A stretch of DNA of 64,000 nt from Pectobacterium sp. CFBP8739. Lineage in GTDB: Bacteria > Pseudomonadota > Gammaproteobacteria > Enterobacterales > Enterobacteriaceae. The notes below the pieces were generated by a model. That model did no database searches and was not told where the DNA came from. It was given only the letters and a program-made list of their open reading frames with translations. Location: contig NZ_JACDRR010000006.1 of NCBI RefSeq assembly GCF_013449375.1, positions 1-64,000 of the forward strand, given 5' to 3'. Positions 1-64,000 of the stretch are shown here, piece by piece. A program made the translations under genes and the position numbers. Each line of letters starts with the position of its first letter. The first letter of the stretch is position 1.

Positions 1-3000
1 CGCCCTGTGCCACGCTTTGTGCCGTCAGCGTACCACTGACCACCGGTGCATCATTCACGGAAGTCACCATCAGCGAAGCCTGTGCGCTATTAGCGGAGAA
101 GGCGCTGCTGCCGCCAGTCGTTGATGTATCCGCCAATACTTTGGTTGCACCGCTGGTTGCCATACCGCTGGTCTGATCCCAGGCTCTGAAACTGAAGGTG
201 GCGGTTTCGCCGTTGGCGCGGTCCGGAGCATAGCGAATCTGCGTCGTTGCACTGAGCAGCAACGCTGACGAGCTGGATACCGTGCCGACGCTAAACCAGT
301 TAGTCCCACTGTCCGTGGAGTATTGCCACGTGCCGTTGCCAGTCAGTGCTGTTAGTGCAATACCGCTCACCGCACCGCTGTCCACATCCGCATAACCGGC
401 AGAACTCAATAACGATGACACCGCCGTGGATGACGAGGTAACGTCTTCCGTTGTGGAAGTCAGGGTGACCGTGGCACCGCTGGACAAGGTTGGCGCATCG
501 TTGACCGGCGTAATGGAAAGCACCGCCTGATTAGTGCCAGCACTATTTAACGAACCGTCGTTAAACGTCCAGCTCAGGGTGACACTGCTCGGCGGGCTGT
601 CGGAACTGTTGGTATAGGTGATGGACTGCAAGACAGTATCGACGATGGCCGAGGTGGCGTTACTGTTGAACGTCAGCACCAGCGTACCGCTCGAATTGGT
701 GGTGACGCTGCCCACCGTCGTACCGTTGTAGGTGAAGTTTTGCCCTTGCGTTAGTGTTCCCAGTAGCCCGCTATTACCAAAAACATCGTTACTGCTGGCC
801 CCACCGTTGCGGGCGATGGTTATCGACGCGCCGTTATAGTTACCAAGCCCGCTGTTCAACGCATCCAGCTCGGTATCCGCAACAGTAACATCGCTGTCTA
901 TCACCACCGTGCTGCCGTTTTCGGTGTAGGTGGCTCCGCCGTTCAGGTTGCTGAATACCGGTGCGGTGTTGGAGGTTGAGGTGAGCGACGAACTGTTGAC
1001 CGCCGTCAGGCTACCTGAGGTGGCGCGCAACGCCAGCGTATTGGTACTGCCGCTGTTGGTGTACTGGATGATAAGACCGGTGTAGGTGGCAATGCCGCCG
1101 GACGGCGTTAGCGTCACCGTGGTACTGCTGGCGTCCTGATCACCGGAGGTGACCGACAGGCTGTTGACGGTGCCATCAACCGTCCCATCATTAGGATCAG
1201 TGACCGACAATACGATATTGGTGGTGTAATCCTGATCCACCATGCCGTTGGCATCGACCGCCTGCACTACCGGTACCGTGCTAAAACCGGTACTTTGCCC
1301 ATCCTGAATAGTGACAGGCACCGGCTGGGTGGAAAACACCAGTTGCGTCGCCACCACATCTGGATTGATCGATGCCGATGTAGCGCTGACCAGGCTGCCG
1401 GACGCTGCCGTCAGCACGAAATTAGCGTCACTGTCACTGGCCGAGGTGTACTTCACGCCGCTAAAGGTGGCAGTACCGTTCGAGGCGGTCACCGAGGTGG
1501 TGCCGGTCAACGAGCCACTGCCATTTTCGCTCAGGGTAACGGTGCCGCTGAAATCGGTATCGATATTGCCACTATCGTCAACGGCAATCAGCACTGGCTG
1601 GGTGGTGAAGTTAATGCCACTGACCACGGAGGTGGACGGCGATTGGCTATAAATCAGTTTGGTTGCAGCCACATCAATGCTGGCACCGCTGCCGTTGGTG
1701 ACATTGGACTGCCCGCTAGTAAAGGTGGAACTACCCGACCCGGTGGTCACATTACTGGCATTGATGGACAGTATCACCGTGTGGCCATCGGTAATGTCGT
1801 TACTGCTGGTGTTATCGCTGTAATACGCCTTAATGGTGTAGGTTTCATTGCCGCCGTCAGCAATCGATAAGCTCAGCCCGGAAAAGGTAACTCTGCCCGT
1901 ACTGCTGTCGTATGTACCAACGACGTTGGTGGCATCCGGGCCACTAAGCAGGAAGGTCATCTTACTCAATTCTGATGATGTCGCCGTACCACTGACGTTC
2001 GCGTATAACGCGCTGACGGTAGTGGCAACGCCATCCGATGCTCCCGTATCCGTGATGGTAAAATCCAGCAATGAGGTGGCGCTGGCGGCCGAGGTTGCTG
2101 TGGTGGCAAACGTCGTCACTTCGCTGGCGGCACCAGCCGTTACCGTTGAGGTGGTGTCTGTTGACGTGATGGCTCGGACATCATTGATCACCAGATCCTG
2201 CATTCCGAACGAAGGAATCGATGAACCATTGTTGGTTTTAATCGTCACAGAAATGACATCGTTAATCGCTGTTTGACCATTACTGAATGAGAAACTTGAA
2301 ATGGTCTGCTCACCATCTTGTGTAGCAAGAAATGATGCTGTAGCCGTCGAATTATCTGCATACGTCACGGTTATCGTAACGGTAGGCGCAATTTCGCCCC
2401 CCTGCGAATCAGCATAATATTTGAACGAATTAATATCGAATGTATAGCCTGTCGCAGAGATCGTAATCTTCGTCTGATTATTGGCGCTATCAGAGCTATA
2501 AAGGTAGTCAGTACCAGAAAATGTCGCGTTACCAAAGTTATCGACAGAAGTAAAGGTGATCGTCGCACCGCTCACCTGGCGCGTGAATACAGGCGATGTA
2601 TAACCAAATTCACTTTCATGACCTGTATCACCAAAGGTCAGCGTATCCAGCAAATAATCATAATTGCTGAACGACAAACCATGGCTATCGATGATGCCAT
2701 CTTTGTTAACAGCCTCTAGCGTCCAGTTACCGCCAAGCGTTGATGCTCCAGTCGCATCCGTCGACGCGGCCACATCGGCACCCGTTAAGTCGGCTACTTC
2801 AGTAAGAAACGCCGCGCCCGTATTGCTTGCCACATCACACCCGTACAGCAACAGATCCCCGTCTTCCGTCAGTGCCGAGCCCAATACAGCCAAATCAGCA
2901 GCTCGTGACGCCGCCGTCGTCGCGTTTAACGTCAACGTTCCCAGCGAAACCTGCCCTTCACTGCCATGGCTAATGATATGGATCGCATCATAGCCGCTGT

Positions 3001-3454
3001 GTGTTTGCGCCCATTCCACCATCTGTGTCAGGCCGTCTTTACTGCTGTCCAGCAAGACCACTTCTGTTCCGGCAGGCACCTGATTGACCAACGTTTGGTA
3101 ATCAGCAACGGACGTGTCAACAAACACCACTTCTTTATGGGTAGTTTCGCCAGCTACCGCCACAACCTCGCTGCTATCAGAGGTTGTGCTCTGTGTACTG
3201 GTCCCTGAGGTCGATGAATCAGTGTTGTTAGTCGTACCATCGGCATGGCTACCATCAGTCTGAGTGGCCGTCTCAGCCGAGGCTGTTTGCGTGGTAGTGG
3301 CTTGAGTCTCTGCGGTTTGATCGACCGTGGCGGCAACTGCCCCATCAAACAACATACGGGCTTCCAGTGCATACCCCAACGGTATATCGGGAACCGATGC
3401 AACCGGGCTGGCCGGATGGTTGCCTTTCTTACGGAACAGATGACGCCATAACAT
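1..3454 (-). CDS. Giant DUF4347 / Ig-cadherin-like repeat surface protein (C-terminal part outside window)
   Basis: The frame is open from an ATG at 3454 to the left edge (about 1151 codons seen), so the C-terminus is missing. Near the N-terminus is the motif LEARMLFDGA (about residues 31-40), which resembles the LEPR-XLL motif of very large exported proteins. No classical signal peptide is seen. Residues of about 109-240 form a DUF4347-type domain with IISHG (His163) and LLYGC (Cys206). The rest is low-charge, Ser/Thr/Asn/Gly-rich and repetitive: Ig-like units with FSGTVTLS and GTATFSG patterns around residues 620-740, then cadherin-like units carrying VNDAP (about residues 985 and 1130). 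These features fit a cell-surface or secreted adhesin. The adaptor genes upstream on the same strand are the likely exporters (inference). It could also be a biofilm matrix protein; function is not demonstrated. Confidence 0.85.
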   Translation of the reverse strand, partial: MLWRHLFRKKGNHPASPVASVPDIPLGYALEARMLFDGAVAATVDQTAETQATTTQTASAETATQTDGSHADGTTNNTDSSTSGTSTQSTTSDSSEVVAVAGETTHKEVVFVDTSVADYQTLVNQVPAGTEVVLLDSSKDGLTQMVEWAQTHSGYDAIHIISHGSEGQVSLGTLTLNATTAASRAADLAVLGSALTEDGDLLLYGCDVASNTGAAFLTEVADLTGADVAASTDATGASTLGGNWTLEAVNKDGIIDSHGLSFSNYDYLLDTLTFGDTGHESEFGYTSPVFTRQVSGATITFTSVDNFGNATFSGTDYLYSSDSANNQTKITISATGYTFDINSFKYYADSQGGEIAPTVTITVTYADNSTATASFLATQDGEQTISSFSFSNGQTAINDVISVTIKTNNGSSIPSFGMQDLVINDVRAITSTDTTSTVTAGAASEVTTFATTATSAASATSLLDFTITDTGASDGVATTVSALYANVSGTATSSELSKMTFLLSGPDATNVVGTYDSSTGRVTFSGLSLSIADGGNETYTIKAYYSDNTSSNDITDGHTVILSINASNVTTGSGSSTFTSGQSNVTNGSGASIDVAATKLIYSQSPSTSVVSGINFTTQPVLIAVDDSGNIDTDFSGTVTLSENGSGSLTGTTSVTASNGTATFSGVKYTSASDSDANFVLTAASGSLVSATSASINPDVVATQLVFSTQPVPVTIQDGQSTGFSTVPVVQAVDANGMVDQDYTTNIVLSVTDPNDGTVDGTVNSLSVTSGDQDASSTTVTLTPSGGIATYTGLIIQYTNSGSTNTLALRATSGSLTAVNSSSLTSTSNTAPVFSNLNGGATYTENGSTVVIDSDVTVADTELDALNSGLGNYNGASITIARNGGASSNDVFGNSGLLGTLTQGQNFTYNGTTVGSVTTNSSGTLVLTFNSNATSAIVDTVLQSITYTNSSDSPPSSVTLSWTFNDGSLNSAGTNQAVLSITPVNDAPTLSSGATVTLTSTTEDVTSSSTAVSSLLSSAGYADVDSGAVSGIALTALTGNGTWQYSTDSGTNWFSVGTVSSSSALLLSATTQIRYAPDRANGETATFSFRAWDQTSGMATSGATKVLADTSTTGGSSAFSANSAQASLMVTSVNDAPVVSGTLTAQSVAQG

Positions 3455-3695
3455 AGAAGTCCCCCGAAAACCCAAATTGCTGTCAACAATGATACCAGTC
3501 AGTAGCCGAACCGTTTGAAAATAAAAAAATAATCGCTTTTATGAGTAAGTATTTCAAATTACAAGAAAGATTAAATTTATGTCCTTACTTTGTAAATTGA
3601 CAGTTATTTTTACATTATGTGCTGTTTTGTGATATCGGCACGTTTTTGCCTGCCTGAAAAGGGAGGCAAACCGCCCCCCTTCATTGAGCATCGCC

Positions 3696-4619
3696 TCAAG
3701 GATGGGGCGGAAAATACCCTTTGACAGCAATACAGGCGGTCATCACTAACGACGGGTCGCGCACCGGTACCGATACATTTACCGGCACCGTTACCGGCGC
3801 AGGCGTCGTCACATTCGCGCCTACCGTGACCACCCCCGTTACCGGCAGACTGATAGTGCCCGACGCCGTTCCTGACAACTGACCACCGGTCGCGGTACCA
3901 CTTACCGTGCCGCTCGCCGTACCGGTGACGCTACCGTCCGGCCCCACCTGCCGGTCGTTAGTGCCGGATGGCGCGTAGATCTGGGCGGAAGGCCCACCGA
4001 CGGAGGTCAACAACGCTTTATCCGTGAGACTCACGCTTCTGCTGGTGGTGGTGGACGAACCGATTTTGGCGATACCGGTGACACCCAGGCTGGCTACCGC
4101 ACTGAAAGGCAGATTGGTGATACTGCCAGACAGCGATGTCAGGGAAACGGCGCCGCTTGCCACTGGCGTCGTACCCGAGACGCCGTTCAGCGTTAAGGTT
4201 GCGGGGTGAGTATGCGGCGGAACCTGTGAGGCGGTGAGCGTCACCGAGCCAGTGCCGACAACGTTTGAGACTTCCTGCCCAATCTTCTGACCCGGAATAG
4301 GGTTATACGTCGGGGAAGAACCATTAAGCGGGCCCGCGCCTATCGCCGTTCTCCCCCGCAAATCAGGCAACATAAAGTTGGTGGACGCATTACCCCCATA
4401 AAGGGTGCCAAGCACCGCATAAAGCACCTGATAATCGGATATATTCAGTGTTCTGCCATCTGCGGGCAAATAATCATCTGCCGGGCAATAAGTACCGGCC
4501 ATATAACAAACGCTGCCAATATATGGGCTGTCAGCAGAACACCCCGCCATCGCTTGCGGTAGAAATACGCCGCCACTCAATACGACGGCAATCGCGGATT
4601 TGACAAACACACGCTTCAT
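3696..4619 (-). CDS. Secreted phage tail-collar (MdpB-like) domain protein
   Basis: The 307-aa product starts at ATG 4619 behind a strong AAGGAGAG ribosome site; an in-frame ATG ten codons upstream lacks one. Residues 1-25 form a clear signal peptide (KRVFVKSAIAVVLSGGVFL, then QAMAG). A tail-collar domain follows: ADGRTLNISDYQVLYAVLGT, then GGNASTNFMLPDLRGRTAIG, as in microcystin-dependent-protein-like families. The C-terminal half is Gly/Thr/Ser/Val-rich with short repeats of the GTASGTVSGTATGG type. Three cysteines lie just after the signal cleavage region. The gene sits between the M50/HlyD operon and the giant repeat protein, all on one strand, which suggests a shared extracytoplasmic role. 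That link is inferred; the exact function is unknown. Confidence 0.8.
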   Translation of the reverse strand: MKRVFVKSAIAVVLSGGVFLPQAMAGCSADSPYIGSVCYMAGTYCPADDYLPADGRTLNISDYQVLYAVLGTLYGGNASTNFMLPDLRGRTAIGAGPLNGSSPTYNPIPGQKIGQEVSNVVGTGSVTLTASQVPPHTHPATLTLNGVSGTTPVASGAVSLTSLSGSITNLPFSAVASLGVTGIAKIGSSTTTSRSVSLTDKALLTSVGGPSAQIYAPSGTNDRQVGPDGSVTGTASGTVSGTATGGQLSGTASGTISLPVTGVVTVGANVTTPAPVTVPVNVSVPVRDPSLVMTACIAVKGYFPPHP

Positions 4620-4837
4620 ATTTCTCTCCTTAGACCGATACTGCTTCACCGCGAGATGAAGAGCATCGGATTATTGTCATCATGCTGTGTGACCCCAGAG
4701 GATGGGGCATATCAGGCTGTCATGAGATAAAAACGAGGTAGAGTGGAAACATATTGAAACATAGTAAAAACATAGTTCAGCGAGAGAAACTTGCGTACTT
4801 ATTAAAAAATATTTTTTGATATTACCGAGAGGAACAG

Positions 4838-5029
4838 ATGAGTAAAATTTATTCAGCACCTGCATTTACTCATGTCGATGAGTTCCCCGTCAAAACCCGC
4901 TTTCCCGAATGCCCAGCGCTGCTACCCGACGCCATGTCGCGCCGAGGATGGACTCTTTCTCTCCTTCAAGAATCACGCTGCCTCGTAGCGGCTGTTGTGG
5001 CGGCAAAAAATGTGCATCTTGCACCGTGA
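4838..5029 (+). CDS. Possible small ORF, leader-peptide-like N-terminus (63 aa, speculative)
   Basis: An ATG at 4838 follows GAGAGGAACAG, a good ribosome site. The first 17 codons lie in the intergenic gap; the rest runs antisense to the 3' end of the M50/HlyD gene. The N-terminus (MSKIYSAPAFTHVDEF) has a Y-x-x-P-x-F-x-x-x-D pattern that recalls the YxxPxL recognition motif of lasso-peptide leaders, which bind PqqD-like domains. A PqqD-like domain is encoded next door. No lasso cyclase or asparagine-synthetase-like gene is visible. The antisense overlap makes chance a real possibility. Confidence 0.25.
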   Translation: MSKIYSAPAFTHVDEFPVKTRFPECPALLPDAMSRRGWTLSLLQESRCLVAAVVAAKNVHLAP

Positions 5030-6998
5030 ACCGGACACTGTACTGCGCCTGTACCGGTTGAGGGTTATGGTCCTTGTCTCGGCGCACGGCGATGGGGCCG
5101 TGGCGGTCGGATGCCAACATCTCTTGTTGTAACCAGGCTACGCCTGTCGGTGCGATGTCTTTCAATTGCACCGACAGACGGGGATAAGCTGGGTCATCCG
5201 CAATGAAATCACCGGTCATGCCCACCCGTGCGCGCTTCAGCGTGTCTTCGGGCAGATATCCCTGTACTTTCCCACGCCCTTGTTCGACAACGCGTAACAA
5301 CGGTATGTCGGTAGCCAGCCAGCGGCCTGCGGTCATATCCCGTGCCACATCTTTGACGCTTCCCGCTTGTGGTGCTGTGATCGACAACCGCTGACGCTGC
5401 GCAGCGAGTCCACGATAACGCGCCAGTGATTCGGCCAACTGCCTGTCAAGTACCTGAGTCTCACTGGCGGTTTCCTGACGTCCGGCACTTCGCTGCCGCT
5501 GTTGCTGCAAAAGCGCAATCTGTTGACGCTCAATATTGATACGGTAATCCAGATCGGATGAAGTCAATTCCAGCAACACTTCACCCGTTTTCACCGGCTG
5601 ACCGTCTATGACATGTAAGGCTTTTACCTGGGCGGCAATAGGCGCGTAAAGCACACTGACGTTTTCAGCCTCCAATACCGCTGGAATACGAACGCTGCCG
5701 CGCCAGGGGAACAGCAGAAACAACAGTACAGCCGCTAAAATCAGCCCAGAACGCCACAGGCTGACAGGATGAGCAGTTTTACGCATGGACCACCAGATAT
5801 GTGCTTCCTTAACGATGGGAAGCGCGATAAACCAACCAATTTCCACCAGCATCAGGGCGATACCGACCACCTTGATAAAAAAGTGATACACCACTAAGGC
5901 GATGCCGAAAAACAGGAAGAAGCGCCAGACCCACGAGGCGTATCCCCAAATCAATAGTTTGCGTTGCATGGCCGGCGACCAGGTACTGGGGGGCGGATGG
6001 CCGTAACCAAACAACGCCTCACGTAGCCGCCAGCGGCACAGAGCATAGGCTCGCTCTTGCAAGTTTTCTACCCGCCAAAAATCGCTCAGCAGAAAGTACC
6101 CATCAAAACGCATCAGGGGATTAAGGTTGATCGCCAACGTCGTTATCCAGGTTACGCTAGAAAGCATAAACGCGGCGGTACGTATCGAGCCATCAGGCAG
6201 TAGCGACCACGCCAGCAGAGCGACGCAGGCCAGCATCAACTCCGCCAGAATACCACCTGCGCTTATCAGTAACCGGGCGCGGTGATCCCGGAGCTTCCAA
6301 GCATCACTGACATCGGTATAGAACAGCGGGAACAGCACAATAAAAGCCACTCCCATGGTTTGTACCCGGCAACCGGCGCGTTTGGCCATAAAGGCGTGCC
6401 CCAGTTCGTGGATGAACTTAGCGCCCACCAACGCCAGCCCGAAGGCAGCCATCCCTTGCAGACTAAACAGGTGAGGAAATGCATGGATATACCGTACCCA
6501 GTCTCGGCTGACTAAAAATCCGCCCAGCAGCAGCATGAGCGGCAACACAATCCGCACAAACGGCTGACCGTAACGTTGCAGCCAGGGCCAGCAACGACTT
6601 AGTAGCGGGTCTGGACGCCATAATGGAATACGGAAAAAAAGATATTGATGCAGCAGCGTTTTCCACACACTGCTGCGCAGAGCCTCAGCTTTGATGGCAT
6701 AGCTTTGCCGTTGCAGCGGATCGCTGGAAGCGATCAAATCGTGATTACGCAGAAACCGCAACAGTTGATCCAGCTCTTTTTCCTGCAAGGGTAAGCCGGG
6801 CTCGCGGTTGGCTGCGTTCAACACCCATTCAGGATCGCGCAGCGACCAGTGGCGTAACAGGCGGATCGCTGACGGTGCCAGTTTGAAGTAGCGCCCAGTG
6901 ACTGAGTCGGTCAGCACCCACTGTGGTGTGCCGTCAAGGCCGGTGGCGGACTCCACCAGTTGCAGATCGGTTCTCAGTGCGGGCAAAAAACCACTCAT
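4890..6998 (-). CDS. PqqD-like / M50 site-2-protease-like / HlyD fusion membrane protein
   Basis: The 702-aa protein has three recognisable parts. Residues of about 15-90 form a PqqD-like winged-helix region (YFKLAPSAIRLLRHW, LLRFLRNHDLI). Residues of about 140-430 are multi-spanning membrane sequence with the zinc motif HELGH at 197-201 and NPLMRFDGYF with Asp299, the arrangement of M50 (site-2) metalloproteases. Residues of about 440-640 form a HlyD/biotinyl-lipoyl-like periplasmic domain with coiled-coil, typical of secretion adaptors (IAAQVKALHVIDGQPVKTGE, LSITAPQAGSVKDV). It overlaps the upstream adaptor gene by 4 bp, so translation is probably coupled. Active-site residues look intact. 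It probably processes or guides a substrate at the inner membrane, perhaps the giant repeat protein (inference). No ABC ATPase is visible nearby. Confidence 0.85.
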   Translation of the reverse strand: MSGFLPALRTDLQLVESATGLDGTPQWVLTDSVTGRYFKLAPSAIRLLRHWSLRDPEWVLNAANREPGLPLQEKELDQLLRFLRNHDLIASSDPLQRQSYAIKAEALRSSVWKTLLHQYLFFRIPLWRPDPLLSRCWPWLQRYGQPFVRIVLPLMLLLGGFLVSRDWVRYIHAFPHLFSLQGMAAFGLALVGAKFIHELGHAFMAKRAGCRVQTMGVAFIVLFPLFYTDVSDAWKLRDHRARLLISAGGILAELMLACVALLAWSLLPDGSIRTAAFMLSSVTWITTLAINLNPLMRFDGYFLLSDFWRVENLQERAYALCRWRLREALFGYGHPPPSTWSPAMQRKLLIWGYASWVWRFFLFFGIALVVYHFFIKVVGIALMLVEIGWFIALPIVKEAHIWWSMRKTAHPVSLWRSGLILAAVLLFLLFPWRGSVRIPAVLEAENVSVLYAPIAAQVKALHVIDGQPVKTGEVLLELTSSDLDYRINIERQQIALLQQQRQRSAGRQETASETQVLDRQLAESLARYRGLAAQRQRLSITAPQAGSVKDVARDMTAGRWLATDIPLLRVVEQGRGKVQGYLPEDTLKRARVGMTGDFIADDPAYPRLSVQLKDIAPTGVAWLQQEMLASDRHGPIAVRRDKDHNPQPVQAQYSVRFTVQDAHFLPPQQPLRGSVILEGEKESILGATWRRVAALGIRESGF

Positions 6999-8314
6999 AA
7001 TCCGACCGACTGACGCAACACGGCGAGCGGTCGCCGGAACAGGTATACCGCCAGCGGCACATACTCACCGAAAACTTTAGCGGTTCCGCGTAGCCCGATG
7101 CGCGGCGGCTCGGCGGTAAAACGCGCATCCAACCGGTAGGCCAGATTCCCCGCAGGGGTCTGTTCTGATTCATAAGCGACGCGATCCAGCAATGCACTGT
7201 GCGGCGTAACTGGATCACTATCGAGAAACAGAGTGATCGGCGCATCCGGCGCCAGCCGAATGGCATCACCGACATCCAGTTCGATGCGTAGCGATACCGA
7301 TGCCGGATCGGCTAATTCCATCAACCGTTCCCCGGTGCGAACCGGCTTACCGGCCCAACGTTCGGCATCGGCAAACACCGCGATGCCGTCGCGTTCGGCT
7401 CGGATTTCAGCGCGTTCCAGCAAGGCATTGGCGTAGTCTCGTTCAGCACGCTTTTGCGCCACCTGCGCGGCCAGAAAGTCCAACTTCGCCTTGGAATCGG
7501 CATCCTGAAAAGCCCGCTGTGAATTGGCTCGGTATTCGGCTTCCGCCACATTCAACGCCCGTTCCGCCACATCCGCCTGTGCTTTCAGGGTGGTATCGTC
7601 AAAACGCACCAGCAGGTCACCTTTGCGTACACTCTGGTTCGGTTGAATAGCAAACGACTGAATCACGCCATCAAGTGGTGCGGCCACCACGCGTCCGTTG
7701 AGCGGAATCACCTCTGCCGGTGCCAGCACTGACTGACGCACTGGGATGAACAGGCTCGCGACGATCAATAGACAGGGGATCGCCAGTTTCCAGCGCCAGC
7801 GAGTACGCCGCCATACCGGTTGCGGCTCCAGCGCCAGCCAGGCATGACTAAATGCATGAGCCAGTTGTTCCGCTAGCACATGCTCGGCACCCTGCCAGGG
7901 TTGCTCGCGGGCATACCAGATACCGCCAAATATATGCCCCTGACGATCTCTCAGCGGCGCCCACAACGCTTCAGGAGCCGACAACGTCTGCCAGTCATTG
8001 CGACTTTGTTGATCCAATGAGGCTGAGACCACCACCGCACACTGCTCGTGCTGCTGAGCCTTCTGCAACTGTGCGACGGCTCGCTCGATAAACGCGACAA
8101 AAGGCGCATGCGGCGAAGGCTGGGTGACGCCAGTCACCGCCCGTACCGTGCCGTTGATCACCAGTGCGGCATGGCGAAACCCAAACAGCGTCTGGCTGTC
8201 GTTGACGATGCAATAAGCCAGCGCTTCAGTCGTGTTCGCCGAGCGCGCCTGACGTTCGATGTCCAAAAAGCGAGCGAAAATACGTTCGCCGGAAACGGGG
8301 GACGTATTACTCAC
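6995..8314 (-). CDS. GAF-like / HlyD-family membrane fusion protein
   Basis: The 439-aa protein begins with a soluble region (residues of about 10-160) that looks like a GAF domain: ERQARSANTTEALAYCIVND, an Ala/Val-rich core, and LWAPLRDRQGHIFGGIWYAR. One transmembrane helix follows (about 173-190, WKLAIPCLLIVASLFIPV), then a HlyD/RND-type adaptor domain with lipoyl-like halves (VVAAPLDGVIQSF, VRKGDLLVRFDD) and a coiled-coil hairpin. The N-terminus would be cytoplasmic and the adaptor part periplasmic. It overlaps both neighbours by 4 bp (ATGA), so the three adaptor genes form one operon. The GAF assignment is by overall pattern and is less certain than the HlyD part. Confidence 0.8.
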   Translation of the reverse strand: MSNTSPVSGERIFARFLDIERQARSANTTEALAYCIVNDSQTLFGFRHAALVINGTVRAVTGVTQPSPHAPFVAFIERAVAQLQKAQQHEQCAVVVSASLDQQSRNDWQTLSAPEALWAPLRDRQGHIFGGIWYAREQPWQGAEHVLAEQLAHAFSHAWLALEPQPVWRRTRWRWKLAIPCLLIVASLFIPVRQSVLAPAEVIPLNGRVVAAPLDGVIQSFAIQPNQSVRKGDLLVRFDDTTLKAQADVAERALNVAEAEYRANSQRAFQDADSKAKLDFLAAQVAQKRAERDYANALLERAEIRAERDGIAVFADAERWAGKPVRTGERLMELADPASVSLRIELDVGDAIRLAPDAPITLFLDSDPVTPHSALLDRVAYESEQTPAGNLAYRLDARFTAEPPRIGLRGTAKVFGEYVPLAVYLFRRPLAVLRQSVGL

Positions 8315-9111
8315 AGTTTCTCCGAAAAATGCGCTGTGCCACTCATTCCAGCCATCAACGTCGTGTTTTTGGTTTCAATGACACCGCTGAGGCTGAGAGT
8401 CTGACTGCTTTCATCAATACGCGCCCCCAGTCTGGATACGCGGGCCTGCAACGGCGTACCGGTTTCATCGGGGGTAAACGTAAAGGCTAACCCTGGTTTC
8501 AACATCGACAGCCAGCGGGATGGCACCAGCAGATTAATCTCCAGATGGTGATTATTGACGATATCCAACAGCGGTGCGCCTGGCGCGATACTTTCATACG
8601 CTTGGGCGCGTCGTTTAACGACCTGACCGTCGAACGGCGCCAAAATACGGCAGCGATTTACCTGAATCTGGTAAACTTGGCTTTCCGCCTGCGATTGCGC
8701 CAGATGCGCGGCGGACAAGGATACCGCATGCTTTCCCACCGACTTTAGTTGCGCCAACTGCTGATTCTGGCTGAGTTCCGCTTCCGCTGCCCGCATCGCC
8801 GCCTGCGATGCTGCCAACTGTGCCTGATAGATAGCACAATCAAAACGTGCTAGCAGGTCGCCTTTTTTGAACGATTCCCCTTCTCTGAACGGCATTTCTA
8901 CAATACGCCCGGCCAAATCGCTGGAGATTGTCGCCTGATCTACAGCGACCAACAGTCCACGAGCCTGATAGGCTGCTGACGCGGTTGTCGTGGGTGATGC
9001 CGGATTAGTCAATAACGGGTCATCAGCCTGTGCCTGCGCGAGAGAAAGAGAAACGCAACATGTCATCAGTCCCAGAGCCAAACCCAAAATAGAGCGATTG
9101 ACGTTGTTCAC
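8311..9111 (-). CDS. Periplasmic HlyD/RND-type adaptor subunit
   Basis: The 266-aa product starts at a GTG (9111). The nearby ATG is out of frame and closes at once. Residues 1-29 form a signal peptide (ILGLALGLMTCCVSLSLAQAQA). The rest is a compact adaptor: a lipoyl-like half (ISSDLAGRIVEMPFREGESF), an Ala/Gln-rich coiled-coil hairpin (about 90-145), a second lipoyl half (CRILAPFDGQVVKRR) and a beta-barrel. It is the first gene of the adaptor operon and overlaps the next by 4 bp. With a signal peptide but no membrane anchor, it should be periplasmic or, given Cys18-Cys19, possibly lipid-anchored; the Cys context is not a clear lipobox. Confidence 0.8.
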   Translation of the reverse strand: MNNVNRSILGLALGLMTCCVSLSLAQAQADDPLLTNPASPTTTASAAYQARGLLVAVDQATISSDLAGRIVEMPFREGESFKKGDLLARFDCAIYQAQLAASQAAMRAAEAELSQNQQLAQLKSVGKHAVSLSAAHLAQSQAESQVYQIQVNRCRILAPFDGQVVKRRAQAYESIAPGAPLLDIVNNHHLEINLLVPSRWLSMLKPGLAFTFTPDETGTPLQARVSRLGARIDESSQTLSLSGVIETKNTTLMAGMSGTAHFSEKL

Positions 9112-9408
9112 ATTAACCAGCCTTGATTGCGCAACGGTGTGTAAAAATCAGAAAGCATAAAAGGAATAACCCTCTGAATGATCATCGATTGATCATGCTT
9201 ATTTTGAAAGCATAGTAAACCAGTCGGAATGGGAACACGATGGGTAGGATAGCGTAGGCCGTAGAATGCTCATCAATAATGTGATGGATTGCAGTATTCT
9301 CCACAATATAGGTGTGTTGGGAAATCGTGAGGCATTCTTTCCCCAACATGCATGTTCTATAATACGCACACGTTTTCGTATATCGATTCTACAGGCCAAA
9401 AGCAGATT
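9112..9408. other. Divergent intergenic region between adaptor operon and rpiA
   Basis: This 297-bp gap must hold promoters for the adaptor operon (minus) and rpiA (plus). Two copies of TGATCA flank TCGAT at about 9180-9196, making a short symmetric element in front of the adaptor operon. GAAAGCATA occurs at 9151 and again at about 9206. No gene or RNA was recognised. Confidence 0.5.
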
Positions 9409-10068
9409 ATGACGCAAGATGAACTGAAAAAAGCAGTGGGATGGGCCGCGCTCGACTACGTCCGCCCAGGCACGATTGTGGGAGTAGGGACCGGATCGAC
9501 GGCAGCACACTTTATTGATGCGCTGGGTTCGATAAAACATCAAATCAAAGGCGCGGTTTCCAGCTCTGATGCCTCAACGGAAAAGCTAAAAAGTCTGGGG
9601 ATCCCCGTTTTTGACGCCAATGAGGTCGATTCACTGGATGTCTATGTCGATGGTGCGGATGAGATCAATGGCCACATGCAGATGATCAAAGGCGGTGGTG
9701 CGGCGCTGACCCGTGAGAAAATCATTTCAGCACTGTCGCGCCAGTTCATCTGTATTGTTGATGCATCCAAGCAGGTTGATGTGCTGGGTAAATTCCCGTT
9801 GCCGGTTGAAGTCATTCCGATGGCGCGGTCTTACGTGGCGCGTGAACTGGCGAAGTTGGGCGGGCAGCCGGTCTACCGTCAGGGCGTCGTGACGGATAAC
9901 GGCAACGTCATTCTGGATGTGCACAACTTGAATATCATGGATGCGGTCGCCGTAGAAAACCACATCAATGGTATCCCCGGCGTGGTGACCGTTGGGCTAT
10001 TCGCCAACCGCGGCGCGGATGTCGCCTTGGTCGGGACGGCTGATGGGGTAAAAACCGTCGTTAAATGA
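9409..10068 (+). CDS. rpiA: Ribose-5-phosphate isomerase A
   Basis: RpiA interconverts ribose-5-phosphate and ribulose-5-phosphate in the non-oxidative pentose phosphate pathway. The product from ATG 9409 is 219 aa, the E. coli length, and begins [17 protein letters not shown] as expected. An ATG 19 codons upstream adds unrelated residues and is rejected. Seen are GVGTGST (25-31, phosphate-binding loop), DGADE (81-85) and Lys94 in IKGGGAAL, matching the known active-site residues. A clean terminator follows. It stands alone, with serA downstream on the same strand behind its own promoter region. Confidence 0.98.
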
Positions 10069-10080
10069 GTGCGAGATCGT

Positions 10081-10115
10081 TCTGACGTGGTGAACGTCCA
10101 CGTCAGAAATTTTTT
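10081..10115 (+). terminator. rpiA rho-independent terminator
   Basis: A perfect 10-bp stem (10081-10090 with 10098-10107), a 7-nt loop and a following T-run (AATTTTTTA) lie 13 bp past the rpiA stop. Confidence 0.9.
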
Positions 10116-10362
10116 AGCTAAAAAAATCTATTTAGTTAACGGCTCATTTTTGGTACTTAATATCACATTTTCTTATTTTGTTTATCGCCGATATGGCAAT
10201 GCACATCTTTGGCAATATTTTTTGCCATAAATCAGGCGCGCCTCTTTGTGGCGTGATTCGGGCGAAGCAATCGTTTGTATTGCTGACTGCGTAATTTTTG
10301 TTATGTTGGCAGAGGCTATTTAGCACTCTGTCACATTTGAAGTCTGAAAATAAGGTCGGGAA

Positions 10363-11595
10363 ATGGCAAAGGTATCACTGGAAAAAGACAAGATTAAGTT
10401 TCTGTTAGTGGAAGGCGTGCACCAGAGCGCGCTGGATAACCTGCGTGCAGCCGGTTACACCAATATCGAATTCCACAAGGGCGCGCTGGATCCTGAGGCA
10501 TTGAAAGCCTCTATTCGCGATGCGCACTTTGTGGGTATCCGCTCGCGTACCCATCTGACAGAAGAGATTTTTGCTGCTGCGGAAAAACTGATCGCGGTAG
10601 GGTGTTTCTGTATCGGAACGAATCAGGTTGATCTGTCGGCCGCAACCAAACGCGGTATCCCAGTCTTTAACGCACCGTTTTCCAATACCCGATCCGTGGC
10701 TGAAATGGTGATCGGCGAAATGCTGCTGATGTTGCGCGGTATCCCAGCGGCGAACGCGAAAGCACACCGCGGTATCTGGCACAAACTGGCTGTGGGCTCG
10801 TTTGAAGCGCGCGGCAAAAAGCTGGGGATCATCGGCTACGGCCATATTGGTACTCAGTTGGGTATTCTGGCCGAAAGCCTAGGTATGCACGTTTATTTCT
10901 ATGATATCGAAAGCAAACTGCCGCTGGGTAATGCTCAGCAGGTGCGCCACCTGTCTGACCTGCTGAATATGAGCGATGTGGTGAGCCTGCACGTGCCGGA
11001 AAATGACAGCACGCAGAATATGATGGGTGCAGAAGAACTGGCGCTGATGAAGCCGGGTTCTATCCTGATTAACGCTGCCCGCGGTACGGTAGTTGATATT
11101 CCGGCACTGTGCGAAGCGCTGAGCAGCAAGCATCTGTCCGGTGCGGCCATTGACGTATTCCCGCAAGAGCCGGCAACTAACAGCGATCCGTTCCTGTCGC
11201 CGCTGTGCGAGTTTGACAACGTGCTGCTGACGCCGCACATCGGGGGTTCTACGCAAGAAGCGCAGGAAAATATCGGTGATGAAGTGGCTGGCAAGCTGGC
11301 GAAATACTCAGACAACGGTTCTACGCTGTCTGCGGTGAATTTCCCGGAAGTGTCGTTGCCTGTTCATGGCGCTCGCGCCAGCCGCCTGCTGCACATCCAT
11401 GAAAACCGTCCTGGCGTTATTACCAAAATTAACCAGATCTTTGCTGAGCAAGGTATTAACATTGCCGCGCAGTATCTGCAAACGACACCTGAAATTGGTT
11501 ATGTGGTGATTGATGTCGAAACTGACGGCGCGCAAACGGCGCTACAACTGATGAAGTCAATTCCAGGCACCATTCGTGCTCGCCTGCTGTTCTAA
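10363..11595 (+). CDS. serA: D-3-phosphoglycerate dehydrogenase
   Basis: SerA oxidises 3-phosphoglycerate to 3-phosphohydroxypyruvate, the committed step of serine synthesis. The 410-aa product has the E. coli length. It shows an N-terminal substrate domain, a Rossmann NAD motif GYGHIGTQLG (about 159-168), the catalytic-region signatures INAARGTVVD, DVFPQEP and LLTPHIGGST, and a C-terminal ACT domain (about 335-410, ENRPGVITKINQIF) that binds serine for feedback inhibition. The start ATG follows AATAAGGTCGGGAA. The preceding 294-bp AT-rich gap (10069-10362) holds the rpiA terminator and presumably the serA promoter. Confidence 0.98.
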   Translation: MAKVSLEKDKIKFLLVEGVHQSALDNLRAAGYTNIEFHKGALDPEALKASIRDAHFVGIRSRTHLTEEIFAAAEKLIAVGCFCIGTNQVDLSAATKRGIPVFNAPFSNTRSVAEMVIGEMLLMLRGIPAANAKAHRGIWHKLAVGSFEARGKKLGIIGYGHIGTQLGILAESLGMHVYFYDIESKLPLGNAQQVRHLSDLLNMSDVVSLHVPENDSTQNMMGAEELALMKPGSILINAARGTVVDIPALCEALSSKHLSGAAIDVFPQEPATNSDPFLSPLCEFDNVLLTPHIGGSTQEAQENIGDEVAGKLAKYSDNGSTLSAVNFPEVSLPVHGARASRLLHIHENRPGVITKINQIFAEQGINIAAQYLQTTPEIGYVVIDVETDGAQTALQLMKSIPGTIRARLLF

Positions 11596-11618
11596 TATCT
11601 GATTAATCAGTTAGTTTT

Positions 11619-11642
11619 AATCAGCCCCTTACGGGGCTGATT
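11619..11642. terminator. Hairpin between convergent serA and alcohol dehydrogenase genes
   Basis: A perfect stem AATCAGCCCC / GGGGCTGATT with a TTAC loop separates two convergent genes. T-runs after the stem are weak on both sides, so it may serve both strands but is not a textbook terminator. Confidence 0.65.
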
Positions 11643-11648
11643 ACGTTA

Positions 11649-12650
11649 TTACAGCGCGATAACGATCTTGCCGCGCATATGTCCTTCCAGCACTTTACCG
11701 TGAGCCTGCTTCAGCGTGTCTACCGTTAACCCTTGCAGCGTTTCGCTGGCGGTTCCCTGAAGTTTCCCTGCATCTACCAGCTGTGCAACTTCGTGCAAAA
11801 TGTTCCCCTGTTCGGCGATATCCGGTGTGGTGAACATACTGCGGGTAAACATGAGTTCCCAGTGCAGCGCTGCGCTTTTGAGTTTCAGCGCCGTTTGGTC
11901 GAGCGGGTTTTTGTTTTCCACAATGGTGCAGATGTGTCCCATCGGTGCGATCAGTTTACTGATGGCATCCCAGTGGCCGTCGGTATCGTTCAAACAGAAA
12001 ATGTAATCGACCTGTTTGATCCCTTCTTTTTCTAGCTCAGCCACCAAATTACGGTAATCCACGACCTTGTGTGCACCACGCTGGCGGCACCATGCGGCTG
12101 AATCAGGCTGTGACGCGGTAGTAATAATGTTGACCGAACTGCGCAGGGCTGCCAGAGAAATCGCAAGGGAGCCCACGCCGCCTGCGCCACCGATGATCAA
12201 CAGCGTTTTCTTGCTGTCTGCCTGCTGTATTTTCAGGTGTTCGAACAAGCCTTCCCACGCAGTCAGTGCCGTGAGCGGCATGGCTGCCGCTGAAGCCCAA
12301 TCCAGAGACACAGGCTTGCGTGCCACGATACGTGAATCAATCAACTGATGGGTGGTGTTGCTGCCGGGACGCGTGATGTCGCCGGCGTACCAGACTTCAT
12401 CGCCTACCTGAAATTGGCTTACTGCACTACCGGTTTTCAGCACGACACCGCTGGCATCCCAGCCGAGAATTCTGGGCTGTTCTAACCCATTTTGACGCAA
12501 GCCTGCGTGCACCTTGGTATCTACTGGATTCACGGAAACGGCTTTTACCTCGATCAACAGATCGTATTCACCAGGCTCGGGAATGTCTTGGGTGATGGCA
12601 ATGAAATTTTCTGGTTGTTGTGGATCAACGGCTATGGCATGAGCGGTCAT
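11649..12650 (-). CDS. Zinc-type alcohol dehydrogenase / quinone reductase-like protein
   Basis: The 333-aa product belongs to the MDR superfamily (zinc-binding alcohol dehydrogenase family, quinone oxidoreductase-like). The start at 12650 follows GAGGAACAGACC; a longer reading to 12950 would run through the divergent LysR promoter and gene. Seen are the GroES-like N-terminal part (VKAVSVNPVDTKVHAG, LGWDASGVV) and the NAD(P)-binding Rossmann motif GGAGGVGSLA (about 155-164). The usual structural-zinc cysteine cluster is absent, so it is probably a zinc-independent NADPH:quinone reductase type. It is divergent from a LysR regulator 127 bp away that may control it (inference). Substrate unknown. 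Confidence 0.88.
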   Translation of the reverse strand: MTAHAIAVDPQQPENFIAITQDIPEPGEYDLLIEVKAVSVNPVDTKVHAGLRQNGLEQPRILGWDASGVVLKTGSAVSQFQVGDEVWYAGDITRPGSNTTHQLIDSRIVARKPVSLDWASAAAMPLTALTAWEGLFEHLKIQQADSKKTLLIIGGAGGVGSLAISLAALRSSVNIITTASQPDSAAWCRQRGAHKVVDYRNLVAELEKEGIKQVDYIFCLNDTDGHWDAISKLIAPMGHICTIVENKNPLDQTALKLKSAALHWELMFTRSMFTTPDIAEQGNILHEVAQLVDAGKLQGTASETLQGLTVDTLKQAHGKVLEGHMRGKIVIAL

Positions 12651-12777
12651 GGTCTGTTCCTCATTATTTTCAGAATACAGTCGTGTGAATAATTGAATAG
12701 AACTGAGTGTAGAACACGGAAATAGAGCTGATAAGATGGACAATAAATAATGCAGTGTTCGTTTAAGGTGAACAATT

Positions 12778-13689
12778 ATGTTTAAACAATTGCAGGATAT
12801 GGCGTTGTTTGCGCTGGTGGCCGAGTGTGGCAGTTTTACACAGGCGGCGCGAAAGGCTGGGCTAGCGAAATCCAGCCTGAGCCTGCGCATTAGCCAGCTT
12901 GAACAGCAGATTGGCCTGCGGCTGTTGAACCGAACGACGCGCCAGCTCAATCTGACGTTTGCAGGCGAGCGCTACCTGATTCACTGTCAGGAAATGCTGC
13001 AAGCCAGCGAGCGTGCCGATCTTGCCATACAGCGTTTGCGTGATAATCCCAGCGGGCGGCTGCGTATCACCAGCCCGGCGGGATTCGGTTCCACGCTGCT
13101 GGCACGGCTTACCGCTGAATTTCAGCAGCGCTTTCCCGCGGTATCGCTGGATGTGTTGATTTCAGATGCGGTGATCGATCTGGTTCAGGAGGGTTTCGAT
13201 GTCGCTTTTCGTACTGGTAAACCGCATGATTCCTCACTGATCGGGCGTTCGCTTGGGCAGACTCCCCGCTATTTGCTGGCGTCGCCTGATTATCTGGCGC
13301 GGCATCCGGCATTGATCCACCCACAGCAGCTTCAGCAGCACCGCTGTATTGCGCACCATGCCTGGACGGAGTGGTTACTTCATCGCGGTTCGGAGCTTTA
13401 TCGCTGGTTACTGCCCGAAGCGCATATCACCGATAACCTGCTTTACGCCCGCGAGTGCGCCATTGCGGGGGCGGGGATTACGCTATTGCCGGATTTTCTC
13501 TGTCTGGGTGACGCGGTGTCGGGGAAATTGGTCAGAGTTTTATCGGATTGGCAGGTGGAAGCTAACGACCTTTATCTGGTGTATCCCAGCCGTAAGCTGA
13601 ATTCGCCCGCGTTAGCGTGTTTTATCGACTTTGTTTTACAACATCGTGCGTTGGATGATTATCCAACGTTTTTGAAAACGCAGCCGTGA
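12778..13689 (+). CDS. LysR-family transcriptional regulator (divergent from dehydrogenase)
   Basis: The 303-aa protein has the LysR winged helix-turn-helix at residues 3-62 (FALVAECGSFTQAARKAGLAKSSLSLRISQLEQQIGLRL split by the helix turn) and a C-terminal periplasmic-binding-like effector domain with RLRITSPAGFG at about 90. The sequence pattern is that of the CrgA/YafC-like LysR group. It is transcribed away from the quinone-reductase-like gene, the usual arrangement for a LysR regulator and its target, so it probably regulates that gene and itself. The inducer is unknown. Confidence 0.9.
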   Translation: MFKQLQDMALFALVAECGSFTQAARKAGLAKSSLSLRISQLEQQIGLRLLNRTTRQLNLTFAGERYLIHCQEMLQASERADLAIQRLRDNPSGRLRITSPAGFGSTLLARLTAEFQQRFPAVSLDVLISDAVIDLVQEGFDVAFRTGKPHDSSLIGRSLGQTPRYLLASPDYLARHPALIHPQQLQQHRCIAHHAWTEWLLHRGSELYRWLLPEAHITDNLLYARECAIAGAGITLLPDFLCLGDAVSGKLVRVLSDWQVEANDLYLVYPSRKLNSPALACFIDFVLQHRALDDYPTFLKTQP

Positions 13690-13911
13690 TGGTATACCCA
13701 CAATACTTATGTTTCATTTTTTATTATTGTTTTCAATTTTTATTGAAACGTGATTTCTATCAATCTATTTTAGGTACGTTTTAGAGGGGAAATGCCGATA
13801 ACACTTTGGGTTCCTTTTGCTTCTTTATGAAAGGTCTACTCTGCGTGGCGTTATTGTCACAGTGATATCTGGGCTCTGCTGTGCCTGTCATGGCAGAGAT
13901 AATGTATACCA

Positions 13912-15642
13912 GTGATGGTGAAAATGAGAATGCAACCGATGTCTATTCAAAAAGAGAAGTTGAGTTACATCAACAATATACGCCTCGTTTCGTTATTTAT
14001 TACGCTTTTTTCAATTATTCTGATTCTATTTGCGCTTTCTATTGGCACAGCAAATTATTTTTTAAAGCAGAGTAATCATTCACTCGATAAGGCTAATGAG
14101 CTGTCTGATGTCCGTGCCGGAATCGGTAGTAGTCTCGATCAATTACGCGTGGCCAGATTGTTGTTTATCCAAGCAGCGGCGGCAAATCGTATTAGCGATC
14201 ACGAGGTCTTTAAATCTGCTTTAGATCAGGCTATGGGTCGAGTCAGATCCTCGCAGAAGCGTCTGGATGAATACCTCGCGCGTCCAGATAAACAGGAAAG
14301 CGAAAACGCGCTGGATGAGGAAATTCTTAAGGCGTATGCCAACTACCGTGATAACGCGATTTTAGCGATGCAGACAGCAGTAAAAGAGGGTGAGTTTGAA
14401 GATACGATCACGCTGGAAAGTACGCTGGCGCGCCAGCTAGACGAAGCGTTCGGTGTTCCAGTGCGTAAGAAAGTCGCTGAACTCACAAAAGCCGCGCAGG
14501 AGATCAATCTGCGGGCAGAACAGAATGCCAAACTGGGTAACTGGATGATGGCGGGCTCCTTTGTCCTGTCTATCATTATGGCGATCATGGCCTACATCAT
14601 GGTGCGCAATGTGATCCTCGCGCCAATCAACAGACTGGTTGAGCGTATCCAGAAGATCGCGGCGGGTGATTTGACGCAGCCGCCGATGGCGATGGGACGT
14701 AATGAAATCGGCATTCTGGGAACGAATATCCAGAACATGCAGGCGGAACTGACGGATACGGTGACGATCGTGCGTGAAGGGGCGGATTCGATCTATCAGG
14801 GATCGTCAGAAATTACGGCGGGTAACGTCGATCTCTCTTCGCGTACCGAGCAGCAGGCTGCCGCATTGGAGGAAACCGCCGCGAGCATGGAACAGCTAAC
14901 CGCAACGGTGAAACAGAACTCTGACAACGCCCATCACGCTAGCCAATTGGCGAAGAATGCTTCTGAAAAAGCCGAGAAGGGCGGGCAAATTGTGCAAGGC
15001 GTGGTGGATACCATGCAGGATATTTCCACCAGTTCACGACGTATTTCCGAAATCACCTCTGTCATTAATAGCATTGCATTCCAGACCAACATTCTGGCAC
15101 TGAACGCGGCGGTAGAAGCTGCGCGTGCGGGTGAGCAAGGGCGTGGTTTTGCGGTGGTGGCGGGTGAAGTCCGTAATTTGGCGCAGCGCAGCGCACAGGC
15201 CGCGAAAGAGATTGAAGGGCTGATTGGCGAATCAAGCCAGTTGGTGGAAACGGGGTCAGGGCTCGTGTCTCAAGCCGGCACAACCATGGGCGAGATTGTC
15301 CGCGCGGTTGTCAGTGTGACTGACATCATGGGGGAAATTGCTTCCGCTTCCGATGAACAACGTCGTGGTATTGAGCAGGTAAGCCAGGCTGTGTCTGAAA
15401 TGGACAGCGCAACGCAGCAAAATGCGGCACTGGTGCAGGAAGCTTCGGCCGCCGCGGTGTCACTTGAAGAACAGGCTGCGCGTTTGACGCAGGCTGTCGC
15501 GGTATTTAAGCTAGCTGGTGTGGCTCAGAGACTAAAATCGTCATTGCCAAAAGCGGCGCCTCAAGCGCGTTTAACGCCAGCGATGGCGATTGCCGGAAGT
15601 AGTAGCAAAGGTAGCGATAATCAAAATTGGGAAACGTTCTGA
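13912..15642 (+). CDS. Methyl-accepting chemotaxis protein with NWETF tail
   Basis: A transmembrane chemoreceptor of up to 576 aa. After a short N-terminus come TM1 (about 23-47), a periplasmic four-helix-bundle sensor (about 50-200), TM2 (about 207-230), a HAMP domain, and the long methyl-accepting coiled coil with the highly conserved hairpin tip ([20 protein letters not shown]). It ends in NWETF, the pentapeptide that docks CheR and CheB in high-abundance receptors such as Tsr. The start is ambiguous: GTG 13912, ATG 13915, or ATG 13930, which has GGTGA eight bases ahead and may be best. The ligand cannot be read from the sequence. Confidence 0.93.
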
Positions 15643-15664
15643 TTCCTAGTAGATGAAGCATGAT

Positions 15665-15695
15665 AGAAAAAAATGGCCCGCAATGCGGGCCATTT
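15665..15695 (-). terminator. Terminator for ettA, shared with chemoreceptor gene
   Basis: A perfect 11-bp stem (15671-15681 with 15685-15695, loop AAT) is followed on the minus strand by a T-run. It lies 23 bp past the ettA stop and may also end the converging chemoreceptor transcript. Confidence 0.85.
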
Positions 15696-15717
15696 GTTTA
15701 TCACGTTCGATGGCGGC

Positions 15718-17385
15718 TTACTTAGCGATCTTCTTGTATTTGATGCGGTGTGGTTCCAGCGCATCGGCGCCCAGCGTACGCTTCTTGTATTCTTCGTATT
15801 CGGTAAAGTTACCTTCGAAGAATTCCACTTTACCTTCATCCTGATAATCCAGAATGTGTGTGGCGATACGGTCGAGGAACCAACGGTCATGCGAGATCAC
15901 CATGGCACAGCCAGGGAATTCCAGCAGGGCGTTTTCCAGCGCGCGCAGGGTTTCGATATCCAGGTCGTTGGTCGGTTCATCGAGCAGCAGCACGTTACCG
16001 CCGACCTGCAACAGCTTCGCCAGATGCAGGCGACCGCGTTCACCACCGGACAGCTCGCCAACGCGTTTGCCCTGATCAACCCCTTTGAAGTTGAAACGGC
16101 CAACGTACGCGCGGCTTGGCATTTCGGTGTTGCCGATACGCATGATGTCCTGCCCGCCAGACACTTCTTCCCAGACGGTTTTGCTGTTGTCCATCGCGTC
16201 ACGGAATTGGTCGACTGACGCCAGTTTCACTGTTTCACCCAGCTCAATCGTGCCGCTATCTGGCTGCTCCTGACCGGACATCATACGGAACAGCGTCGAT
16301 TTACCGGCACCGTTCGGGCCGATGATACCGACAATCGCGCCTTTCGGTACGGAGAAAGAAAGCCCGTCGATGAGCTGACGTTCGCCGTAAGACTTGCTGA
16401 GGTTGGTGACTTCCACCACTTTATCGCCGAGGCGAGCACCTGGTGGAATAAACAGTTCGTTGGTTTCGTTACGTTTTTGGTATTCCGTGTTGTTCAGCTC
16501 TTCAAAGCGTGCCAGACGGGCTTTACCTTTGGACTGACGGCCTTTGGCGCCTTGACGCACCCATTCCAGCTCTTTCTCAATCGATTTACGGCGTGCCGCT
16601 TCCTGAGAGGCTTCCTGTGCCAGACGCTGATCTTTTTGTTCCAGCCAGGAAGAGTAGTTGCCTTCCCACGGAATACCCTCGCCACGGTCCAGCTCCAGAA
16701 TCCAGCCTGCAACGTTATCGAGGAAGTAACGGTCGTGGGTAATCGCCACCACAGTGCCCTCGAAGTCGTGCAGGAAGCGCTCCAGCCAGGCGACAGATTC
16801 TGCATCCAGGTGGTTGGTTGGTTCGTCGAGCAGCAGCATGTCCGGTTTTTCCAGCAGCAGACGGCACAGCGCCACGCGGCGACGCTCCCCCCCGGACAGG
16901 TTGGCGATTTTCGCATCCCACTCTGGCAAGCGCAGCGCATCGGCAGCGCGCTCCAGTTGGTTATTCAGGTTATGACCGTCATGCGCCTGAATGATTTCTT
17001 CTAGCTTGCCTTGCTCGGCAGCCAGTTTATCGAAATCCGCATCTGGGTCGGCATACAGTGCATAGACCTCATCAAGACGCTTCAGCGCAGTCACGACTTC
17101 AGACACCGCTTCTTCTACGGATTCACGTACGGTGTGCTCCGTGTTTAGCTGCGGTTCCTGCGGCAAATAGCCGATTTTGATGCCAGGTTGTGGGCGAGCT
17201 TCGCCCTCGATGTCCGTATCAATGCCAGCCATAATACGCAACAGCGTTGATTTACCGGCTCCGTTCAGACCCAGCACGCCGATTTTGGCACCGGGGAAAA
17301 AACTGAGGGAGATGTTTTTCAGAATGTGACGCTTCGGCGGTACGACCTTACCGACGCGATGCATGGTATAAACATATTGAGCCAC
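15718..17385 (-). CDS. ettA: Energy-dependent translational throttle protein EttA (ABC-F)
   Basis: EttA is a ribosome-associated ABC-F ATPase that gates the first steps of elongation according to ADP/ATP ratio. The 555-aa product has the family length and two nucleotide-binding domains: Walker A GLNGAGKST (about 39-47) and GPNGAGKST (about 357-365), signatures LSGGERRRVA and LSGGERGRLH, and Walker B motifs LLLDEPTNHLD and LLLDEPTNDLD. The charged arm and linker lie between the domains. No membrane segment is present, as expected. It is convergent with the chemoreceptor gene and divergent from slt. Confidence 0.97.
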   Translation of the reverse strand: MAQYVYTMHRVGKVVPPKRHILKNISLSFFPGAKIGVLGLNGAGKSTLLRIMAGIDTDIEGEARPQPGIKIGYLPQEPQLNTEHTVRESVEEAVSEVVTALKRLDEVYALYADPDADFDKLAAEQGKLEEIIQAHDGHNLNNQLERAADALRLPEWDAKIANLSGGERRRVALCRLLLEKPDMLLLDEPTNHLDAESVAWLERFLHDFEGTVVAITHDRYFLDNVAGWILELDRGEGIPWEGNYSSWLEQKDQRLAQEASQEAARRKSIEKELEWVRQGAKGRQSKGKARLARFEELNNTEYQKRNETNELFIPPGARLGDKVVEVTNLSKSYGERQLIDGLSFSVPKGAIVGIIGPNGAGKSTLFRMMSGQEQPDSGTIELGETVKLASVDQFRDAMDNSKTVWEEVSGGQDIMRIGNTEMPSRAYVGRFNFKGVDQGKRVGELSGGERGRLHLAKLLQVGGNVLLLDEPTNDLDIETLRALENALLEFPGCAMVISHDRWFLDRIATHILDYQDEGKVEFFEGNFTEYEEYKKRTLGADALEPHRIKYKKIAK

Positions 17386-17740
17386 GTTGCGACTTCGCCT
17401 CTCTCTTATCTCTATGATTTGTCACCATAAGCGGGTGACCATGTGTAGCACGATGCTACTTAATACTACATCGCTGCTAAGGCAATTCCCCAGCAGCGGA
17501 TCGATTATTCTAAGTGCATTACTTTGAGTATGGAGTGTAGCGGGTTTCAGCCCGCGATCCCAGCTATCCGGCGATTTGCCATGGCCGATCTGAGAGGTCA
17601 GCCCGCCTGATGAATTTCAGAATCGGTTTGCGGATCGACGTATCGCTGTCTGGCATGATGTGCCACACTGGATCTGCTAGGGGTATCGACACGATGAAGG
17701 ATGCCGATAGCAAGTTCGATAACGGATGAGGTTAATGTAG
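17386..17740. other. Intergenic region between ettA and slt
   Basis: This 355-bp gap holds the divergent promoters of ettA and slt. GTAGCA-CGA-TGCTAC at about 17445-17459, GTCACC/GGTGAC at about 17421-17439 and a short GCGGG/CCCGC hairpin near 17539-17556 are visible inverted repeats. No gene was recognised. Confidence 0.5.
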
Positions 17741-19669
17741 GTGATGAAAGCGGGTCATTGGTGGTACGCCGTTGCGGCGATATGTCTGGCTGGGGTTTCC
17801 GGCCATGCGCTGGCGGATTCTCTGGACGAACAGCGTCAGCGCTATCAACAAGTTAAGCAAGCATGGGACAGCAATCAGATGGACACGGTCGCGCAACTGA
17901 TGCCGACGCTGCGCAGTTACCCACTTTATCCTTATCTTGAATATCGCTCGCTCACGCAGGACCTGAGCCAGATCAGCGCGACGCAGGTGAGGCAGTTTAT
18001 GGCAACGCATCCGACGCTGCCGCCCGCCCGTAATCTCAACACCAGCTTTGTGAATGAACTGGCGCGCCGTCAGGACTGGATTGGGCTGCTGGCATTTAGC
18101 CCGCAGCCACCGAAGCCGGTCAGCGCCCGCTGTAACTTTTACTATGCCCAGTGGGCCACTGGGCAGCGCCAGGGCGTGTGGGAAGCCACGCGGGATATCT
18201 GGCTGACTGGGCGTTCGCTCCCTGCCGTGTGCGATAAACTTTTCTCCGTCTGGCAGCAGGCCGGCGAACAAACGCCGCTGACGACGCTGGAACGCGCGCG
18301 TCTGGCGATGGACGAAGGCAGCAGCAGTCTGGTGAGTTACCTCATCAAACAGTTACCCGACGATTATAAAACGATGGGCGATGCGCTGCTTAAACTCCAG
18401 AACGATCCGAATGCGCTGGAGAGCTTCGCTCGTAGCGTCGGGCCAACGGATTTCACTCGGAAAGTCACGCTATCGGCCTTCACGCGCACGGCGCGTCAGG
18501 ATGCCGATAATGCCCGTTCGATGCTGCCAGTGATTGTCCGTCTACAGAAAATGAGTGCCGCAGAACGTCAGGAGATGGAAGAAACGATTGCCTGGCGGTT
18601 GATGGGCAGCGATGCCACACCAGAGCAGGCACAGTGGCGGGATGGCGTGGTGCGAAAAAGTACGTCGACCACTTTGCTGGAACGCCGTGTACGGATGGCG
18701 TTGGGTGCAGGCGACCGTCAGGGGCTAACAAGCTGGATGGCGCGCTTACCGGCAGAGGCGTTACAGAAAGACGAATGGCGCTACTGGCGTGCGGTGGTGC
18801 TGTTGGATCAAGGTAAACGTCAGGAAGGCGAAACGCTATTACGCAGCCTGATGCAGGAGCGTGGGTTCTATCCGATGGCGGCAGCGCAGAAGCTCAATGA
18901 GCGCTATCCCATTACGATCATGACAGCGGTGAAACCGGATCCTTCTCTGTCCCAGCTACCGGAGGTCGCTCGCGTGCGAGAATTGATGTTCTGGCAGATG
19001 GATAATCTGGCGCGCAGCGAGTGGGTCGGGTTAGTCGCGAACCGTAGCAAACCACAGCAGGAAGCGCTGGCTCGCTATGCATTTGAACAGCGCTGGGCGG
19101 ATTTGAGTGTGCAGGCAACGATTGTCGCGAAGCTGTGGGATCATCTGGAAGAACGTTTCCCGCTGGCCTGGAATGACGAATTCCGTCGTGAAACGCAGGG
19201 GAAAAGCATTAGCCAAAGCTATGCGATGGCGATCGCTCGTCAGGAGAGCGCCTGGAACCCGAAAGCGCGCTCTCCGGTTGGTGCATCAGGCTTGATGCAG
19301 TTGATGCCAGCGACGGCGCAGCATACGGCCAAAATGAGCAATATCACGTTTTATACGAACAGCAGCCAACTGTTCGATCCTGAGACCAACATTCTGTTGG
19401 GAACGAACTATCTGGAGTTCGTGTATCAGACATTTGGCCGTAACCGGATTCTGTCTTCCGCGGCTTATAATGCTGGGCCATCGCGGGTGAATAGTTGGCT
19501 GAGAAACAGCGCTGGACGCATTGATCCTGTTGCGTTTATCGAAAGCATTCCGTTCTCGGAAACACGGGGATACGTGAAAAATGTGCTGGCCTATGACGTC
19601 TTCTATCGCTATTTCCTTCAGCAGCCAAACAATGTGCTGACGGATGAGGAATGGCAGCGGCGTTATTGA
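17741..19669 (+). CDS. slt: Soluble lytic murein transglycosylase Slt70
   Basis: Slt cleaves peptidoglycan glycan strands in the periplasm, leaving 1,6-anhydromuramic acid ends. The product is 642 aa from GTG 17741 or 641 aa from ATG 17744 (E. coli 645); the ATG is equally likely. A signal peptide covers residues 1-26 (AVAAICLAGVSGHALA). The long alpha-superhelical U domain follows, then the C-terminal lysozyme-like domain with the catalytic Glu in ARQESAWNP (about residue 501-502) and GASGLMQLMPATA. trpR follows on the same strand, as in E. coli. Confidence 0.97.
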   Translation: MMKAGHWWYAVAAICLAGVSGHALADSLDEQRQRYQQVKQAWDSNQMDTVAQLMPTLRSYPLYPYLEYRSLTQDLSQISATQVRQFMATHPTLPPARNLNTSFVNELARRQDWIGLLAFSPQPPKPVSARCNFYYAQWATGQRQGVWEATRDIWLTGRSLPAVCDKLFSVWQQAGEQTPLTTLERARLAMDEGSSSLVSYLIKQLPDDYKTMGDALLKLQNDPNALESFARSVGPTDFTRKVTLSAFTRTARQDADNARSMLPVIVRLQKMSAAERQEMEETIAWRLMGSDATPEQAQWRDGVVRKSTSTTLLERRVRMALGAGDRQGLTSWMARLPAEALQKDEWRYWRAVVLLDQGKRQEGETLLRSLMQERGFYPMAAAQKLNERYPITIMTAVKPDPSLSQLPEVARVRELMFWQMDNLARSEWVGLVANRSKPQQEALARYAFEQRWADLSVQATIVAKLWDHLEERFPLAWNDEFRRETQGKSISQSYAMAIARQESAWNPKARSPVGASGLMQLMPATAQHTAKMSNITFYTNSSQLFDPETNILLGTNYLEFVYQTFGRNRILSSAAYNAGPSRVNSWLRNSAGRIDPVAFIESIPFSETRGYVKNVLAYDVFYRYFLQQPNNVLTDEEWQRRY

Positions 19670-19706
19670 GACGCGGCGTTGCGATCGTTGCTTGAAATTG
19701 TGTTAT

Positions 19707-19736
19707 GCTGCCGTACTAGTTAAATAGTATGGCAGC
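19707..19736 (+). promoter_or_regulatory. trp operator in front of trpR
   Basis: A near-perfect palindrome (GCTGCC, TACTA, GTTAAA, TAGTA, GGCAGC) sits 5 bp before trpR. Its core matches the known TrpR operator ACTAGTTAACTAGT, with one change in each arm. A TTGAAA (-35-like) lies at 19692. Known biology in E. coli: TrpR represses its own gene here. Confidence 0.88.
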
Positions 19737-19741
19737 CTGTT

Positions 19742-20089
19742 ATGACTCCGTTATCGCTTATCGACCCGGCACTTTCTGAACAAGACAATGAGGATTGGTT
19801 GCGCTTTGTCGCGCTATTGCAGCAGTCTATTGCGGAAGATCTGCAATTGCCGCTGCTTCAATTACTACTGACGCCGGACGAGCGTACTGCGTTGGGAACG
19901 CGGGTGAGAATTGTGCAGGAATTGATGCGGGGTGAAATGAGCCAGCGTGAGCTGAAAAGCGAGTTAGGTGCGGGAATTGCGACGATTACGCGCGGTTCAA
20001 ACAGTTTGAAAGCCGCGCCCCCCGCGTTAAAAAGTTGGCTGGAAGCGCAGTTGCTGTCGGCAGATAAACCGTTGGGTGACGACGCGTAA
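19742..20089 (+). CDS. trpR: Trp operon repressor
   Basis: TrpR is a tryptophan-activated dimeric repressor of trp, aroH, mtr and trpR itself. The 115-aa product is slightly longer than E. coli TrpR (108 aa) through N- and C-terminal extensions. The core is plainly conserved: [20 protein letters not shown] and the helix-turn-helix [20 protein letters not shown] with SNSLKAAP. The start at 19742 is 5 bp past an operator palindrome, supporting autoregulation. It follows slt, as in E. coli, and converges on yjjX 3 bp away. Confidence 0.97.
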
Positions 20090-20092
20090 CCG

Positions 20093-20632
20093 TTACGGTT
20101 TTGCGGCCTGAACGGGAATCTGATAGATCGGGTTATGGAACGGCACCAGTGCCAGCAGCAGCGCCTGATGGTACACGCTGGTACGTGACAGTTTGCCGTC
20201 GGTGAAGACGCCGATGGCACCCCCTTTGTGTTTAATATTCTGAACGCCCGTCAAACGTTCCATTTCATCGCCTAATTCCCGCCCTTCACGGATACCATGT
20301 AATATACTTTCTGGAAGAACTAGGCTGGCAGAGCGTGATTCGCCACGCAGGTGGGTGTTTTCGATCACCATCCAGGCGAACGTCATGCTTTCTTCAATAC
20401 CTGCTTCGACACCGACCCAGAAATCGGCTTCTGGCCGCACCTGACGTGCCATCATGACGCGGTTTCTGGCGCCAGTACGGGTTTCGATAGAACCAAGAGG
20501 TTGACGCGGGACGCCGCTATCGACGTCAACGCCTTCGATGCGGCAATTTTCTGCACCAAAGACATCGGTGAATGCCAGAGTAATAGCCTTAATCTTTGCC
20601 GGGTTGGTAGTTGCAGCAACAACGTGATACAT
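20093..20632 (-). CDS. yjjX: Inosine/xanthosine triphosphatase YjjX
   Basis: YjjX hydrolyses non-canonical ITP and XTP, helping keep deaminated purines out of nucleic acids. The 179-aa product shows the family pattern: [15 protein letters not shown] near the N-terminus, [14 protein letters not shown], and [12 protein letters not shown] (acidic metal-binding region). It lies between trpR and gpmB, as in E. coli, and is divergent from gpmB, with 50 bp between the two starts. Length and motifs fit the family. Confidence 0.94.
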
Positions 20633-20682
20633 AACAGTTTCGTACCTTTAGTTAATTTGACGCAGTATAACGGAAAATAACC

Positions 20683-21333
20683 ATGTTACAGGTATATCTT
20701 GTTCGCCACGGTGAAACAGAATGGAATGTGGCTCGACGTATTCAAGGTCAATCGGACAGTGCGCTGACGCCAAGAGGTGAGCAACAGGCACAGCAAGTTG
20801 CTGAACGAATCAGGACGTTAGGGATTACGCATATTTTTACCAGCGATCTCGGAAGAACGCGTCAGACGACAGAAATCATCGCTAAATCCTGTGGTAATTG
20901 CCAGATAATCCTAGAGCCTGGGTTACGTGAATTGAACATGGGCGTATTAGAAACGCGCGATCTGGATTCGCTGACCGCCGAGGAAGAAGGGTGGCGTAAA
21001 GGGCTGGTGGATGGCACGCCCGATGGCCGCATCCCGGAAGGTGAATCGATGAATGATGTCGCATTGCGTATGCACGGCGTCCTGGAACGGTGTCTGGCGT
21101 TGCCAGCAGGAAGCCGCCCTTTGCTGGTGAGCCACGGGATGGCGCTGGGCTGTCTGCTGAGTACGGTTCTGGGGCTACCCGCGTCGGCTGAGCGGCGCCT
21201 GCGCCTGCGCAACTGCTCCCTGTCGCGTATCGACTATCAGCAAAGTCCGTGGCTGGCACCGGGATGGGTGGTGGAAACGGCCGGAGATATCTCGCATCTG
21301 GATATTCCGGCATTGGATGAGTTACAGCGCTGA
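20683..21333 (+). CDS. gpmB: Phosphoglycerate mutase-like histidine phosphatase GpmB
   Basis: The 216-aa product is a member of the histidine phosphatase (RHG) family. It begins MLQVYLVRHGETEWN, with the catalytic RHG at residues 8-10, and has the second conserved His in LLVSHGMAL (about residue 150). E. coli GpmB is annotated as a probable phosphoglycerate mutase 2, though its physiological substrate is debated. Its 3' end overlaps that of the converging rob gene by 12 bp. Confidence 0.94.
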   Translation: MLQVYLVRHGETEWNVARRIQGQSDSALTPRGEQQAQQVAERIRTLGITHIFTSDLGRTRQTTEIIAKSCGNCQIILEPGLRELNMGVLETRDLDSLTAEEEGWRKGLVDGTPDGRIPEGESMNDVALRMHGVLERCLALPAGSRPLLVSHGMALGCLLSTVLGLPASAERRLRLRNCSLSRIDYQQSPWLAPGWVVETAGDISHLDIPALDELQR

Positions 21334-22209
21334 GAGCGGTTCTGCATGCAGGATGGGGATAAAATACTCGCAGCGAATGATTGCGGGTATTTCCCCGTCA
21401 TTATCGCAATTGGGATGAAAACGTTCTACGCTGAATCCTTTACGACGCGTGAGCTGGAAGGTCGGTAGACAGGTGTCATACAGCGTGATGATGAAGTCTT
21501 GTAGCTCGTCGTTTGGCCCTTCAAAAACAAACATCGCGTAGTCGCCGCTCGGTAACGTAATGGGTTCGCCCGTGTGGACATCATCCGGCAGGTACTGTGG
21601 CTCCAGTGCGGTGGTGTAGAGGACTTCGTGCTCGTCGTCTTTCTCTTTGCTCGGCCGTGAATGGTGCAGCCCGTAAAGCACAGGGGGAATGGAGCTGGTT
21701 TCGCCTAAAAACTGACGCCAATAGTGGACGCGAATTTCCGTACGGAAGTTACAAATTTGCTCCAGGCGGCAGTTATAGGTTTGTGTTAGCCCAAGCAACT
21801 GCGTTTCTGGCAGAGTGATAAACTGCGGCTGTGGCAGGGTAAACGCACCGAGCCGGATCGGCGGACGAATGCCGAAAGTATTCCAATTATCGGAACGACG
21901 ATAAGACGCCGGCGTTTGGGTAAACTGTTTTTTGAACGCGCGGGTAAACGTCTGTTGTGAATCGAAACGATATTGCAGGGCAATATCAAGGATAGGGCGA
22001 CTGGTCAGACAAAGTGCAACCGCCGCTTTGGTCAATCTCCGCGCTCGGATATATGAACCAATGGCATGGCCTGTCACGTCTTTGAACATTCTTTGCAGAT
22101 GCCACTTGGAATAACCCGCTTTCGCCGCCACATTATCCAGTGATAGCGGCTGGTCGAGATGGCTTTCTAGCCAGTTAAGCAAGTCACGTATGATACCGGC
22201 TTGATCCAT
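21322..22209 (-). CDS. rob: Right-origin-binding AraC/XylS-type regulator Rob
   Basis: Rob is a MarA/SoxS-family activator of stress, efflux and solvent-tolerance genes that also binds oriC. The start at 22209 gives 295 aa (E. coli 289) and matches the expected MDQAGIIRDLLNWLE; a start seven codons earlier is rejected. The N-terminal AraC domain has two helix-turn-helices (LDNVAAKAGYSKWHLQRMF and ILDIALQYRFDSQQTFTRAF). The C-terminal part is the GyrI-like effector-binding domain that distinguishes Rob from MarA. Confidence 0.96.
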   Translation of the reverse strand: MDQAGIIRDLLNWLESHLDQPLSLDNVAAKAGYSKWHLQRMFKDVTGHAIGSYIRARRLTKAAVALCLTSRPILDIALQYRFDSQQTFTRAFKKQFTQTPASYRRSDNWNTFGIRPPIRLGAFTLPQPQFITLPETQLLGLTQTYNCRLEQICNFRTEIRVHYWRQFLGETSSIPPVLYGLHHSRPSKEKDDEHEVLYTTALEPQYLPDDVHTGEPITLPSGDYAMFVFEGPNDELQDFIITLYDTCLPTFQLTRRKGFSVERFHPNCDNDGEIPAIIRCEYFIPILHAEPLSAL

Positions 22210-22414
22210 AATCTTCCTCATCAAACACATTGGGCGCGAGCGTATTGAGATCCCGCATCATAGCAATATTTTCACTTTGGTACTGCCGAAGATTTTTGAA
22301 AATATTCCGCAGGTAATTTGGATAAGGAGGATTGCGATAGTGGTTTATTTTGTACATCCTCTTTTTAATTGTGGTTATTAATCGTTTGTTATGAATTGTC
22401 AGAGGACCTGAAAT

Positions 22415-22897
22415 ATGAACATAAAGCGCATCATGGGAGCGGGTCTGTTATTGCTATCCACCGCTGGCGCCGTCAGTGCGGAAGAGGTCGGGTCTGTCGA
22501 TACCGCCTTTAAACTGTTGGGACCGGATCATAAGATCGTGGTGGAAGCGTTTGACGACCCAGATGTTTCAAACGTGACCTGCTACATTAGCCGAGCCAAA
22601 ACAGGCGGAATCAAGGGCGGATTAGGGTTGGCGGAAGACACATCGGACGCCGCTATTTCCTGCCAGCAGGTTGGGCCGATTACGCTGTCCGATAAAATCA
22701 AAAACGGCGGCGATCGCGGATCTGTGGTGTTCCAGAAAAGAACCTCGCTGGTTTTTAAGAAATTGCAGGTTATTCGATTTTACGATCAAAAGCGCAATTC
22801 GCTGATCTATCTCGCTTACTCCGATCGCTTAGTCGATGGTTCGCCGAAAAATGCGTTAAGCGCGGTGCCGGTTATGCCGTGGGCAAAGAGTGAATAA
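22415..22897 (+). CDS. creA: CreA family periplasmic protein
   Basis: The 160-aa protein has a signal peptide ([19 protein letters not shown]) and the conserved CreA core: [39 protein letters not shown], with two cysteines placed to form a disulfide. CreA is widespread in proteobacteria and its biochemical role is unknown. The creBCD genes that follow it in E. coli are absent here; arcA converges directly after a shared terminator, so this is an isolated creA. Confidence 0.93.
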
Positions 22898-22925
22898 CGT
22901 GCGGTAATGCGGTAAGAAGGGAAAA

Positions 22926-22953
22926 CAGCCGGAACAGATGTCTGTTCCGGCTG
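22926..22953 (-). terminator. Terminator between creA and arcA
   Basis: A perfect 13-bp stem (22926-22938 with 22941-22953), drawn with a 2-nt loop that opens to 4 nt in practice. On the minus strand it is followed by TTTTCCC, so it best serves arcA. It lies between convergent genes and may end creA as well. Confidence 0.85.
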
Positions 22954-22960
22954 AGAGGAA

Positions 22961-23677
22961 TTAATTTTCCAGGTCGCCGCAGAAGCGGTAGCCTTCGCCG
23001 TGGATCGTCGCGATGATTTCCGGCGTATCGGCTGTAGATTCAAAGTGCTTGCGGATACGGCGAATGGTGACGTCAACGGTACGGTCGTGTGGCTTAAGCT
23101 CACGGCCGGTCATTTTCTTCAGCAGTTCCGCGCGAGACTGAATCTTGCCTGGGTTTTCGCAGAAGTGCAGCATGGCGCGGAATTCACTGCGCGGCAGCTT
23201 GTATTGTTCGCCAGCTGGGCTAATCAGAGAACGACTATTGATGTCCAGTTCCCAGCCGTTGAAGCGGTAGCTTTCCACCAGACGGCGCTCTTCAGTGCTG
23301 CTGCTCAGGTTCATGGTACGTGACAGTAGGTTACGCGCGCGGATCGTCAATTCACGTGGGTTGAATGGTTTGGTGATGTAGTCATCCGCACCGATTTCTA
23401 GACCGAGGATCTTATCGACTTCATTGTCGCGGCCAGTGAGGAACATTAAAGCAACGGTGGCTTGCTCGCGCAGTTCACGTGCCAGCAACAGGCCGTTCTT
23501 TCCTGGCAGGTTGATGTCCATGATCACCAGATTGATGTCATTCTCGGACAAAATGTGGTGCATTTCTGCGCCATCAGTGGCTTCGTGAACAACGTATCCT
23601 TCCGCCTCAAAAATGCTTTTGAGGGTATTACGAGTTACTAGCTCGTCTTCAACAATAAGAATGTGCGGCGTCTGCAT
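22961..23677 (-). CDS. arcA: Aerobic respiration response regulator ArcA
   Basis: ArcA is the OmpR-family response regulator partnered by the ArcB sensor; phosphorylated ArcA represses aerobic respiration genes when oxygen is low. The 238-aa product has the exact E. coli length. The receiver domain has the acidic pocket (Glu10, Asp11), the phosphorylated Asp54 in VIMDINLPG and Lys in FNPREL context. The C-terminal winged helix includes [19 protein letters not shown]. It is preceded by an unusually long non-coding region with an FNR-like site. Confidence 0.98.
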
Positions 23678-24441
23678 ATTTGCTACCTAAAATTGCCAAC
23701 TTAAATTATAGAAATCGGAAGTACAGAAGTCGCTGTCATACCCTGCTGGCCCGCTGGCTACAACGCCAGTTATTCTGGGTATTTCCCTGGAGCTTATCGA
23801 GGTAAACTACGCTCTCGCTCAACATCAGACTCAAGTACGTAAAGGCGTTACTGGTGTTCATTCTCTACCCGCTTAGAGGTACTGCTAGCGGATGAGCGTG
23901 GCGCTAATTTAACTGCGCTCAAAGTGGCGCACAGTTTAACCTTATTAACAGCAACATAACAGTAAGCACGGATTTTGCCTGCTGATAAATCTACGGTTCT
24001 GTTGACATATATCAAATTTCATTTTAGCACGTTAACTATTTTGTGATAAACACTTATAGGATTGCCAGTTTACGTCACAATTTAGCACTTTTTATTAACG
24101 GTTTGGCATAGCAAATACCAATAATCATAATTGGGGCTATACCTACGGCAGTAGTTTTATAACTTATTGAAATAAAATAATTTACCTTATTTTTCTTAGG
24201 GTTTTCTCTTCCTGCCCATTTTTGGACTCTCCGATGTTTCCTACCGAATGCTGGGTTGATACCGGAAATTTTGTTGGCTTATTGTTAACTTTTCACTGTA
24301 ACGATCAACATGCTGTGGTTATCAACGAATAGCACTTATTCATTAATCGTAATCAGTGAATAGCTAGCGATGACGCGGCTGTTTTATTTGATGGTTGGTG
24401 GAGACAGTGACAGAACGCACGTAACCCATACTGAGGAGTTT
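23678..24441. other. Long non-coding region upstream of arcA and lasT
   Basis: No convincing gene is seen in these 764 bp; the small E. coli gene yjjY was not recognised. The stretch is AT-rich and carries an FNR-like site at 24002-24015. A long arcA leader with several promoters is known in E. coli, and this gap is consistent with that. The last 80 bases lead into lasT, whose ribosome site GAGGAG is at about 24433. Confidence 0.6.
24002..24015 (-). promoter_or_regulatory. FNR-like site upstream of arcA
   Basis: TTGAC-ATAT-ATCAA differs from the FNR consensus TTGAT-N4-ATCAA at a single base. It lies about 325 bp ahead of the arcA start. Anaerobic activation of arcA by FNR is known in E. coli; its use here is inferred. 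Confidence 0.65.
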
Positions 24442-25128
24442 ATGCAGTTTCATATTATTTTGGTTGAGCCCGCTCGGGCAGAGAATGTAGGGGCAGCAGC
24501 CCGTGCGATGAAAACAATGGGATTCAACAGCTTGCGTATTATCGGTAGCACTGCACATCAAGAGCCGGCAGCGCGTTGGGTAGCGCACGGCTCGGGGGAC
24601 ATTCTGGATAACGTACAGGAGTTTGCCACGCTGGCTGAAGCACTGGCGGATGTCGACTTTACGGTCGCGACCACCGCGCGCAGTCGGGCTAAATATCACT
24701 ATTACTGCACGCCAACTGAACTGACTGGCATCTTGCAAGAGAAGGTGCAATGGATGACTTCTGCGGCGCTGGTGTTTGGTCGGGAAGATGTTGGCCTGAC
24801 GAATGAAGAACTCGAGCTGGCGGATGTGTTGACCGGTGTGCCGATGAAAGCGGATTACCCTTCACTGAATCTGGGTCAGGCGGTGATGGTGTACTGTTAC
24901 CAACTGGCTGAACTGATGGAGGTCAAACCGGAAGCGGCACAGCCTGCGGCAGTGGGACAATTGTCGGCGCTGCACGATCGTTTGGATCGGCTTTTGGTTA
25001 CTTTGGCGGTTGAGGATGATGAAAAACTGCGAGACTGGCTGCATCAGCGGTTGGGACGTTTAGAGCAGCGCGATACGGCGATGCTTCATCGGTTGCTACA
25101 CGATATTGAAAAAAACCTGCCGAAATAA
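24442..25128 (+). CDS. lasT: LasT/YjtD family TrmH-like RNA methyltransferase
   Basis: A SPOUT-class (TrmH/TrmJ-like) RNA methyltransferase of 228 aa, the length of E. coli LasT (YjtD). The start at 24442 follows GAGGAGTTT; an earlier in-frame start 24 codons upstream is rejected. Seen are IILVEPARAENVGAAARAMK (N-terminal signature), AARWVAHGSGDIL, ALVFGREDVGLTNEEL and the knot motif YPSLNLGQAVMVYCYQL, the SAM-binding trefoil-knot elements. The natural RNA target of this subgroup is not firmly established. As in E. coli it lies just before the thr operon. Confidence 0.94.
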   Translation: MQFHIILVEPARAENVGAAARAMKTMGFNSLRIIGSTAHQEPAARWVAHGSGDILDNVQEFATLAEALADVDFTVATTARSRAKYHYYCTPTELTGILQEKVQWMTSAALVFGREDVGLTNEELELADVLTGVPMKADYPSLNLGQAVMVYCYQLAELMEVKPEAAQPAAVGQLSALHDRLDRLLVTLAVEDDEKLRDWLHQRLGRLEQRDTAMLHRLLHDIEKNLPK

Positions 25129-25268
25129 GATAGCAGAGATGGCTTTTTTGGCAGTCGAACATCTTGAAGCATGTATTTTGGCAATGGTTCATCCGGCATA
25201 TTCCCGTTTTGGCAGTGGGTTGAGCGGTAGGTATTTTTCGTTCGGCGAGAAGAAAAAAAAGAAATCCG

Positions 25269-25297
25269 TTGACTTCAAAGGTCGATTGGCCTAACTA
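25269..25297 (+). promoter_or_regulatory. thr operon promoter
   Basis: TTGACT (25269-25274), a 17-bp spacer and TAACTA (25292-25297) form a good sigma-70 promoter. Transcription would start near 25304, about 36 bp before thrL. E. coli has TTGACT at the matching place. Confidence 0.75.
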
Positions 25298-25339
25298 ATA
25301 GGGCAGATAACTCTACTTCTAATGAGATTTGATTTTAGT

Positions 25340-25408
25340 ATGCGTACTATCAGCCTGATCACCACGATTATTACCATCACCGATACAACCAGTAACGGTG
25401 CGGGCTGA
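25340..25408 (+). CDS. thrL: thr operon leader peptide
   Basis: A 22-codon reading frame starts at ATG 25340 and reads MRTISLITTIITITDTTSNG followed by AG. It contains seven Thr codons and five Ile codons, the regulatory amino acids sensed by attenuation of the thr operon. The stop is followed within 20 bases by the terminator arm. Ribosome stalling at these codons when charged Thr- or Ile-tRNA is scarce would favour the antiterminator and expression of thrABC, as known in E. coli. It is too short to show up in ordinary ORF searches. Confidence 0.95.
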   Translation: MRTISLITTIITITDTTSNGAG

Positions 25409-25462
25409 CGCATATAAAGATTCCAGAAAAAGCCCGCACCGAACAGTGCGGGCTTTTTTTTT
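25397..25462 (+). promoter_or_regulatory. thr attenuator (terminator/antiterminator)
   Basis: The terminator is a GC-rich stem (AAAGCCCGCAC at 25429-25439 with GTGCGGGC starting 25446) followed by nine T residues (25454-25462). The segment GGTGCGGGCT at the end of thrL (about 25398-25406) can pair with the first arm AGCCCGCACC to form the competing structure. It lies 90 bp before thrA. Confidence 0.92.
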
Positions 25463-25552
25463 ACGGCAGGTTATCCCTCAGCGCCGCCTGCAAGCGGCAT
25501 ACAAAAACGCTTCCGGCGTTTAGTTGGCAGAAATTCAGGAGAAAAGATAAAA

Positions 25553-28012
25553 ATGCGAGTGTTGAAATTTGGCGGGACTTCAGTAGCAAATGCGGAGCGT
25601 TTTGCGCGCGTTGCCGACATTATCGAAAACAACGCGCGCCAGGGACAGGTGGCTACCGTATTGTCTGCGCCGGCGAAAATTACCAACCATCTGGTTGCCA
25701 TGATTGAGAAAACCGTCGCCGGACAAGATATCCTGCCTCATTTGAATGACGCCGAAACCATCTTTTCTTCGCTGCTGCAAGGCCTTGCCGAGTCTCAACC
25801 CGGTTTTGATCATGCCCGCCTGAAGGCATTCGTGGATCAGGAATTTGCACAGCTGAAACACGTGCTGCATGGCATCGCGCTGTTGGGGCAGTGCCCTGAC
25901 AGTGTGAACGCCGCGATTATCTGCCGAGGGGAAAAACTGTCTATTGCCATCATGGAAGCGGTCTTTCAGGCACGCGGCTATGGGGTTTCCGTTATCAATC
26001 CGGTCGAGAAGCTGCTGGCGCAGGGACACTACCTAGAATCCACCGTGGATATCACAGAATCGACTCGCCGTATCGCTGAAAGCGCTATTCCGAAGGATCA
26101 TGTCATCCTGATGGCGGGCTTTACTGCCGGTAACGACAAAGGTGAACTGGTCGTGCTGGGCCGCAACGGTTCTGACTATTCCGCTGCGGTACTGGCTGCG
26201 TGTTTACGTGCCGACTGTTGTGAGATCTGGACCGATGTGGACGGCGTTTATACCTGCGATCCGCGTCAGGTGCCGGATGCCCGATTATTGAAATCGATGT
26301 CCTATCAGGAGGCGATGGAGCTGTCCTATTTCGGCGCCAAAGTCCTCCACCCCCGCACCATCGCTCCTATCGCCCAGTTCCAAATTCCCTGCCTCATCAA
26401 AAACACCGAAAACCCTCAGGCTCCTGGCACGCTCATCGGCATGGACAGCACGGATACGCAGTATCCGGTGAAAGGCATTACCAACCTGAACAACATGGCG
26501 ATGATTAACGTATCCGGTCCGGGCATGAAGGGCATGGTCGGCATGGCGGCGCGCGTGTTTGCCGCGATGTCACGTGCAGGTATCTCTGTTGTTCTGATTA
26601 CGCAGTCATCTTCCGAATACAGCATCAGCTTCTGCGTATCACAAAACGAGCTGGCGCGTGCCAGAAAAACGCTTGAAGACGAATTCTATCTGGAACTGAA
26701 AGAAGGCGTACTGGAGCCGCTGGATGTGATGGAACGTCTGGCGATCCTCTCTGTCGTGGGTGACGGCATGCGCACGCTGCGCGGCCTGTCTGCGCGTCTG
26801 TTCTCCGCACTGGCGACGGCGAATATCAATATCGTGGCTATCGCGCAGGGTTCCTCCGAACGTTCTATTTCCGTTGTCGTGAACAATGATGTAGCGACCA
26901 CTGGCGTGCGTGTTGCGCACCAGATGCTGTTTAACACCGATCAGGTGATCGACGTGTTTGTGATCGGCGTCGGTGGGGTGGGTGGCGCACTGCTGGAGCA
27001 GATTCACCGTCAACAGCCTTGGCTGAAAGACAAGCATATCGATCTGCGCGTATGCGGGATTGCTAACTCTAAAGCTATGCTGACCAACATTAACGGCATT
27101 TCGATGGACAACTGGCGTGAAGAGTTGGCGAAAGCCCGCGAGCCGTTCAATCTGGGCCGTCTGATTCGTCTGGTGAAAGAGTACCACCTGCTAAACCCGG
27201 TTATCGTTGACTGTACGTCGAATCAGGCCGTGGCCGATCAGTATGTGGATTTCTTGGCCGACGGTTTCCACGTGGTGACGCCAAACAAGAAAGCCAACAC
27301 CGGATCGATGAATTATTATCACCAACTGCGTGGCGCCGCGGCGAAATCCCGCCGTCGTTTCCTGTATGACACTAACGTCGGTGCTGGCCTGCCAGTGATT
27401 GAGAACCTGCAAAACTTGCTGAATGCGGGTGATGAACTGATTCGCTTTACCGGTATTCTCTCTGGCTCGCTGTCCTTTATTTTCGGTAAACTCGATGAAG
27501 GCATGTCGTTGTCAGCAGCGACCACACAGGCGAAAGAGAAAGGGTATACCGAACCCGATCCACGCGACGATTTGTCCGGTATGGATGTGGCGCGTAAGCT
27601 GCTGATTCTGGCGCGTGAAGCGGGTTATCAGTTGGAACTGGGCGATATTGAAGTGGAATCTGTTCTGCCTGCTAGCTTCGATGCCTCCGGCGATGTCTCC
27701 AGCTTCATGCAGCGCCTGCCGTCGGTAGACGATGAGTTTGCCAGCCGTGTTGCACAAGCGCGCGATGAAGGTAAAGTGTTGCGTTATGTCGGCGTCATTG
27801 AAGAAGGTCGCTGCAAGGTTAAGATCAGTGCCGTTGGCGGCAACGATCCGCTGTTTAAAGTCAAAGATGGCGAGAATGCGCTGGCATTCTACAGCCGTTA
27901 TTATCAGCCATTGCCGCTCGTGTTACGCGGTTATGGCGCGGGTAACGATGTTACCGCTGCTGGTGTGTTCGCCGATCTGCTGCGCACCTTGTCATGGAAG
28001 TTGGGAGCATAA
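25553..28012 (+). CDS. thrA: Bifunctional aspartokinase I / homoserine dehydrogenase I
   Basis: ThrA catalyses the first and third steps from aspartate to threonine and is inhibited by threonine. The 819-aa product (E. coli 820) has an N-terminal aspartokinase domain opening with [15 protein letters not shown] and containing [20 protein letters not shown], two ACT regulatory domains (about 315-460, with [12 protein letters not shown] and [12 protein letters not shown]), and a C-terminal homoserine dehydrogenase with NAD(P) motif [12 protein letters not shown] (about 470) and the signature around [19 protein letters not shown]. It is first in thrABC and is followed 2 bp later by thrB. Confidence 0.98.
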
Positions 28013-28014
28013 TT

Positions 28015-28944
28015 ATGGTTAAGGTGTATGCACCTGCATCAATCGGTAACGTCAGCGTTGGGTTTGATGTACTGGGTGCGGCCGTTTCACCCGTAGACGG
28101 TTCATTGCTGGGCGATTGCGTCTCTGTCGAGGCGGCCGATCTGTTCAGCCTGCGTAATGAAGGGCGTTTTGTTAGCAAGCTGCCGGACAACCCGAAAGAA
28201 AACATTGTGTATCAATGTTGGGAACTGTTCTGTCAGGAAATTGGCAAAACCGTGCCGGTGGCGATGACGCTCGAAAAGAACATGCCGATTGGTTCGGGGC
28301 TCGGTTCCAGCGCTTGTTCTGTCGTTGCTGGGCTGATGGCGATGAACGAATTTTGCGGCAAGCCGCTGGATGATACCCGTCTGCTGACGCTGATGGGCGA
28401 GCTGGAAGGGCGCATTTCCGGTAGCGTTCACTACGATAATGTGGCGCCGTGCTTCCTCGGCGGCGTCCAACTGATGCTGGAAGAGAACGGCATTATCAGC
28501 CAACCTGTGCCATCTTTCGATGACTGGCTGTGGGTCATGGCGTATCCGGGAATTAAAGTCTCGACTGCCGAAGCGCGCGCGATTCTGCCTGCGCAATATC
28601 GTCGTCAGGATTGCATCAGCCACGGCCGCTATCTGGCTGGTTTTATCCACGCCTGCCATACCGGACAGGCCGCGCTGGCGGCGAAACTGATGAAGGATGT
28701 CATCGCGGAACCTTATCGGACGAAACTGTTGCCCGGCTTTGCGGCCGCTCGCCAGGCTGCGGAAGATATCGGGGCGCTGGCCTGCGGTATTTCCGGCTCT
28801 GGCCCGACGCTGTTCTCCGTTTGCAACGACATGGCGAGCGCACAGCGTCTGGCCGACTGGCTGCGGGATAACTATTTGCAGAACGATGAAGGTTTTGTTC
28901 ATATTTGCCGTCTTGATACGACTGGCGCACGACAACTGGGATAA
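28015..28944 (+). CDS. thrB: Homoserine kinase
   Basis: ThrB phosphorylates homoserine with ATP in threonine synthesis. The 309-aa product (E. coli 310) starts at ATG 28015, two bases past thrA, matching the known [18 protein letters not shown]; a start seven codons earlier inside thrA is rejected. The GHMP-kinase ATP motif [13 protein letters not shown] is at about residues 87-99 and the C-terminal glycine motif [11 protein letters not shown] is present. Tight spacing indicates translational coupling in the thr operon. Confidence 0.98.
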
Positions 28945-28947
28945 CGC

Positions 28948-30237
28948 ATGAAACTGTACAACCTTAAAGATCATAACGAGCAGGTCAGCTTTGCTCAGGC
29001 TATCAAGCAAGGGCTGGGTAGCCAGCAAGGGCTGTTCTTCCCGCTGGATCTGCCGGAATTTGAGCGCACCGAAATCGACGCGCTGCTGGATCTGGATTTC
29101 GTTACCCGCAGCAGCCGTATTCTGTCTGCATATATCGGCGATGAAATTGCGGCTGAAACCGTATTCGAGCGCGTAAAAGCGGCCTTTGCGTTCCCGGCAC
29201 CGGTTGCACCGGTAGCGGAAGATATCGCCGCACTGGAACTGTTCCACGGTCCGACTCTGGCCTTTAAAGACTTCGGCGGCCGCTTTATGGCGCAAATGCT
29301 GACGGAAGTATCTGGCGACGAGAAAATAACCATTCTGACGGCGACCTCTGGCGACACCGGTGCTGCCGTGGCGCATGCTTTCTATGGTCTGGAAAATGTT
29401 CGTGTGGTGATTTTGTATCCGCAGGGCAAAATCAGTCCGTTGCAGGAAAAACTGTTCTGTACGCTGGGCGGCAACATTCACACCATCGCTATCGACAGCG
29501 ATTTCGATGCCTGTCAGGCGTTGGTGAAAAAGGCGTTTGATGATGAAGAACTGAAAAAGGCAATTGGCCTGAACTCGGCAAACTCCATTAACATTAGCCG
29601 TCTGCTGGCGCAGATTTGCTACTACTTTGAAGCCGTTGCACAACTGCCGCAGGAAGCGCGTAACCAGCTAGTGGTTTCTGTACCAAGCGGTAACTTCGGC
29701 GATCTGACGGCCGGTCTGCTGGCGAAATCGCTGGGTCTGCCGATTAAGCGCTTCATCGCAGCGACCAACGCCAATGACACCGTGCCGCGTTTCCTAAGCA
29801 GCGGAAATTGGGAACCGAATAAAACAGTGGCAACGTTATCTAACGCGATGGATGTGAGCCAGCCGAACAACTGGCCGCGTGTGGAAGAGTTGTTCCGTCG
29901 CAAAAACTGGCAGTTGAAAACGCTGGGCTTTGGCGCGGTGAGCGATGAGACGACGAAAGAAACCATGCATGAGCTGGATGCGTTAGGCTATGTCTCTGAG
30001 CCACATGCGGCAATTGCTTATCGTTTGCTGCGCGATCAACTCCAAGCGGGTGAGTTCGGCCTGTTCCTGGGTACGGCGCACCCAGCGAAATTCAAGGAAA
30101 GTGTAGAAGACATTCTTGGCAAAGAACTGGATCTGCCGGAAGCGCTGGCTGAGCGTGCCGATCTGGATCTGCTGTCGCACAACTTCCCGGATGATTTCGC
30201 GAAGCTGCGTGAGTTCCTGATGTCACTGCCGGAATAA
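28948..30237 (+). CDS. thrC: Threonine synthase
   Basis: ThrC converts O-phosphohomoserine to threonine using PLP. The 429-aa product is close to the E. coli length (428). The PLP lysine lies in LAFKDFGGRFMAQ (about residue 107-108), and the cofactor-binding loop TATSGDTGAAVAHAF and SGNFGDLTAGLLAK are seen. It starts 3 bp after the thrB stop and closes the operon. After its stop lies a 366-bp gap with a degenerate, repeat-like sequence and no clear terminator. Confidence 0.98.
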   Translation: MKLYNLKDHNEQVSFAQAIKQGLGSQQGLFFPLDLPEFERTEIDALLDLDFVTRSSRILSAYIGDEIAAETVFERVKAAFAFPAPVAPVAEDIAALELFHGPTLAFKDFGGRFMAQMLTEVSGDEKITILTATSGDTGAAVAHAFYGLENVRVVILYPQGKISPLQEKLFCTLGGNIHTIAIDSDFDACQALVKKAFDDEELKKAIGLNSANSINISRLLAQICYYFEAVAQLPQEARNQLVVSVPSGNFGDLTAGLLAKSLGLPIKRFIAATNANDTVPRFLSSGNWEPNKTVATLSNAMDVSQPNNWPRVEELFRRKNWQLKTLGFGAVSDETTKETMHELDALGYVSEPHAAIAYRLLRDQLQAGEFGLFLGTAHPAKFKESVEDILGKELDLPEALAERADLDLLSHNFPDDFAKLREFLMSLPE

Positions 30238-30603
30238 GGCTTTTTGCAAGGACTGTCTCTTAGTTACGCTATTTTTGTGGGCTAAGAGATGGTTTCGTGC
30301 GCGATGATATTGTCATTTTCATGCTACTCAGTAGCACGCGCCCGACGCAGGGCGCTCAATCGCCGCCGCCCTGCGAACCCAGGCTGTCGGCGTTAATTAT
30401 GCCGCTAGCGCGGTGCCTTCGTCGATATCTGGCTGAACGGAACGCTTGCGACACGTTCCCGACGTGGCGCAAGCTCTCGCCGCATCCTTGCGGCTCATCC
30501 TAAGCCCGCTATCTCCTCAGCATAATTTTTTACGCCGGATAACGGAAAAATCCGCGATACCTTCCTGTTCTCGTAGATAAGCGGAGGTTGTGGGTAAAGT
30601 AAA
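30238..30603. other. Intergenic region with GC-rich repeat-like segment
   Basis: About 30330-30500 is GC-rich and unlike the AT-rich ends of the gap. On the minus strand it contains short open stretches (GAGCCGCAAGGATGCGGC, and TTGCG/CGCAA inverted pieces around ACGTTCCCGACGT). A 68-codon open frame on the plus strand lacks a ribosome site and family resemblance. It may be a dispersed repeat or a decayed element; no IS ends or target duplications were seen. Confidence 0.4.
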
Positions 30604-31377
30604 TTACTGCTCGTGACGCTTGAACACTAACTCGTTGGCGGAGGATTCCGCTTCCTCGAAGAAATAACCTTCCGAGTCAAAGTCTGCTAACTGTTCCGGC
30701 TGCGTCAGGCGGTTTTGAATAATGAAACGGCTCATCAGACCGCGCGCTTTCTTGGCGTAGAAGCTGATTACCTTGAACTTACCGTTTTTCTCATCCAGGA
30801 AAACGGGCTTGATCAGACGAGCATTGAGCTTTTTCGGTTTAACGGCTTTGAAATATTCATCCGATGCCAGATTAACCAGCACATCGTCGCCTTGATCGCG
30901 CAGCGCCTGATTCAGTTTTTCTGTAATGGTGTCGCCCCAGAAACTGTAGAGATCTTTACCGGCTTTATTTTCCAGCTTGGTACCCATTTCCAGCCGATAC
31001 GGCCGCATCAAATCCAGCGGACGCAACACGCCGTACAGACCAGATAGCATACGCAGATGCTGCTGGGCGAAATCGAAATCATCCTCGCTGAAATCTTCAG
31101 CGGCTAATCCAGTATAGACGTCGCCCTTAAACGCCAGCAGCGCCTGACGCGCGTTCTCAGGCGTGAAATCTGGGTGCCACTCACTAAAGCGACCTGCATT
31201 CAGATCCGCCAGTTTATCGCTGATGCTCATCAGAGAAGCGATCTGTGCCGGCGTCAGTTTTTTACACACATCAATCAACTGGCTGGAATAGTCCAGAAGT
31301 TCCGGCTGGGTATAACGCGTCGTTGCCAAAGGACTGGTGTAGTCGAGCGTTTTTGCGGGTGAAAGAGTAATAAGCAT
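30604..31377 (-). CDS. yaaA: Peroxide stress protein YaaA (DUF328)
   Basis: YaaA lowers free intracellular iron during hydrogen peroxide stress and binds DNA in E. coli. The 257-aa product (E. coli 258) starts at 31377 with [17 protein letters not shown], preceded by AGGACATGGCGC; longer readings upstream are not supported. Conserved DUF328 features include [39 protein letters not shown] and a C-terminal [10 protein letters not shown]. It lies between thrC and talB, as in E. coli, but the E. coli neighbours yaaX and yaaJ are not present. Confidence 0.95.
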
Positions 31378-31712
31378 GCGCCATGTCCTGTCGGTCTGGT
31401 TTCTGATGGTCCTACTATAGCAAGAACGTAGTAAGAAAACGGCGATAGCTACAATACGCCAATAGGTACAATACCCAATAGCTACAATATGCCTTGCCTT
31501 TGACGTTCTAGCGTCTTTGGAAAAGGGGAACGCTAGTATGCGACCCGCATGGCAGAGGGACGTAGGAAAAGGCTGGCTTGCGTGGGAAAACGCGCGTGTT
31601 ATTATCAGATTTCGGCGCAAAACAGACGGCCACCCGATTAGATAATAAGTCGATTCATATACGAGCTATTTTCATTCACGAGCACCACGTATAAACAACG
31701 AGACATGCCAAC
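31378..31712. other. Intergenic region between yaaA and talB with triple short tandem repeat
   Basis: This 335-bp gap holds the divergent promoters of yaaA and talB. The notable element is a threefold tandem repeat at 31445-31493, listed separately. The rest is non-coding and no other structure was recognised. Confidence 0.6.
31445..31493 (+). repeat. Three tandem 16-17-bp repeats upstream of talB
   Basis: Units ATAGCTACAATACGCCA, ATAGGTACAATACCCA and ATAGCTACAATATGCC follow one another without spacers. They lie about 220 bp ahead of talB and 68 bp ahead of yaaA. Each unit carries a TACAAT box resembling a -10 element on the plus strand. Confidence 0.85.
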
Positions 31713-32666
31713 ATGACGGATAAACTGACTTCCCTACGCCAATTGACCACGGTTGTAGCTGATACTGGCGATATTGCGGCAATGAAACTGTACCAACCGC
31801 AAGATGCGACCACCAACCCTTCGCTGATTCTGAACGCGGCGCAAATTCCTGAATACCGCAAGCTGATCGATGAGGCGATTGCCTGGGCACGCGAGCAGAG
31901 CAGCGATCGCAAACAGCAGGTTGTCGATGCTACGGACAAACTGGCGGTTAACATCGGTCTCGAAATTTTAAAATTGATCCCAGGCCGCATCTCCACGGAA
32001 GTGGATGCACGTTTGTCTTATGACACCGAAGCGAGTGTGGCGAAGGCAAAACACCTGATCAAACTGTACAACGATGCAGGCATCAGCAACGAGCGTATCC
32101 TGATTAAACTGGCTTCAACCTGGCAGGGCATCCGTGCGGCGGAGCAACTGGAAAAAGAAGGCATCAACTGTAACCTGACGCTGCTGTTCTCCTTTGCACA
32201 GGCGCGTGCCTGTGCTGAAGCGGGCGTGTTCCTGATTTCACCATTCGTTGGCCGTATTCTTGACTGGTACAAAGCTAATGGCGATAAGAAAGAATTCGCG
32301 CCGCACGAAGATCCAGGTGTGGTTTCCGTTAGCGAAATCTACGATTACTACAAAGAGCACGGCTATGAAACCGTCGTGATGGGCGCGAGCTTCCGTAACG
32401 TGGGTGAGATTCTGGAACTGGCCGGGTGTGACCGTCTGACGATTGCACCAGCGCTGTTGAAAGAGCTGTCAGAAAGCGAAGGCGAAGTGGTGCGCAAACT
32501 GTCTTATGCTGGTGAAGTGAAAGTTCGTCCGGCGAAAATGACGGAAGCGGAATTCTACTGGCAGCACAACCAAGACCCAATGGCGATCGATAAACTGGCC
32601 GACGGGATCCGTAAATTTGCTATCGACCAGGAAAAACTGGAAAAGATGATTGCAGATTTACTGTAA
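31713..32666 (+). CDS. talB: Transaldolase B
   Basis: TalB transfers a dihydroxyacetone unit between sugar phosphates in the pentose phosphate pathway. The 317-aa product has the E. coli TalB length and begins [20 protein letters not shown]. Seen are the Asp17-region loop (DTGDIAAM), the signature [10 protein letters not shown], the Schiff-base Lys132 in [12 protein letters not shown], and [13 protein letters not shown] with the catalytic Asn/Ser environment. A strong terminator follows. With rpiA it supplies two non-oxidative pentose phosphate enzymes in this window. Confidence 0.98.
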
Positions 32667-32681
32667 ACATTCTGTCACATG

Positions 32682-32711
32682 AAAATAGCCGGGATTCCCG
32701 GCTATTTTTTT
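32682..32711 (+). terminator. talB rho-independent terminator
   Basis: A perfect 12-bp stem AAAATAGCCGGG / CCCGGCTATTTT (loop ATT) with a T-run lies 15 bp after talB. Confidence 0.92.
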
Positions 32712-32743
32712 GTCTGCGCGCTGGTATTTTTGAAGGGAAAAGT

Positions 32744-33832
32744 CTATTTCGCCGTCGCATTACGGGTTTTCTTCGCGATATAAAGATTATCATCTGCCCG
32801 CTTCATCACCTCGCTGAGGTCTTCTCCAGCGATATGGTATTCAACCAGCCCAATACTGACCGTCAGCCTGATCTTTCCCGCGGCGGTTTCACAGGGTGTT
32901 TCGCTAATACGCGCTCTTGCTTTATCCACGATGGCGTACGCATCGTCTAATCCGGTATTCGGCAACACAATGGCAAATTCATCGCCGCCAATACGGCCAA
33001 AAATATCTTCGCGGCGAAATGATTTTTTGAACGTGTCGGCAACAAATTTCAGCGCTTCATCTCCGACGCTGTGACCGAAGCTGTCATTCACCTGCTTAAA
33101 GTAGTCGATGTCGATCAGCATGACGTTGACAGGACGCTTGGTCAGATTGGCGATACTAAGAGCTTTATTGGCGGCAAGAAAGAATGCATCTCGCCGTAAA
33201 TAACCGGTGAGGTCGTCATAACGTGCGATGATCGGCAATTCAACCAAATATTTTTTCGTCAGTAGGGACATCATGCTGCCTAAAATAGCGAAGAGCAGTA
33301 CGCTACCCACAATAATGAAAAGTGAAGACAGCGAAGAAAACGTTTGGACAACGGATGGCTGCGGTTTTTCCCATGTTGTTCTTATCCAAATGCCAAGTAG
33401 TTCATCTCTTGATGACAGAATAGGAAAGATAAGAGTCAATGTATCTTTACCCGCGTAGGTACCAATCGAGGGTAATTTATTCTGGCAAGTTCGGATAACC
33501 GCCATATCGTTGAAAGTCAGATCGGAAGAGGAAAGTTTGTTGATACATTCAATGCGTGAATCTTTGGTGTTAAAAGAAAATGTTCGGGTTCGTGATACCA
33601 GATACATACCAGATTGACGCGTCATATCGCCTTCTGTGACGTCATTACCGTTAGCGTAAGAGCCATAGGTTCTGAGTGCAGAATCAAGATTTATCCGTTC
33701 TGTTTTCCATGTTGATTTGTTAGCTTCATGCACCATAATAATGGTGCAGATAAAGGAAATCGCCCCAAATAGGAAAAAGGCATACATCGGGTGGGCAAAA
33801 AGTTTAAGTATCTTATACTTAAGATCGTTCAT
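32744..33832 (-). CDS. Membrane-bound diguanylate cyclase (GGDEF)
   Basis: The 362-aa protein makes the second messenger c-di-GMP. TM1 (about 16-35), a periplasmic sensor region (about 36-165) and TM2 (about 168-190) are followed by a GGDEF domain with an intact active site GGDEF at 282-286. The product-inhibition I-site RxxD is present at 273-276 (RRED, five residues before GGDEF). Other conserved pieces are DDLTGYLRRDAFF and DIDYFKQVNDSFGHSVGDEAL. No EAL domain is present. The sensed signal is unknown. It lies between talB and mog, where E. coli has none. Confidence 0.94.
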   Translation of the reverse strand: MNDLKYKILKLFAHPMYAFFLFGAISFICTIIMVHEANKSTWKTERINLDSALRTYGSYANGNDVTEGDMTRQSGMYLVSRTRTFSFNTKDSRIECINKLSSSDLTFNDMAVIRTCQNKLPSIGTYAGKDTLTLIFPILSSRDELLGIWIRTTWEKPQPSVVQTFSSLSSLFIIVGSVLLFAILGSMMSLLTKKYLVELPIIARYDDLTGYLRRDAFFLAANKALSIANLTKRPVNVMLIDIDYFKQVNDSFGHSVGDEALKFVADTFKKSFRREDIFGRIGGDEFAIVLPNTGLDDAYAIVDKARARISETPCETAAGKIRLTVSIGLVEYHIAGEDLSEVMKRADDNLYIAKKTRNATAK

Positions 33833-34220
33833 GGCGACTTCCTTGATAGGGCTTTTTTACTTATTGTGATACGAAAGAAGTGCTTTAATTTTATCATATT
33901 ATTTGATTTAACGTGATGTTCTGTCGTGGTAGATACCACCCTCTTCTCCTTAATCTATCGGCCTATTTCATCCACTCTTAATGGGTAAGCGATCTTTTTA
34001 TGCGTCTGCTATTCTTAAATTTTAATTGCGAAACGGTATTATTAATTTAGTTCATTTCTTCCTCTTTTTTGAGACGCTATTTAGTAGCGATTATCAAATA
34101 CTGTGTTGCGCTCAGTGTGAAACAACGGACGCAGTGTGAATGTCCTCATAAAAGCTAATTGCTTGCTAAAAGCGTTCAATATCCTGATAAAATTGGTGTT
34201 TTATTTAGACTGAGGTGCTC
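33833..34220. other. Intergenic region between GGDEF gene and mog
   Basis: These 388 AT-rich bases contain divergent promoters. A perfect inverted repeat GTGGTA-GA-TACCAC at 33926-33939 is a possible operator in front of the GGDEF gene. No gene or RNA was recognised. Confidence 0.5.
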
Positions 34221-34808
34221 ATGAACGTATTGCGTATTGGTTTGGTCTCCGTATCTGACCGCGCTTCCAACGGGGTTTATCAGGATAAAGGCATCCCTGA
34301 ACTGGAATCCTGGCTCCGTAGCGCCCTGACCACGCCTTTTGCAGTGGAAACCCGGCTGGTGCCTGATGAACAGCCGATGATTGAACAAACTCTGTGTGAA
34401 TTGGTTGATGAACGCGGCTGTCATCTGGTGCTGACGACCGGAGGAACAGGGCCTGCTCGTCGTGATGTCACACCGGATGCCACGTTGGCCGTTGCCGATC
34501 GAGAAATGCCGGGGTTTGGCGAGCAAATGCGGCAGATCAGCCTGCGCTTTGTTCCTACCGCGATTCTCTCTCGCCAGGTGGGTGTGCTGCGTAAACAGGC
34601 ACTGATTCTCAATCTGCCAGGGCAACCTAAGTCGATTAAGGAAACACTGGAAGGTTTAAAAGACGCTGATGGCAAGGTGATTGTGGCCGGTATTTTTGCC
34701 AGCGTACCGTATTGTATCCAACTGCTGGAAGGCCCTTACATCGAGACCAATCCCGATGTAGTAGCAGCTTTTCGCCCTAAAAATGCCGTGCGCGAAATAA
34801 AAGACTGA
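34221..34808 (+). CDS. mog: Molybdopterin adenylyltransferase
   Basis: Mog (MogA) activates molybdopterin by adenylylation before molybdate insertion by MoeA. The 195-aa product has the E. coli length and starts at ATG 34221 behind TGAGGTGCTC; a GTG two codons earlier is less suitable. The family signature TTGGTGPARRDVTPDAT (about residues 74-90) with the catalytic Asp and substrate loop is intact, as are MPGFGEQMR and LILNLPGQPKSI. It follows a GGDEF gene rather than talB directly, a small rearrangement relative to E. coli. Confidence 0.97.
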   Translation: MNVLRIGLVSVSDRASNGVYQDKGIPELESWLRSALTTPFAVETRLVPDEQPMIEQTLCELVDERGCHLVLTTGGTGPARRDVTPDATLAVADREMPGFGEQMRQISLRFVPTAILSRQVGVLRKQALILNLPGQPKSIKETLEGLKDADGKVIVAGIFASVPYCIQLLEGPYIETNPDVVAAFRPKNAVREIKD

Positions 34809-34928
34809 AATTAGGCGATTTGAAACATAAGATTCAGCTTTGCTGGTGTATAAAAATTTTGCCGATATAGTAATTTCTACTTTACACACTGTGGTGGATT
34901 TTTTCACTCTGGCAATGCACGGTATCTT

Positions 34929-36266
34929 ATGACTCAGGATCAACACGCCAATCCTCGCCGGTTGAACCGGCAGGACTATAAAACGCTGTCTCTGGCTGCG
35001 CTGGGTGGCGCGTTAGAGTTTTATGATTTTATTATTTTCGTCTTCTTTGCTGCCGTGATTGGCGATCTCTTCTTCCCGCCGGATATTCCTGAATGGCTGC
35101 GGCAGGTACAGACGTTCGGTATTTTCGCCGCAGGCTATCTGGCCCGTCCGCTTGGGGGCATCATCATGGCCCACTTTGGTGATAAAAGCGGACGTAAGAG
35201 AATGTTCAGCCTCAGTATATTGCTGATGGCGCTACCGACGCTGGCAATGGGCCTGCTGCCGACCTATGAAGCTATTGGTATTGCTGCGCCGCTGCTGCTG
35301 CTGTTGATGCGTGTGTTGCAAGGGGCTGCAATCGGTGGAGAAGTCCCCGGTGCGTGGGTTTTTGTTTCGGAGCATGTGCCTCGCGCCCGCATCGGATTTG
35401 CCTGCGGCACGCTGACTGCTGGGTTGACGATGGGGATTCTGCTGGGCTCGTTGATTGCAACGCTGCTGAATACGATGCTCACGCCGGAGCAGATGTCGGG
35501 CGGCGGCTGGCGGCTGCCGTTCTTCATCGGTGGGGGCTTCGGCCTTGTTGCCATGTATCTGCGCCGCTGGTTGCAGGAAACGCCTATTTTTATGGAAATG
35601 CAGGCACAGAAAAAGCTGGCGGAAGAGCTGCCGCTGAAATCTGTTGTCTTAAACCATAAACGTGCGGTTGTGGTTTCTATGCTACTGACTTGGCTGCTGT
35701 CTGCGTGCATCGTCGTGGTTATTCTGATGGCACCGACTTACCTGCAAAAAGTCCACGGGATTCCTGCCGCGCTGGCGTTGCAGGCAAACTGTTTGGCAAC
35801 GATTACATTAATGGTGGGCTGCGTCGGTGCGGGGCGGCTGGTTGACCGCGTTGGCGCCAGCAAGCTTTTCATGGTGGGTAGCCTGTTGCTGGCCGCCTGT
35901 AGCTGGTTCTTCTACAGCTCGGCAGCAAATAGTACGACGCTGCTTTTTGTCAGCTATGCGATTGTAGGGCTCAGCGTTGGCGTGGTGGGCGGTGTGCCGT
36001 ATGTTATGGTGCGGGCGTTTCCGGCTGCGGTGCGGTTCTCAGGGATTTCTTTTTCCTACAACGTTTCCTATGCCATTTTCGGCGGACTTACGCCTGTCTT
36101 TGTCACGCTGATTATGAAGGCAACGCCGCTGGCACCGGCATTTTATGTGCTGACGCTAGCCGCAGTAGGATTGCTGCTGGGGATATATTTGCAGCGCGAT
36201 CTGGATGCCGACTCGCATGCTGTGGCCGATAACGACGCGCGGGATCGTTCGCCTGTTGAGGTTTAA
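34929..36266 (+). CDS. MHS-type major facilitator transporter
   Basis: The 445-aa protein has about twelve membrane helices and typical metabolite:H+ symporter (MHS) features: ALGGALEFYDFIIFVFFA at the first helix, the cytoplasmic-loop motif GDKSGRKRMF between helices 2 and 3 (about residue 80), and RVLQGAAIGGEVPGAWVF in helix 4. The substrate is unknown; family members carry dicarboxylates, citrate, shikimate, proline or betaines. It sits between mog and satP on the plus strand and is not in the corresponding E. coli position. Confidence 0.88.
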   Translation: MTQDQHANPRRLNRQDYKTLSLAALGGALEFYDFIIFVFFAAVIGDLFFPPDIPEWLRQVQTFGIFAAGYLARPLGGIIMAHFGDKSGRKRMFSLSILLMALPTLAMGLLPTYEAIGIAAPLLLLLMRVLQGAAIGGEVPGAWVFVSEHVPRARIGFACGTLTAGLTMGILLGSLIATLLNTMLTPEQMSGGGWRLPFFIGGGFGLVAMYLRRWLQETPIFMEMQAQKKLAEELPLKSVVLNHKRAVVVSMLLTWLLSACIVVVILMAPTYLQKVHGIPAALALQANCLATITLMVGCVGAGRLVDRVGASKLFMVGSLLLAACSWFFYSSAANSTTLLFVSYAIVGLSVGVVGGVPYVMVRAFPAAVRFSGISFSYNVSYAIFGGLTPVFVTLIMKATPLAPAFYVLTLAAVGLLLGIYLQRDLDADSHAVADNDARDRSPVEV

Positions 36267-36324
36267 GCGCGTTGTCTCGTTCTTAAAACGTACCGTCATT
36301 AAAAACGCGTCATCATCAAAAACA

Positions 36325-36354
36325 AACGAGCCCTGTCAGGTGACAGAGCTCGTT
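36325..36354. terminator. Terminator between MHS transporter and satP
   Basis: A near-perfect stem (AACGAGCCCTGTCA with TGACAGAGCTCGTT, one mismatch) lies between convergent genes. On the minus strand TTTGTTTTTG follows, so it suits satP; on the plus strand the tail is weaker. Confidence 0.75.
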
Positions 36355-36407
36355 AGCATTTAACGCGGTGAGTGCTTACCGCATCAGAAATTATCTTACA
36401 TCAGCAC

Positions 36408-36983
36408 TTAGTGGGACGCGCCACATGAACCGATTGGCAGGACGCTACGGCCAAACTTCTCGTTCAGAACCTCAGCCATGGCCAGATAAATTGCGCTTGC
36501 GCCACAGATGATACCTTCGTAACCCGCGAAGGTCAGCAGCGCGTGGTTGCCGGTAAAGTTACCCACGGCCAGCAGAGCAAACAATACGGTCAGGCTACCG
36601 AAGACAAATTGCAGTGCGCGGTTGGTGCCGAATGTACCGAAGAACATAAACAGCGTGAAGATGCCCCACAGGCCAAGGAACACGCCAAGGAACTGAGCAT
36701 CGCTGGCTTCCGCCAGACCCATTTTTGGCAGCATGAGAATGGCAACCAGCGTCAGCCAGAATGCGCCATAAGACGTAAATGCGGTCACGCCAAACGTATT
36801 CCCTTTTTTATATTCCAGCAGGCCAGCCAGAATCTGGGCAATACCACCGTAGAAAATACCCATGCTGAGAATGATGGAAGAAAGTGGGAAAAAGCCTGCG
36901 TTGTGCAGGTTCAACAGAATAGTGGTCATCCCGAAGCCCATCAGTCCTAATGGACCAGGATTTGCCAACGTGTTCGTGCTCAT
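36408..36983 (-). CDS. satP: Acetate/succinate:proton symporter SatP (YaaH)
   Basis: SatP imports acetate and succinate with protons. The 191-aa product starts at 36983 (MSTNTLANPGPLGLMGFG) behind AGAGGATTT, giving the family length; a reading 26 codons longer has no ribosome site. Six membrane helices are visible. The GPR1/FUN34/YaaH signature NPGPLGLMGFGMTT (about 8-21) is present, followed by GIFYGGIAQILAGLLEY and NTFGVTAFTSYGAFW. Its gene order with mog and dnaK matches E. coli, except that yaaI is missing. Confidence 0.97.
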   Translation of the reverse strand: MSTNTLANPGPLGLMGFGMTTILLNLHNAGFFPLSSIILSMGIFYGGIAQILAGLLEYKKGNTFGVTAFTSYGAFWLTLVAILMLPKMGLAEASDAQFLGVFLGLWGIFTLFMFFGTFGTNRALQFVFGSLTVLFALLAVGNFTGNHALLTFAGYEGIICGASAIYLAMAEVLNEKFGRSVLPIGSCGASH

Positions 36984-37465
36984 AAATCCTCTGCAATAAC
37001 AGATTATTAATAGTCCCTTCGCGTCGGGCGCAGCATTAAGGTTAGCGAATGCGCCAATCACGTTGGGATAGGTGTCGTTTAGGTGTTATTGCCCGCCATT
37101 GTGTAGGGAAATGTCCCCATTTTTGCGGCGAGCGCGGCATCATATCGGGCGTTTGGAATGGACACAACATGGGGAAGGCAGAATAGTTTGATCGTACGAG
37201 GGATAAAGGTCATTTTTTTTCATCTTCCCCCCTTGATGATAGAAATGTTGGCCCCATCTTATTTCCAACCGAAACAGTTTGACCTGCCGCGAAGGCGTGT
37301 GTCGGGCCGTTACATCGGTGGTTAGCATGACAATGAAACGTGTGCTGCTGATGAAAACGAGGGTGTGTCGTTGGAAAACGAAAAATCTTGTTGAAAAATG
37401 ACATTTCGCCCGCACAGTAGGTTTAACCACCACACCGAATATGACTTTTTAGTGGAGATGTTTAG
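36984..37465. other. Intergenic region between satP and dnaK
   Basis: This 482-bp gap contains the satP promoter region (minus) and the heat-shock promoter of dnaK at 37227-37259. The leader between that promoter and dnaK is about 195 bp. The E. coli gene yaaI was not found; no other gene is supported. Confidence 0.6.
37227..37259 (+). promoter_or_regulatory. Sigma-32 heat-shock promoter of dnaKJ
   Basis: CCCCCTTGAT (-35 region, to 37237) and CCCCATCT (-10 region, 37252-37259) match the sigma-32 consensus and closely resemble E. coli dnaK P1. The start codon is about 205 bp downstream. Confidence 0.9.
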
Positions 37466-39373
37466 ATGGGTAAGATTATTGGTATCGACCTGGGTACAAC
37501 CAACTCTTGTGTCGCGATTATGGACGGTACGCAGGTAAAAGTACTGGAAAATAGCGAAGGCGATCGCACCACGCCTTCAATTATTGCTTATACGCAAGAT
37601 GGCGAAACTCTGGTTGGCCAACCGGCTAAACGTCAGGCAGTGACCAACCCAAAAAATACCCTGTTTGCTATCAAGCGTCTGATTGGTCGTCGTTTCAAAG
37701 ACGAAGAAGTTCAGCGCGATGCCAACATCATGCCGTACAAAATTATCGCGGCAGATAATGGCGATGCATGGCTGGAAGTGAAAGATCAGAAAATGGCTCC
37801 GCCGCAGATTTCAGCTGAAGTGCTGAAAAAAATGAAAAAAACGGCAGAAGACTATCTGGGTGAAACGATCTCCGAAGCGGTTATCACCGTACCGGCTTAC
37901 TTCAACGATGCACAGCGTCAGGCGACCAAAGATGCCGGCCGTATCGCGGGTCTGGAAGTCAAACGTATCATCAACGAACCGACAGCGGCAGCGCTGGCTT
38001 ACGGTCTGGATAAAGAAGTCGGCAACCGCACTATCGCAGTTTACGATCTGGGTGGCGGTACGTTCGATATTTCCATCATCGAAATCGACGAAGTTGATGG
38101 CGAAAAAACCTTTGAAGTGCTGGCGACCAACGGTGATACCCACTTGGGTGGTGAAGACTTCGATAGCCGCATGATCAACTATCTGGTTGACGAATTTAAG
38201 AAAGAGCAAGGTTTCGACCTGCGCAATGACCCGCTGGCGATGCAACGTCTGAAAGAAGCGGCAGAAAAAGCCAAGATCGAGCTGTCTTCTGCTCAGCAGA
38301 CCGACGTTAACCTGCCGTACATCACGGCGGATGCTACAGGTCCTAAGCACCTGAATATCAAAGTGACCCGTGCGAAACTGGAATCACTGGTAGAAGAGCT
38401 GGTTAACCGTTCTCTGGAGCCGCTGAAAGTGGCGTTGAAGGATGCTGGCCTGTCCGTTTCTGAAATTCAGGACGTGATTCTGGTGGGGGGGCAGACGCGT
38501 ATGCCTCTGGTACAGAAGAAAGTCGCTGATTTCTTCGGTAAAGAGCCGCGTAAAGACGTGAACCCAGACGAAGCCGTTGCTATCGGTGCTGCGGTTCAGG
38601 GCGGTGTTCTGTCTGGTGACGTGAAAGACGTTCTGCTGCTGGACGTAACCCCGCTGTCTCTGGGTATCGAAACCATGGGCGGCGTGATGACGGCGCTGAT
38701 CGCCAAGAACACCACGATCCCGACTAAGCACAGTCAGGTGTTCTCAACGGCGGAAGACAACCAGTCTGCGGTAACGATTCATGTTCTGCAGGGTGAGCGT
38801 AAGCGTGCGCACGATAACAAATCACTGGGTCAGTTTAACCTGGATGGTATTCAGGCTGCACCGCGTGGTATGCCGCAGATCGAAGTCACTTTCGACATCG
38901 ACGCCGACGGTATCCTGCATGTTTCTGCTAAAGACAAAAACAGCGGCCGCGAGCAGAAAATCACCATCAAGGCATCTTCTGGTCTGAACGAAGAAGAAAT
39001 CCAGAAAATGGTACGTGATGCAGAAGCGAACGCTGAAGCTGACCGTAAGTTTGAAGAGCTGGTTCAGGTACGCAACCAAGGCGATCATCTGCTGCACAGC
39101 ACGCGTAAGCAGCTGGAAGAAGCGGGCGATAAACTGGCCGCTGACGATAAAGCTGCCATTGACGATGCACTGAAAGCGCTGGAAAGCGCGCTAAAAGGCG
39201 AAGACAAAGCAGAAATCGAAGCGAAAATGCAGGCGCTGGTTCAGGTTTCCGGCAAGCTGCTGGAAGCGTCTCAACCACAGCAAGGGCCTGAAGGTGCCGC
39301 TGATGATGCCTCTGCTCGTCGCGACGACGATGTCGTTGATGCTGAGTTTGAAGAAGTAAAAGATAAAAAGTAA
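37466..39373 (+). CDS. dnaK: Chaperone DnaK (Hsp70)
   Basis: DnaK is the ATP-driven Hsp70 chaperone working with DnaJ and GrpE. The 635-aa product (E. coli 638) begins [21 protein letters not shown]. All three Hsp70 signatures are seen: [23 protein letters not shown] (about 192) and [14 protein letters not shown] (about 335). The hydrophobic interdomain linker DVLLLDVTP is followed by the substrate-binding domain and an Ala/Glu/Lys-rich lid, ending in the acidic tail EFEEVKDKK. It is preceded by a sigma-32 promoter and followed 107 bp later by dnaJ. Confidence 0.99.
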
Positions 39374-39480
39374 TCGCCCTTGAGCGGGCGCAGTAGCAGC
39401 CACAAGGCTATTGCTGGCAATCAGCACGGGCGTCGAGGAAACTCTGCGCCCGTGCACGCATGTTGAGGGCAGGAAAAGAA

Positions 39481-40617
39481 ATGGCGAAGCAAGATTATTA
39501 CGAAAGCCTGGGCGTTTCGAAAAGCGCGGATGAGCGCGAGATAAAGAAAGCCTATAAGCGTCTGGCAATGAAGTACCACCCCGATCGCAATCCGGGTGAT
39601 AGCGAGGCAGAAGCCAAGTTTAAAGAGATCAAAGAAGCCTACGAGATCCTTACCGACTCGCAAAAACGCGCCGCCTACGATCAGTACGGCCATGCGGCGT
39701 TTGAGCAAGGTGGTATGGGCGGAGGCGGCGGTGGCTTTGGCGGCGGCGGTGCCGATTTTGGTGATATTTTTGGCGACGTGTTCGGGGACATTTTTGGCGG
39801 TGGCCGCCGTCAGCGTGCGAGCCGTGGATCCGATTTGCGCTACAACATGGAGTTGACGCTGGAAGAAGCGGTACGTGGCGTCACCAAAGAGATCCGAATT
39901 CCCGCGCTGGAAGAGTGTGATGTGTGCCACGGTAACGGCGCGAAGCCGGGTAGCTCTCCGATCACCTGTCCAACCTGTCATGGCAATGGTCAGGTTCAGA
40001 TGCGTCAGGGCTTCTTCACCGTGCAGCAAGCGTGTCCGCACTGTCATGGGCGCGGTAAGATCATTAAAGATCCGTGCGTCAAATGCCACGGTCATGGTCG
40101 TGTAGAGAAGAGCAAAACGCTGTCGGTGAAAATTCCAGCTGGCGTGGACACGGGCGACCGTATTCGCTTGTCTGGTGAAGGCGAAGCAGGCGATCACGGT
40201 GCACCGTCAGGTGATTTGTACGTTCAGGTGCAGGTTAAAGCGCACCCGATCTTCCAGCGTGAAGAAAATAATCTGTACTGCGAAGTGCCGATCAACTTTG
40301 CGATGGCTGCATTAGGCGGTGAGATTGAAGTCCCGACGCTGGATGGCCGCGTGAAGCTGAAAGTGCCTGCGGAAACGCAAACCGGCAAACTGTTCCGTAT
40401 GCGCGGCAAAGGTGTGAAATCGGTACGTGGCGGTGCGCAGGGCGATCTGCTGTGCCGTGTAGTGGTCGAAACGCCAGTTAATCTGAACGAACGTCAGAGA
40501 CAGCTGCTGCAAGAGCTCGATGAGAGTTTCGGCGGCCCGTCCGGTGAAAGAAACAGCCCGCGTTCGAAAAGCTTTTTCGATGGCGTGAAGAAATTCTTCG
40601 ACGATTTAACCCGTTAA
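39481..40617 (+). CDS. dnaJ: Co-chaperone DnaJ (Hsp40)
   Basis: DnaJ delivers substrates to DnaK and stimulates its ATPase. The 378-aa product starts at ATG 39481 ([18 protein letters not shown]); a start seven codons earlier is rejected by homology. The J domain carries HPD in [10 protein letters not shown] (about 33-35), followed by a Gly/Phe-rich region, then four zinc-binding CxxCxGxG repeats ([32 protein letters not shown]) and the C-terminal client-binding domains. A terminator follows, so dnaKJ forms a two-gene unit. Confidence 0.99.
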
Positions 40618-40645
40618 TAGCTTATCGTTAACGTGTAATCAAAAG

Positions 40646-40674
40646 ACCGGCGGGGTAAACCCGCTGGTTTTTTT
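40646..40674 (+). terminator. dnaKJ terminator
   Basis: A 9-bp GC-rich stem (40646-40654 with 40660-40668, one G-T pair) and a run of seven T residues lie 28 bp after dnaJ. Confidence 0.9.
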
Positions 40675-40899
40675 ATGATTGGCACCTGTCCGCCATCTTG
40701 CGGCCGTTGCTGTGCACGTTGAAAAGGCTCCAAACATTTTTCATTCCTTCCTCCAGATAGCCTCAATTCAATAGATCGTTTTTTACGATGATTAAGCCAG
40801 TTTTAATCTGCTTTTAACGAGTAGTTAGATTGCGTAATCTTGCCAGCAAGAAAGCGGACGTACGGTATTGGTGTTCGCGCCTGATAGGAGATGAAGTCA

Positions 40900-42096
40900 A
40901 TGATAACAATGATTCGCCGTTTTATCGGATTGGATGCGGCGGCTGGCATGATGCTGATGATGGCAACGGTTTTCGCGCTCGCGTTTGCCAATTGGTCTGT
41001 TACTGCTGCTGGTTATCAACAGTTCCTGATGATGCCAGTGGAAATGCGCTTTGGCGCACTGGAAATTAATAAGAATCTGCTGCTGTGGATTAATGATGGT
41101 CTGATGGCGATTTTCTTCCTGCTGATAGGTCTGGAAGTGAAGCGAGAGCTGGTTGAAGGCACACTAGCCAGCCGTCAACAGGCGATGTTGCCATTGGCGG
41201 CGGCAGTAGGCGGAATGGTTTTTCCCGCCTTGCTGTTTCTGCTTTTCAACGCGAATGATGAAGTGACGCGTCCTGGCTGGGCGATTCCCGCTGCAACGGA
41301 TATTGCGTTCGCCATTGGTGTGCTGACGCTATTGGGCAAGCGTGTTCCCGCAGGGTTAAAAGTCTTCTTGCTGGCGCTGGCGATCATTGACGATCTGGGG
41401 GCTATCCTGATCATTGCCCTGTTTTATACGCAGCAGATCTTCTGGCCTGCGCTGGGTGGTGCGGTGTTGGCGATTGCCGCGCTTGCCTATTTGAACAGGC
41501 AAAAGGTCAGGAAAACATCTGCCTATTTGCTGGTGGGGATGGTCCTGTGGGTCTGCATCCTGAAATGTGGCGTTCATGCGACGCTGGCTGGGGTAATCGT
41601 CGGATTCTTTATTCCCTTGCGTACGTCCGACGGGGAAACATCTCCGGCAATCACCTTGGAGCATGGCTTACAAACGTGGGTCGCGTTTCTTATTATCCCG
41701 CTGTTTGCCTTCGCTAACGCAGGCATTGTGTTACAGGGAATTGTGCTGGAAAAACTGTTCTCACCACTCAGTCTTGGTATTGTAACTGGGCTACTGATTG
41801 GCAAGCCGCTGGGTATTACCCTGTTCAGTTGGCTAACCATCCGATTGGGTTACGCGCGTCTGCCCGTTGGCGTCCGTTTTAACCAGATCGTGGCGGTGTC
41901 CGTACTGTGTGGTATCGGTTTTACCATGTCGATATTCATTACGCTGCTGGCCTTTTCCGGCGGCGATGCGGAATTGATTACCTATGCCAAGCTGGCAACC
42001 TTGCTGGCATCAGGTCTGGCGGCGCTGCTCGGCTATCTGGCACTGCGCGGGGTGTTGCCTACGCTGGACAAGGCGGTACAGCCGTGTAAGGGCTGA
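40900..42096 (+). CDS. nhaA: Na+/H+ antiporter NhaA
   Basis: NhaA expels Na+ in exchange for two protons, protecting against sodium and alkaline stress. From ATG 40900 the product is 398 aa. This start is chosen because AGGAG lies nine bases before it; ATG 40891 is too close to that site. About twelve helices are predicted. The functional core [18 protein letters not shown] holds the twin aspartates (Asp163/Asp164 in E. coli), and [14 protein letters not shown] is the Asp133 region. Its stop codon overlaps an ATG; nhaR follows, as in E. coli. Confidence 0.97.
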
Positions 42097-42128
42097 TGCT
42101 ATGCCGGAGGCGCGAAGAGGGGGCGGGT

Positions 42129-43043
42129 GTGTCTCATTTGAATTTTAATCATCTCTATTATTTCTGGCAGGTTTATAAGTCCGGCTCCGTTGTCAGTGCG
42201 GCAGAAACGCTGTTCTTAACGCCGCAGACTATTACTGGACAGATCAAATGCCTGGAAGAGCGTCTGCAAGGTAAGCTCTTCAAGCGCAAGGGACGGGGGC
42301 TGGAACCGACAGAGCTGGGGCAACTTGTTTTTCGCTATGCGGATAGCATGTTCCAGCTCAGCCAGGAAATGTTGGATATTGTGAACTACCGCAAAGAATC
42401 GAACCTGCTATTCGATGTCGGTGTGGCAGATGCATTGTCCAAACGGCTGGTGAGTAGGGTGCTGGAAACGGTCGTGACGGAACAGGAGCATATTCATTTG
42501 CGCTGTTTTGAGTCGACGCACGAAATGCTGCTGGAGCAGTTGAGCCAGCATAAGCTGGATATGATTTTGTCGGATTGTCCGGTGGATTCAACGCAGCAGG
42601 AAGGGCTATTTTCAATCAAGTTGGGCGAGTGTGGCGTAAGCTTTTACTGTAAACGTCCTCAGCCCGAAAACGCTTTTCCTGCCTGCCTTGAACAGCGTAA
42701 GTTACTGATTCCAGGGCGGCGAACTATGCTGGGACGGAAACTGCTGAACTGGTTTACTGCGCAGAATATTCAGGTGAACATTTTGGGGGAATTTGATGAT
42801 GCGGCGCTGATGACCGCGTTCGGCATTAATAATGACGCCATTTTCGTTGCGCCATCGCTGTATGCCAATGAAATCTACCAGCAGGGCGACATTGTCGAGA
42901 TCGGCAGGATCGAGAACATTCAGGACGAGTATTACGCGATCTTTGCGGCCAGAATGATCCAACATCCGGCGGTACAGCGTGTGTGTAACGCGGATTTCTC
43001 TGCGCTCTTCTGTGATGCGACAGACACAAAAAAACCGGCCTGA
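42129..43043 (+). CDS. nhaR: LysR-family activator NhaR
   Basis: NhaR senses Na+ and activates nhaA. From GTG 42129 the product is 304 aa and begins with [20 protein letters not shown], matching E. coli NhaR, with AGAGGGGGC ahead of the GTG. An ATG at 42096 overlapping the nhaA stop would add 11 residues that do not fit the family. The helix-turn-helix ([20 protein letters not shown]) and effector domain ([20 protein letters not shown]) are conserved. The transcription terminator begins inside the last codons. Confidence 0.95.
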
Positions 43044-43054
43044 GCCGGTTTTTT
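43028..43054 (+). terminator. nhaR terminator overlapping the stop codon
   Basis: The stem AAAAACCGGC / GCCGGTTTTT with a CTGA loop includes the TGA stop of nhaR; a T-run follows. Confidence 0.88.
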
Positions 43055-43080
43055 CTTAGCAACAACACGCAGGTGCGTGA

Positions 43081-43344
43081 TTATTGCATGGCGTTGATGC
43101 GCGCAACCAGATTGGATTTATGACGTGCAGCTTTGTTCTTGTGGATCAGGCCTTTACCAGCCTGACGATCCACGATCGGTTGCATGTCATTAAACGCTTT
43201 CTGTGCCGCTTCTTTATCGCCAGTCGCGATCGCCGCGTATACTTTCTTGATGAAAGTACGCATCATAGAGCGACGGCTTGCGTTATGCTTACGGCGCTTC
43301 TCAGATTGTACGGCGCGTTTCTTAGCTGATTTGATATTAGCCAA
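43081..43344 (-). CDS. rpsT: 30S ribosomal protein S20
   Basis: S20 binds 16S rRNA during early 30S assembly. The gene starts with TTG at 43344, giving 87 aa ([20 protein letters not shown] onward), and GGGAGTTGGACC supplies the ribosome site. E. coli rpsT also uses a UUG start, which underlies its autoregulation. The protein is highly basic and ends VARINAMQ. A longer ATG start at 43434 falls inside the promoter and is rejected. Confidence 0.97.
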
Positions 43345-43392
43345 GGTCCAACTCCCAAATATATTCAATCGAGGACAATTCAAAGGCCGTGG

Positions 43393-43421
43393 AATATGCT
43401 CGTTTAGCCTTCGTTTGTCAA
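43393..43421 (-). promoter_or_regulatory. rpsT promoter
   Basis: On the minus strand TTGACA, a 17-bp spacer and CATATT form a strong sigma-70 promoter about 50 bp before the TTG start. Confidence 0.8.
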
Positions 43422-43698
43422 TGGATTTGTGCAAATAAGCGTCGTTTGTACGTCGACACTTGTTACGTTGTGATGGCGCAGGATTTTAGCAGCTTCACGC
43501 GGTGGAATACAGCCTTTCGCAGCAGAAATTCATCCTGAATGTGATAAAACCCTGTCTGCCATCGGTAAAGTCGGATTGTGCAGGGCATCGGCTATCTGGA
43601 TATTCTGCGTCTGGGCGTCATTCATCGAGGATTCCGCTAAAAAACGTGCAAATGTTGGTACGATTTCCACAGTGGCGGCAAAAGGCGCGAATCGCGGG

Positions 43699-43727
43699 TT
43701 AACCTTACTCGCTGTACAAGGTATAAT
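43699..43727 (+). promoter_or_regulatory. ribF operon promoter
   Basis: TTAACC, a 17-bp spacer and a perfect TATAAT (43722-43727) lie 43 bp before ribF. Confidence 0.72.
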
Positions 43728-43769
43728 CCGCCGATTTCCATAATATTAACCCTTTGTTCTGGGCCAGCC

Positions 43770-44711
43770 ATGCAGCTAATTCGCGGTATACACAATCTTC
43801 GGGCACACCATTACGGCTGTGTGCTCACTATTGGTAATTTTGACGGCGTGCACCTCGGACACCAAATGCTGCTTGAACGACTGAAGCAGGAAGGACGCGC
43901 TCGTGGGCTGCCGGTGATGGTGATGATTTTTGAACCACAGCCGCTGGAGCTCTTCGCGGCGGAAAAAGCGCCCGCTCGTCTGACGCGTTTGCGTGACAAG
44001 GTTAAATATCTGGCGCAGGCCGGCGTGGACTATCTGCTGTGCGTCAGATTCGATCCACAGTTTGCCGCCAACGATGCCGAGACGTTTGTTTCTTCCCTGC
44101 TGGTGAAGAAATTGGGCGTGAATTTTCTGGTGGTGGGGGATGACTTCCGCTTCGGGGCTGGTCGTCAGGGCGATTTCCTGTTATTACAGAAGGCTGGACG
44201 TGAGTCGGGATTTGATGTCATCAGCACCGATTCGTTCTGTAATGGCGGTAAAAGGGTTAGCAGCACGGCGGTGCGGGAAGCGCTCAGTCGTGATGAGCTT
44301 GAGCTGGCGCAAAGCCTGCTGGGCCATCCTTACAGCATTTCCGGACGTGTGGAACATGGCAAAGCATTGGGGCGAACCATCGGGTTTCCTACTGCCAATC
44401 TGCCGCTGAAACGTCAGGTTTCCCCTGTCAGCGGCGTGTATGCCGTCAGCGTTTATGGGCTGGGGCCCGAACCGCTGCCGGGCGTCGCCAATATTGGCAC
44501 GCGTCCGACCGTAAACGGTGATCAACACCAGCAGCTTGAAGTGCATTTGCTGGACGTGACGATGAACCTCTATGGGCGTCATATTGAAGTCGTACTGCGT
44601 AAAAAGATCCGTAATGAACAGCGTTTTGCTTCGCTCGATGCGTTAAAACAGCAAATCGCCGATGATGTGGTGACAGCCCGAACGTTTTTCGGGTTAAAGA
44701 CACCGGTTTAA
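43770..44711 (+). CDS. ribF: Bifunctional riboflavin kinase / FAD synthetase
   Basis: RibF phosphorylates riboflavin to FMN and adenylylates FMN to FAD. The 313-aa product (E. coli 313) has an N-terminal nucleotidyltransferase domain with [13 protein letters not shown] (about 21-33) and [11 protein letters not shown], and a C-terminal riboflavin kinase domain with [11 protein letters not shown] and [10 protein letters not shown] (about 195-235). It heads a cluster with ileS, lspA, fkpB and ispH, the conserved enterobacterial order, and the gap to ileS is only 31 bp. Confidence 0.98.
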
Positions 44712-44742
44712 TTTTTCTAGCCGAAACGAAATCGAGAATCTA

Positions 44743-47556
44743 ATGAGTGACTATAAGACTACCCTGAACTTACCGGAAACAGGGTTCCCGATGCGTGGCG
44801 ATCTGGCCAAGCGCGAACCTGACATGCTGAAACGTTGGTATGAGCAGGATCTGTACGGGATTATTCGCAATGCGAAGAAGGGAAAGAAGACTTTCATTCT
44901 GCACGATGGCCCTCCGTACGCGAATGGCAGTATTCATATTGGTCACTCAGTTAACAAGATTCTGAAAGATATTATCGTTAAATCGAAAGGCCTTTCTGGT
45001 TACGATTCCCCTTATGTGCCGGGCTGGGACTGCCACGGTCTGCCGATTGAACTGAAAGTAGAACAGCTGATCGGTAAGCCGGGTGAGAAAGTCAGCGCTG
45101 CGGAATTCCGCGCAGAGTGTCGCAAATATGCGGCAGAGCAGGTTGCCGGTCAGAAAGCCGACTTTATTCGTCTCGGCGTGCTGGGCGATTGGGATCGTCC
45201 TTACCTGACAATGGATTTCAAAACCGAAGCGAACATTATTCGTGCGCTGGGTCGCATCATTGAAAATGGTCACCTGCACAAGGGCGCCAAACCCGTTCAC
45301 TGGTGCGTAGACTGCGGTTCTTCACTGGCGGAAGCCGAAGTCGAATATTACGACAAAACCTCTCCATCCATTGATGTGGCATTTAACGCCAGCGACGTGG
45401 CAGCGGTATTAGCCAAGTTTGGTGTGAGTAGCGTAGAGGGCCCTGTTTCGCTGGTGATCTGGACGACGACGCCGTGGACGCTGCCAGCAAACCGTGCGAT
45501 CTCACTGAATGCGGAATTCGATTATCAACTGGTGCAAATTGACGGTCAGGCGCTGATTCTGGCTGCCGATCTGGTTGAAAGCGTGATGAAGCGCGTCGGC
45601 GTGACGCAGTGGAGCGTTCTGGGCGGCTGTAAAGGCGCGGATCTTGAACTGCTGCGTTTCAAACACCCGTTCCTGAACTTCGACGTCCCCGCCATTCTGG
45701 GCGAGCACGTGACGCTGGATGCGGGTACCGGTGCGGTGCATACCGCCGGTGGTCACGGTCCTGACGACTATGTGATCAGCCAGAAATACAATCTGGAAAT
45801 CGCTAATCCGGTTGGGCCGAACGGTTGTTACCTGAGCGGCACGTATCCTGAACTGGACGGCAAGTTCGTTTTTAAAGCCAACGATCTGATCGTTGAAATT
45901 CTGCGTGAAAAAGGCATGTTGCTGCACGTAGAGAAATTACAGCACAGCTACCCGTGCTGCTGGCGTCATAAGTCGCCGATCATTTTCCGTGCTACGCCGC
46001 AATGGTTTGTCAGCATGGATCAGAAAGGCCTGCGTAAGCAGTCATTGTCTGAAATCAAAGGCGTGCAGTGGATCCCAGATTGGGGTCAGGCGCGTATCGA
46101 AGCGATGGTCGCCAACCGTCCTGACTGGTGTATCTCCCGTCAGCGTACCTGGGGCGTACCGATGTCGCTGTTCGTTAATAAAGAGACGGAAGAGCTGCAT
46201 CCGCGCACCGCTGAGCTGATTGAAGCCGTGGCCAAACGTGTTGAAGCCGACGGCATTCAGGCATGGTGGGATCTCGATCCGGCCGATATCTTGGGCGCAG
46301 ACGCTGACAACTACGTCAAAGTGCCGGACACGTTGGACGTATGGTTTGATTCTGGATCGACGCACGCGTCTGTCGTGGATGTTCGCCCTGAATTCGGCGG
46401 CCACGCGGCGGATATGTATCTGGAAGGGTCTGACCAGCATCGTGGCTGGTTCATGTCTTCCTTGATGATCTCCACGGCGATCAAGGGCAAAGCCCCTTAC
46501 CGTCAGGTGCTGACTCACGGTTTCACCGTTGATGGTCAGGGCCGCAAAATGTCTAAATCGATCGGGAATACCGTGAGTCCGCAGGACGTGATGAATAAGC
46601 TGGGTGCTGATATTCTGCGTCTGTGGATCGGTTCAACGGATTACTCTGGTGAAATCGCCGTATCTGATGAGATCCTGAAACGTTCTGCTGATGCCTATCG
46701 TCGTATCCGTAACACCGCGCGTTTCTTGCTGGCTAACCTGAATGGGTTCGATCCACAGCAACATATGGTGAAACCAGAAGATATGGTGGTGCTGGATCGC
46801 TGGGCGGTCGGCCGTGCGAAAGCGGCGCAGGAAGAGATCCTCGACGCGTATGAAAGCTATGATTTCCACCGCGTAGTGCAACGCCTGATGCAGTTCTGCT
46901 CGATCGAAATGGGATCGTTCTATCTGGATATCATTAAAGATCGTCAGTACACGGCCAAAGGTGACAGCGTGGCACGCCGTAGCTGCCAGACTGCGCTATA
47001 CCATATCTCAGAAGCGCTGGTACGCTGGATGGCACCGATTATGTCCTTCACCGCGGATGAGATCTGGAGCTATCTGCCGGGCGAGAGAGCACAGTATGTC
47101 TTTACCGAAGAGTGGTATGACGGTCTGTTCTCGCTGGATAGCGCAGAAACCATGAACGATGCGTTCTGGGCGGATATTCTGAAAGTGCGTAGCGAAGTGA
47201 ACAAAGTCATCGAGCAAGCGCGTAATGACAAGCGCATCGGTGGTTCGTTGGAAGCTGCCGTCACGCTGTATGCTGATGCCAATTTGGTCGATAAATTGAA
47301 TCAGTTGCGTGATGAACTGCACTTTGCGCTGTTGACGTCAAAAGCGCTAGTTGAACGTTATGAAAATGCGCCGGATAGCGCGCAGGCAACGGAACTCACC
47401 GGACTGAAAATTGCCTTAAGTGAGGCAGAAGGGCACAAGTGTCCACGCTGCTGGCATTACGAGACGGATATCGGTAGCAATGCCGATCATCCTGAAGTGT
47501 GTGGTCGCTGTGCGACTAATGTGGGCGGTAACGGCGAAGAGCGTAAATTTGTCTGA
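44743..47556 (+). CDS. ileS: Isoleucyl-tRNA synthetase
   Basis: IleS charges tRNA-Ile and edits misactivated valine. The 937-aa product (E. coli 938) is a class I synthetase with HIGH in [13 protein letters not shown] (about 64-67), the editing domain containing [14 protein letters not shown], the KMSKS loop in [10 protein letters not shown] (about residue 600), and C-terminal zinc cysteines [10 protein letters not shown] and CGRCATNV. The last base of its stop codon is shared with the lspA start (TGATG), so translation is probably coupled. Confidence 0.99.
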
Positions 47557-48068
47557 TGAATAAGATCTGTTCAAGTGGACTGCGCTGGCTCTGGCTGGCG
47601 GTACTGGTTTTGGTTATCGATCTTGGCAGCAAACAGTGGATTCTGGCCCACTTTGCGCTGGGGGATACGGTGCCAGTGATGCCTTCCCTGAATCTGCATT
47701 ATGCCCGTAACTACGGCGCAGCGTTCAGCTTCCTGGCGGATAAAGGCGGCTGGCAACGCTGGTTCTTTGCCGGTATTGCGATTGCTATCGTGGTGGCGCT
47801 GTTGGTGATGATGTATCGTGGCAGCGTCAAACAGCGGTTGAATAACATTGCGTATTCGCTGATTATCGGCGGCGCATTGGGCAATCTGTTTGATCGGACA
47901 TGGCATGGGTTTGTCGTCGATTTCATCGACTTCTATGTCGGCGACTGGCACTTTGCCACGTTTAACCTGGCTGATACCGCCATCTGTATTGGAGCAGCGC
48001 TCATTGTACTGGAAGGGTTTTTCAGTACGCATGATGATACTGATACCGTTAAGCAAAAGGGTCACTGA
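47556..48068 (+). CDS. lspA: Lipoprotein signal peptidase II
   Basis: LspA removes signal peptides from diacylglyceryl-modified prolipoproteins in the inner membrane. The 170-aa product has four transmembrane helices. The catalytic aspartates lie in the conserved segments [20 protein letters not shown] and [11 protein letters not shown]; the N-terminal motif [11 protein letters not shown] and NYGAAFSFL are typical. It starts within the ileS stop and its own stop overlaps the fkpB start, indicating a tightly coupled operon. Confidence 0.98.
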
Positions 48069-48541
48069 TGTCCGAGACTGTGCAGCACAACAGCGCGCTG
48101 CTGGTGCATTTTATTCTCACGCTGGAGGATGGCTCCATTGCCGAGTCTACGCGTGAGCGCGGCAAACCAGCGCTGTTCCGCCTTGGCGATAGCAGCCTGT
48201 CTGATGCGCTGGAACAAAATCTGTTGGGATTGAAGCGTGGCGATAAACGCAAGTTTACGCTGCCGCCGGAGTCGGCCTTTGGGCCGACCAATCCGAACCT
48301 GATCCAATTCTTCCTGCGTCGTGATTTCGCTCAGACCGGTGTGCCGGATGTGGGCACCATCATGCTGTTCAGTGGTGTTGCCGGAAATGATATGCCGGGG
48401 ATTATCCGTGATGTGACCGAGGAATCGGTCACTGTGGATTTCAATCACCCTCTATCCGGTCAGGCGATTACCTTCGATCTCGACGTGCTGGATATCGATC
48501 CCGTACAACAGGAGGTGGCTCATGCAGATCCTGCTGGCTAA
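48068..48541 (+). CDS. fkpB: FKBP-type peptidyl-prolyl isomerase FkpB (SlpA)
   Basis: FkpB is a cytoplasmic FKBP-type prolyl isomerase and chaperone of the SlyD-like class. The 157-aa product (E. coli 149) shows the FK-fold with an inserted flap: [45 protein letters not shown] interrupted by conserved Gly/Lys positions, and [18 protein letters not shown]. Unlike SlyD it has no His/Cys-rich tail. Its stop overlaps the ispH start by 20 bp, consistent with coupled translation. Confidence 0.96.
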
Positions 48542-49472
48542 TCCACGCGGCTTTTGTGCCGGTGTCGATCGTGCTATCAGCATTGTGGAACGTGCGCTAG
48601 AGCTGTTTGGTACGCCGATCTACGTCCGTCATGAAGTGGTGCATAACCGCTATGTGGTTAACGGATTACGCGAACGTGGCGCCATTTTTATTGAGCAGAT
48701 TGAAGACGTGCCGGACGGCGCGATTCTGATTTTCTCGGCGCATGGTGTTTCGCAAGCGGTACGGAATGAAGCAAAAAATCGTGACCTGACGGTATTTGAT
48801 GCCACCTGCCCACTGGTAACCAAAGTACATATGGAAGTGGCCAGAGCCAGTAAGAAAGGTATAGAAGCGATTCTTATTGGTCATGCCGGACACCCTGAAG
48901 TTGAAGGGACGATGGGTCAGTACAGCAATGCGGATGGTGGCATGTATCTGGTGGAATCCCCCGAGGATGTCTGGCAGCTACAGGTAAAAGATGAAAGCAA
49001 CCTGTGTTTTATGACGCAAACCACGCTTTCTGTTGATGATACCTATGCGGTGATTGATGCGCTGCGTGAGCGTTTCCCACAGATTGTCGGTCCGCGTAAA
49101 GATGATATCTGTTATGCCACGACCAATCGTCAGGAAGCCGTTCGCCATTTATCGGATAAAGCGGATGTCGTGTTTGTTGTGGGCTCTAAAAACTCCTCAA
49201 ACTCTAACCGTCTTGCTGAATTGGCGCAGAGAGCAGGTAAAGCGGCTTATCTGATTGATTCAGCAGAAGATATCCAAGAGTCATGGGTAGAAGGTGCTTC
49301 GCATGTTGGGGTAACCGCAGGCGCATCCGCACCGGATATCCTAGTAAAACAGGTGATTCAGCGTTTGAAAGCGTTGGGCGGCAAGGTTGCCGTTGAAATG
49401 CAGGGACGTGAAGAAAACATTGTCTTTGAAGTGCCGAAAGAGCTGCGTGTTGAAGTCAAACAGGTAGATTAA
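48522..49472 (+). CDS. ispH: 4-hydroxy-3-methylbut-2-enyl diphosphate reductase
   Basis: IspH is the last enzyme of the MEP isoprenoid pathway, making IPP and DMAPP with a 4Fe-4S cluster. The 316-aa product (E. coli 316) has the three cluster cysteines: Cys12 in [10 protein letters not shown], Cys96 in [10 protein letters not shown] and Cys197 in [17 protein letters not shown] (about 41) and the catalytic Glu126 context [11 protein letters not shown] are also seen. It is last in the ribF-ispH run; a modest hairpin follows. Confidence 0.98.
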
Positions 49473-50633
<1,161 letters not shown>

Positions 50634-50667
50634 TTTTTAACTATTTATAAATAATCATATCATACTG

Positions 50668-50703
50668 ATAAAGGTGGTTATTTTAATGATCACCTTTATT
50701 TTT
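50668..50703 (+). terminator. dapB terminator
   Basis: ATAAAGGTG (50668-50676) pairs with CACCTTTAT (50691-50699), and a T-run follows, 35 bp past dapB. Confidence 0.75.
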
Positions 50704-50838
50704 AATGGTTACGTTTTAATTTCTTCTCCTTGTATGTTTTTATTCGTGTTTTGTTCGGTTTTTTCGCGGCAATACTTCCCCTTTACTCCTGAAATGTCCT
50801 TTGCTGGTGATTTGTTATCCTTATTTTAACGATGTTGC

Positions 50839-50854
50839 CTCGCAACCGTTTACT
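50839..50854 (+). promoter_or_regulatory. PurR-like operator upstream of carAB
   Basis: CTCGCAACCGTTTACT resembles the PurR consensus ACGCAAACGTTTGCGT in its central part. PurR regulation of carAB is known in E. coli. Confidence 0.55.
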
Positions 50855-51031
50855 TACCTAAGTTGATGTGGTTTTTTACGTCAGTGGGCAGCGATTTATT
50901 TCGGAAAGCATAAAAATAAGAGAAAAAAAGCGGTTTGGGTAGACAATCAGGAAGACCATCATTAAAATGCGCCCAATTTGCCAAAAATTGGCCTTACAGG
51001 TAGTTTTTGCATTGATTTAGTGGCTCGAATC

Positions 51032-51066
51032 TGAATTAATATGCAAATAACGTGATTGTTTATTCC
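51032..51066 (+). promoter_or_regulatory. Tandem ARG boxes at carAB
   Basis: TGAATTAATATGCA (51032-51045) and the degenerate TGATTGTTTATTCC (51053-51066) are 21 bp apart, the normal spacing of ArgR box pairs. The first is identical to the E. coli carAB box. They lie just before the carA ribosome site. Confidence 0.85.
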
Positions 51067-51078
51067 TTGGAGGGTGTT

Positions 51079-52227
51079 TTGATTAAGTCAGCGCTATTGG
51101 TTCTGGAAGACGGAACCCAATTCCACGGTCGGGCCATTGGGGCAGAAGGATCGGCAGTGGGGGAAGTGGTCTTCAATACGTCGATGACCGGTTATCAAGA
51201 AATCCTTACTGATCCTTCCTATTCCCGCCAGATTGTCACTCTCACTTATCCCCATATCGGTAATGTCGGCGCCAATGCCAACGATGAAGAATCCCCCTCT
51301 GTACAGGCTCAAGGTCTGGTTATTCGCGATTTACCTCTGACTGCCAGCAATTACCGTAGTGAAGAAAGCCTGTCTGAATACCTCAAGCGCAACAACATCG
51401 TCGCCATTGCTGATATTGATACCCGTAAATTAACCCGTCTGCTGCGTGAAAAAGGCGCGCAGAATGGCTGCATCATCGCGGGCGATGCACCAGATGCCGC
51501 TGTCGCACTGGAGAAAGCGAAAGCCTTCCCAGGGTTGAAGGGCATGGATCTGGCAAAAGAAGTGACGACGGCAGAAAGCTACAGCTGGTTACAGGGAAGC
51601 TGGACGCTGGAAGGTGAATTGCCTGCGGCGAAAAATGAAAGTGAACTGCCTTACCACGTTGTGGCGTATGACTACGGTGTGAAACGCAACATTTTACGTA
51701 TGCTGGTGGATCGCGGCTGCCGCCTGACGGTGGTTCCGGCGCAGACGCCGGCTGAAGATGTGCTGAAGTTGAATCCAGACGGTATTTTCCTTTCTAACGG
51801 CCCGGGCGACCCAGAGCCGTGTGACTACGCGATTCGCGCGATCAAAACCTTCTTGGAAACCGATATTCCGGTATTCGGTATCTGCTTGGGTCACCAACTG
51901 CTGGCGCTGGCAAGCGGTGCGAAGACCATCAAAATGAAGCTGGGTCACCACGGTGGCAACCATCCGGTAAAAGATCTGGATAACAACTGCGTGATGATTA
52001 CCGCACAGAACCACGGCTTTGCGGTGGATGAAGATAATCTGCCTGACACGCTGCGCGTCACGCACAAATCCCTGTTTGATCACACGGTTCAGGGGATTCA
52101 CCGCACGGATAAGCCAGCGTTCAGCTTCCAAGGGCACCCAGAAGCGAGCCCTGGCCCGCATGATGCTGCGCCGCTGTTCGACCACTTTATTGACTTGATT
52201 CAGACTTACCGTTCTTCCGCTAAATAA
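51079..52227 (+). CDS. carA: Carbamoyl-phosphate synthase small subunit
   Basis: CarA is the glutamine amidotransferase subunit supplying ammonia for carbamoyl phosphate, used for pyrimidines and arginine. The gene starts with TTG at 51079 behind GGAGGG, giving 382 aa, as in E. coli, which also uses TTG. An ATG 27 bases upstream lies in the operator region. The class I amidotransferase triad is seen: Cys in [14 protein letters not shown] (about 269) and His in GHPEASPGP (about 353-355). carB follows 14 bp later. Confidence 0.98.
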
Positions 52228-52241
52228 TCAGGAGCGAGACA

Positions 52242-55200
52242 ATGCCAAAACGTACAGATATTAAAAGCATCCTGATTCTGGGCGCCGGCCCGATTGTTAT
52301 CGGCCAGGCGTGTGAGTTTGACTACTCGGGAGCACAAGCCTGTAAAGCGCTGCGTGAAGAGGGTTACCGCGTTATTCTGGTGAACTCCAACCCAGCAACC
52401 ATCATGACTGACCCAGAAATGGCCGATGCGACCTACATCGAGCCGATTCACTGGGAAGTGGTGCGTAAAATCATTGAAAAAGAACGTCCAGATGCGGTGC
52501 TGCCGACGATGGGCGGCCAGACCGCGCTGAACTGTGCGCTGGAGCTGGAACGTCAGGGCGTGCTGGCCGAGTTCGGCGTCACCATGATTGGTGCAACGGC
52601 GGATGCGATTGATAAGGCAGAAGATCGTCGCCGCTTTGACGTCGCGATGAAGAAGATTGGTCTGGACACCGCGCGTTCCGGTATTGCGCACACGATGGAA
52701 GAAGCGCTCGCCGTGGCGGCTGATGTGGGCTTCCCGTGCATCATCCGTCCTTCCTTCACGATGGGCGGCACCGGTGGCGGTATCGCGTACAACCGCGAAG
52801 AGTTTGAAGAGATCTGCGAACGCGGGCTGGATCTTTCGCCAACCAAAGAACTGCTGATTGATGAATCGCTGATCGGTTGGAAAGAGTACGAGATGGAAGT
52901 GGTGCGTGATAAGAACGACAACTGCATCATCGTCTGCTCCATCGAAAACTTCGATGCGATGGGTATCCACACCGGTGACTCCATCACCGTCGCACCTGCA
53001 CAAACGCTGACCGATAAAGAATATCAAATCATGCGTAACGCTTCGATGGCGGTACTGCGTGAAATCGGCGTAGAAACCGGTGGTTCTAACGTCCAGTTCT
53101 CGGTGAACCCGAAAACCGGTCGTCTGATTGTTATCGAAATGAACCCGCGCGTATCGCGTTCTTCCGCACTGGCTTCTAAAGCGACGGGCTTCCCGATTGC
53201 AAAAATCGCAGCCAAGCTGGCGGTGGGCTACACGCTCGATGAACTGATGAACGACATCACTGGTGGCCGTACGCCAGCGTCCTTCGAACCGGCTATCGAC
53301 TACGTTGTCACCAAGATCCCACGTTTCAACTTTGAAAAATTCGCCGGTGCCAACGACCGTCTGACCACGCAGATGAAATCGGTGGGTGAAGTGATGGCAA
53401 TTGGTCGCACACAGCAGGAATCCTTGCAAAAAGCGCTGCGTGGGCTGGAAGTGGGCGCAACGGGCTTCGATCCGAAAGTCGATTTAGACGACCCAGAAGC
53501 GCTGACCAAAATTCGCCGCGAGCTGAAAGATGCCGGTGCCGAGCGTATCTGGTACATCGCCGATGCCTTCCGTGCGGGGATGTCGGTCGATGGTGTCTTT
53601 AACCTGACTAACGTCGATCGCTGGTTCTTGGTGCAAATTGAAGAGCTGGTACGTCTGGAAGAGCAAGTGGCAGAAAAAGGCGCCACCGCGCTGGATGCTG
53701 ACTTCCTGCGTATGCTGAAGCGTAAAGGCTTTGCCGATGCGCGTCTGGCGAAACTGGCTGGCGTGGCGGAAAGCGAAATTCGCAAACTGCGCGATAAGTT
53801 CGATCTGCACCCAGTGTACAAACGTGTCGATACCTGTGCGGCAGAATTCGCGACCGATACGGCTTACATGTACTCCACGTATGAAGAAGAGTGTGAAGCG
53901 AATCCGAGTCAGGATCGTGACAAAATCATCGTACTGGGCGGCGGACCAAACCGTATTGGCCAAGGGATCGAATTTGACTACTGCTGCGTCCACGCTTCTC
54001 TGGCGCTGCGTGAAGATGGCTATGAAACCATCATGGTCAACTGTAACCCTGAAACGGTTTCAACCGACTATGACACATCTGACCGTCTGTACTTCGAGCC
54101 GGTAACGTTTGAAGACGTGCTGGAAATTGTCCGTATCGAGAAGCCGAAAGGCGTTATCGTGCAGTACGGTGGTCAGACGCCGCTGAAACTGGCGCGCGCG
54201 CTGGAAGCGGCAGGCGTGCCGGTGATCGGTACTAGCCCGGATGCGATTGACCGGGCAGAAGACCGTGAGCGTTTCCAACAGGCTGTTAACCGTCTGGGGC
54301 TGAAGCAACCTGCTAACGCGACGGTAGCGACGATTGAGCAGGCGGTAGAAAAAGCGCGTGGCATCGGTTACCCGCTGGTTGTGCGTCCTTCTTATGTTCT
54401 GGGCGGCCGCGCGATGGAAATCGTGTATGACGAAATTGACCTGCGTCGTTACTTCCAGACCGCCGTTAGCGTGTCCAACGATGCGCCAGTGTTGTTAGAC
54501 CGCTTCCTTGACGATGCTATCGAAGTCGATGTTGATGCGATCTGTGACGGTGAACGTGTACTGATTGGCGGCATTATGGAGCACATTGAGCAGGCTGGGG
54601 TTCACTCCGGTGACTCGGCGTGTTCACTGCCAGCCTACACGCTGAGCAAAGAGATTCAGGACGTGATGCGTCAGCAGGTTGAAAAACTGGCGTTTGAACT
54701 CTGCGTGCGCGGCCTGATGAACGTGCAGTTTGCGGTGAAGGATAATGAAGTTTATCTGATTGAAGTGAACCCGCGTGCGGCACGTACCGTACCGTTTGTC
54801 TCGAAAGCGACGGGCGTTCCGTTGGCGAAAGTCGCGGCACGCGTGATGGCAGGCAAAACGCTGGCTGAACAGGGCGTCACCAAAGAGATTATCCCGCCGT
54901 ACTACTCAGTCAAAGAAGTGGTGCTGCCGTTTAACAAATTCCCAGGCGTTGACCCGATTCTGGGGCCAGAAATGCGTTCGACCGGTGAAGTGATGGGCGT
55001 TGGCCGCACGTTTGCTGAAGCGTTTGCCAAAGCGATGCTGGGTAGCAATTCGCACATGAAGAAGACCGGACGCGCGCTGCTGTCGGTACGTGAAGGCGAT
55101 AAGGCTCGCGTGGTCGATCTCGCGGCCAAGCTGCTGAAGCACGGTTTCGAACTGGATGCAACGCACGGCACGGCCATTGAACTGGGTGAAGCGGGTATTA

Positions 55201-55466
55201 ATCCACGTCTGGTGAACAAGGTGCATGAAGGCCGTCCGCACATTCAGGACCGCATCAAGAATGGCGAGTACACCTACATCGTCAACACCACCGCAGGGCG
55301 TCAGGCGATTGAAGACTCCAAGCTGATTCGCCGTAGCGCACTGCAATACAAGGTGCATTACGACACCACGCTGAACGGTGGTTTCGCCACGGCAATGTCG
55401 TTGACGGCCGATCCGACGGAGAAGGTGACCTCCGTGCAGGAAATGCATGCGATGATGAAAGGCTGA
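52242..55466 (+). CDS. carB: Carbamoyl-phosphate synthase large subunit
   Basis: CarB phosphorylates bicarbonate and carbamate and contains the ammonia tunnel, working with CarA. The 1074-aa product (E. coli 1073) has two homologous ATP-grasp halves. Each begins with a nucleotide-handling segment ([20 protein letters not shown] near the start; [19 protein letters not shown] at about 563) and carries ATP-grasp motifs such as [17 protein letters not shown] and [17 protein letters not shown]. The C-terminal allosteric MGS-like domain binds UMP and ornithine. A terminator follows. Confidence 0.99.
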
Positions 55467-55503
55467 TTGACCGACTTCGGTAGGCAGTAAGTCGATAATG
55501 GAG

Positions 55504-55533
55504 GCCAGCGTTGGCAACAGCGCTGGCTTTTTT
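55504..55533 (+). terminator. carAB terminator
   Basis: GCCAGCG (55504-55510) pairs with CGCTGGC (55521-55527), followed by seven T residues (from 55528, interrupted by none until A). Confidence 0.85.
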
Positions 55534-55553
55534 ACTGGGGAGCGTTTTGAATG

Positions 55554-56174
55554 TTAACCCAGCGCGACTTTGATACCCAAGGCGATAAGCACCGTGCCCA
55601 GCAGTTTATCCACCAGTTTCTGTACCTTAGCTAGCCCACGCCGCACCGGCTCACTTTGGAAAAGCAGCACCAGCACTGGCCACCAGATGGCCGCGAGCAG
55701 CCAGATAATCATGGCATACCACAACTTTTCACCGAAACCAGAGTGAATATTCAGGACCTGTGTGAATACTGCCAGAAAAAACAGTGTCGCTTTTGGATTA
55801 AGCAGGTTACAGAGGTAACCTTGCAGGAACGCTTTTTTCAGACTGACGCTCTGTTGCCCCTGAGTTGATACATCCATCTTGCTGCCACCGCGCGCGAATA
55901 ATGCCTGAATACCGATCCAGATTAGATAGGCGGCGCCAGCATATTTCAGTACATTAAATAGCCACGGCGTCGTCGTGATGACGACGGCCAATCCGGCGAC
56001 GCAGTACGCCATATGGGTTGCAACGCCGCAGATTACGCCAAACGCAGTCATCATCGCGGCGACGCGTGGATAGCGTGTGGCGTTCTTGATAATGAGGAAA
56101 AAGTCCGGGCCGGGAGAAAGCATTCCCAGCGTGGCGATGGTGGCGACAAACAGCGATGTTTCTAGCATGGTCAT
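55554..56174 (-). CDS. LysE/RhtB family amino-acid exporter
   Basis: The 206-aa protein has about six membrane helices and the LysE-family signature LGMLSPGPDFFLIIKNATRY near the N-terminus, then VICGVATHMAYCVAGLAVVI and YLIWIGIQALFARGG. Such proteins export lysine, threonine, homoserine lactone or other amino acids; substrate cannot be set here. The start may be 56174 or the ATG two codons later (56168). It converges on carB and is divergent from yjjP. Confidence 0.88.
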   Translation of the reverse strand: MTMLETSLFVATIATLGMLSPGPDFFLIIKNATRYPRVAAMMTAFGVICGVATHMAYCVAGLAVVITTTPWLFNVLKYAGAAYLIWIGIQALFARGGSKMDVSTQGQQSVSLKKAFLQGYLCNLLNPKATLFFLAVFTQVLNIHSGFGEKLWYAMIIWLLAAIWWPVLVLLFQSEPVRRGLAKVQKLVDKLLGTVLIALGIKVALG

Positions 56175-56323
56175 TCCAGAGGGCGAAAGGAGTCAGAATG
56201 GTTGAAATGATAGCGCCAGAATAATGAATTCGCATCATGCTTATTGGTTATTCGTCGGTGATATGTTAACAATTATCCTTTCATTTTTTGTGGTTAATTT
56301 CAGGGGCGGATTGGGATAACAAC

Positions 56324-57145
56324 ATGGTCAGTGAATGTGAGAACCGTGAATTACTAAGTAATACAAAACGGATGGGTGAAGCGCCACAGCAGCGGGAAAT
56401 CACCCGGCTGTGCATCCAGTGCGCACTGCTGCTATTACAGCATGGCGCAGAGAGTATGGTCGTGGAGCAGCTATCATCACGGCTGGGCATAGCGCTGGGT
56501 GCTGATAGCGTTGAGAGTTCCATTTCGGCAAACTCGATTGTCCTGACCACCATCATGCAAGGTCATTGCCTGACGTCAACACGAAAGAATGTGGACCGTG
56601 GCATTAACATGCACGTTGTCATTGAAGTTCAGCATGCGGTCATCATGGCCGAGCATAAACTGCTGGATGTGGCGGGTGTAGAAAAGCGTCTGGGGAACAT
56701 CAAACCCTTGCGCTACCCGCGCTGGCTGATGGTTTCCGTTGTGGCGCTCTCCTGCGGCTGCTTCAGCCGTTTGAATGGCGGCGGGTGGGACGCGTTTATC
56801 GTCACGCTGATTGCCAGCGGTCTGGCGATGTACGTTCGGCAGATCTTTACGGCTCGGCACCTGAATCCGTTGATCAACTTCTGCATTACTGCGTTCGTCG
56901 CCACGTCGGCATCTGGGTTATTGATGCGTTTACCGGTTTTTTCTCAAACCTCTACGGTGGCGATGGCGGCGAGCGTGCTGCTGTTGGTTCCTGGTTTTCC
57001 GCTGATTAACGCCGTGGCGGATATGTTTAAAGGGCACGTGAATACCGGTCTGGCGCGCTGGACGGTGGCGAGTTTACTGACGCTGGCAACCTGTATCGGT
57101 GTAGTGATGGCGTTATCACTGTGGGGGTTACGCGGATGGGCTTAA
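56324..57145 (+). CDS. yjjP: ThrE-family transporter subunit YjjP
   Basis: YjjP with YjjB forms a two-part ThrE-type exporter; E. coli YjjPB is reported to export succinate. The start at ATG 56324 follows GGGAT and gives 273 aa; the exact start is uncertain (ATG 56372 is possible). Conserved features: [34 protein letters not shown] and the C-terminal membrane region with [14 protein letters not shown] and GLARW. Helices lie in the C-terminal half. Its stop overlaps yjjB by 10 bp. Confidence 0.94.
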
Positions 57146-57606
57146 GTTTACTATGGGCGCTCTTGCAGGATATGGTGCTGGCGGCTGTTCCGGCGTTAGG
57201 GTTTGCGATGGTCTTCAATGTTCCGCTAAGAGCATTGCCTTATTGTGCGCTGCTGGGCGGCGTCGGGCACGGCGTACGGTTTTTGGCGGTCCACTTCGGT
57301 ATGAATATTGAGTGGGCATCGTTTTTGGCAGCGATCCTGATTGGTATCATCGGTATTCGTTGGTCACGTTGGCTGTTAGCGCATCCGAAAGTCTTTACCG
57401 TCGCGGCCGTAATCCCGATGTTTCCAGGGATTTCTGCCTACACGGCGATGATTTCGGTAGTGGAAATTTCGCATCTTGGCTACAGCGAGGCGCTGATGAA
57501 CGTCATGGTGACGCATTTCCTGAAAGCGAGTTTTATCGTTGGCGCGCTTTCTATCGGCCTGTCTTTACCGGGAATCTGGCTCTACCGCAAACGGCCGGGA
57601 GTATAA
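57136..57606 (+). CDS. yjjB: ThrE-family transporter subunit YjjB
   Basis: The 156-aa membrane protein is the second half of the split ThrE-type exporter. It starts at ATG 57136 inside the yjjP end, matching the E. coli protein ([60 protein letters not shown]). Four or five helices are predicted. The pair is translationally coupled. In E. coli these genes lie elsewhere, by dnaT; here they sit between carB and folA. Confidence 0.95.
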
Positions 57607-57704
57607 AACTCTTATATTACGTTTCGGTCTCGTATCTATATCGACGAGCGAAAGGGCTTTCCGTATAGTGTCAGCAATTTTCTGACCTACAGGGTTTTTT
57701 CACC

Positions 57705-58187
57705 ATGGTTATTAGTTTGATTGCTGCACTGGCAGTGGATCGCGTAATCGGTATGGAAAACGCGATGCCGTGGCATTTGCCCGCCGATCTGGCATGGTTT
57801 AAGCGTAATACGCTGAATAAGCCGATTATTATGGGGCGTAATACTTTCCGTTCTATCGGTCAGCCGCTGCCCGGCCGACTGAACATTGTCGTCAGTAATC
57901 ATCCCGGTGATGACGATCGTGTGACCTGGGTCTCTTCGCTGGATGCTGCGCTGGCGGCGGCGGGTGACGTTGAGGAAGTGATGGTGATTGGCGGCGGCAG
58001 TATTTATCAACAAATGCTGGCGCAGGCTAACCGTCTTTACCTGACGCACATTGATGCTGAAGTGGAAGGCGACACGCATTTCCCTGACTACGAGCCGGAT
58101 GAATGGCAGTCTGTTTTCAGCGAATTCCATGATGCTGATGAGCGCAACTCACACAGTTACTGCTTCGAAATTCTGGAACGCCGTTAA
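57705..58187 (+). CDS. folA: Dihydrofolate reductase
   Basis: FolA reduces dihydrofolate to tetrahydrofolate with NADPH and is the target of trimethoprim. The 160-aa product (E. coli 159) starts [37 protein letters not shown] contains Met20-loop residues and the catalytic acid (Asp28 here, Asp27 in E. coli); [16 protein letters not shown] and [12 protein letters not shown] are NADPH-binding. A strong terminator follows. There is no sign of a resistance-type variant by length or motif. Confidence 0.98.
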
Positions 58188-58236
58188 CCGCGCTTTCCTG
58201 CTATAGCGTCCTGTCAATAAATACGGATCGCTCACC

Positions 58237-58260
58237 AAACCCGCTTTATTGCGGGTTTTT
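58237..58260 (+). terminator. folA terminator
   Basis: AAACCCGC (58237-58244) pairs with GCGGGTTT (58251-58258) around TTTATT, followed by T-rich sequence. Confidence 0.9.
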
Positions 58261-58281
58261 CGTTTTTTTGAATCGATGTTT

Positions 58282-59187
58282 TTAATTTGCCGCCTGACAA
58301 CGTTCCCAAATGGCTTGTCTCAGCCAGCGATGTGCAGGATCGCTCTCGCGTCGTGTGTGCCATACCTGCTGGAAGGCAAAATCGGGTATTGGGAATGGCG
58401 GTGGAAAAATGTGTAAATCAGGCGTGTTAACCCGCGCCATGCTACGTCGCGCGGCAGTTAAAATCAGATCAGTACCGGCAATGAGGTTGATGGCGGCATG
58501 CCAGTGTGGCAGCGTTAGCACCACATTACGCGACAGGCCGCTTGCAGCCAGCGTGTTGTCCACTTCATTGGCAGAATCAGGATGCATGGTGACCAGAACA
58601 TGTGGCCGCTCCAGCCATGCCTCAAGCGACAGCGTACCGTTTTCTGGCAGTGTGGCATGGTCGGCCAGACAGGCAAACTGCTCTTCAAAGAGAAGCTCGG
58701 CGTGCACCTCGGGTGGGCGTGTGGGGAAAACACCGAGACCTAAGTCGATTTCTCCATCGATCAACTGTGCCAGCATCATTTCACGACCGGCATGACTGAC
58801 GGCCAGCGAAATGCCGGGTGCCTGCGCGCGCAGATGCTGCATGAGCGTTGGCAAGACGGCATTCGTACCGTAATCGGAGAGCGCTAAACGGAAATGCCGC
58901 GTGGTATGGCGCGGATCGAACTGCGGTGTCTGGATGAGCCCGTTCAACTGATCCAGCGCCTGTTCCAGCGGATCGAGTAGCGCCTGAGCGCGGGTCGTCA
59001 GCGTCAGGCCAACTTCACGCCGGACTAGCAGCGGATCGTTAAAAATCTGGCGAAGCTGTGATAGTGAATGGCTGACGGCAGGCTGACTGCGGTGCAGACG
59101 CAGCGCTGCCCGCGTGACGTGTTTTTCCGTCAACAGCGCATGCAGCGTTAACAGCAGATTCATATCGATACGACGCAAATCATCCAT
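58282..59187 (-). CDS. LysR-family transcriptional regulator
   Basis: The 301-aa protein opens with the LysR helix-turn-helix MDDLRRIDMNLLLTLHALLT and VTRAALRLHRSQPAVSHSLS, then RQIFNDPLLVRREVGLTLT. This is the NodD/NahR-like branch pattern. The effector-binding domain follows, with FRLALSDYGTNAVLPTLM. It is divergent from a small YdcZ-family transporter gene 111 bp away, a likely regulatory target (inference). The inducer is unknown. Confidence 0.9.
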   Translation of the reverse strand: MDDLRRIDMNLLLTLHALLTEKHVTRAALRLHRSQPAVSHSLSQLRQIFNDPLLVRREVGLTLTTRAQALLDPLEQALDQLNGLIQTPQFDPRHTTRHFRLALSDYGTNAVLPTLMQHLRAQAPGISLAVSHAGREMMLAQLIDGEIDLGLGVFPTRPPEVHAELLFEEQFACLADHATLPENGTLSLEAWLERPHVLVTMHPDSANEVDNTLAASGLSRNVVLTLPHWHAAINLIAGTDLILTAARRSMARVNTPDLHIFPPPFPIPDFAFQQVWHTRRESDPAHRWLRQAIWERCQAAN

Positions 59188-59298
59188 TATACGAATACCT
59201 TCTGTATGAATTACGAATTTTCATTATTTTAATGGATGGTTGAGTATTGGGACATCCTAATTATGTTGTGCACGTTATCGCGTGAACGAGGAGGTTCT

Positions 59299-59823
59299 AT
59301 GTCGTTATTCTCTTCTTTTTCTCTCTCATTACTGCTGCCGCTGGGTATTGCTGCGCTTGCTGGGAGCATTGTGCCTTTTCAGGCTGCCAGCAATGTGGTA
59401 CTGGGGCGCGCGTTAGGCCATCCACTGTGGGCTACGCTGGTTTCACTGTTGGTCAGTATTTGTGTGCTGTTACCGGTCCTATTTGCTGCTCGGATACCGG
59501 CGCCTACGATTGGTCCCGCTTTGCAGGGGCCATGGTGGATTTGGCTGGGGGGCGTGGCGGGCGTCGCTTATATCACCGCCGCATTATTGCTGACGCCAAA
59601 GCTCGGCGCTTCAGGCTTTATTGTCTGTGTGATTGCGGGTCAGGTTGTGGCATCGCTGATTATCGATCATTTTGGTTTGATGGGGCTGGTGGTCAAGCCT
59701 GCAACGCTAGGACGGATAGCAGGCGTCGCATTAATCGTTATGGGGATGCTGCTGGTGCAATACTCTGCGGCTTCTCAACCGCTGACAAAATCTGCCGTTG
59801 AAGCGCCTAAACTCCCACAGTGA
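59299..59823 (+). CDS. DMT-superfamily YdcZ (DUF606) membrane protein
   Basis: The 174-aa product starts at ATG 59299 behind GAGGAGG; a start 21 codons earlier lacks a site. Five helices are visible, and the DUF606 pattern is present: GSIVPFQAASNVVLGRALG, then PWWIWLGGVAGVAYITAALL, and GASGFIVCVIAGQVVASLII. DUF606 proteins are half-size members of the drug/metabolite transporter superfamily and usually act as dimers. Substrate unknown. The divergent LysR gene may control it. Confidence 0.87.
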   Translation: MSLFSSFSLSLLLPLGIAALAGSIVPFQAASNVVLGRALGHPLWATLVSLLVSICVLLPVLFAARIPAPTIGPALQGPWWIWLGGVAGVAYITAALLLTPKLGASGFIVCVIAGQVVASLIIDHFGLMGLVVKPATLGRIAGVALIVMGMLLVQYSAASQPLTKSAVEAPKLPQ

Positions 59824-59962
59824 GGATATCTCTTTGCTGTGCTGTGCAAGCGGGTCACATTTCCGTCATCTATCATCGCTAGTATGACAACGAGTAGCGG
59901 CTTTCGTCGTTAAATAGAGATGTCGTTAAGCCGCTGTGTTCGATAGATAGGAGACCGTAAGC

Positions 59963-60157
59963 ATGACGAATAGAAACAGTAATCTGAATACTGATCGCCT
60001 GAGCGATCCCGAGCGCCGTGAATTACCATCAGGCAACGTAGAAGCCGTTGGTCTGGCCGGGTTTCTTGGCGGCGGTATCTGGTCGATTCCCGCCGAGGCG
60101 GCAGCCGTTCCGCCAGCCAAAAACGCTCAGCCTGGGACAGCTTTCCCTTTTCTATGA
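59963..60157 (+). CDS. Small hypothetical protein (64 aa)
   Basis: ATG 59963 lies nine bases after AGGAG, a good ribosome site. The peptide begins hydrophilic (MTNRNSNLNTDRLSDPERRE) and has a Gly/Ala-rich middle (VEAVGLAGFLGGGIWSIPAE). No family was recognised. It sits in the gap between the YdcZ-type gene and the 3' end of apaH, so it does not overlap another gene. The strong site favours it; short length and lack of a family leave it uncertain. Confidence 0.45.
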   Translation: MTNRNSNLNTDRLSDPERRELPSGNVEAVGLAGFLGGGIWSIPAEAAAVPPAKNAQPGTAFPFL

Positions 60158-60200
60158 CAGTAGTACGGTTGCGATAGTCTGAAGACATTCGCGCATCCGA

Positions 60201-61046
60201 TCAGGACGTGCTATCGCCAGAGATGTCGGCAGTTGATGAAAGCGACGGTTGCGTGAAATAGCGCTTATCGTCCCAACGCAGCATAGTCAATTCCCCTCCC
60301 CAGCAGCACCCGGTATCCAGCGCGTAAATATTTTCCGGTGTGCCTTTCCCTTCCAGCGATGCCCAGTGACCGAAGGCAATAGTATATTCCCCAGCAACCT
60401 GACTTGGCAGCTCAAACCATGGTTTGAGCAGAGAAGGGGCCTGAGTCGGTGGCTCTTTACAAAGCATATCCAGTTGCCCGCCTGAGAAGCAGTAGCGCAT
60501 ACGGGTAAAAACGTTGGTGCTAAAGCGCAGACGTGCCAGACCGCTAAGTTCTGGGCTCCAGTGATTCGGCATATCGCCATACATCGCATCGAGGAAAAGC
60601 GGGTAGCTGTCGCTGCTCAGGATCGATTCGACTTCGCGTGCGCACATCTGTGCAGTGGGGAGATCCCACTGAGGCGTGATGCCCGCGTGCGCCATCACCA
60701 GCTTCAGATCATCATCGACCTGTAGGATCGGCTGGCGGCGTAGCCAGTTGATCAGCTCATCTGCATCCGGCGCAGAAAGAAGATCACTGATACGATCTTT
60801 CGGTTTGTTACGACTGATACCCGCATAAACCGCCAACAGGTGTAGGTCGTGGTTGCCGAGCACCATGCGAACAGCAGGACCGAGAGAGCGAACGAAGCGC
60901 AGAACCTGAAGCGAATCTGGGCCGCGTGCCACTAAATCGCCGGTTAACCACAGCGTATCTTGCTCCGGATTAAAGGAAACTTGCGCCAATAGCGCTTTGA
61001 GTTCAACTAAACAGCCGTGAACATCGCCAACTAAATAGGTAGACAT
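60201..61046 (-). CDS. apaH: Symmetrical bis(5'-nucleosyl)-tetraphosphatase
   Basis: ApaH splits diadenosine tetraphosphate into two ADP and also removes Np4 caps from RNA. The 281-aa product (E. coli 280) begins [20 protein letters not shown], with the metallophosphatase metal motifs GDVHG (7-11), [12 protein letters not shown] (about 33-44) and [10 protein letters not shown] (about 62-71), and downstream His in VMAHAGI. It starts 2 bp after the apaG stop and is last in the surA-pdxA-rsmA-apaGH operon. Confidence 0.98.
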
Positions 61047-61048
61047 AA

Positions 61049-61426
61049 TTAATGTATCAGTGAAGGGATAGCCAGACGGAAAACGGGGATGGAAACCTGA
61101 AACGCGTTACCCTGATGGTCAGTCATATGGTAGTGGCCTTCCATTGTACCGAGGGGCGTTTCTATGACGGCACCGCTGGTATATTGGAATTCGCTGCCAG
61201 GGTGGATAATCGGCTGTTCGCCGACCACGCCTTCACCCTGAACTTCAGTCTGTCGGCCGTTACCGTTGGTAATCAGCCAATAGCGTCCCAAAAGCTGGAC
61301 TTCATGACGCCCCAGATTGCGAACCGTAATCGTGTAAGCAAACACGAAACGTTCTTCATCAGGCTCCGATTGTGATTCCACGTAGAAGCTCTGAACCTGT
61401 ACACAAACACGGGGCGCATTAATCAT
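61049..61426 (-). CDS. apaG: ApaG (DUF525) protein
   Basis: The 125-aa protein has the fibronectin-III-like DUF525 fold: [60 protein letters not shown] and GTMEGHYHM. The E. coli length is the same. Its function is not established; family members bind pyrophosphate-like ligands. It lies 2 bp before apaH and 12 bp after rsmA on the minus strand, in the conserved operon. Confidence 0.97.
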
Positions 61427-61438
61427 GATGAACTCCAG

Positions 61439-62257
61439 TTATTCCTGTTTTGCCGGATGCTCACTTAACCAGTTAGCCAATCGGCAATATTGCTCAACGG
61501 ATACATTCTCTGCGCGGCTGGTGGCATCGATCCCCAGTTCAGCGAGCACGTCTGGGGTGAACAGATTGCCCAGACTGTTACGCAGTGTCTTACGGCGCTG
61601 GTTAAATGCTTCCGTCGTGATGCGGCTTAGCACGCGAATGTCGCTGACCGGGTAAGGGATCTCGGCATGAGGCACGAGTCGCACTACGGCGGAATCAACT
61701 TTAGGTGCGGGCTTGAACGCCTCCGGCGGCACTTCAAGCACCGGAATCACCTGACAATAATACTGAGCCATGACGCTCAGGCGTCCGAAAGCTTTGCTGT
61801 TCGGCCCAGCGACCAAACGGTTAACCACTTCTTTCTGCAACATAAAGTGCATGTCGCGGATAGATTGAGTATAGCTGAACAGGTGGAACATCAGCGGTGT
61901 GGAAATATTATACGGTAGGTTGCCAAAAACGCGCAGCGGTTGGCCGGCTTGCTCAGCGAGCGCGGCGAAATCGATCGTCATGGCATCTTGCTGAATGATT
62001 GTCAGCTTATCTTTCAGCGTCGGATGTGTTTCCAACCGCGCAGCCAGATCCCTGTCCAGCTCAATAACGGTGAAACGATCCATCCGTTCACCGACAGGCG
62101 CGGTCAGTGCACCGAGGCCGGGACCGATCTCTACGACTGCCTGTCCTGGCTGGGGGTGAATAGCCGAGACGATACTATCGATCACGAAGTGATCGTTTAA
62201 AAAGTTTTGCCCAAAACGTTTACGGGCGAAGTGACCTTGGTGTACGCGATTATTCAT
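61439..62257 (-). CDS. rsmA: 16S rRNA dimethyladenosine transferase RsmA (KsgA)
   Basis: RsmA dimethylates the two adjacent adenosines near the 3' end of 16S rRNA (A1518, A1519), a late 30S maturation checkpoint; loss gives kasugamycin resistance. The 272-aa product (E. coli 273) has [16 protein letters not shown] near the start, the SAM-binding motif [11 protein letters not shown] (about 42-52), and the catalytic NLPYNIS (about 113-119). It overlaps the pdxA 3' end by 8 bp, so the two are translationally linked. Confidence 0.98.
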
Positions 62258-63251
62258 TACTGTGTTTTATCATTTTAATGGCAAGATTTAATGCCGTGAT
62301 GAAGCTGCCGGGGTCGGCACTGCCCGTTGCGGCCAGCTCAAGCGCTGTACCGTGGTCAACAGATGTGCGGATAAAAGGTAACCCCAGCGTGATATTAACG
62401 GCGCGCCCGAAACCCTGATATTTCAGAACCGGGAGCCCTTGATCGTGGTACATCGCCAACACGGCGTCAGCGTGTTGCAGATATTTGGGTTGGAAAAGCG
62501 TGTCGGCAGGGAGTGGCCCAACCAGCGTGATGCCTTGTTGCCGAAGTTCGTCCAGTGCAGGGGTAATCACATCCAGCTCTTCACGGCCCATATGGCCGCC
62601 TTCACCGGCATGAGGATTTAATCCACAAACATAAATCTGTGGTTGAACGATGCCGAATTTTGTCTGCAAATCATGGTGCAAAATTGTGATGACTTCGTGC
62701 AGGCTCTGACGGGTGATGGCCGCAGAAACGGCGGCAAGCGGCAGATGCGTAGTAGCTAAGGCAACACGCAGTTCTTCCGTCGCCAGCATCATAACAACAC
62801 GGTCACAGCCGCTGCGCTCGGCGAAAAATTCAGTGTGTCCGCTGAACGGGACGCCGGCATCGTTGATAATGCCTTTATGTACTGGGCCAGTAATCAGCGC
62901 GGCGAATTCGCCGTTCAGACAGCCATCGCAAGCACGAGCCAATGTCTCAACGACATAAGCGCTGTTAGCGACATTCAATTGGCTAGCAATGACGGTTGCC
63001 GATGTGGCGATCGGCAGGATAGTGAGGCTACCTGCCTGCTGTGGCTGTGCGGGCTGGCCGGGTTGATAGTCGTGCAATGTCAGCGGCATAGATAGCTGCA
63101 ATGCGCGAGTTAATAACAGGTCAGGATCCGCACAGATGACCAGCTCCACAGGCCAGGCCTGCTGAGCCAGAGCAATCACCAGATCGGGGCCAATCCCAGC
63201 GGGTTCGCCGGGGGTGATCACAACGCGTGGTGTATTGCTCTCAGTCTGCAT
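62250..63251 (-). CDS. pdxA: 4-hydroxythreonine-4-phosphate dehydrogenase
   Basis: PdxA oxidises 4-phosphohydroxy-L-threonine in pyridoxal phosphate synthesis. From ATG 63251 the product is 333 aa (E. coli 329) with [20 protein letters not shown], the metal-binding His in [10 protein letters not shown] and HAGEGGHMG, and [23 protein letters not shown] three codons earlier is possible but weak. No good ribosome site is seen: the region just upstream is a 16-bp tandem triplication that starts at the surA stop, so initiation may depend on coupling. Confidence 0.96.
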
Positions 63252-63252
63252 G

Positions 63253-63300
63253 AGTTTCAATCAGCATTAGTTTCAATCAGCATTAGTTTCAATCAGCATT
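63253..63300 (-). repeat. Three perfect 16-bp tandem repeats at the surA-pdxA junction
   Basis: AGTTTCAATCAGCATT (plus strand) occurs three times head to tail (63253-63268, 63269-63284, 63285-63300). It fills the gap between the surA stop and the pdxA start. On the coding strand each copy contains an ATG with an eight-codon reading frame. Confidence 0.95.
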
Positions 63301-64000
63301 AGTTAGTGGCGCCATTAATCACTTTGACATACGCCGATGCACGCTGTTCCTGCATCCAGGTTTGTGCTTCTTCGGCGAATTTACGGTTAAAGATCATACG
63401 GTAAGCCTGTTCTTTTTGTGCCGCGTCGGTTTTATCCACCTGACGGGTATCCAGCAACTGAATCAGATGCCAGCCAAAAGAGGAATGAATAGGCTGACTG
63501 ATTTCGCCTTTCTTCAGTTTCAACAACGCATCGCGGAAGGCCGGATCGTACATATCTGGAGAAGCCCAGCCAAGATCGCCGCCCTGATTCGCTGAACCCG
63601 GATCCTGAGAAAGCAGTTTGGCTTGTGCGGCGAAATCGGTGCTGCCGTTTTTGATCTGCTGTGCCACGTCGGCCAGTTTGGCTTGCGCCTGACTGTCCGT
63701 CATGACGACGGAAGGCTTGATCAGAATATGGCGAGCATGGGTTTCGGTTACCGATATGCTTTTGTTACCGCCGCGAATATCGTTCACTTTCAGAATGTGG
63801 AAACCTACGCCGGAACGGATCGGACCGACAATTTGGCCTTTCTGCGCCTGAGTTAAGCGCTCGGCAAACAGCGTTGGGATCTCTTGCAATTTACCCCAAC
63901 CCATCTGGCCGCCTTTCAGCGCCTGAGAGTCAGCCGAATAGGTGATGGCCAACTTACCAAAATCTGCGCCTTCACTGATTTGTTTCACTAGCGACGTTGC
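63299..64000 (-). CDS. surA: Periplasmic chaperone / peptidyl-prolyl isomerase SurA (C-terminal part)
   Basis: SurA escorts outer-membrane proteins through the periplasm. The window holds the last 233 codons; the N-terminus, signal peptide and much of the chaperone core lie to the right. Two parvulin-like domains are visible: [18 protein letters not shown] to [15 protein letters not shown], and [18 protein letters not shown] to [15 protein letters not shown], followed by the C-terminal segment ending in [10 protein letters not shown]. It heads the minus-strand run surA-pdxA-rsmA-apaG-apaH within this window, as in E. coli. Confidence 0.97.

Follow-up and report, generated by a model that had tools for sequence, protein, structure and literature searches.

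An RRE-M50-HlyD fusion protein of Pectobacterium as a candidate component of a proposed module that exports and matures giant proteins with an N-terminal leader

Introduction

The PqqD-like fold, or RiPP recognition element (RRE), is a binder of leader peptides in the cases that have been well studied. In lasso peptide biosynthesis, as described in passages of the review PMC10885120, an RRE steers the protease to an N-terminal leader, whilst section 6 of PMC12710340 defines the fold as three strands then three helices, in that required order. M50 membrane proteases are known from other peptide systems, namely the daptide metalloprotease (NF041824) and the epipeptide proteases YydH, LiaK and EpeP, the last of which is thought, according to a passage of the same review, both to cleave and to export the epipeptide. 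Large repetitive proteins are, for their part, exported by type 1 secretion systems (HlyB-HlyD-TolC and LapBCE-type), where HlyD adaptors work with a TolC-type partner and the substrate typically bears its signal at the C-terminus. A further group of very large bacterial proteins, the LEPR-XLL proteins (NF012209, LEPR-8K), carries an N-terminal motif to which no machinery is assigned in the material searched. Each of these domains is thus already known, as are the fusion of an RRE to a peptidase in lasso peptides and the export of giants through HlyD and TolC.

The protein described here joins an RRE, an M50 protease and an HlyD adaptor in one chain, and it is encoded beside a giant protein in the window, by which is meant the whole stretch of 64,000 nucleotides that was analysed. 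It resembles the lasso B1/B2 pair, in which the protease is directed to its N-terminal leader by an RRE with this fold (PMC10885120), and the PDB folds nearest to the N-terminus of the present protein are TbiB1 and lasso B1, with leader bound. The lasso pair, however, consists of a cysteine protease with a short peptide product, whereas here the protease is a membrane M50 enzyme, the adaptor is fused and the partner is a giant. Likewise, an M50 membrane protease is shared with the daptide and epipeptide systems, but their substrates are small peptides. The HlyD adaptors, the TolC-type partner and the repetitive giant substrate recall type 1 secretion, from which the system differs in that a search of the 79 loci compared detected no ABC transporter within the gene block and in that the candidate leader is N-terminal. 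The motif in that leader is similar to the one found in LEPR-XLL proteins.

The literature search found no earlier description of the three-part fusion, of a block lacking an ABC transporter or of a link to LEPR leaders. Among the matches listed, which came from open PubMed Central titles and the starts of abstracts, with subscription papers and preprints mostly outside, none described an RRE-M50-HlyD fusion or an export machine for LEPR-XLL proteins, and neither PMC12710340 nor PMC7470986 mentions M50 or HlyD in its main text.

The fusion protein

The gene occupies positions 4890-6998, coordinates that the earlier note had given without a strand; the intact open reading frame lies on the minus strand, begins with ATG and encodes 702 amino acids, and the plus-strand frame across the same interval has stops throughout. 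The window is the beginning of contig C56 in a genome of 4.36 Mb and 64 contigs. Relatives of the protein, taken from the best 80 of 235 matching stretches, were found at 79 loci with 37-94% identity over the best segment, and the closest named relative, at 94% over the best segment, belongs to Dickeya undicola. Since relatives exist at these 79 loci and the catalytic residues are invariant in 44 aligned members of the family, the set used throughout for residue conservation, the reading frame is confirmed as real and conserved, and chance is ruled out. The full-length AlphaFold2 (AF2) model has a pLDDT of 86 and a pTM of 0.67. Together with the Pfam matches and the alignment, it bears out the earlier proposal of a triple fusion, in that all three domains, PqqD-like, M50 and HlyD, are real parts of the one chain.

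The N-terminal RRE domain

The PqqD-like domain spans residues 1-91 (6726-6998, minus strand) and is predicted to consist of three strands then three helices. Direct searches with the Pfam PqqD model do not find it, as none of the 44 members matches at E<=1 and a six-frame search of the organism's own genome gave no match. Because a search of PDB folds with the whole protein listed matches to the HlyD part only, residues 1-108 were modelled separately with AlphaFold2 from 44 sequences. The resulting model has a mean pLDDT of 83, with strands at residues 12-17, 26-31 and 36-40 and helices at 42-49, 56-64 and 73-85, so that the strand-helix order required of an RRE is present.

The chain ranked first by Foldseek in the PDB for residues 1-108 is 5v1u_B, TbiB1 in complex with a leader peptide (E 1.3e-3, probability 1.00), and no chain matches at E<=0.001; the TM score normalised to the target is 0.67-0.73 for 5v1u_B and 5v1u_A. 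Chains one to six in the ranking are TbiB1 and lasso B1; 5why and 5wgg hold ranks seven and eight, and TglHI, which we take to bear an RRE, follows in ninth place. Structures 6JX3, 5V1V, 5SXY and 5WGG are listed among the RRE structures of PMC12710340. With VIA-align, the same residues match lasso B1 best (Z 10.0, 82 aligned, 2.6 A), followed by TbiB1 (Z 9.8, 80 aligned, 2.9 A), and the comparison with PqqD itself (5sxy), which the earlier note had proposed together with the structure prediction, gave Z 8.5 over 85 aligned residues at 2.4 A, also among the top matches.

Profile-profile comparison points the same way. The 44-sequence profile aligned by hhalign to a 12-sequence PqqD profile (PF05402) with a probability of 94.6 and E 7e-8, and a scripted control rerun scored 36 against 11 for the reversed profile and 21 for the best of 200 column shuffles. 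Moreover, the Pfam PqqD cut-off of 23.4 bits is passed, with 25.5 bits, by G009, a distant relative that shares the full-length architecture (265.9 bits to the A1 profile). The PqqD-like assignment, held at the outset to be the weakest part of the proposal, is therefore well supported by fold, whilst the sequence evidence is mixed, with no member matched directly by the Pfam model and with the profile-profile comparison and this distant relative in favour.

The protease and adaptor domains

The M50, or site-2-protease-type, membrane domain covers residues 111-404 (5787-6668, minus strand), with approximate borders drawn from Pfam, the AF2 helices, the NF041824 model and a profile match. Pfam Peptidase_M50 matches residues 186-269 with 33.1 bits against a cut-off of 27.2, and a profile comparison aligns the region around the HExxH weakly to MJ0392 and RseP. 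The zinc-binding and catalytic motif HELGH, residues 197-201 (6396-6410), lies within the model helix 180-207 and reads HExGH in 44/44 aligned members. In M50 and site-2 proteases the aspartate that acts as third zinc ligand stands in an NPxxxxDG-type motif. The counterpart here is NPLMRFDG, residues 293-300 (6099-6122), of which Asp299 is the likely third ligand; the motif continues as NPLMRFDGY in 36 of the 44 members and as SPLMRFDGY in the other 8. His197, Glu198, Gly200, His201 and Asp299 never vary among the 44; the earlier note had named the HELGH and a conserved Asp299 from this one sequence. With HExGH and (N/S)PLMRFDGY present in all members, the predicted protease looks catalytically active.

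The model places helices at residues 130-165, 180-207, 239-266, 271-291, 342-373, 376-404 and 411-429. Seven membrane spans would put the RRE in the cytoplasm and leave the HlyD part on the periplasmic side, a topology inferred from the model; hydropathy by itself does not resolve all seven.

The C-terminal part, residues 433-702 (4893-5702, minus strand), is the presumably periplasmic HlyD/MacA-type adaptor that had been expected from the sequence. It exceeds the Pfam HlyD_3 cut-off (37.8 bits against 22.2), an HlyD domain of Pfam matches in 44/44 members at E<=1, and its fold aligns by VIA to MacA with Z 16.7 over 220 residues at 4.5 A. The chain ends in the tail RESGF, residues 698-702 (4893-4907), which is nearly fixed in the family and in which Arg698 and Glu699 are invariant in the 44 members.

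The gene block

In the window the genes, all on the minus strand, follow the order short HlyD, second HlyD, RRE-M50-HlyD, collar protein and giant. The first encodes a third, short adaptor of the HlyD family (8311-9111), the second an adaptor with a soluble N-terminal domain ahead of its HlyD part (6995-8314). The latter gene overlaps that of the fusion protein by 4 bp, and the short HlyD gene and the second adaptor gene likewise overlap. Downstream of the fusion gene lies a protein with a phage-tail-collar domain and an N-terminus that looks by eye like a signal peptide (3696-4649). When neighbours were labelled by best phmmer hit across the 79 loci obtained from the best 80 of 235 matching stretches, the second adaptor was labelled in 79/79, the short adaptor in 77/79 and the collar-domain protein in 42/79. 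These loci include Pectobacterium, Kosakonia, Pseudomonas, Azospirillum, Methylobacter and Bordetella; one of them, L027, comes from Pseudomonas putida GM4FR, an environmental carrier, and plant-growth-promoting Kosakonia are carriers too. Among five second-HlyD proteins that were scanned, a GAF domain is over the cut-off in three distant ones and weakly matched in one; the domain scan found none in the window's own protein, so that the label GAF comes from distant relatives only.

A TolC gene is labelled in 45 of the 79 loci, some TolC genes and giants lying beyond the DNA that was fetched. None was seen beside the genes of the window, where the contig ends; at L007-L009 the TolC gene comes after the giant. 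A profile built from six seeds detected no ABC transporter inside the block at any of the 79 loci (E<=1e-5); nine ABC-like open reading frames occur in 7 of them, the nearest 2.1 kb off and all outside the block. At most loci there is thus no support for a neighbouring ABC exporter that serves the system. A count of large open reading frames nearby (75/79 loci) was dropped as evidence because it included unrelated large genes. The organism's own genome holds a paralogous operon on contig C14, with an RRE-M50-HlyD gene and a giant of its own.

The giant partners and their leader

The giant of the window contains DUF4347 (2708-3130, minus strand) and is represented by its N-terminal 1,158 amino acids (2-3475), the gene running off the contig end. 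Close to its start stands the motif LEARMLFD (3344-3367), the candidate ligand of the RRE. The C14 giant (C14:138428-146449) has a different body and the same start, with LEPRMMFDAA versus LEARMLFDGA in the window, and each of the two adjoins its own RRE-M50-HlyD gene; the window's giant is the sole place in this genome where DUF4347 itself was found. Giants of different kinds have in common this N-terminal motif, LExRxxFD(G/A), which is akin to the NCBI 'LEPR-XLL'.

Across the loci, 47 labelled partner giants, that of the window among them, have their N-terminus within the DNA fetched, and 45 of these carry the motif; the two that lack it come from a locus with broken genes (L052) and from one where the giant is in fragments (L061). 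It was found in just 3 of 587 other open reading frames of 300 or more amino acids (L017, L034 and L066), and all three proved to be partner-type giants missed by the labelling. The pattern used for these counts was widened after sight of the data, and then run on all open reading frames of the loci. In the 49 giants that bear the motif, 48 from the loci and one from C14, the L, E, R, F and D of the motif are invariant. Upstream of the motif, none of 48 has a Sec-like segment, the mark for which was a hydropathy of 1.9 over 12 residues.

Agreement with the NCBI model is partial. Three of four DUF4347 or partner giants (L120, L124 and L125) pass the NF012209 cut-off of 17 bits, the fourth (L163) scoring 13.3, whilst the NCBIfam LEPR-XLL model has no match at E<=0.01 in the giants of the window, L021 and L011. 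Nor does NF012209 match anywhere in the genome that holds the window at E<=0.001; the window's giant has the LEARMLFDGA variant of the motif. The sample also includes open reading frames above 10,000 amino acids that carry a LEPR-XLL tag.

Distribution across genomes

In a class-level sample of 185 genomes the RRE-M50 gene is found in 25 (E<=1e-20) and DUF4347 in 20, with both in 16, the gene alone in 9 and DUF4347 alone in 4. This co-occurrence has a Fisher probability of 1.7e-13, or 1.0e-12 without the organism's own genome, in each case uncorrected for kinship. A phylum-level sample of 398 genomes has the gene in 91, DUF4347 in 95 and both in 75, leaving 16 with the gene only and 20 with DUF4347 only (Fisher 7e-46, again uncorrected for kinship). 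In the class sample the 25 carriers of the gene represent 24 families, and the phylum sample is dominated by a few. NF012209 matches in 12 of the 185 class genomes, 11 of which have the gene (Fisher 3e-10, kinship uncorrected); the exception (G076) has a LEPR-XLL protein and no M50 match.

The leader on DUF4347 proteins is almost confined to genomes with the RRE-M50-HlyD gene. In the class sample, where leaders were counted by eye over the N-termini, 15 of 16 genomes with the gene, versus 0 of 4 without it, have a DUF4347 protein that bears the leader (Fisher 0.001). Three of these four (G034, G128 and G165) have signal-peptide-like starts on their DUF4347 proteins, and the fourth (G068) is a match below the cut-off. 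One genome (G077) has the gene and a DUF4347 protein without leader, with a LEPR-XLL match elsewhere in the genome. For 6 of the 25 class genomes with the gene no leader protein was found (G008, G038, G060, G100, G112 and G153); two of the six are at most 75% complete, and the large neighbour in G008 begins, by eye, with a Sec-like segment.

The phylum totals, likewise counted by hand, rest for genomes with the gene on 28 loci, one each from the best-scoring 28 of the 75 genomes with both. The widened motif finds a leader in 26 of these; the first pattern, too narrow because it missed variants such as LERR, LEKR and LEPRLLFA, found 15. No leader was seen with the widened motif at the loci read in G304 and G320. 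Of the 20 phylum genomes with DUF4347 and without the gene, one has a leader (G364, 57% complete). For 19 of them 30 of 37 places were read, two being without an N-terminus, and the twentieth (G165) was taken from the class sample. Sec-like starts occur in G165, G384, G493, G535 and G541, and many of the others have short N-termini with neither leader nor Sec signal.

Proposed mechanism and alternatives

A probability of roughly 0.6 is given to the reading in which the fusion protein is the inner-membrane core of a module dedicated to the export and maturation of giant proteins. The RRE, on the cytoplasmic side, would bind the LEPR-type leader (LExR-x-x-F-D-G/A) at the N-terminus of the partner giant, the M50 protease would probably trim that leader at the membrane, and the periplasmic HlyD domain would carry the giant outside in concert with a TolC-type channel and the two further HlyD adaptors encoded in the block. 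It is likely that the RRE reads the leader, since the leader is the feature common to partner giants of different kinds. Cleavage by the M50 domain is plausible in view of the conserved residues and by analogy with the M50 proteases of epipeptides and pearlins mentioned in PMC10885120; the cut may fall in the Ala/Val-rich stretch just past the motif, although this site is a guess. From the architecture of the block we infer that the giant passes through an adaptor-TolC conduit. The sequence of capture, cleavage and handover that the earlier note had suggested thus fits the domain anatomy, and the adjacent giant with its LEPR-type leader can be named as the candidate substrate. Against this reading stands that no energised transporter was detected in the block to account for passage across the inner membrane.

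That same feature invites the thought that another machine, an ABC exporter encoded elsewhere in the genome, exports the giant, with the fusion protein doing no more than trim the leader or regulate. The HlyD part would then merely dock the protease at the TolC conduit, and the M50 domain would act like other site-2 proteases. Two loci do have an ABC exporter 2.1 kb away on the opposite strand, in one case (L077) with a C39 peptidase domain. Such a division of labour is nevertheless considered unlikely, given that three HlyD-type adaptors are encoded together, a TolC-type gene accompanies them at more than half of the loci and the few ABC-like genes all lie outside the block. Alternatively, the lack of a detected ABC transporter could mean that the M50 domain is purely structural, either an inner-membrane channel or a holder for the leader, with no proteolysis. 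The dual role proposed for EpeP (PMC10885120) lends this some colour, but the HExGH and (N/S)PLMRFDG motifs, invariant in 44/44, argue for retained catalysis and make it improbable. About equally improbable is a RiPP-like system, in which RRE and M50 domains process a small peptide into its mature form beside a giant that is a mere neighbour. RRE domains and M50 proteases do serve RiPP maturation, as passages of PMC10885120 describe, and the best analogues would be the daptide and epipeptide M50 proteases; the daptide model NF041824 matches residues 25-390 with E 4e-42. The score of 144.7 bits, however, is below the curated cut-off of 300, the 379 positions of the model cover no HlyD part, and the conserved partner is a giant whose leader tracks the M50 gene across genomes.

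The export and maturation module could also be taken further, as a separate class of Gram-negative export in which the RRE recruits giants with LEPR leaders, the M50 domain replaces the ABC transporter and removes the leader, and exit is through HlyD and TolC. The LEPR-type N-terminal leader would then take the place of a Sec signal peptide. This wider proposal is tentative and is held at rather less than an even chance. The combination of fusion protein and tagged, surface-type giants suggests a widespread and little-studied export route for very large proteins. It would offer a machine for the LEPR-XLL tag, known and so far unexplained, on very large bacterial proteins, and would, if true, extend RRE domains from small modified peptides to the export of giants. 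As the module is common (91/398 phylum genomes), many plant-associated and environmental bacteria would be touched.

Viral and plasmid matches

The BFVD search for viral folds gave no match to the full-length model at E<=0.001. Among the 18 records from the plasmid search, not one had 80% of the query at a single site. The match of the fusion protein on a Kosakonia plasmid is annotated merely as adaptor subunits.

Paralogous operon and its neighbouring gene

The genome from which the window derives also carries a complete paralogous operon, located on a separate contig, C14 (132268-146449; loci L004, L005 and L135). Its RRE-M50-HlyD protein is 709 aa long and shares 40% identity with the window's counterpart, and the operon also encodes a TolC-like protein (606 aa) and two HlyD proteins. 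The giant of this operon, at 2,673 aa, begins with the leader LEPRMMFDAA and returned no match to DUF4347. Directly after the operon lies a gene for a 576-aa protein (C14:130215-131945), which is kept in this position next to C14-type operons in seven Pectobacterium loci (L056-L058, L060, L061, L064 and L065).

Collar protein and possible decay of the system

Between the protease gene and the giant, the window encodes a phage-tail-collar-domain protein (3696-4649) with a signal-peptide-like N-terminus. A relative of this protein was labelled in 42 of the 79 loci that contain RRE-M50-HlyD relatives; L018, L029, L040 and L046 each have it two or three times over. In the symbiont Candidatus Symbiopectobacterium sp. 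'North America' (L052) the short HlyD, the M50 gene, the collar and the giant are all fragmented, which suggests that the system is decaying in this organism.

Related proteins and neighbouring exporters

An RRE-M50 fusion of a different kind is found in genome G004, where a 690-aa protein (L096:511-2583, minus strand) combines a PqqD match above the Pfam cut-off with an M50 domain and, as judged by eye, cyclic-nucleotide-binding-like repeats, and terminates without a HlyD part. In two further loci an ABC exporter is encoded on the minus strand (L077:15109-17211 and L078:15110-17212), 2.1 kb away from the RRE-M50-HlyD gene and on the opposite strand to it; that of L077 bears a C39-type peptidase domain. 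Matches to LEPR-XLL, an NCBIfam N-terminal motif (NF012209) akin to the leader of the giants, are contained in open frames of 13,848, 12,249 and 10,327 aa in genomes G053 and G107.
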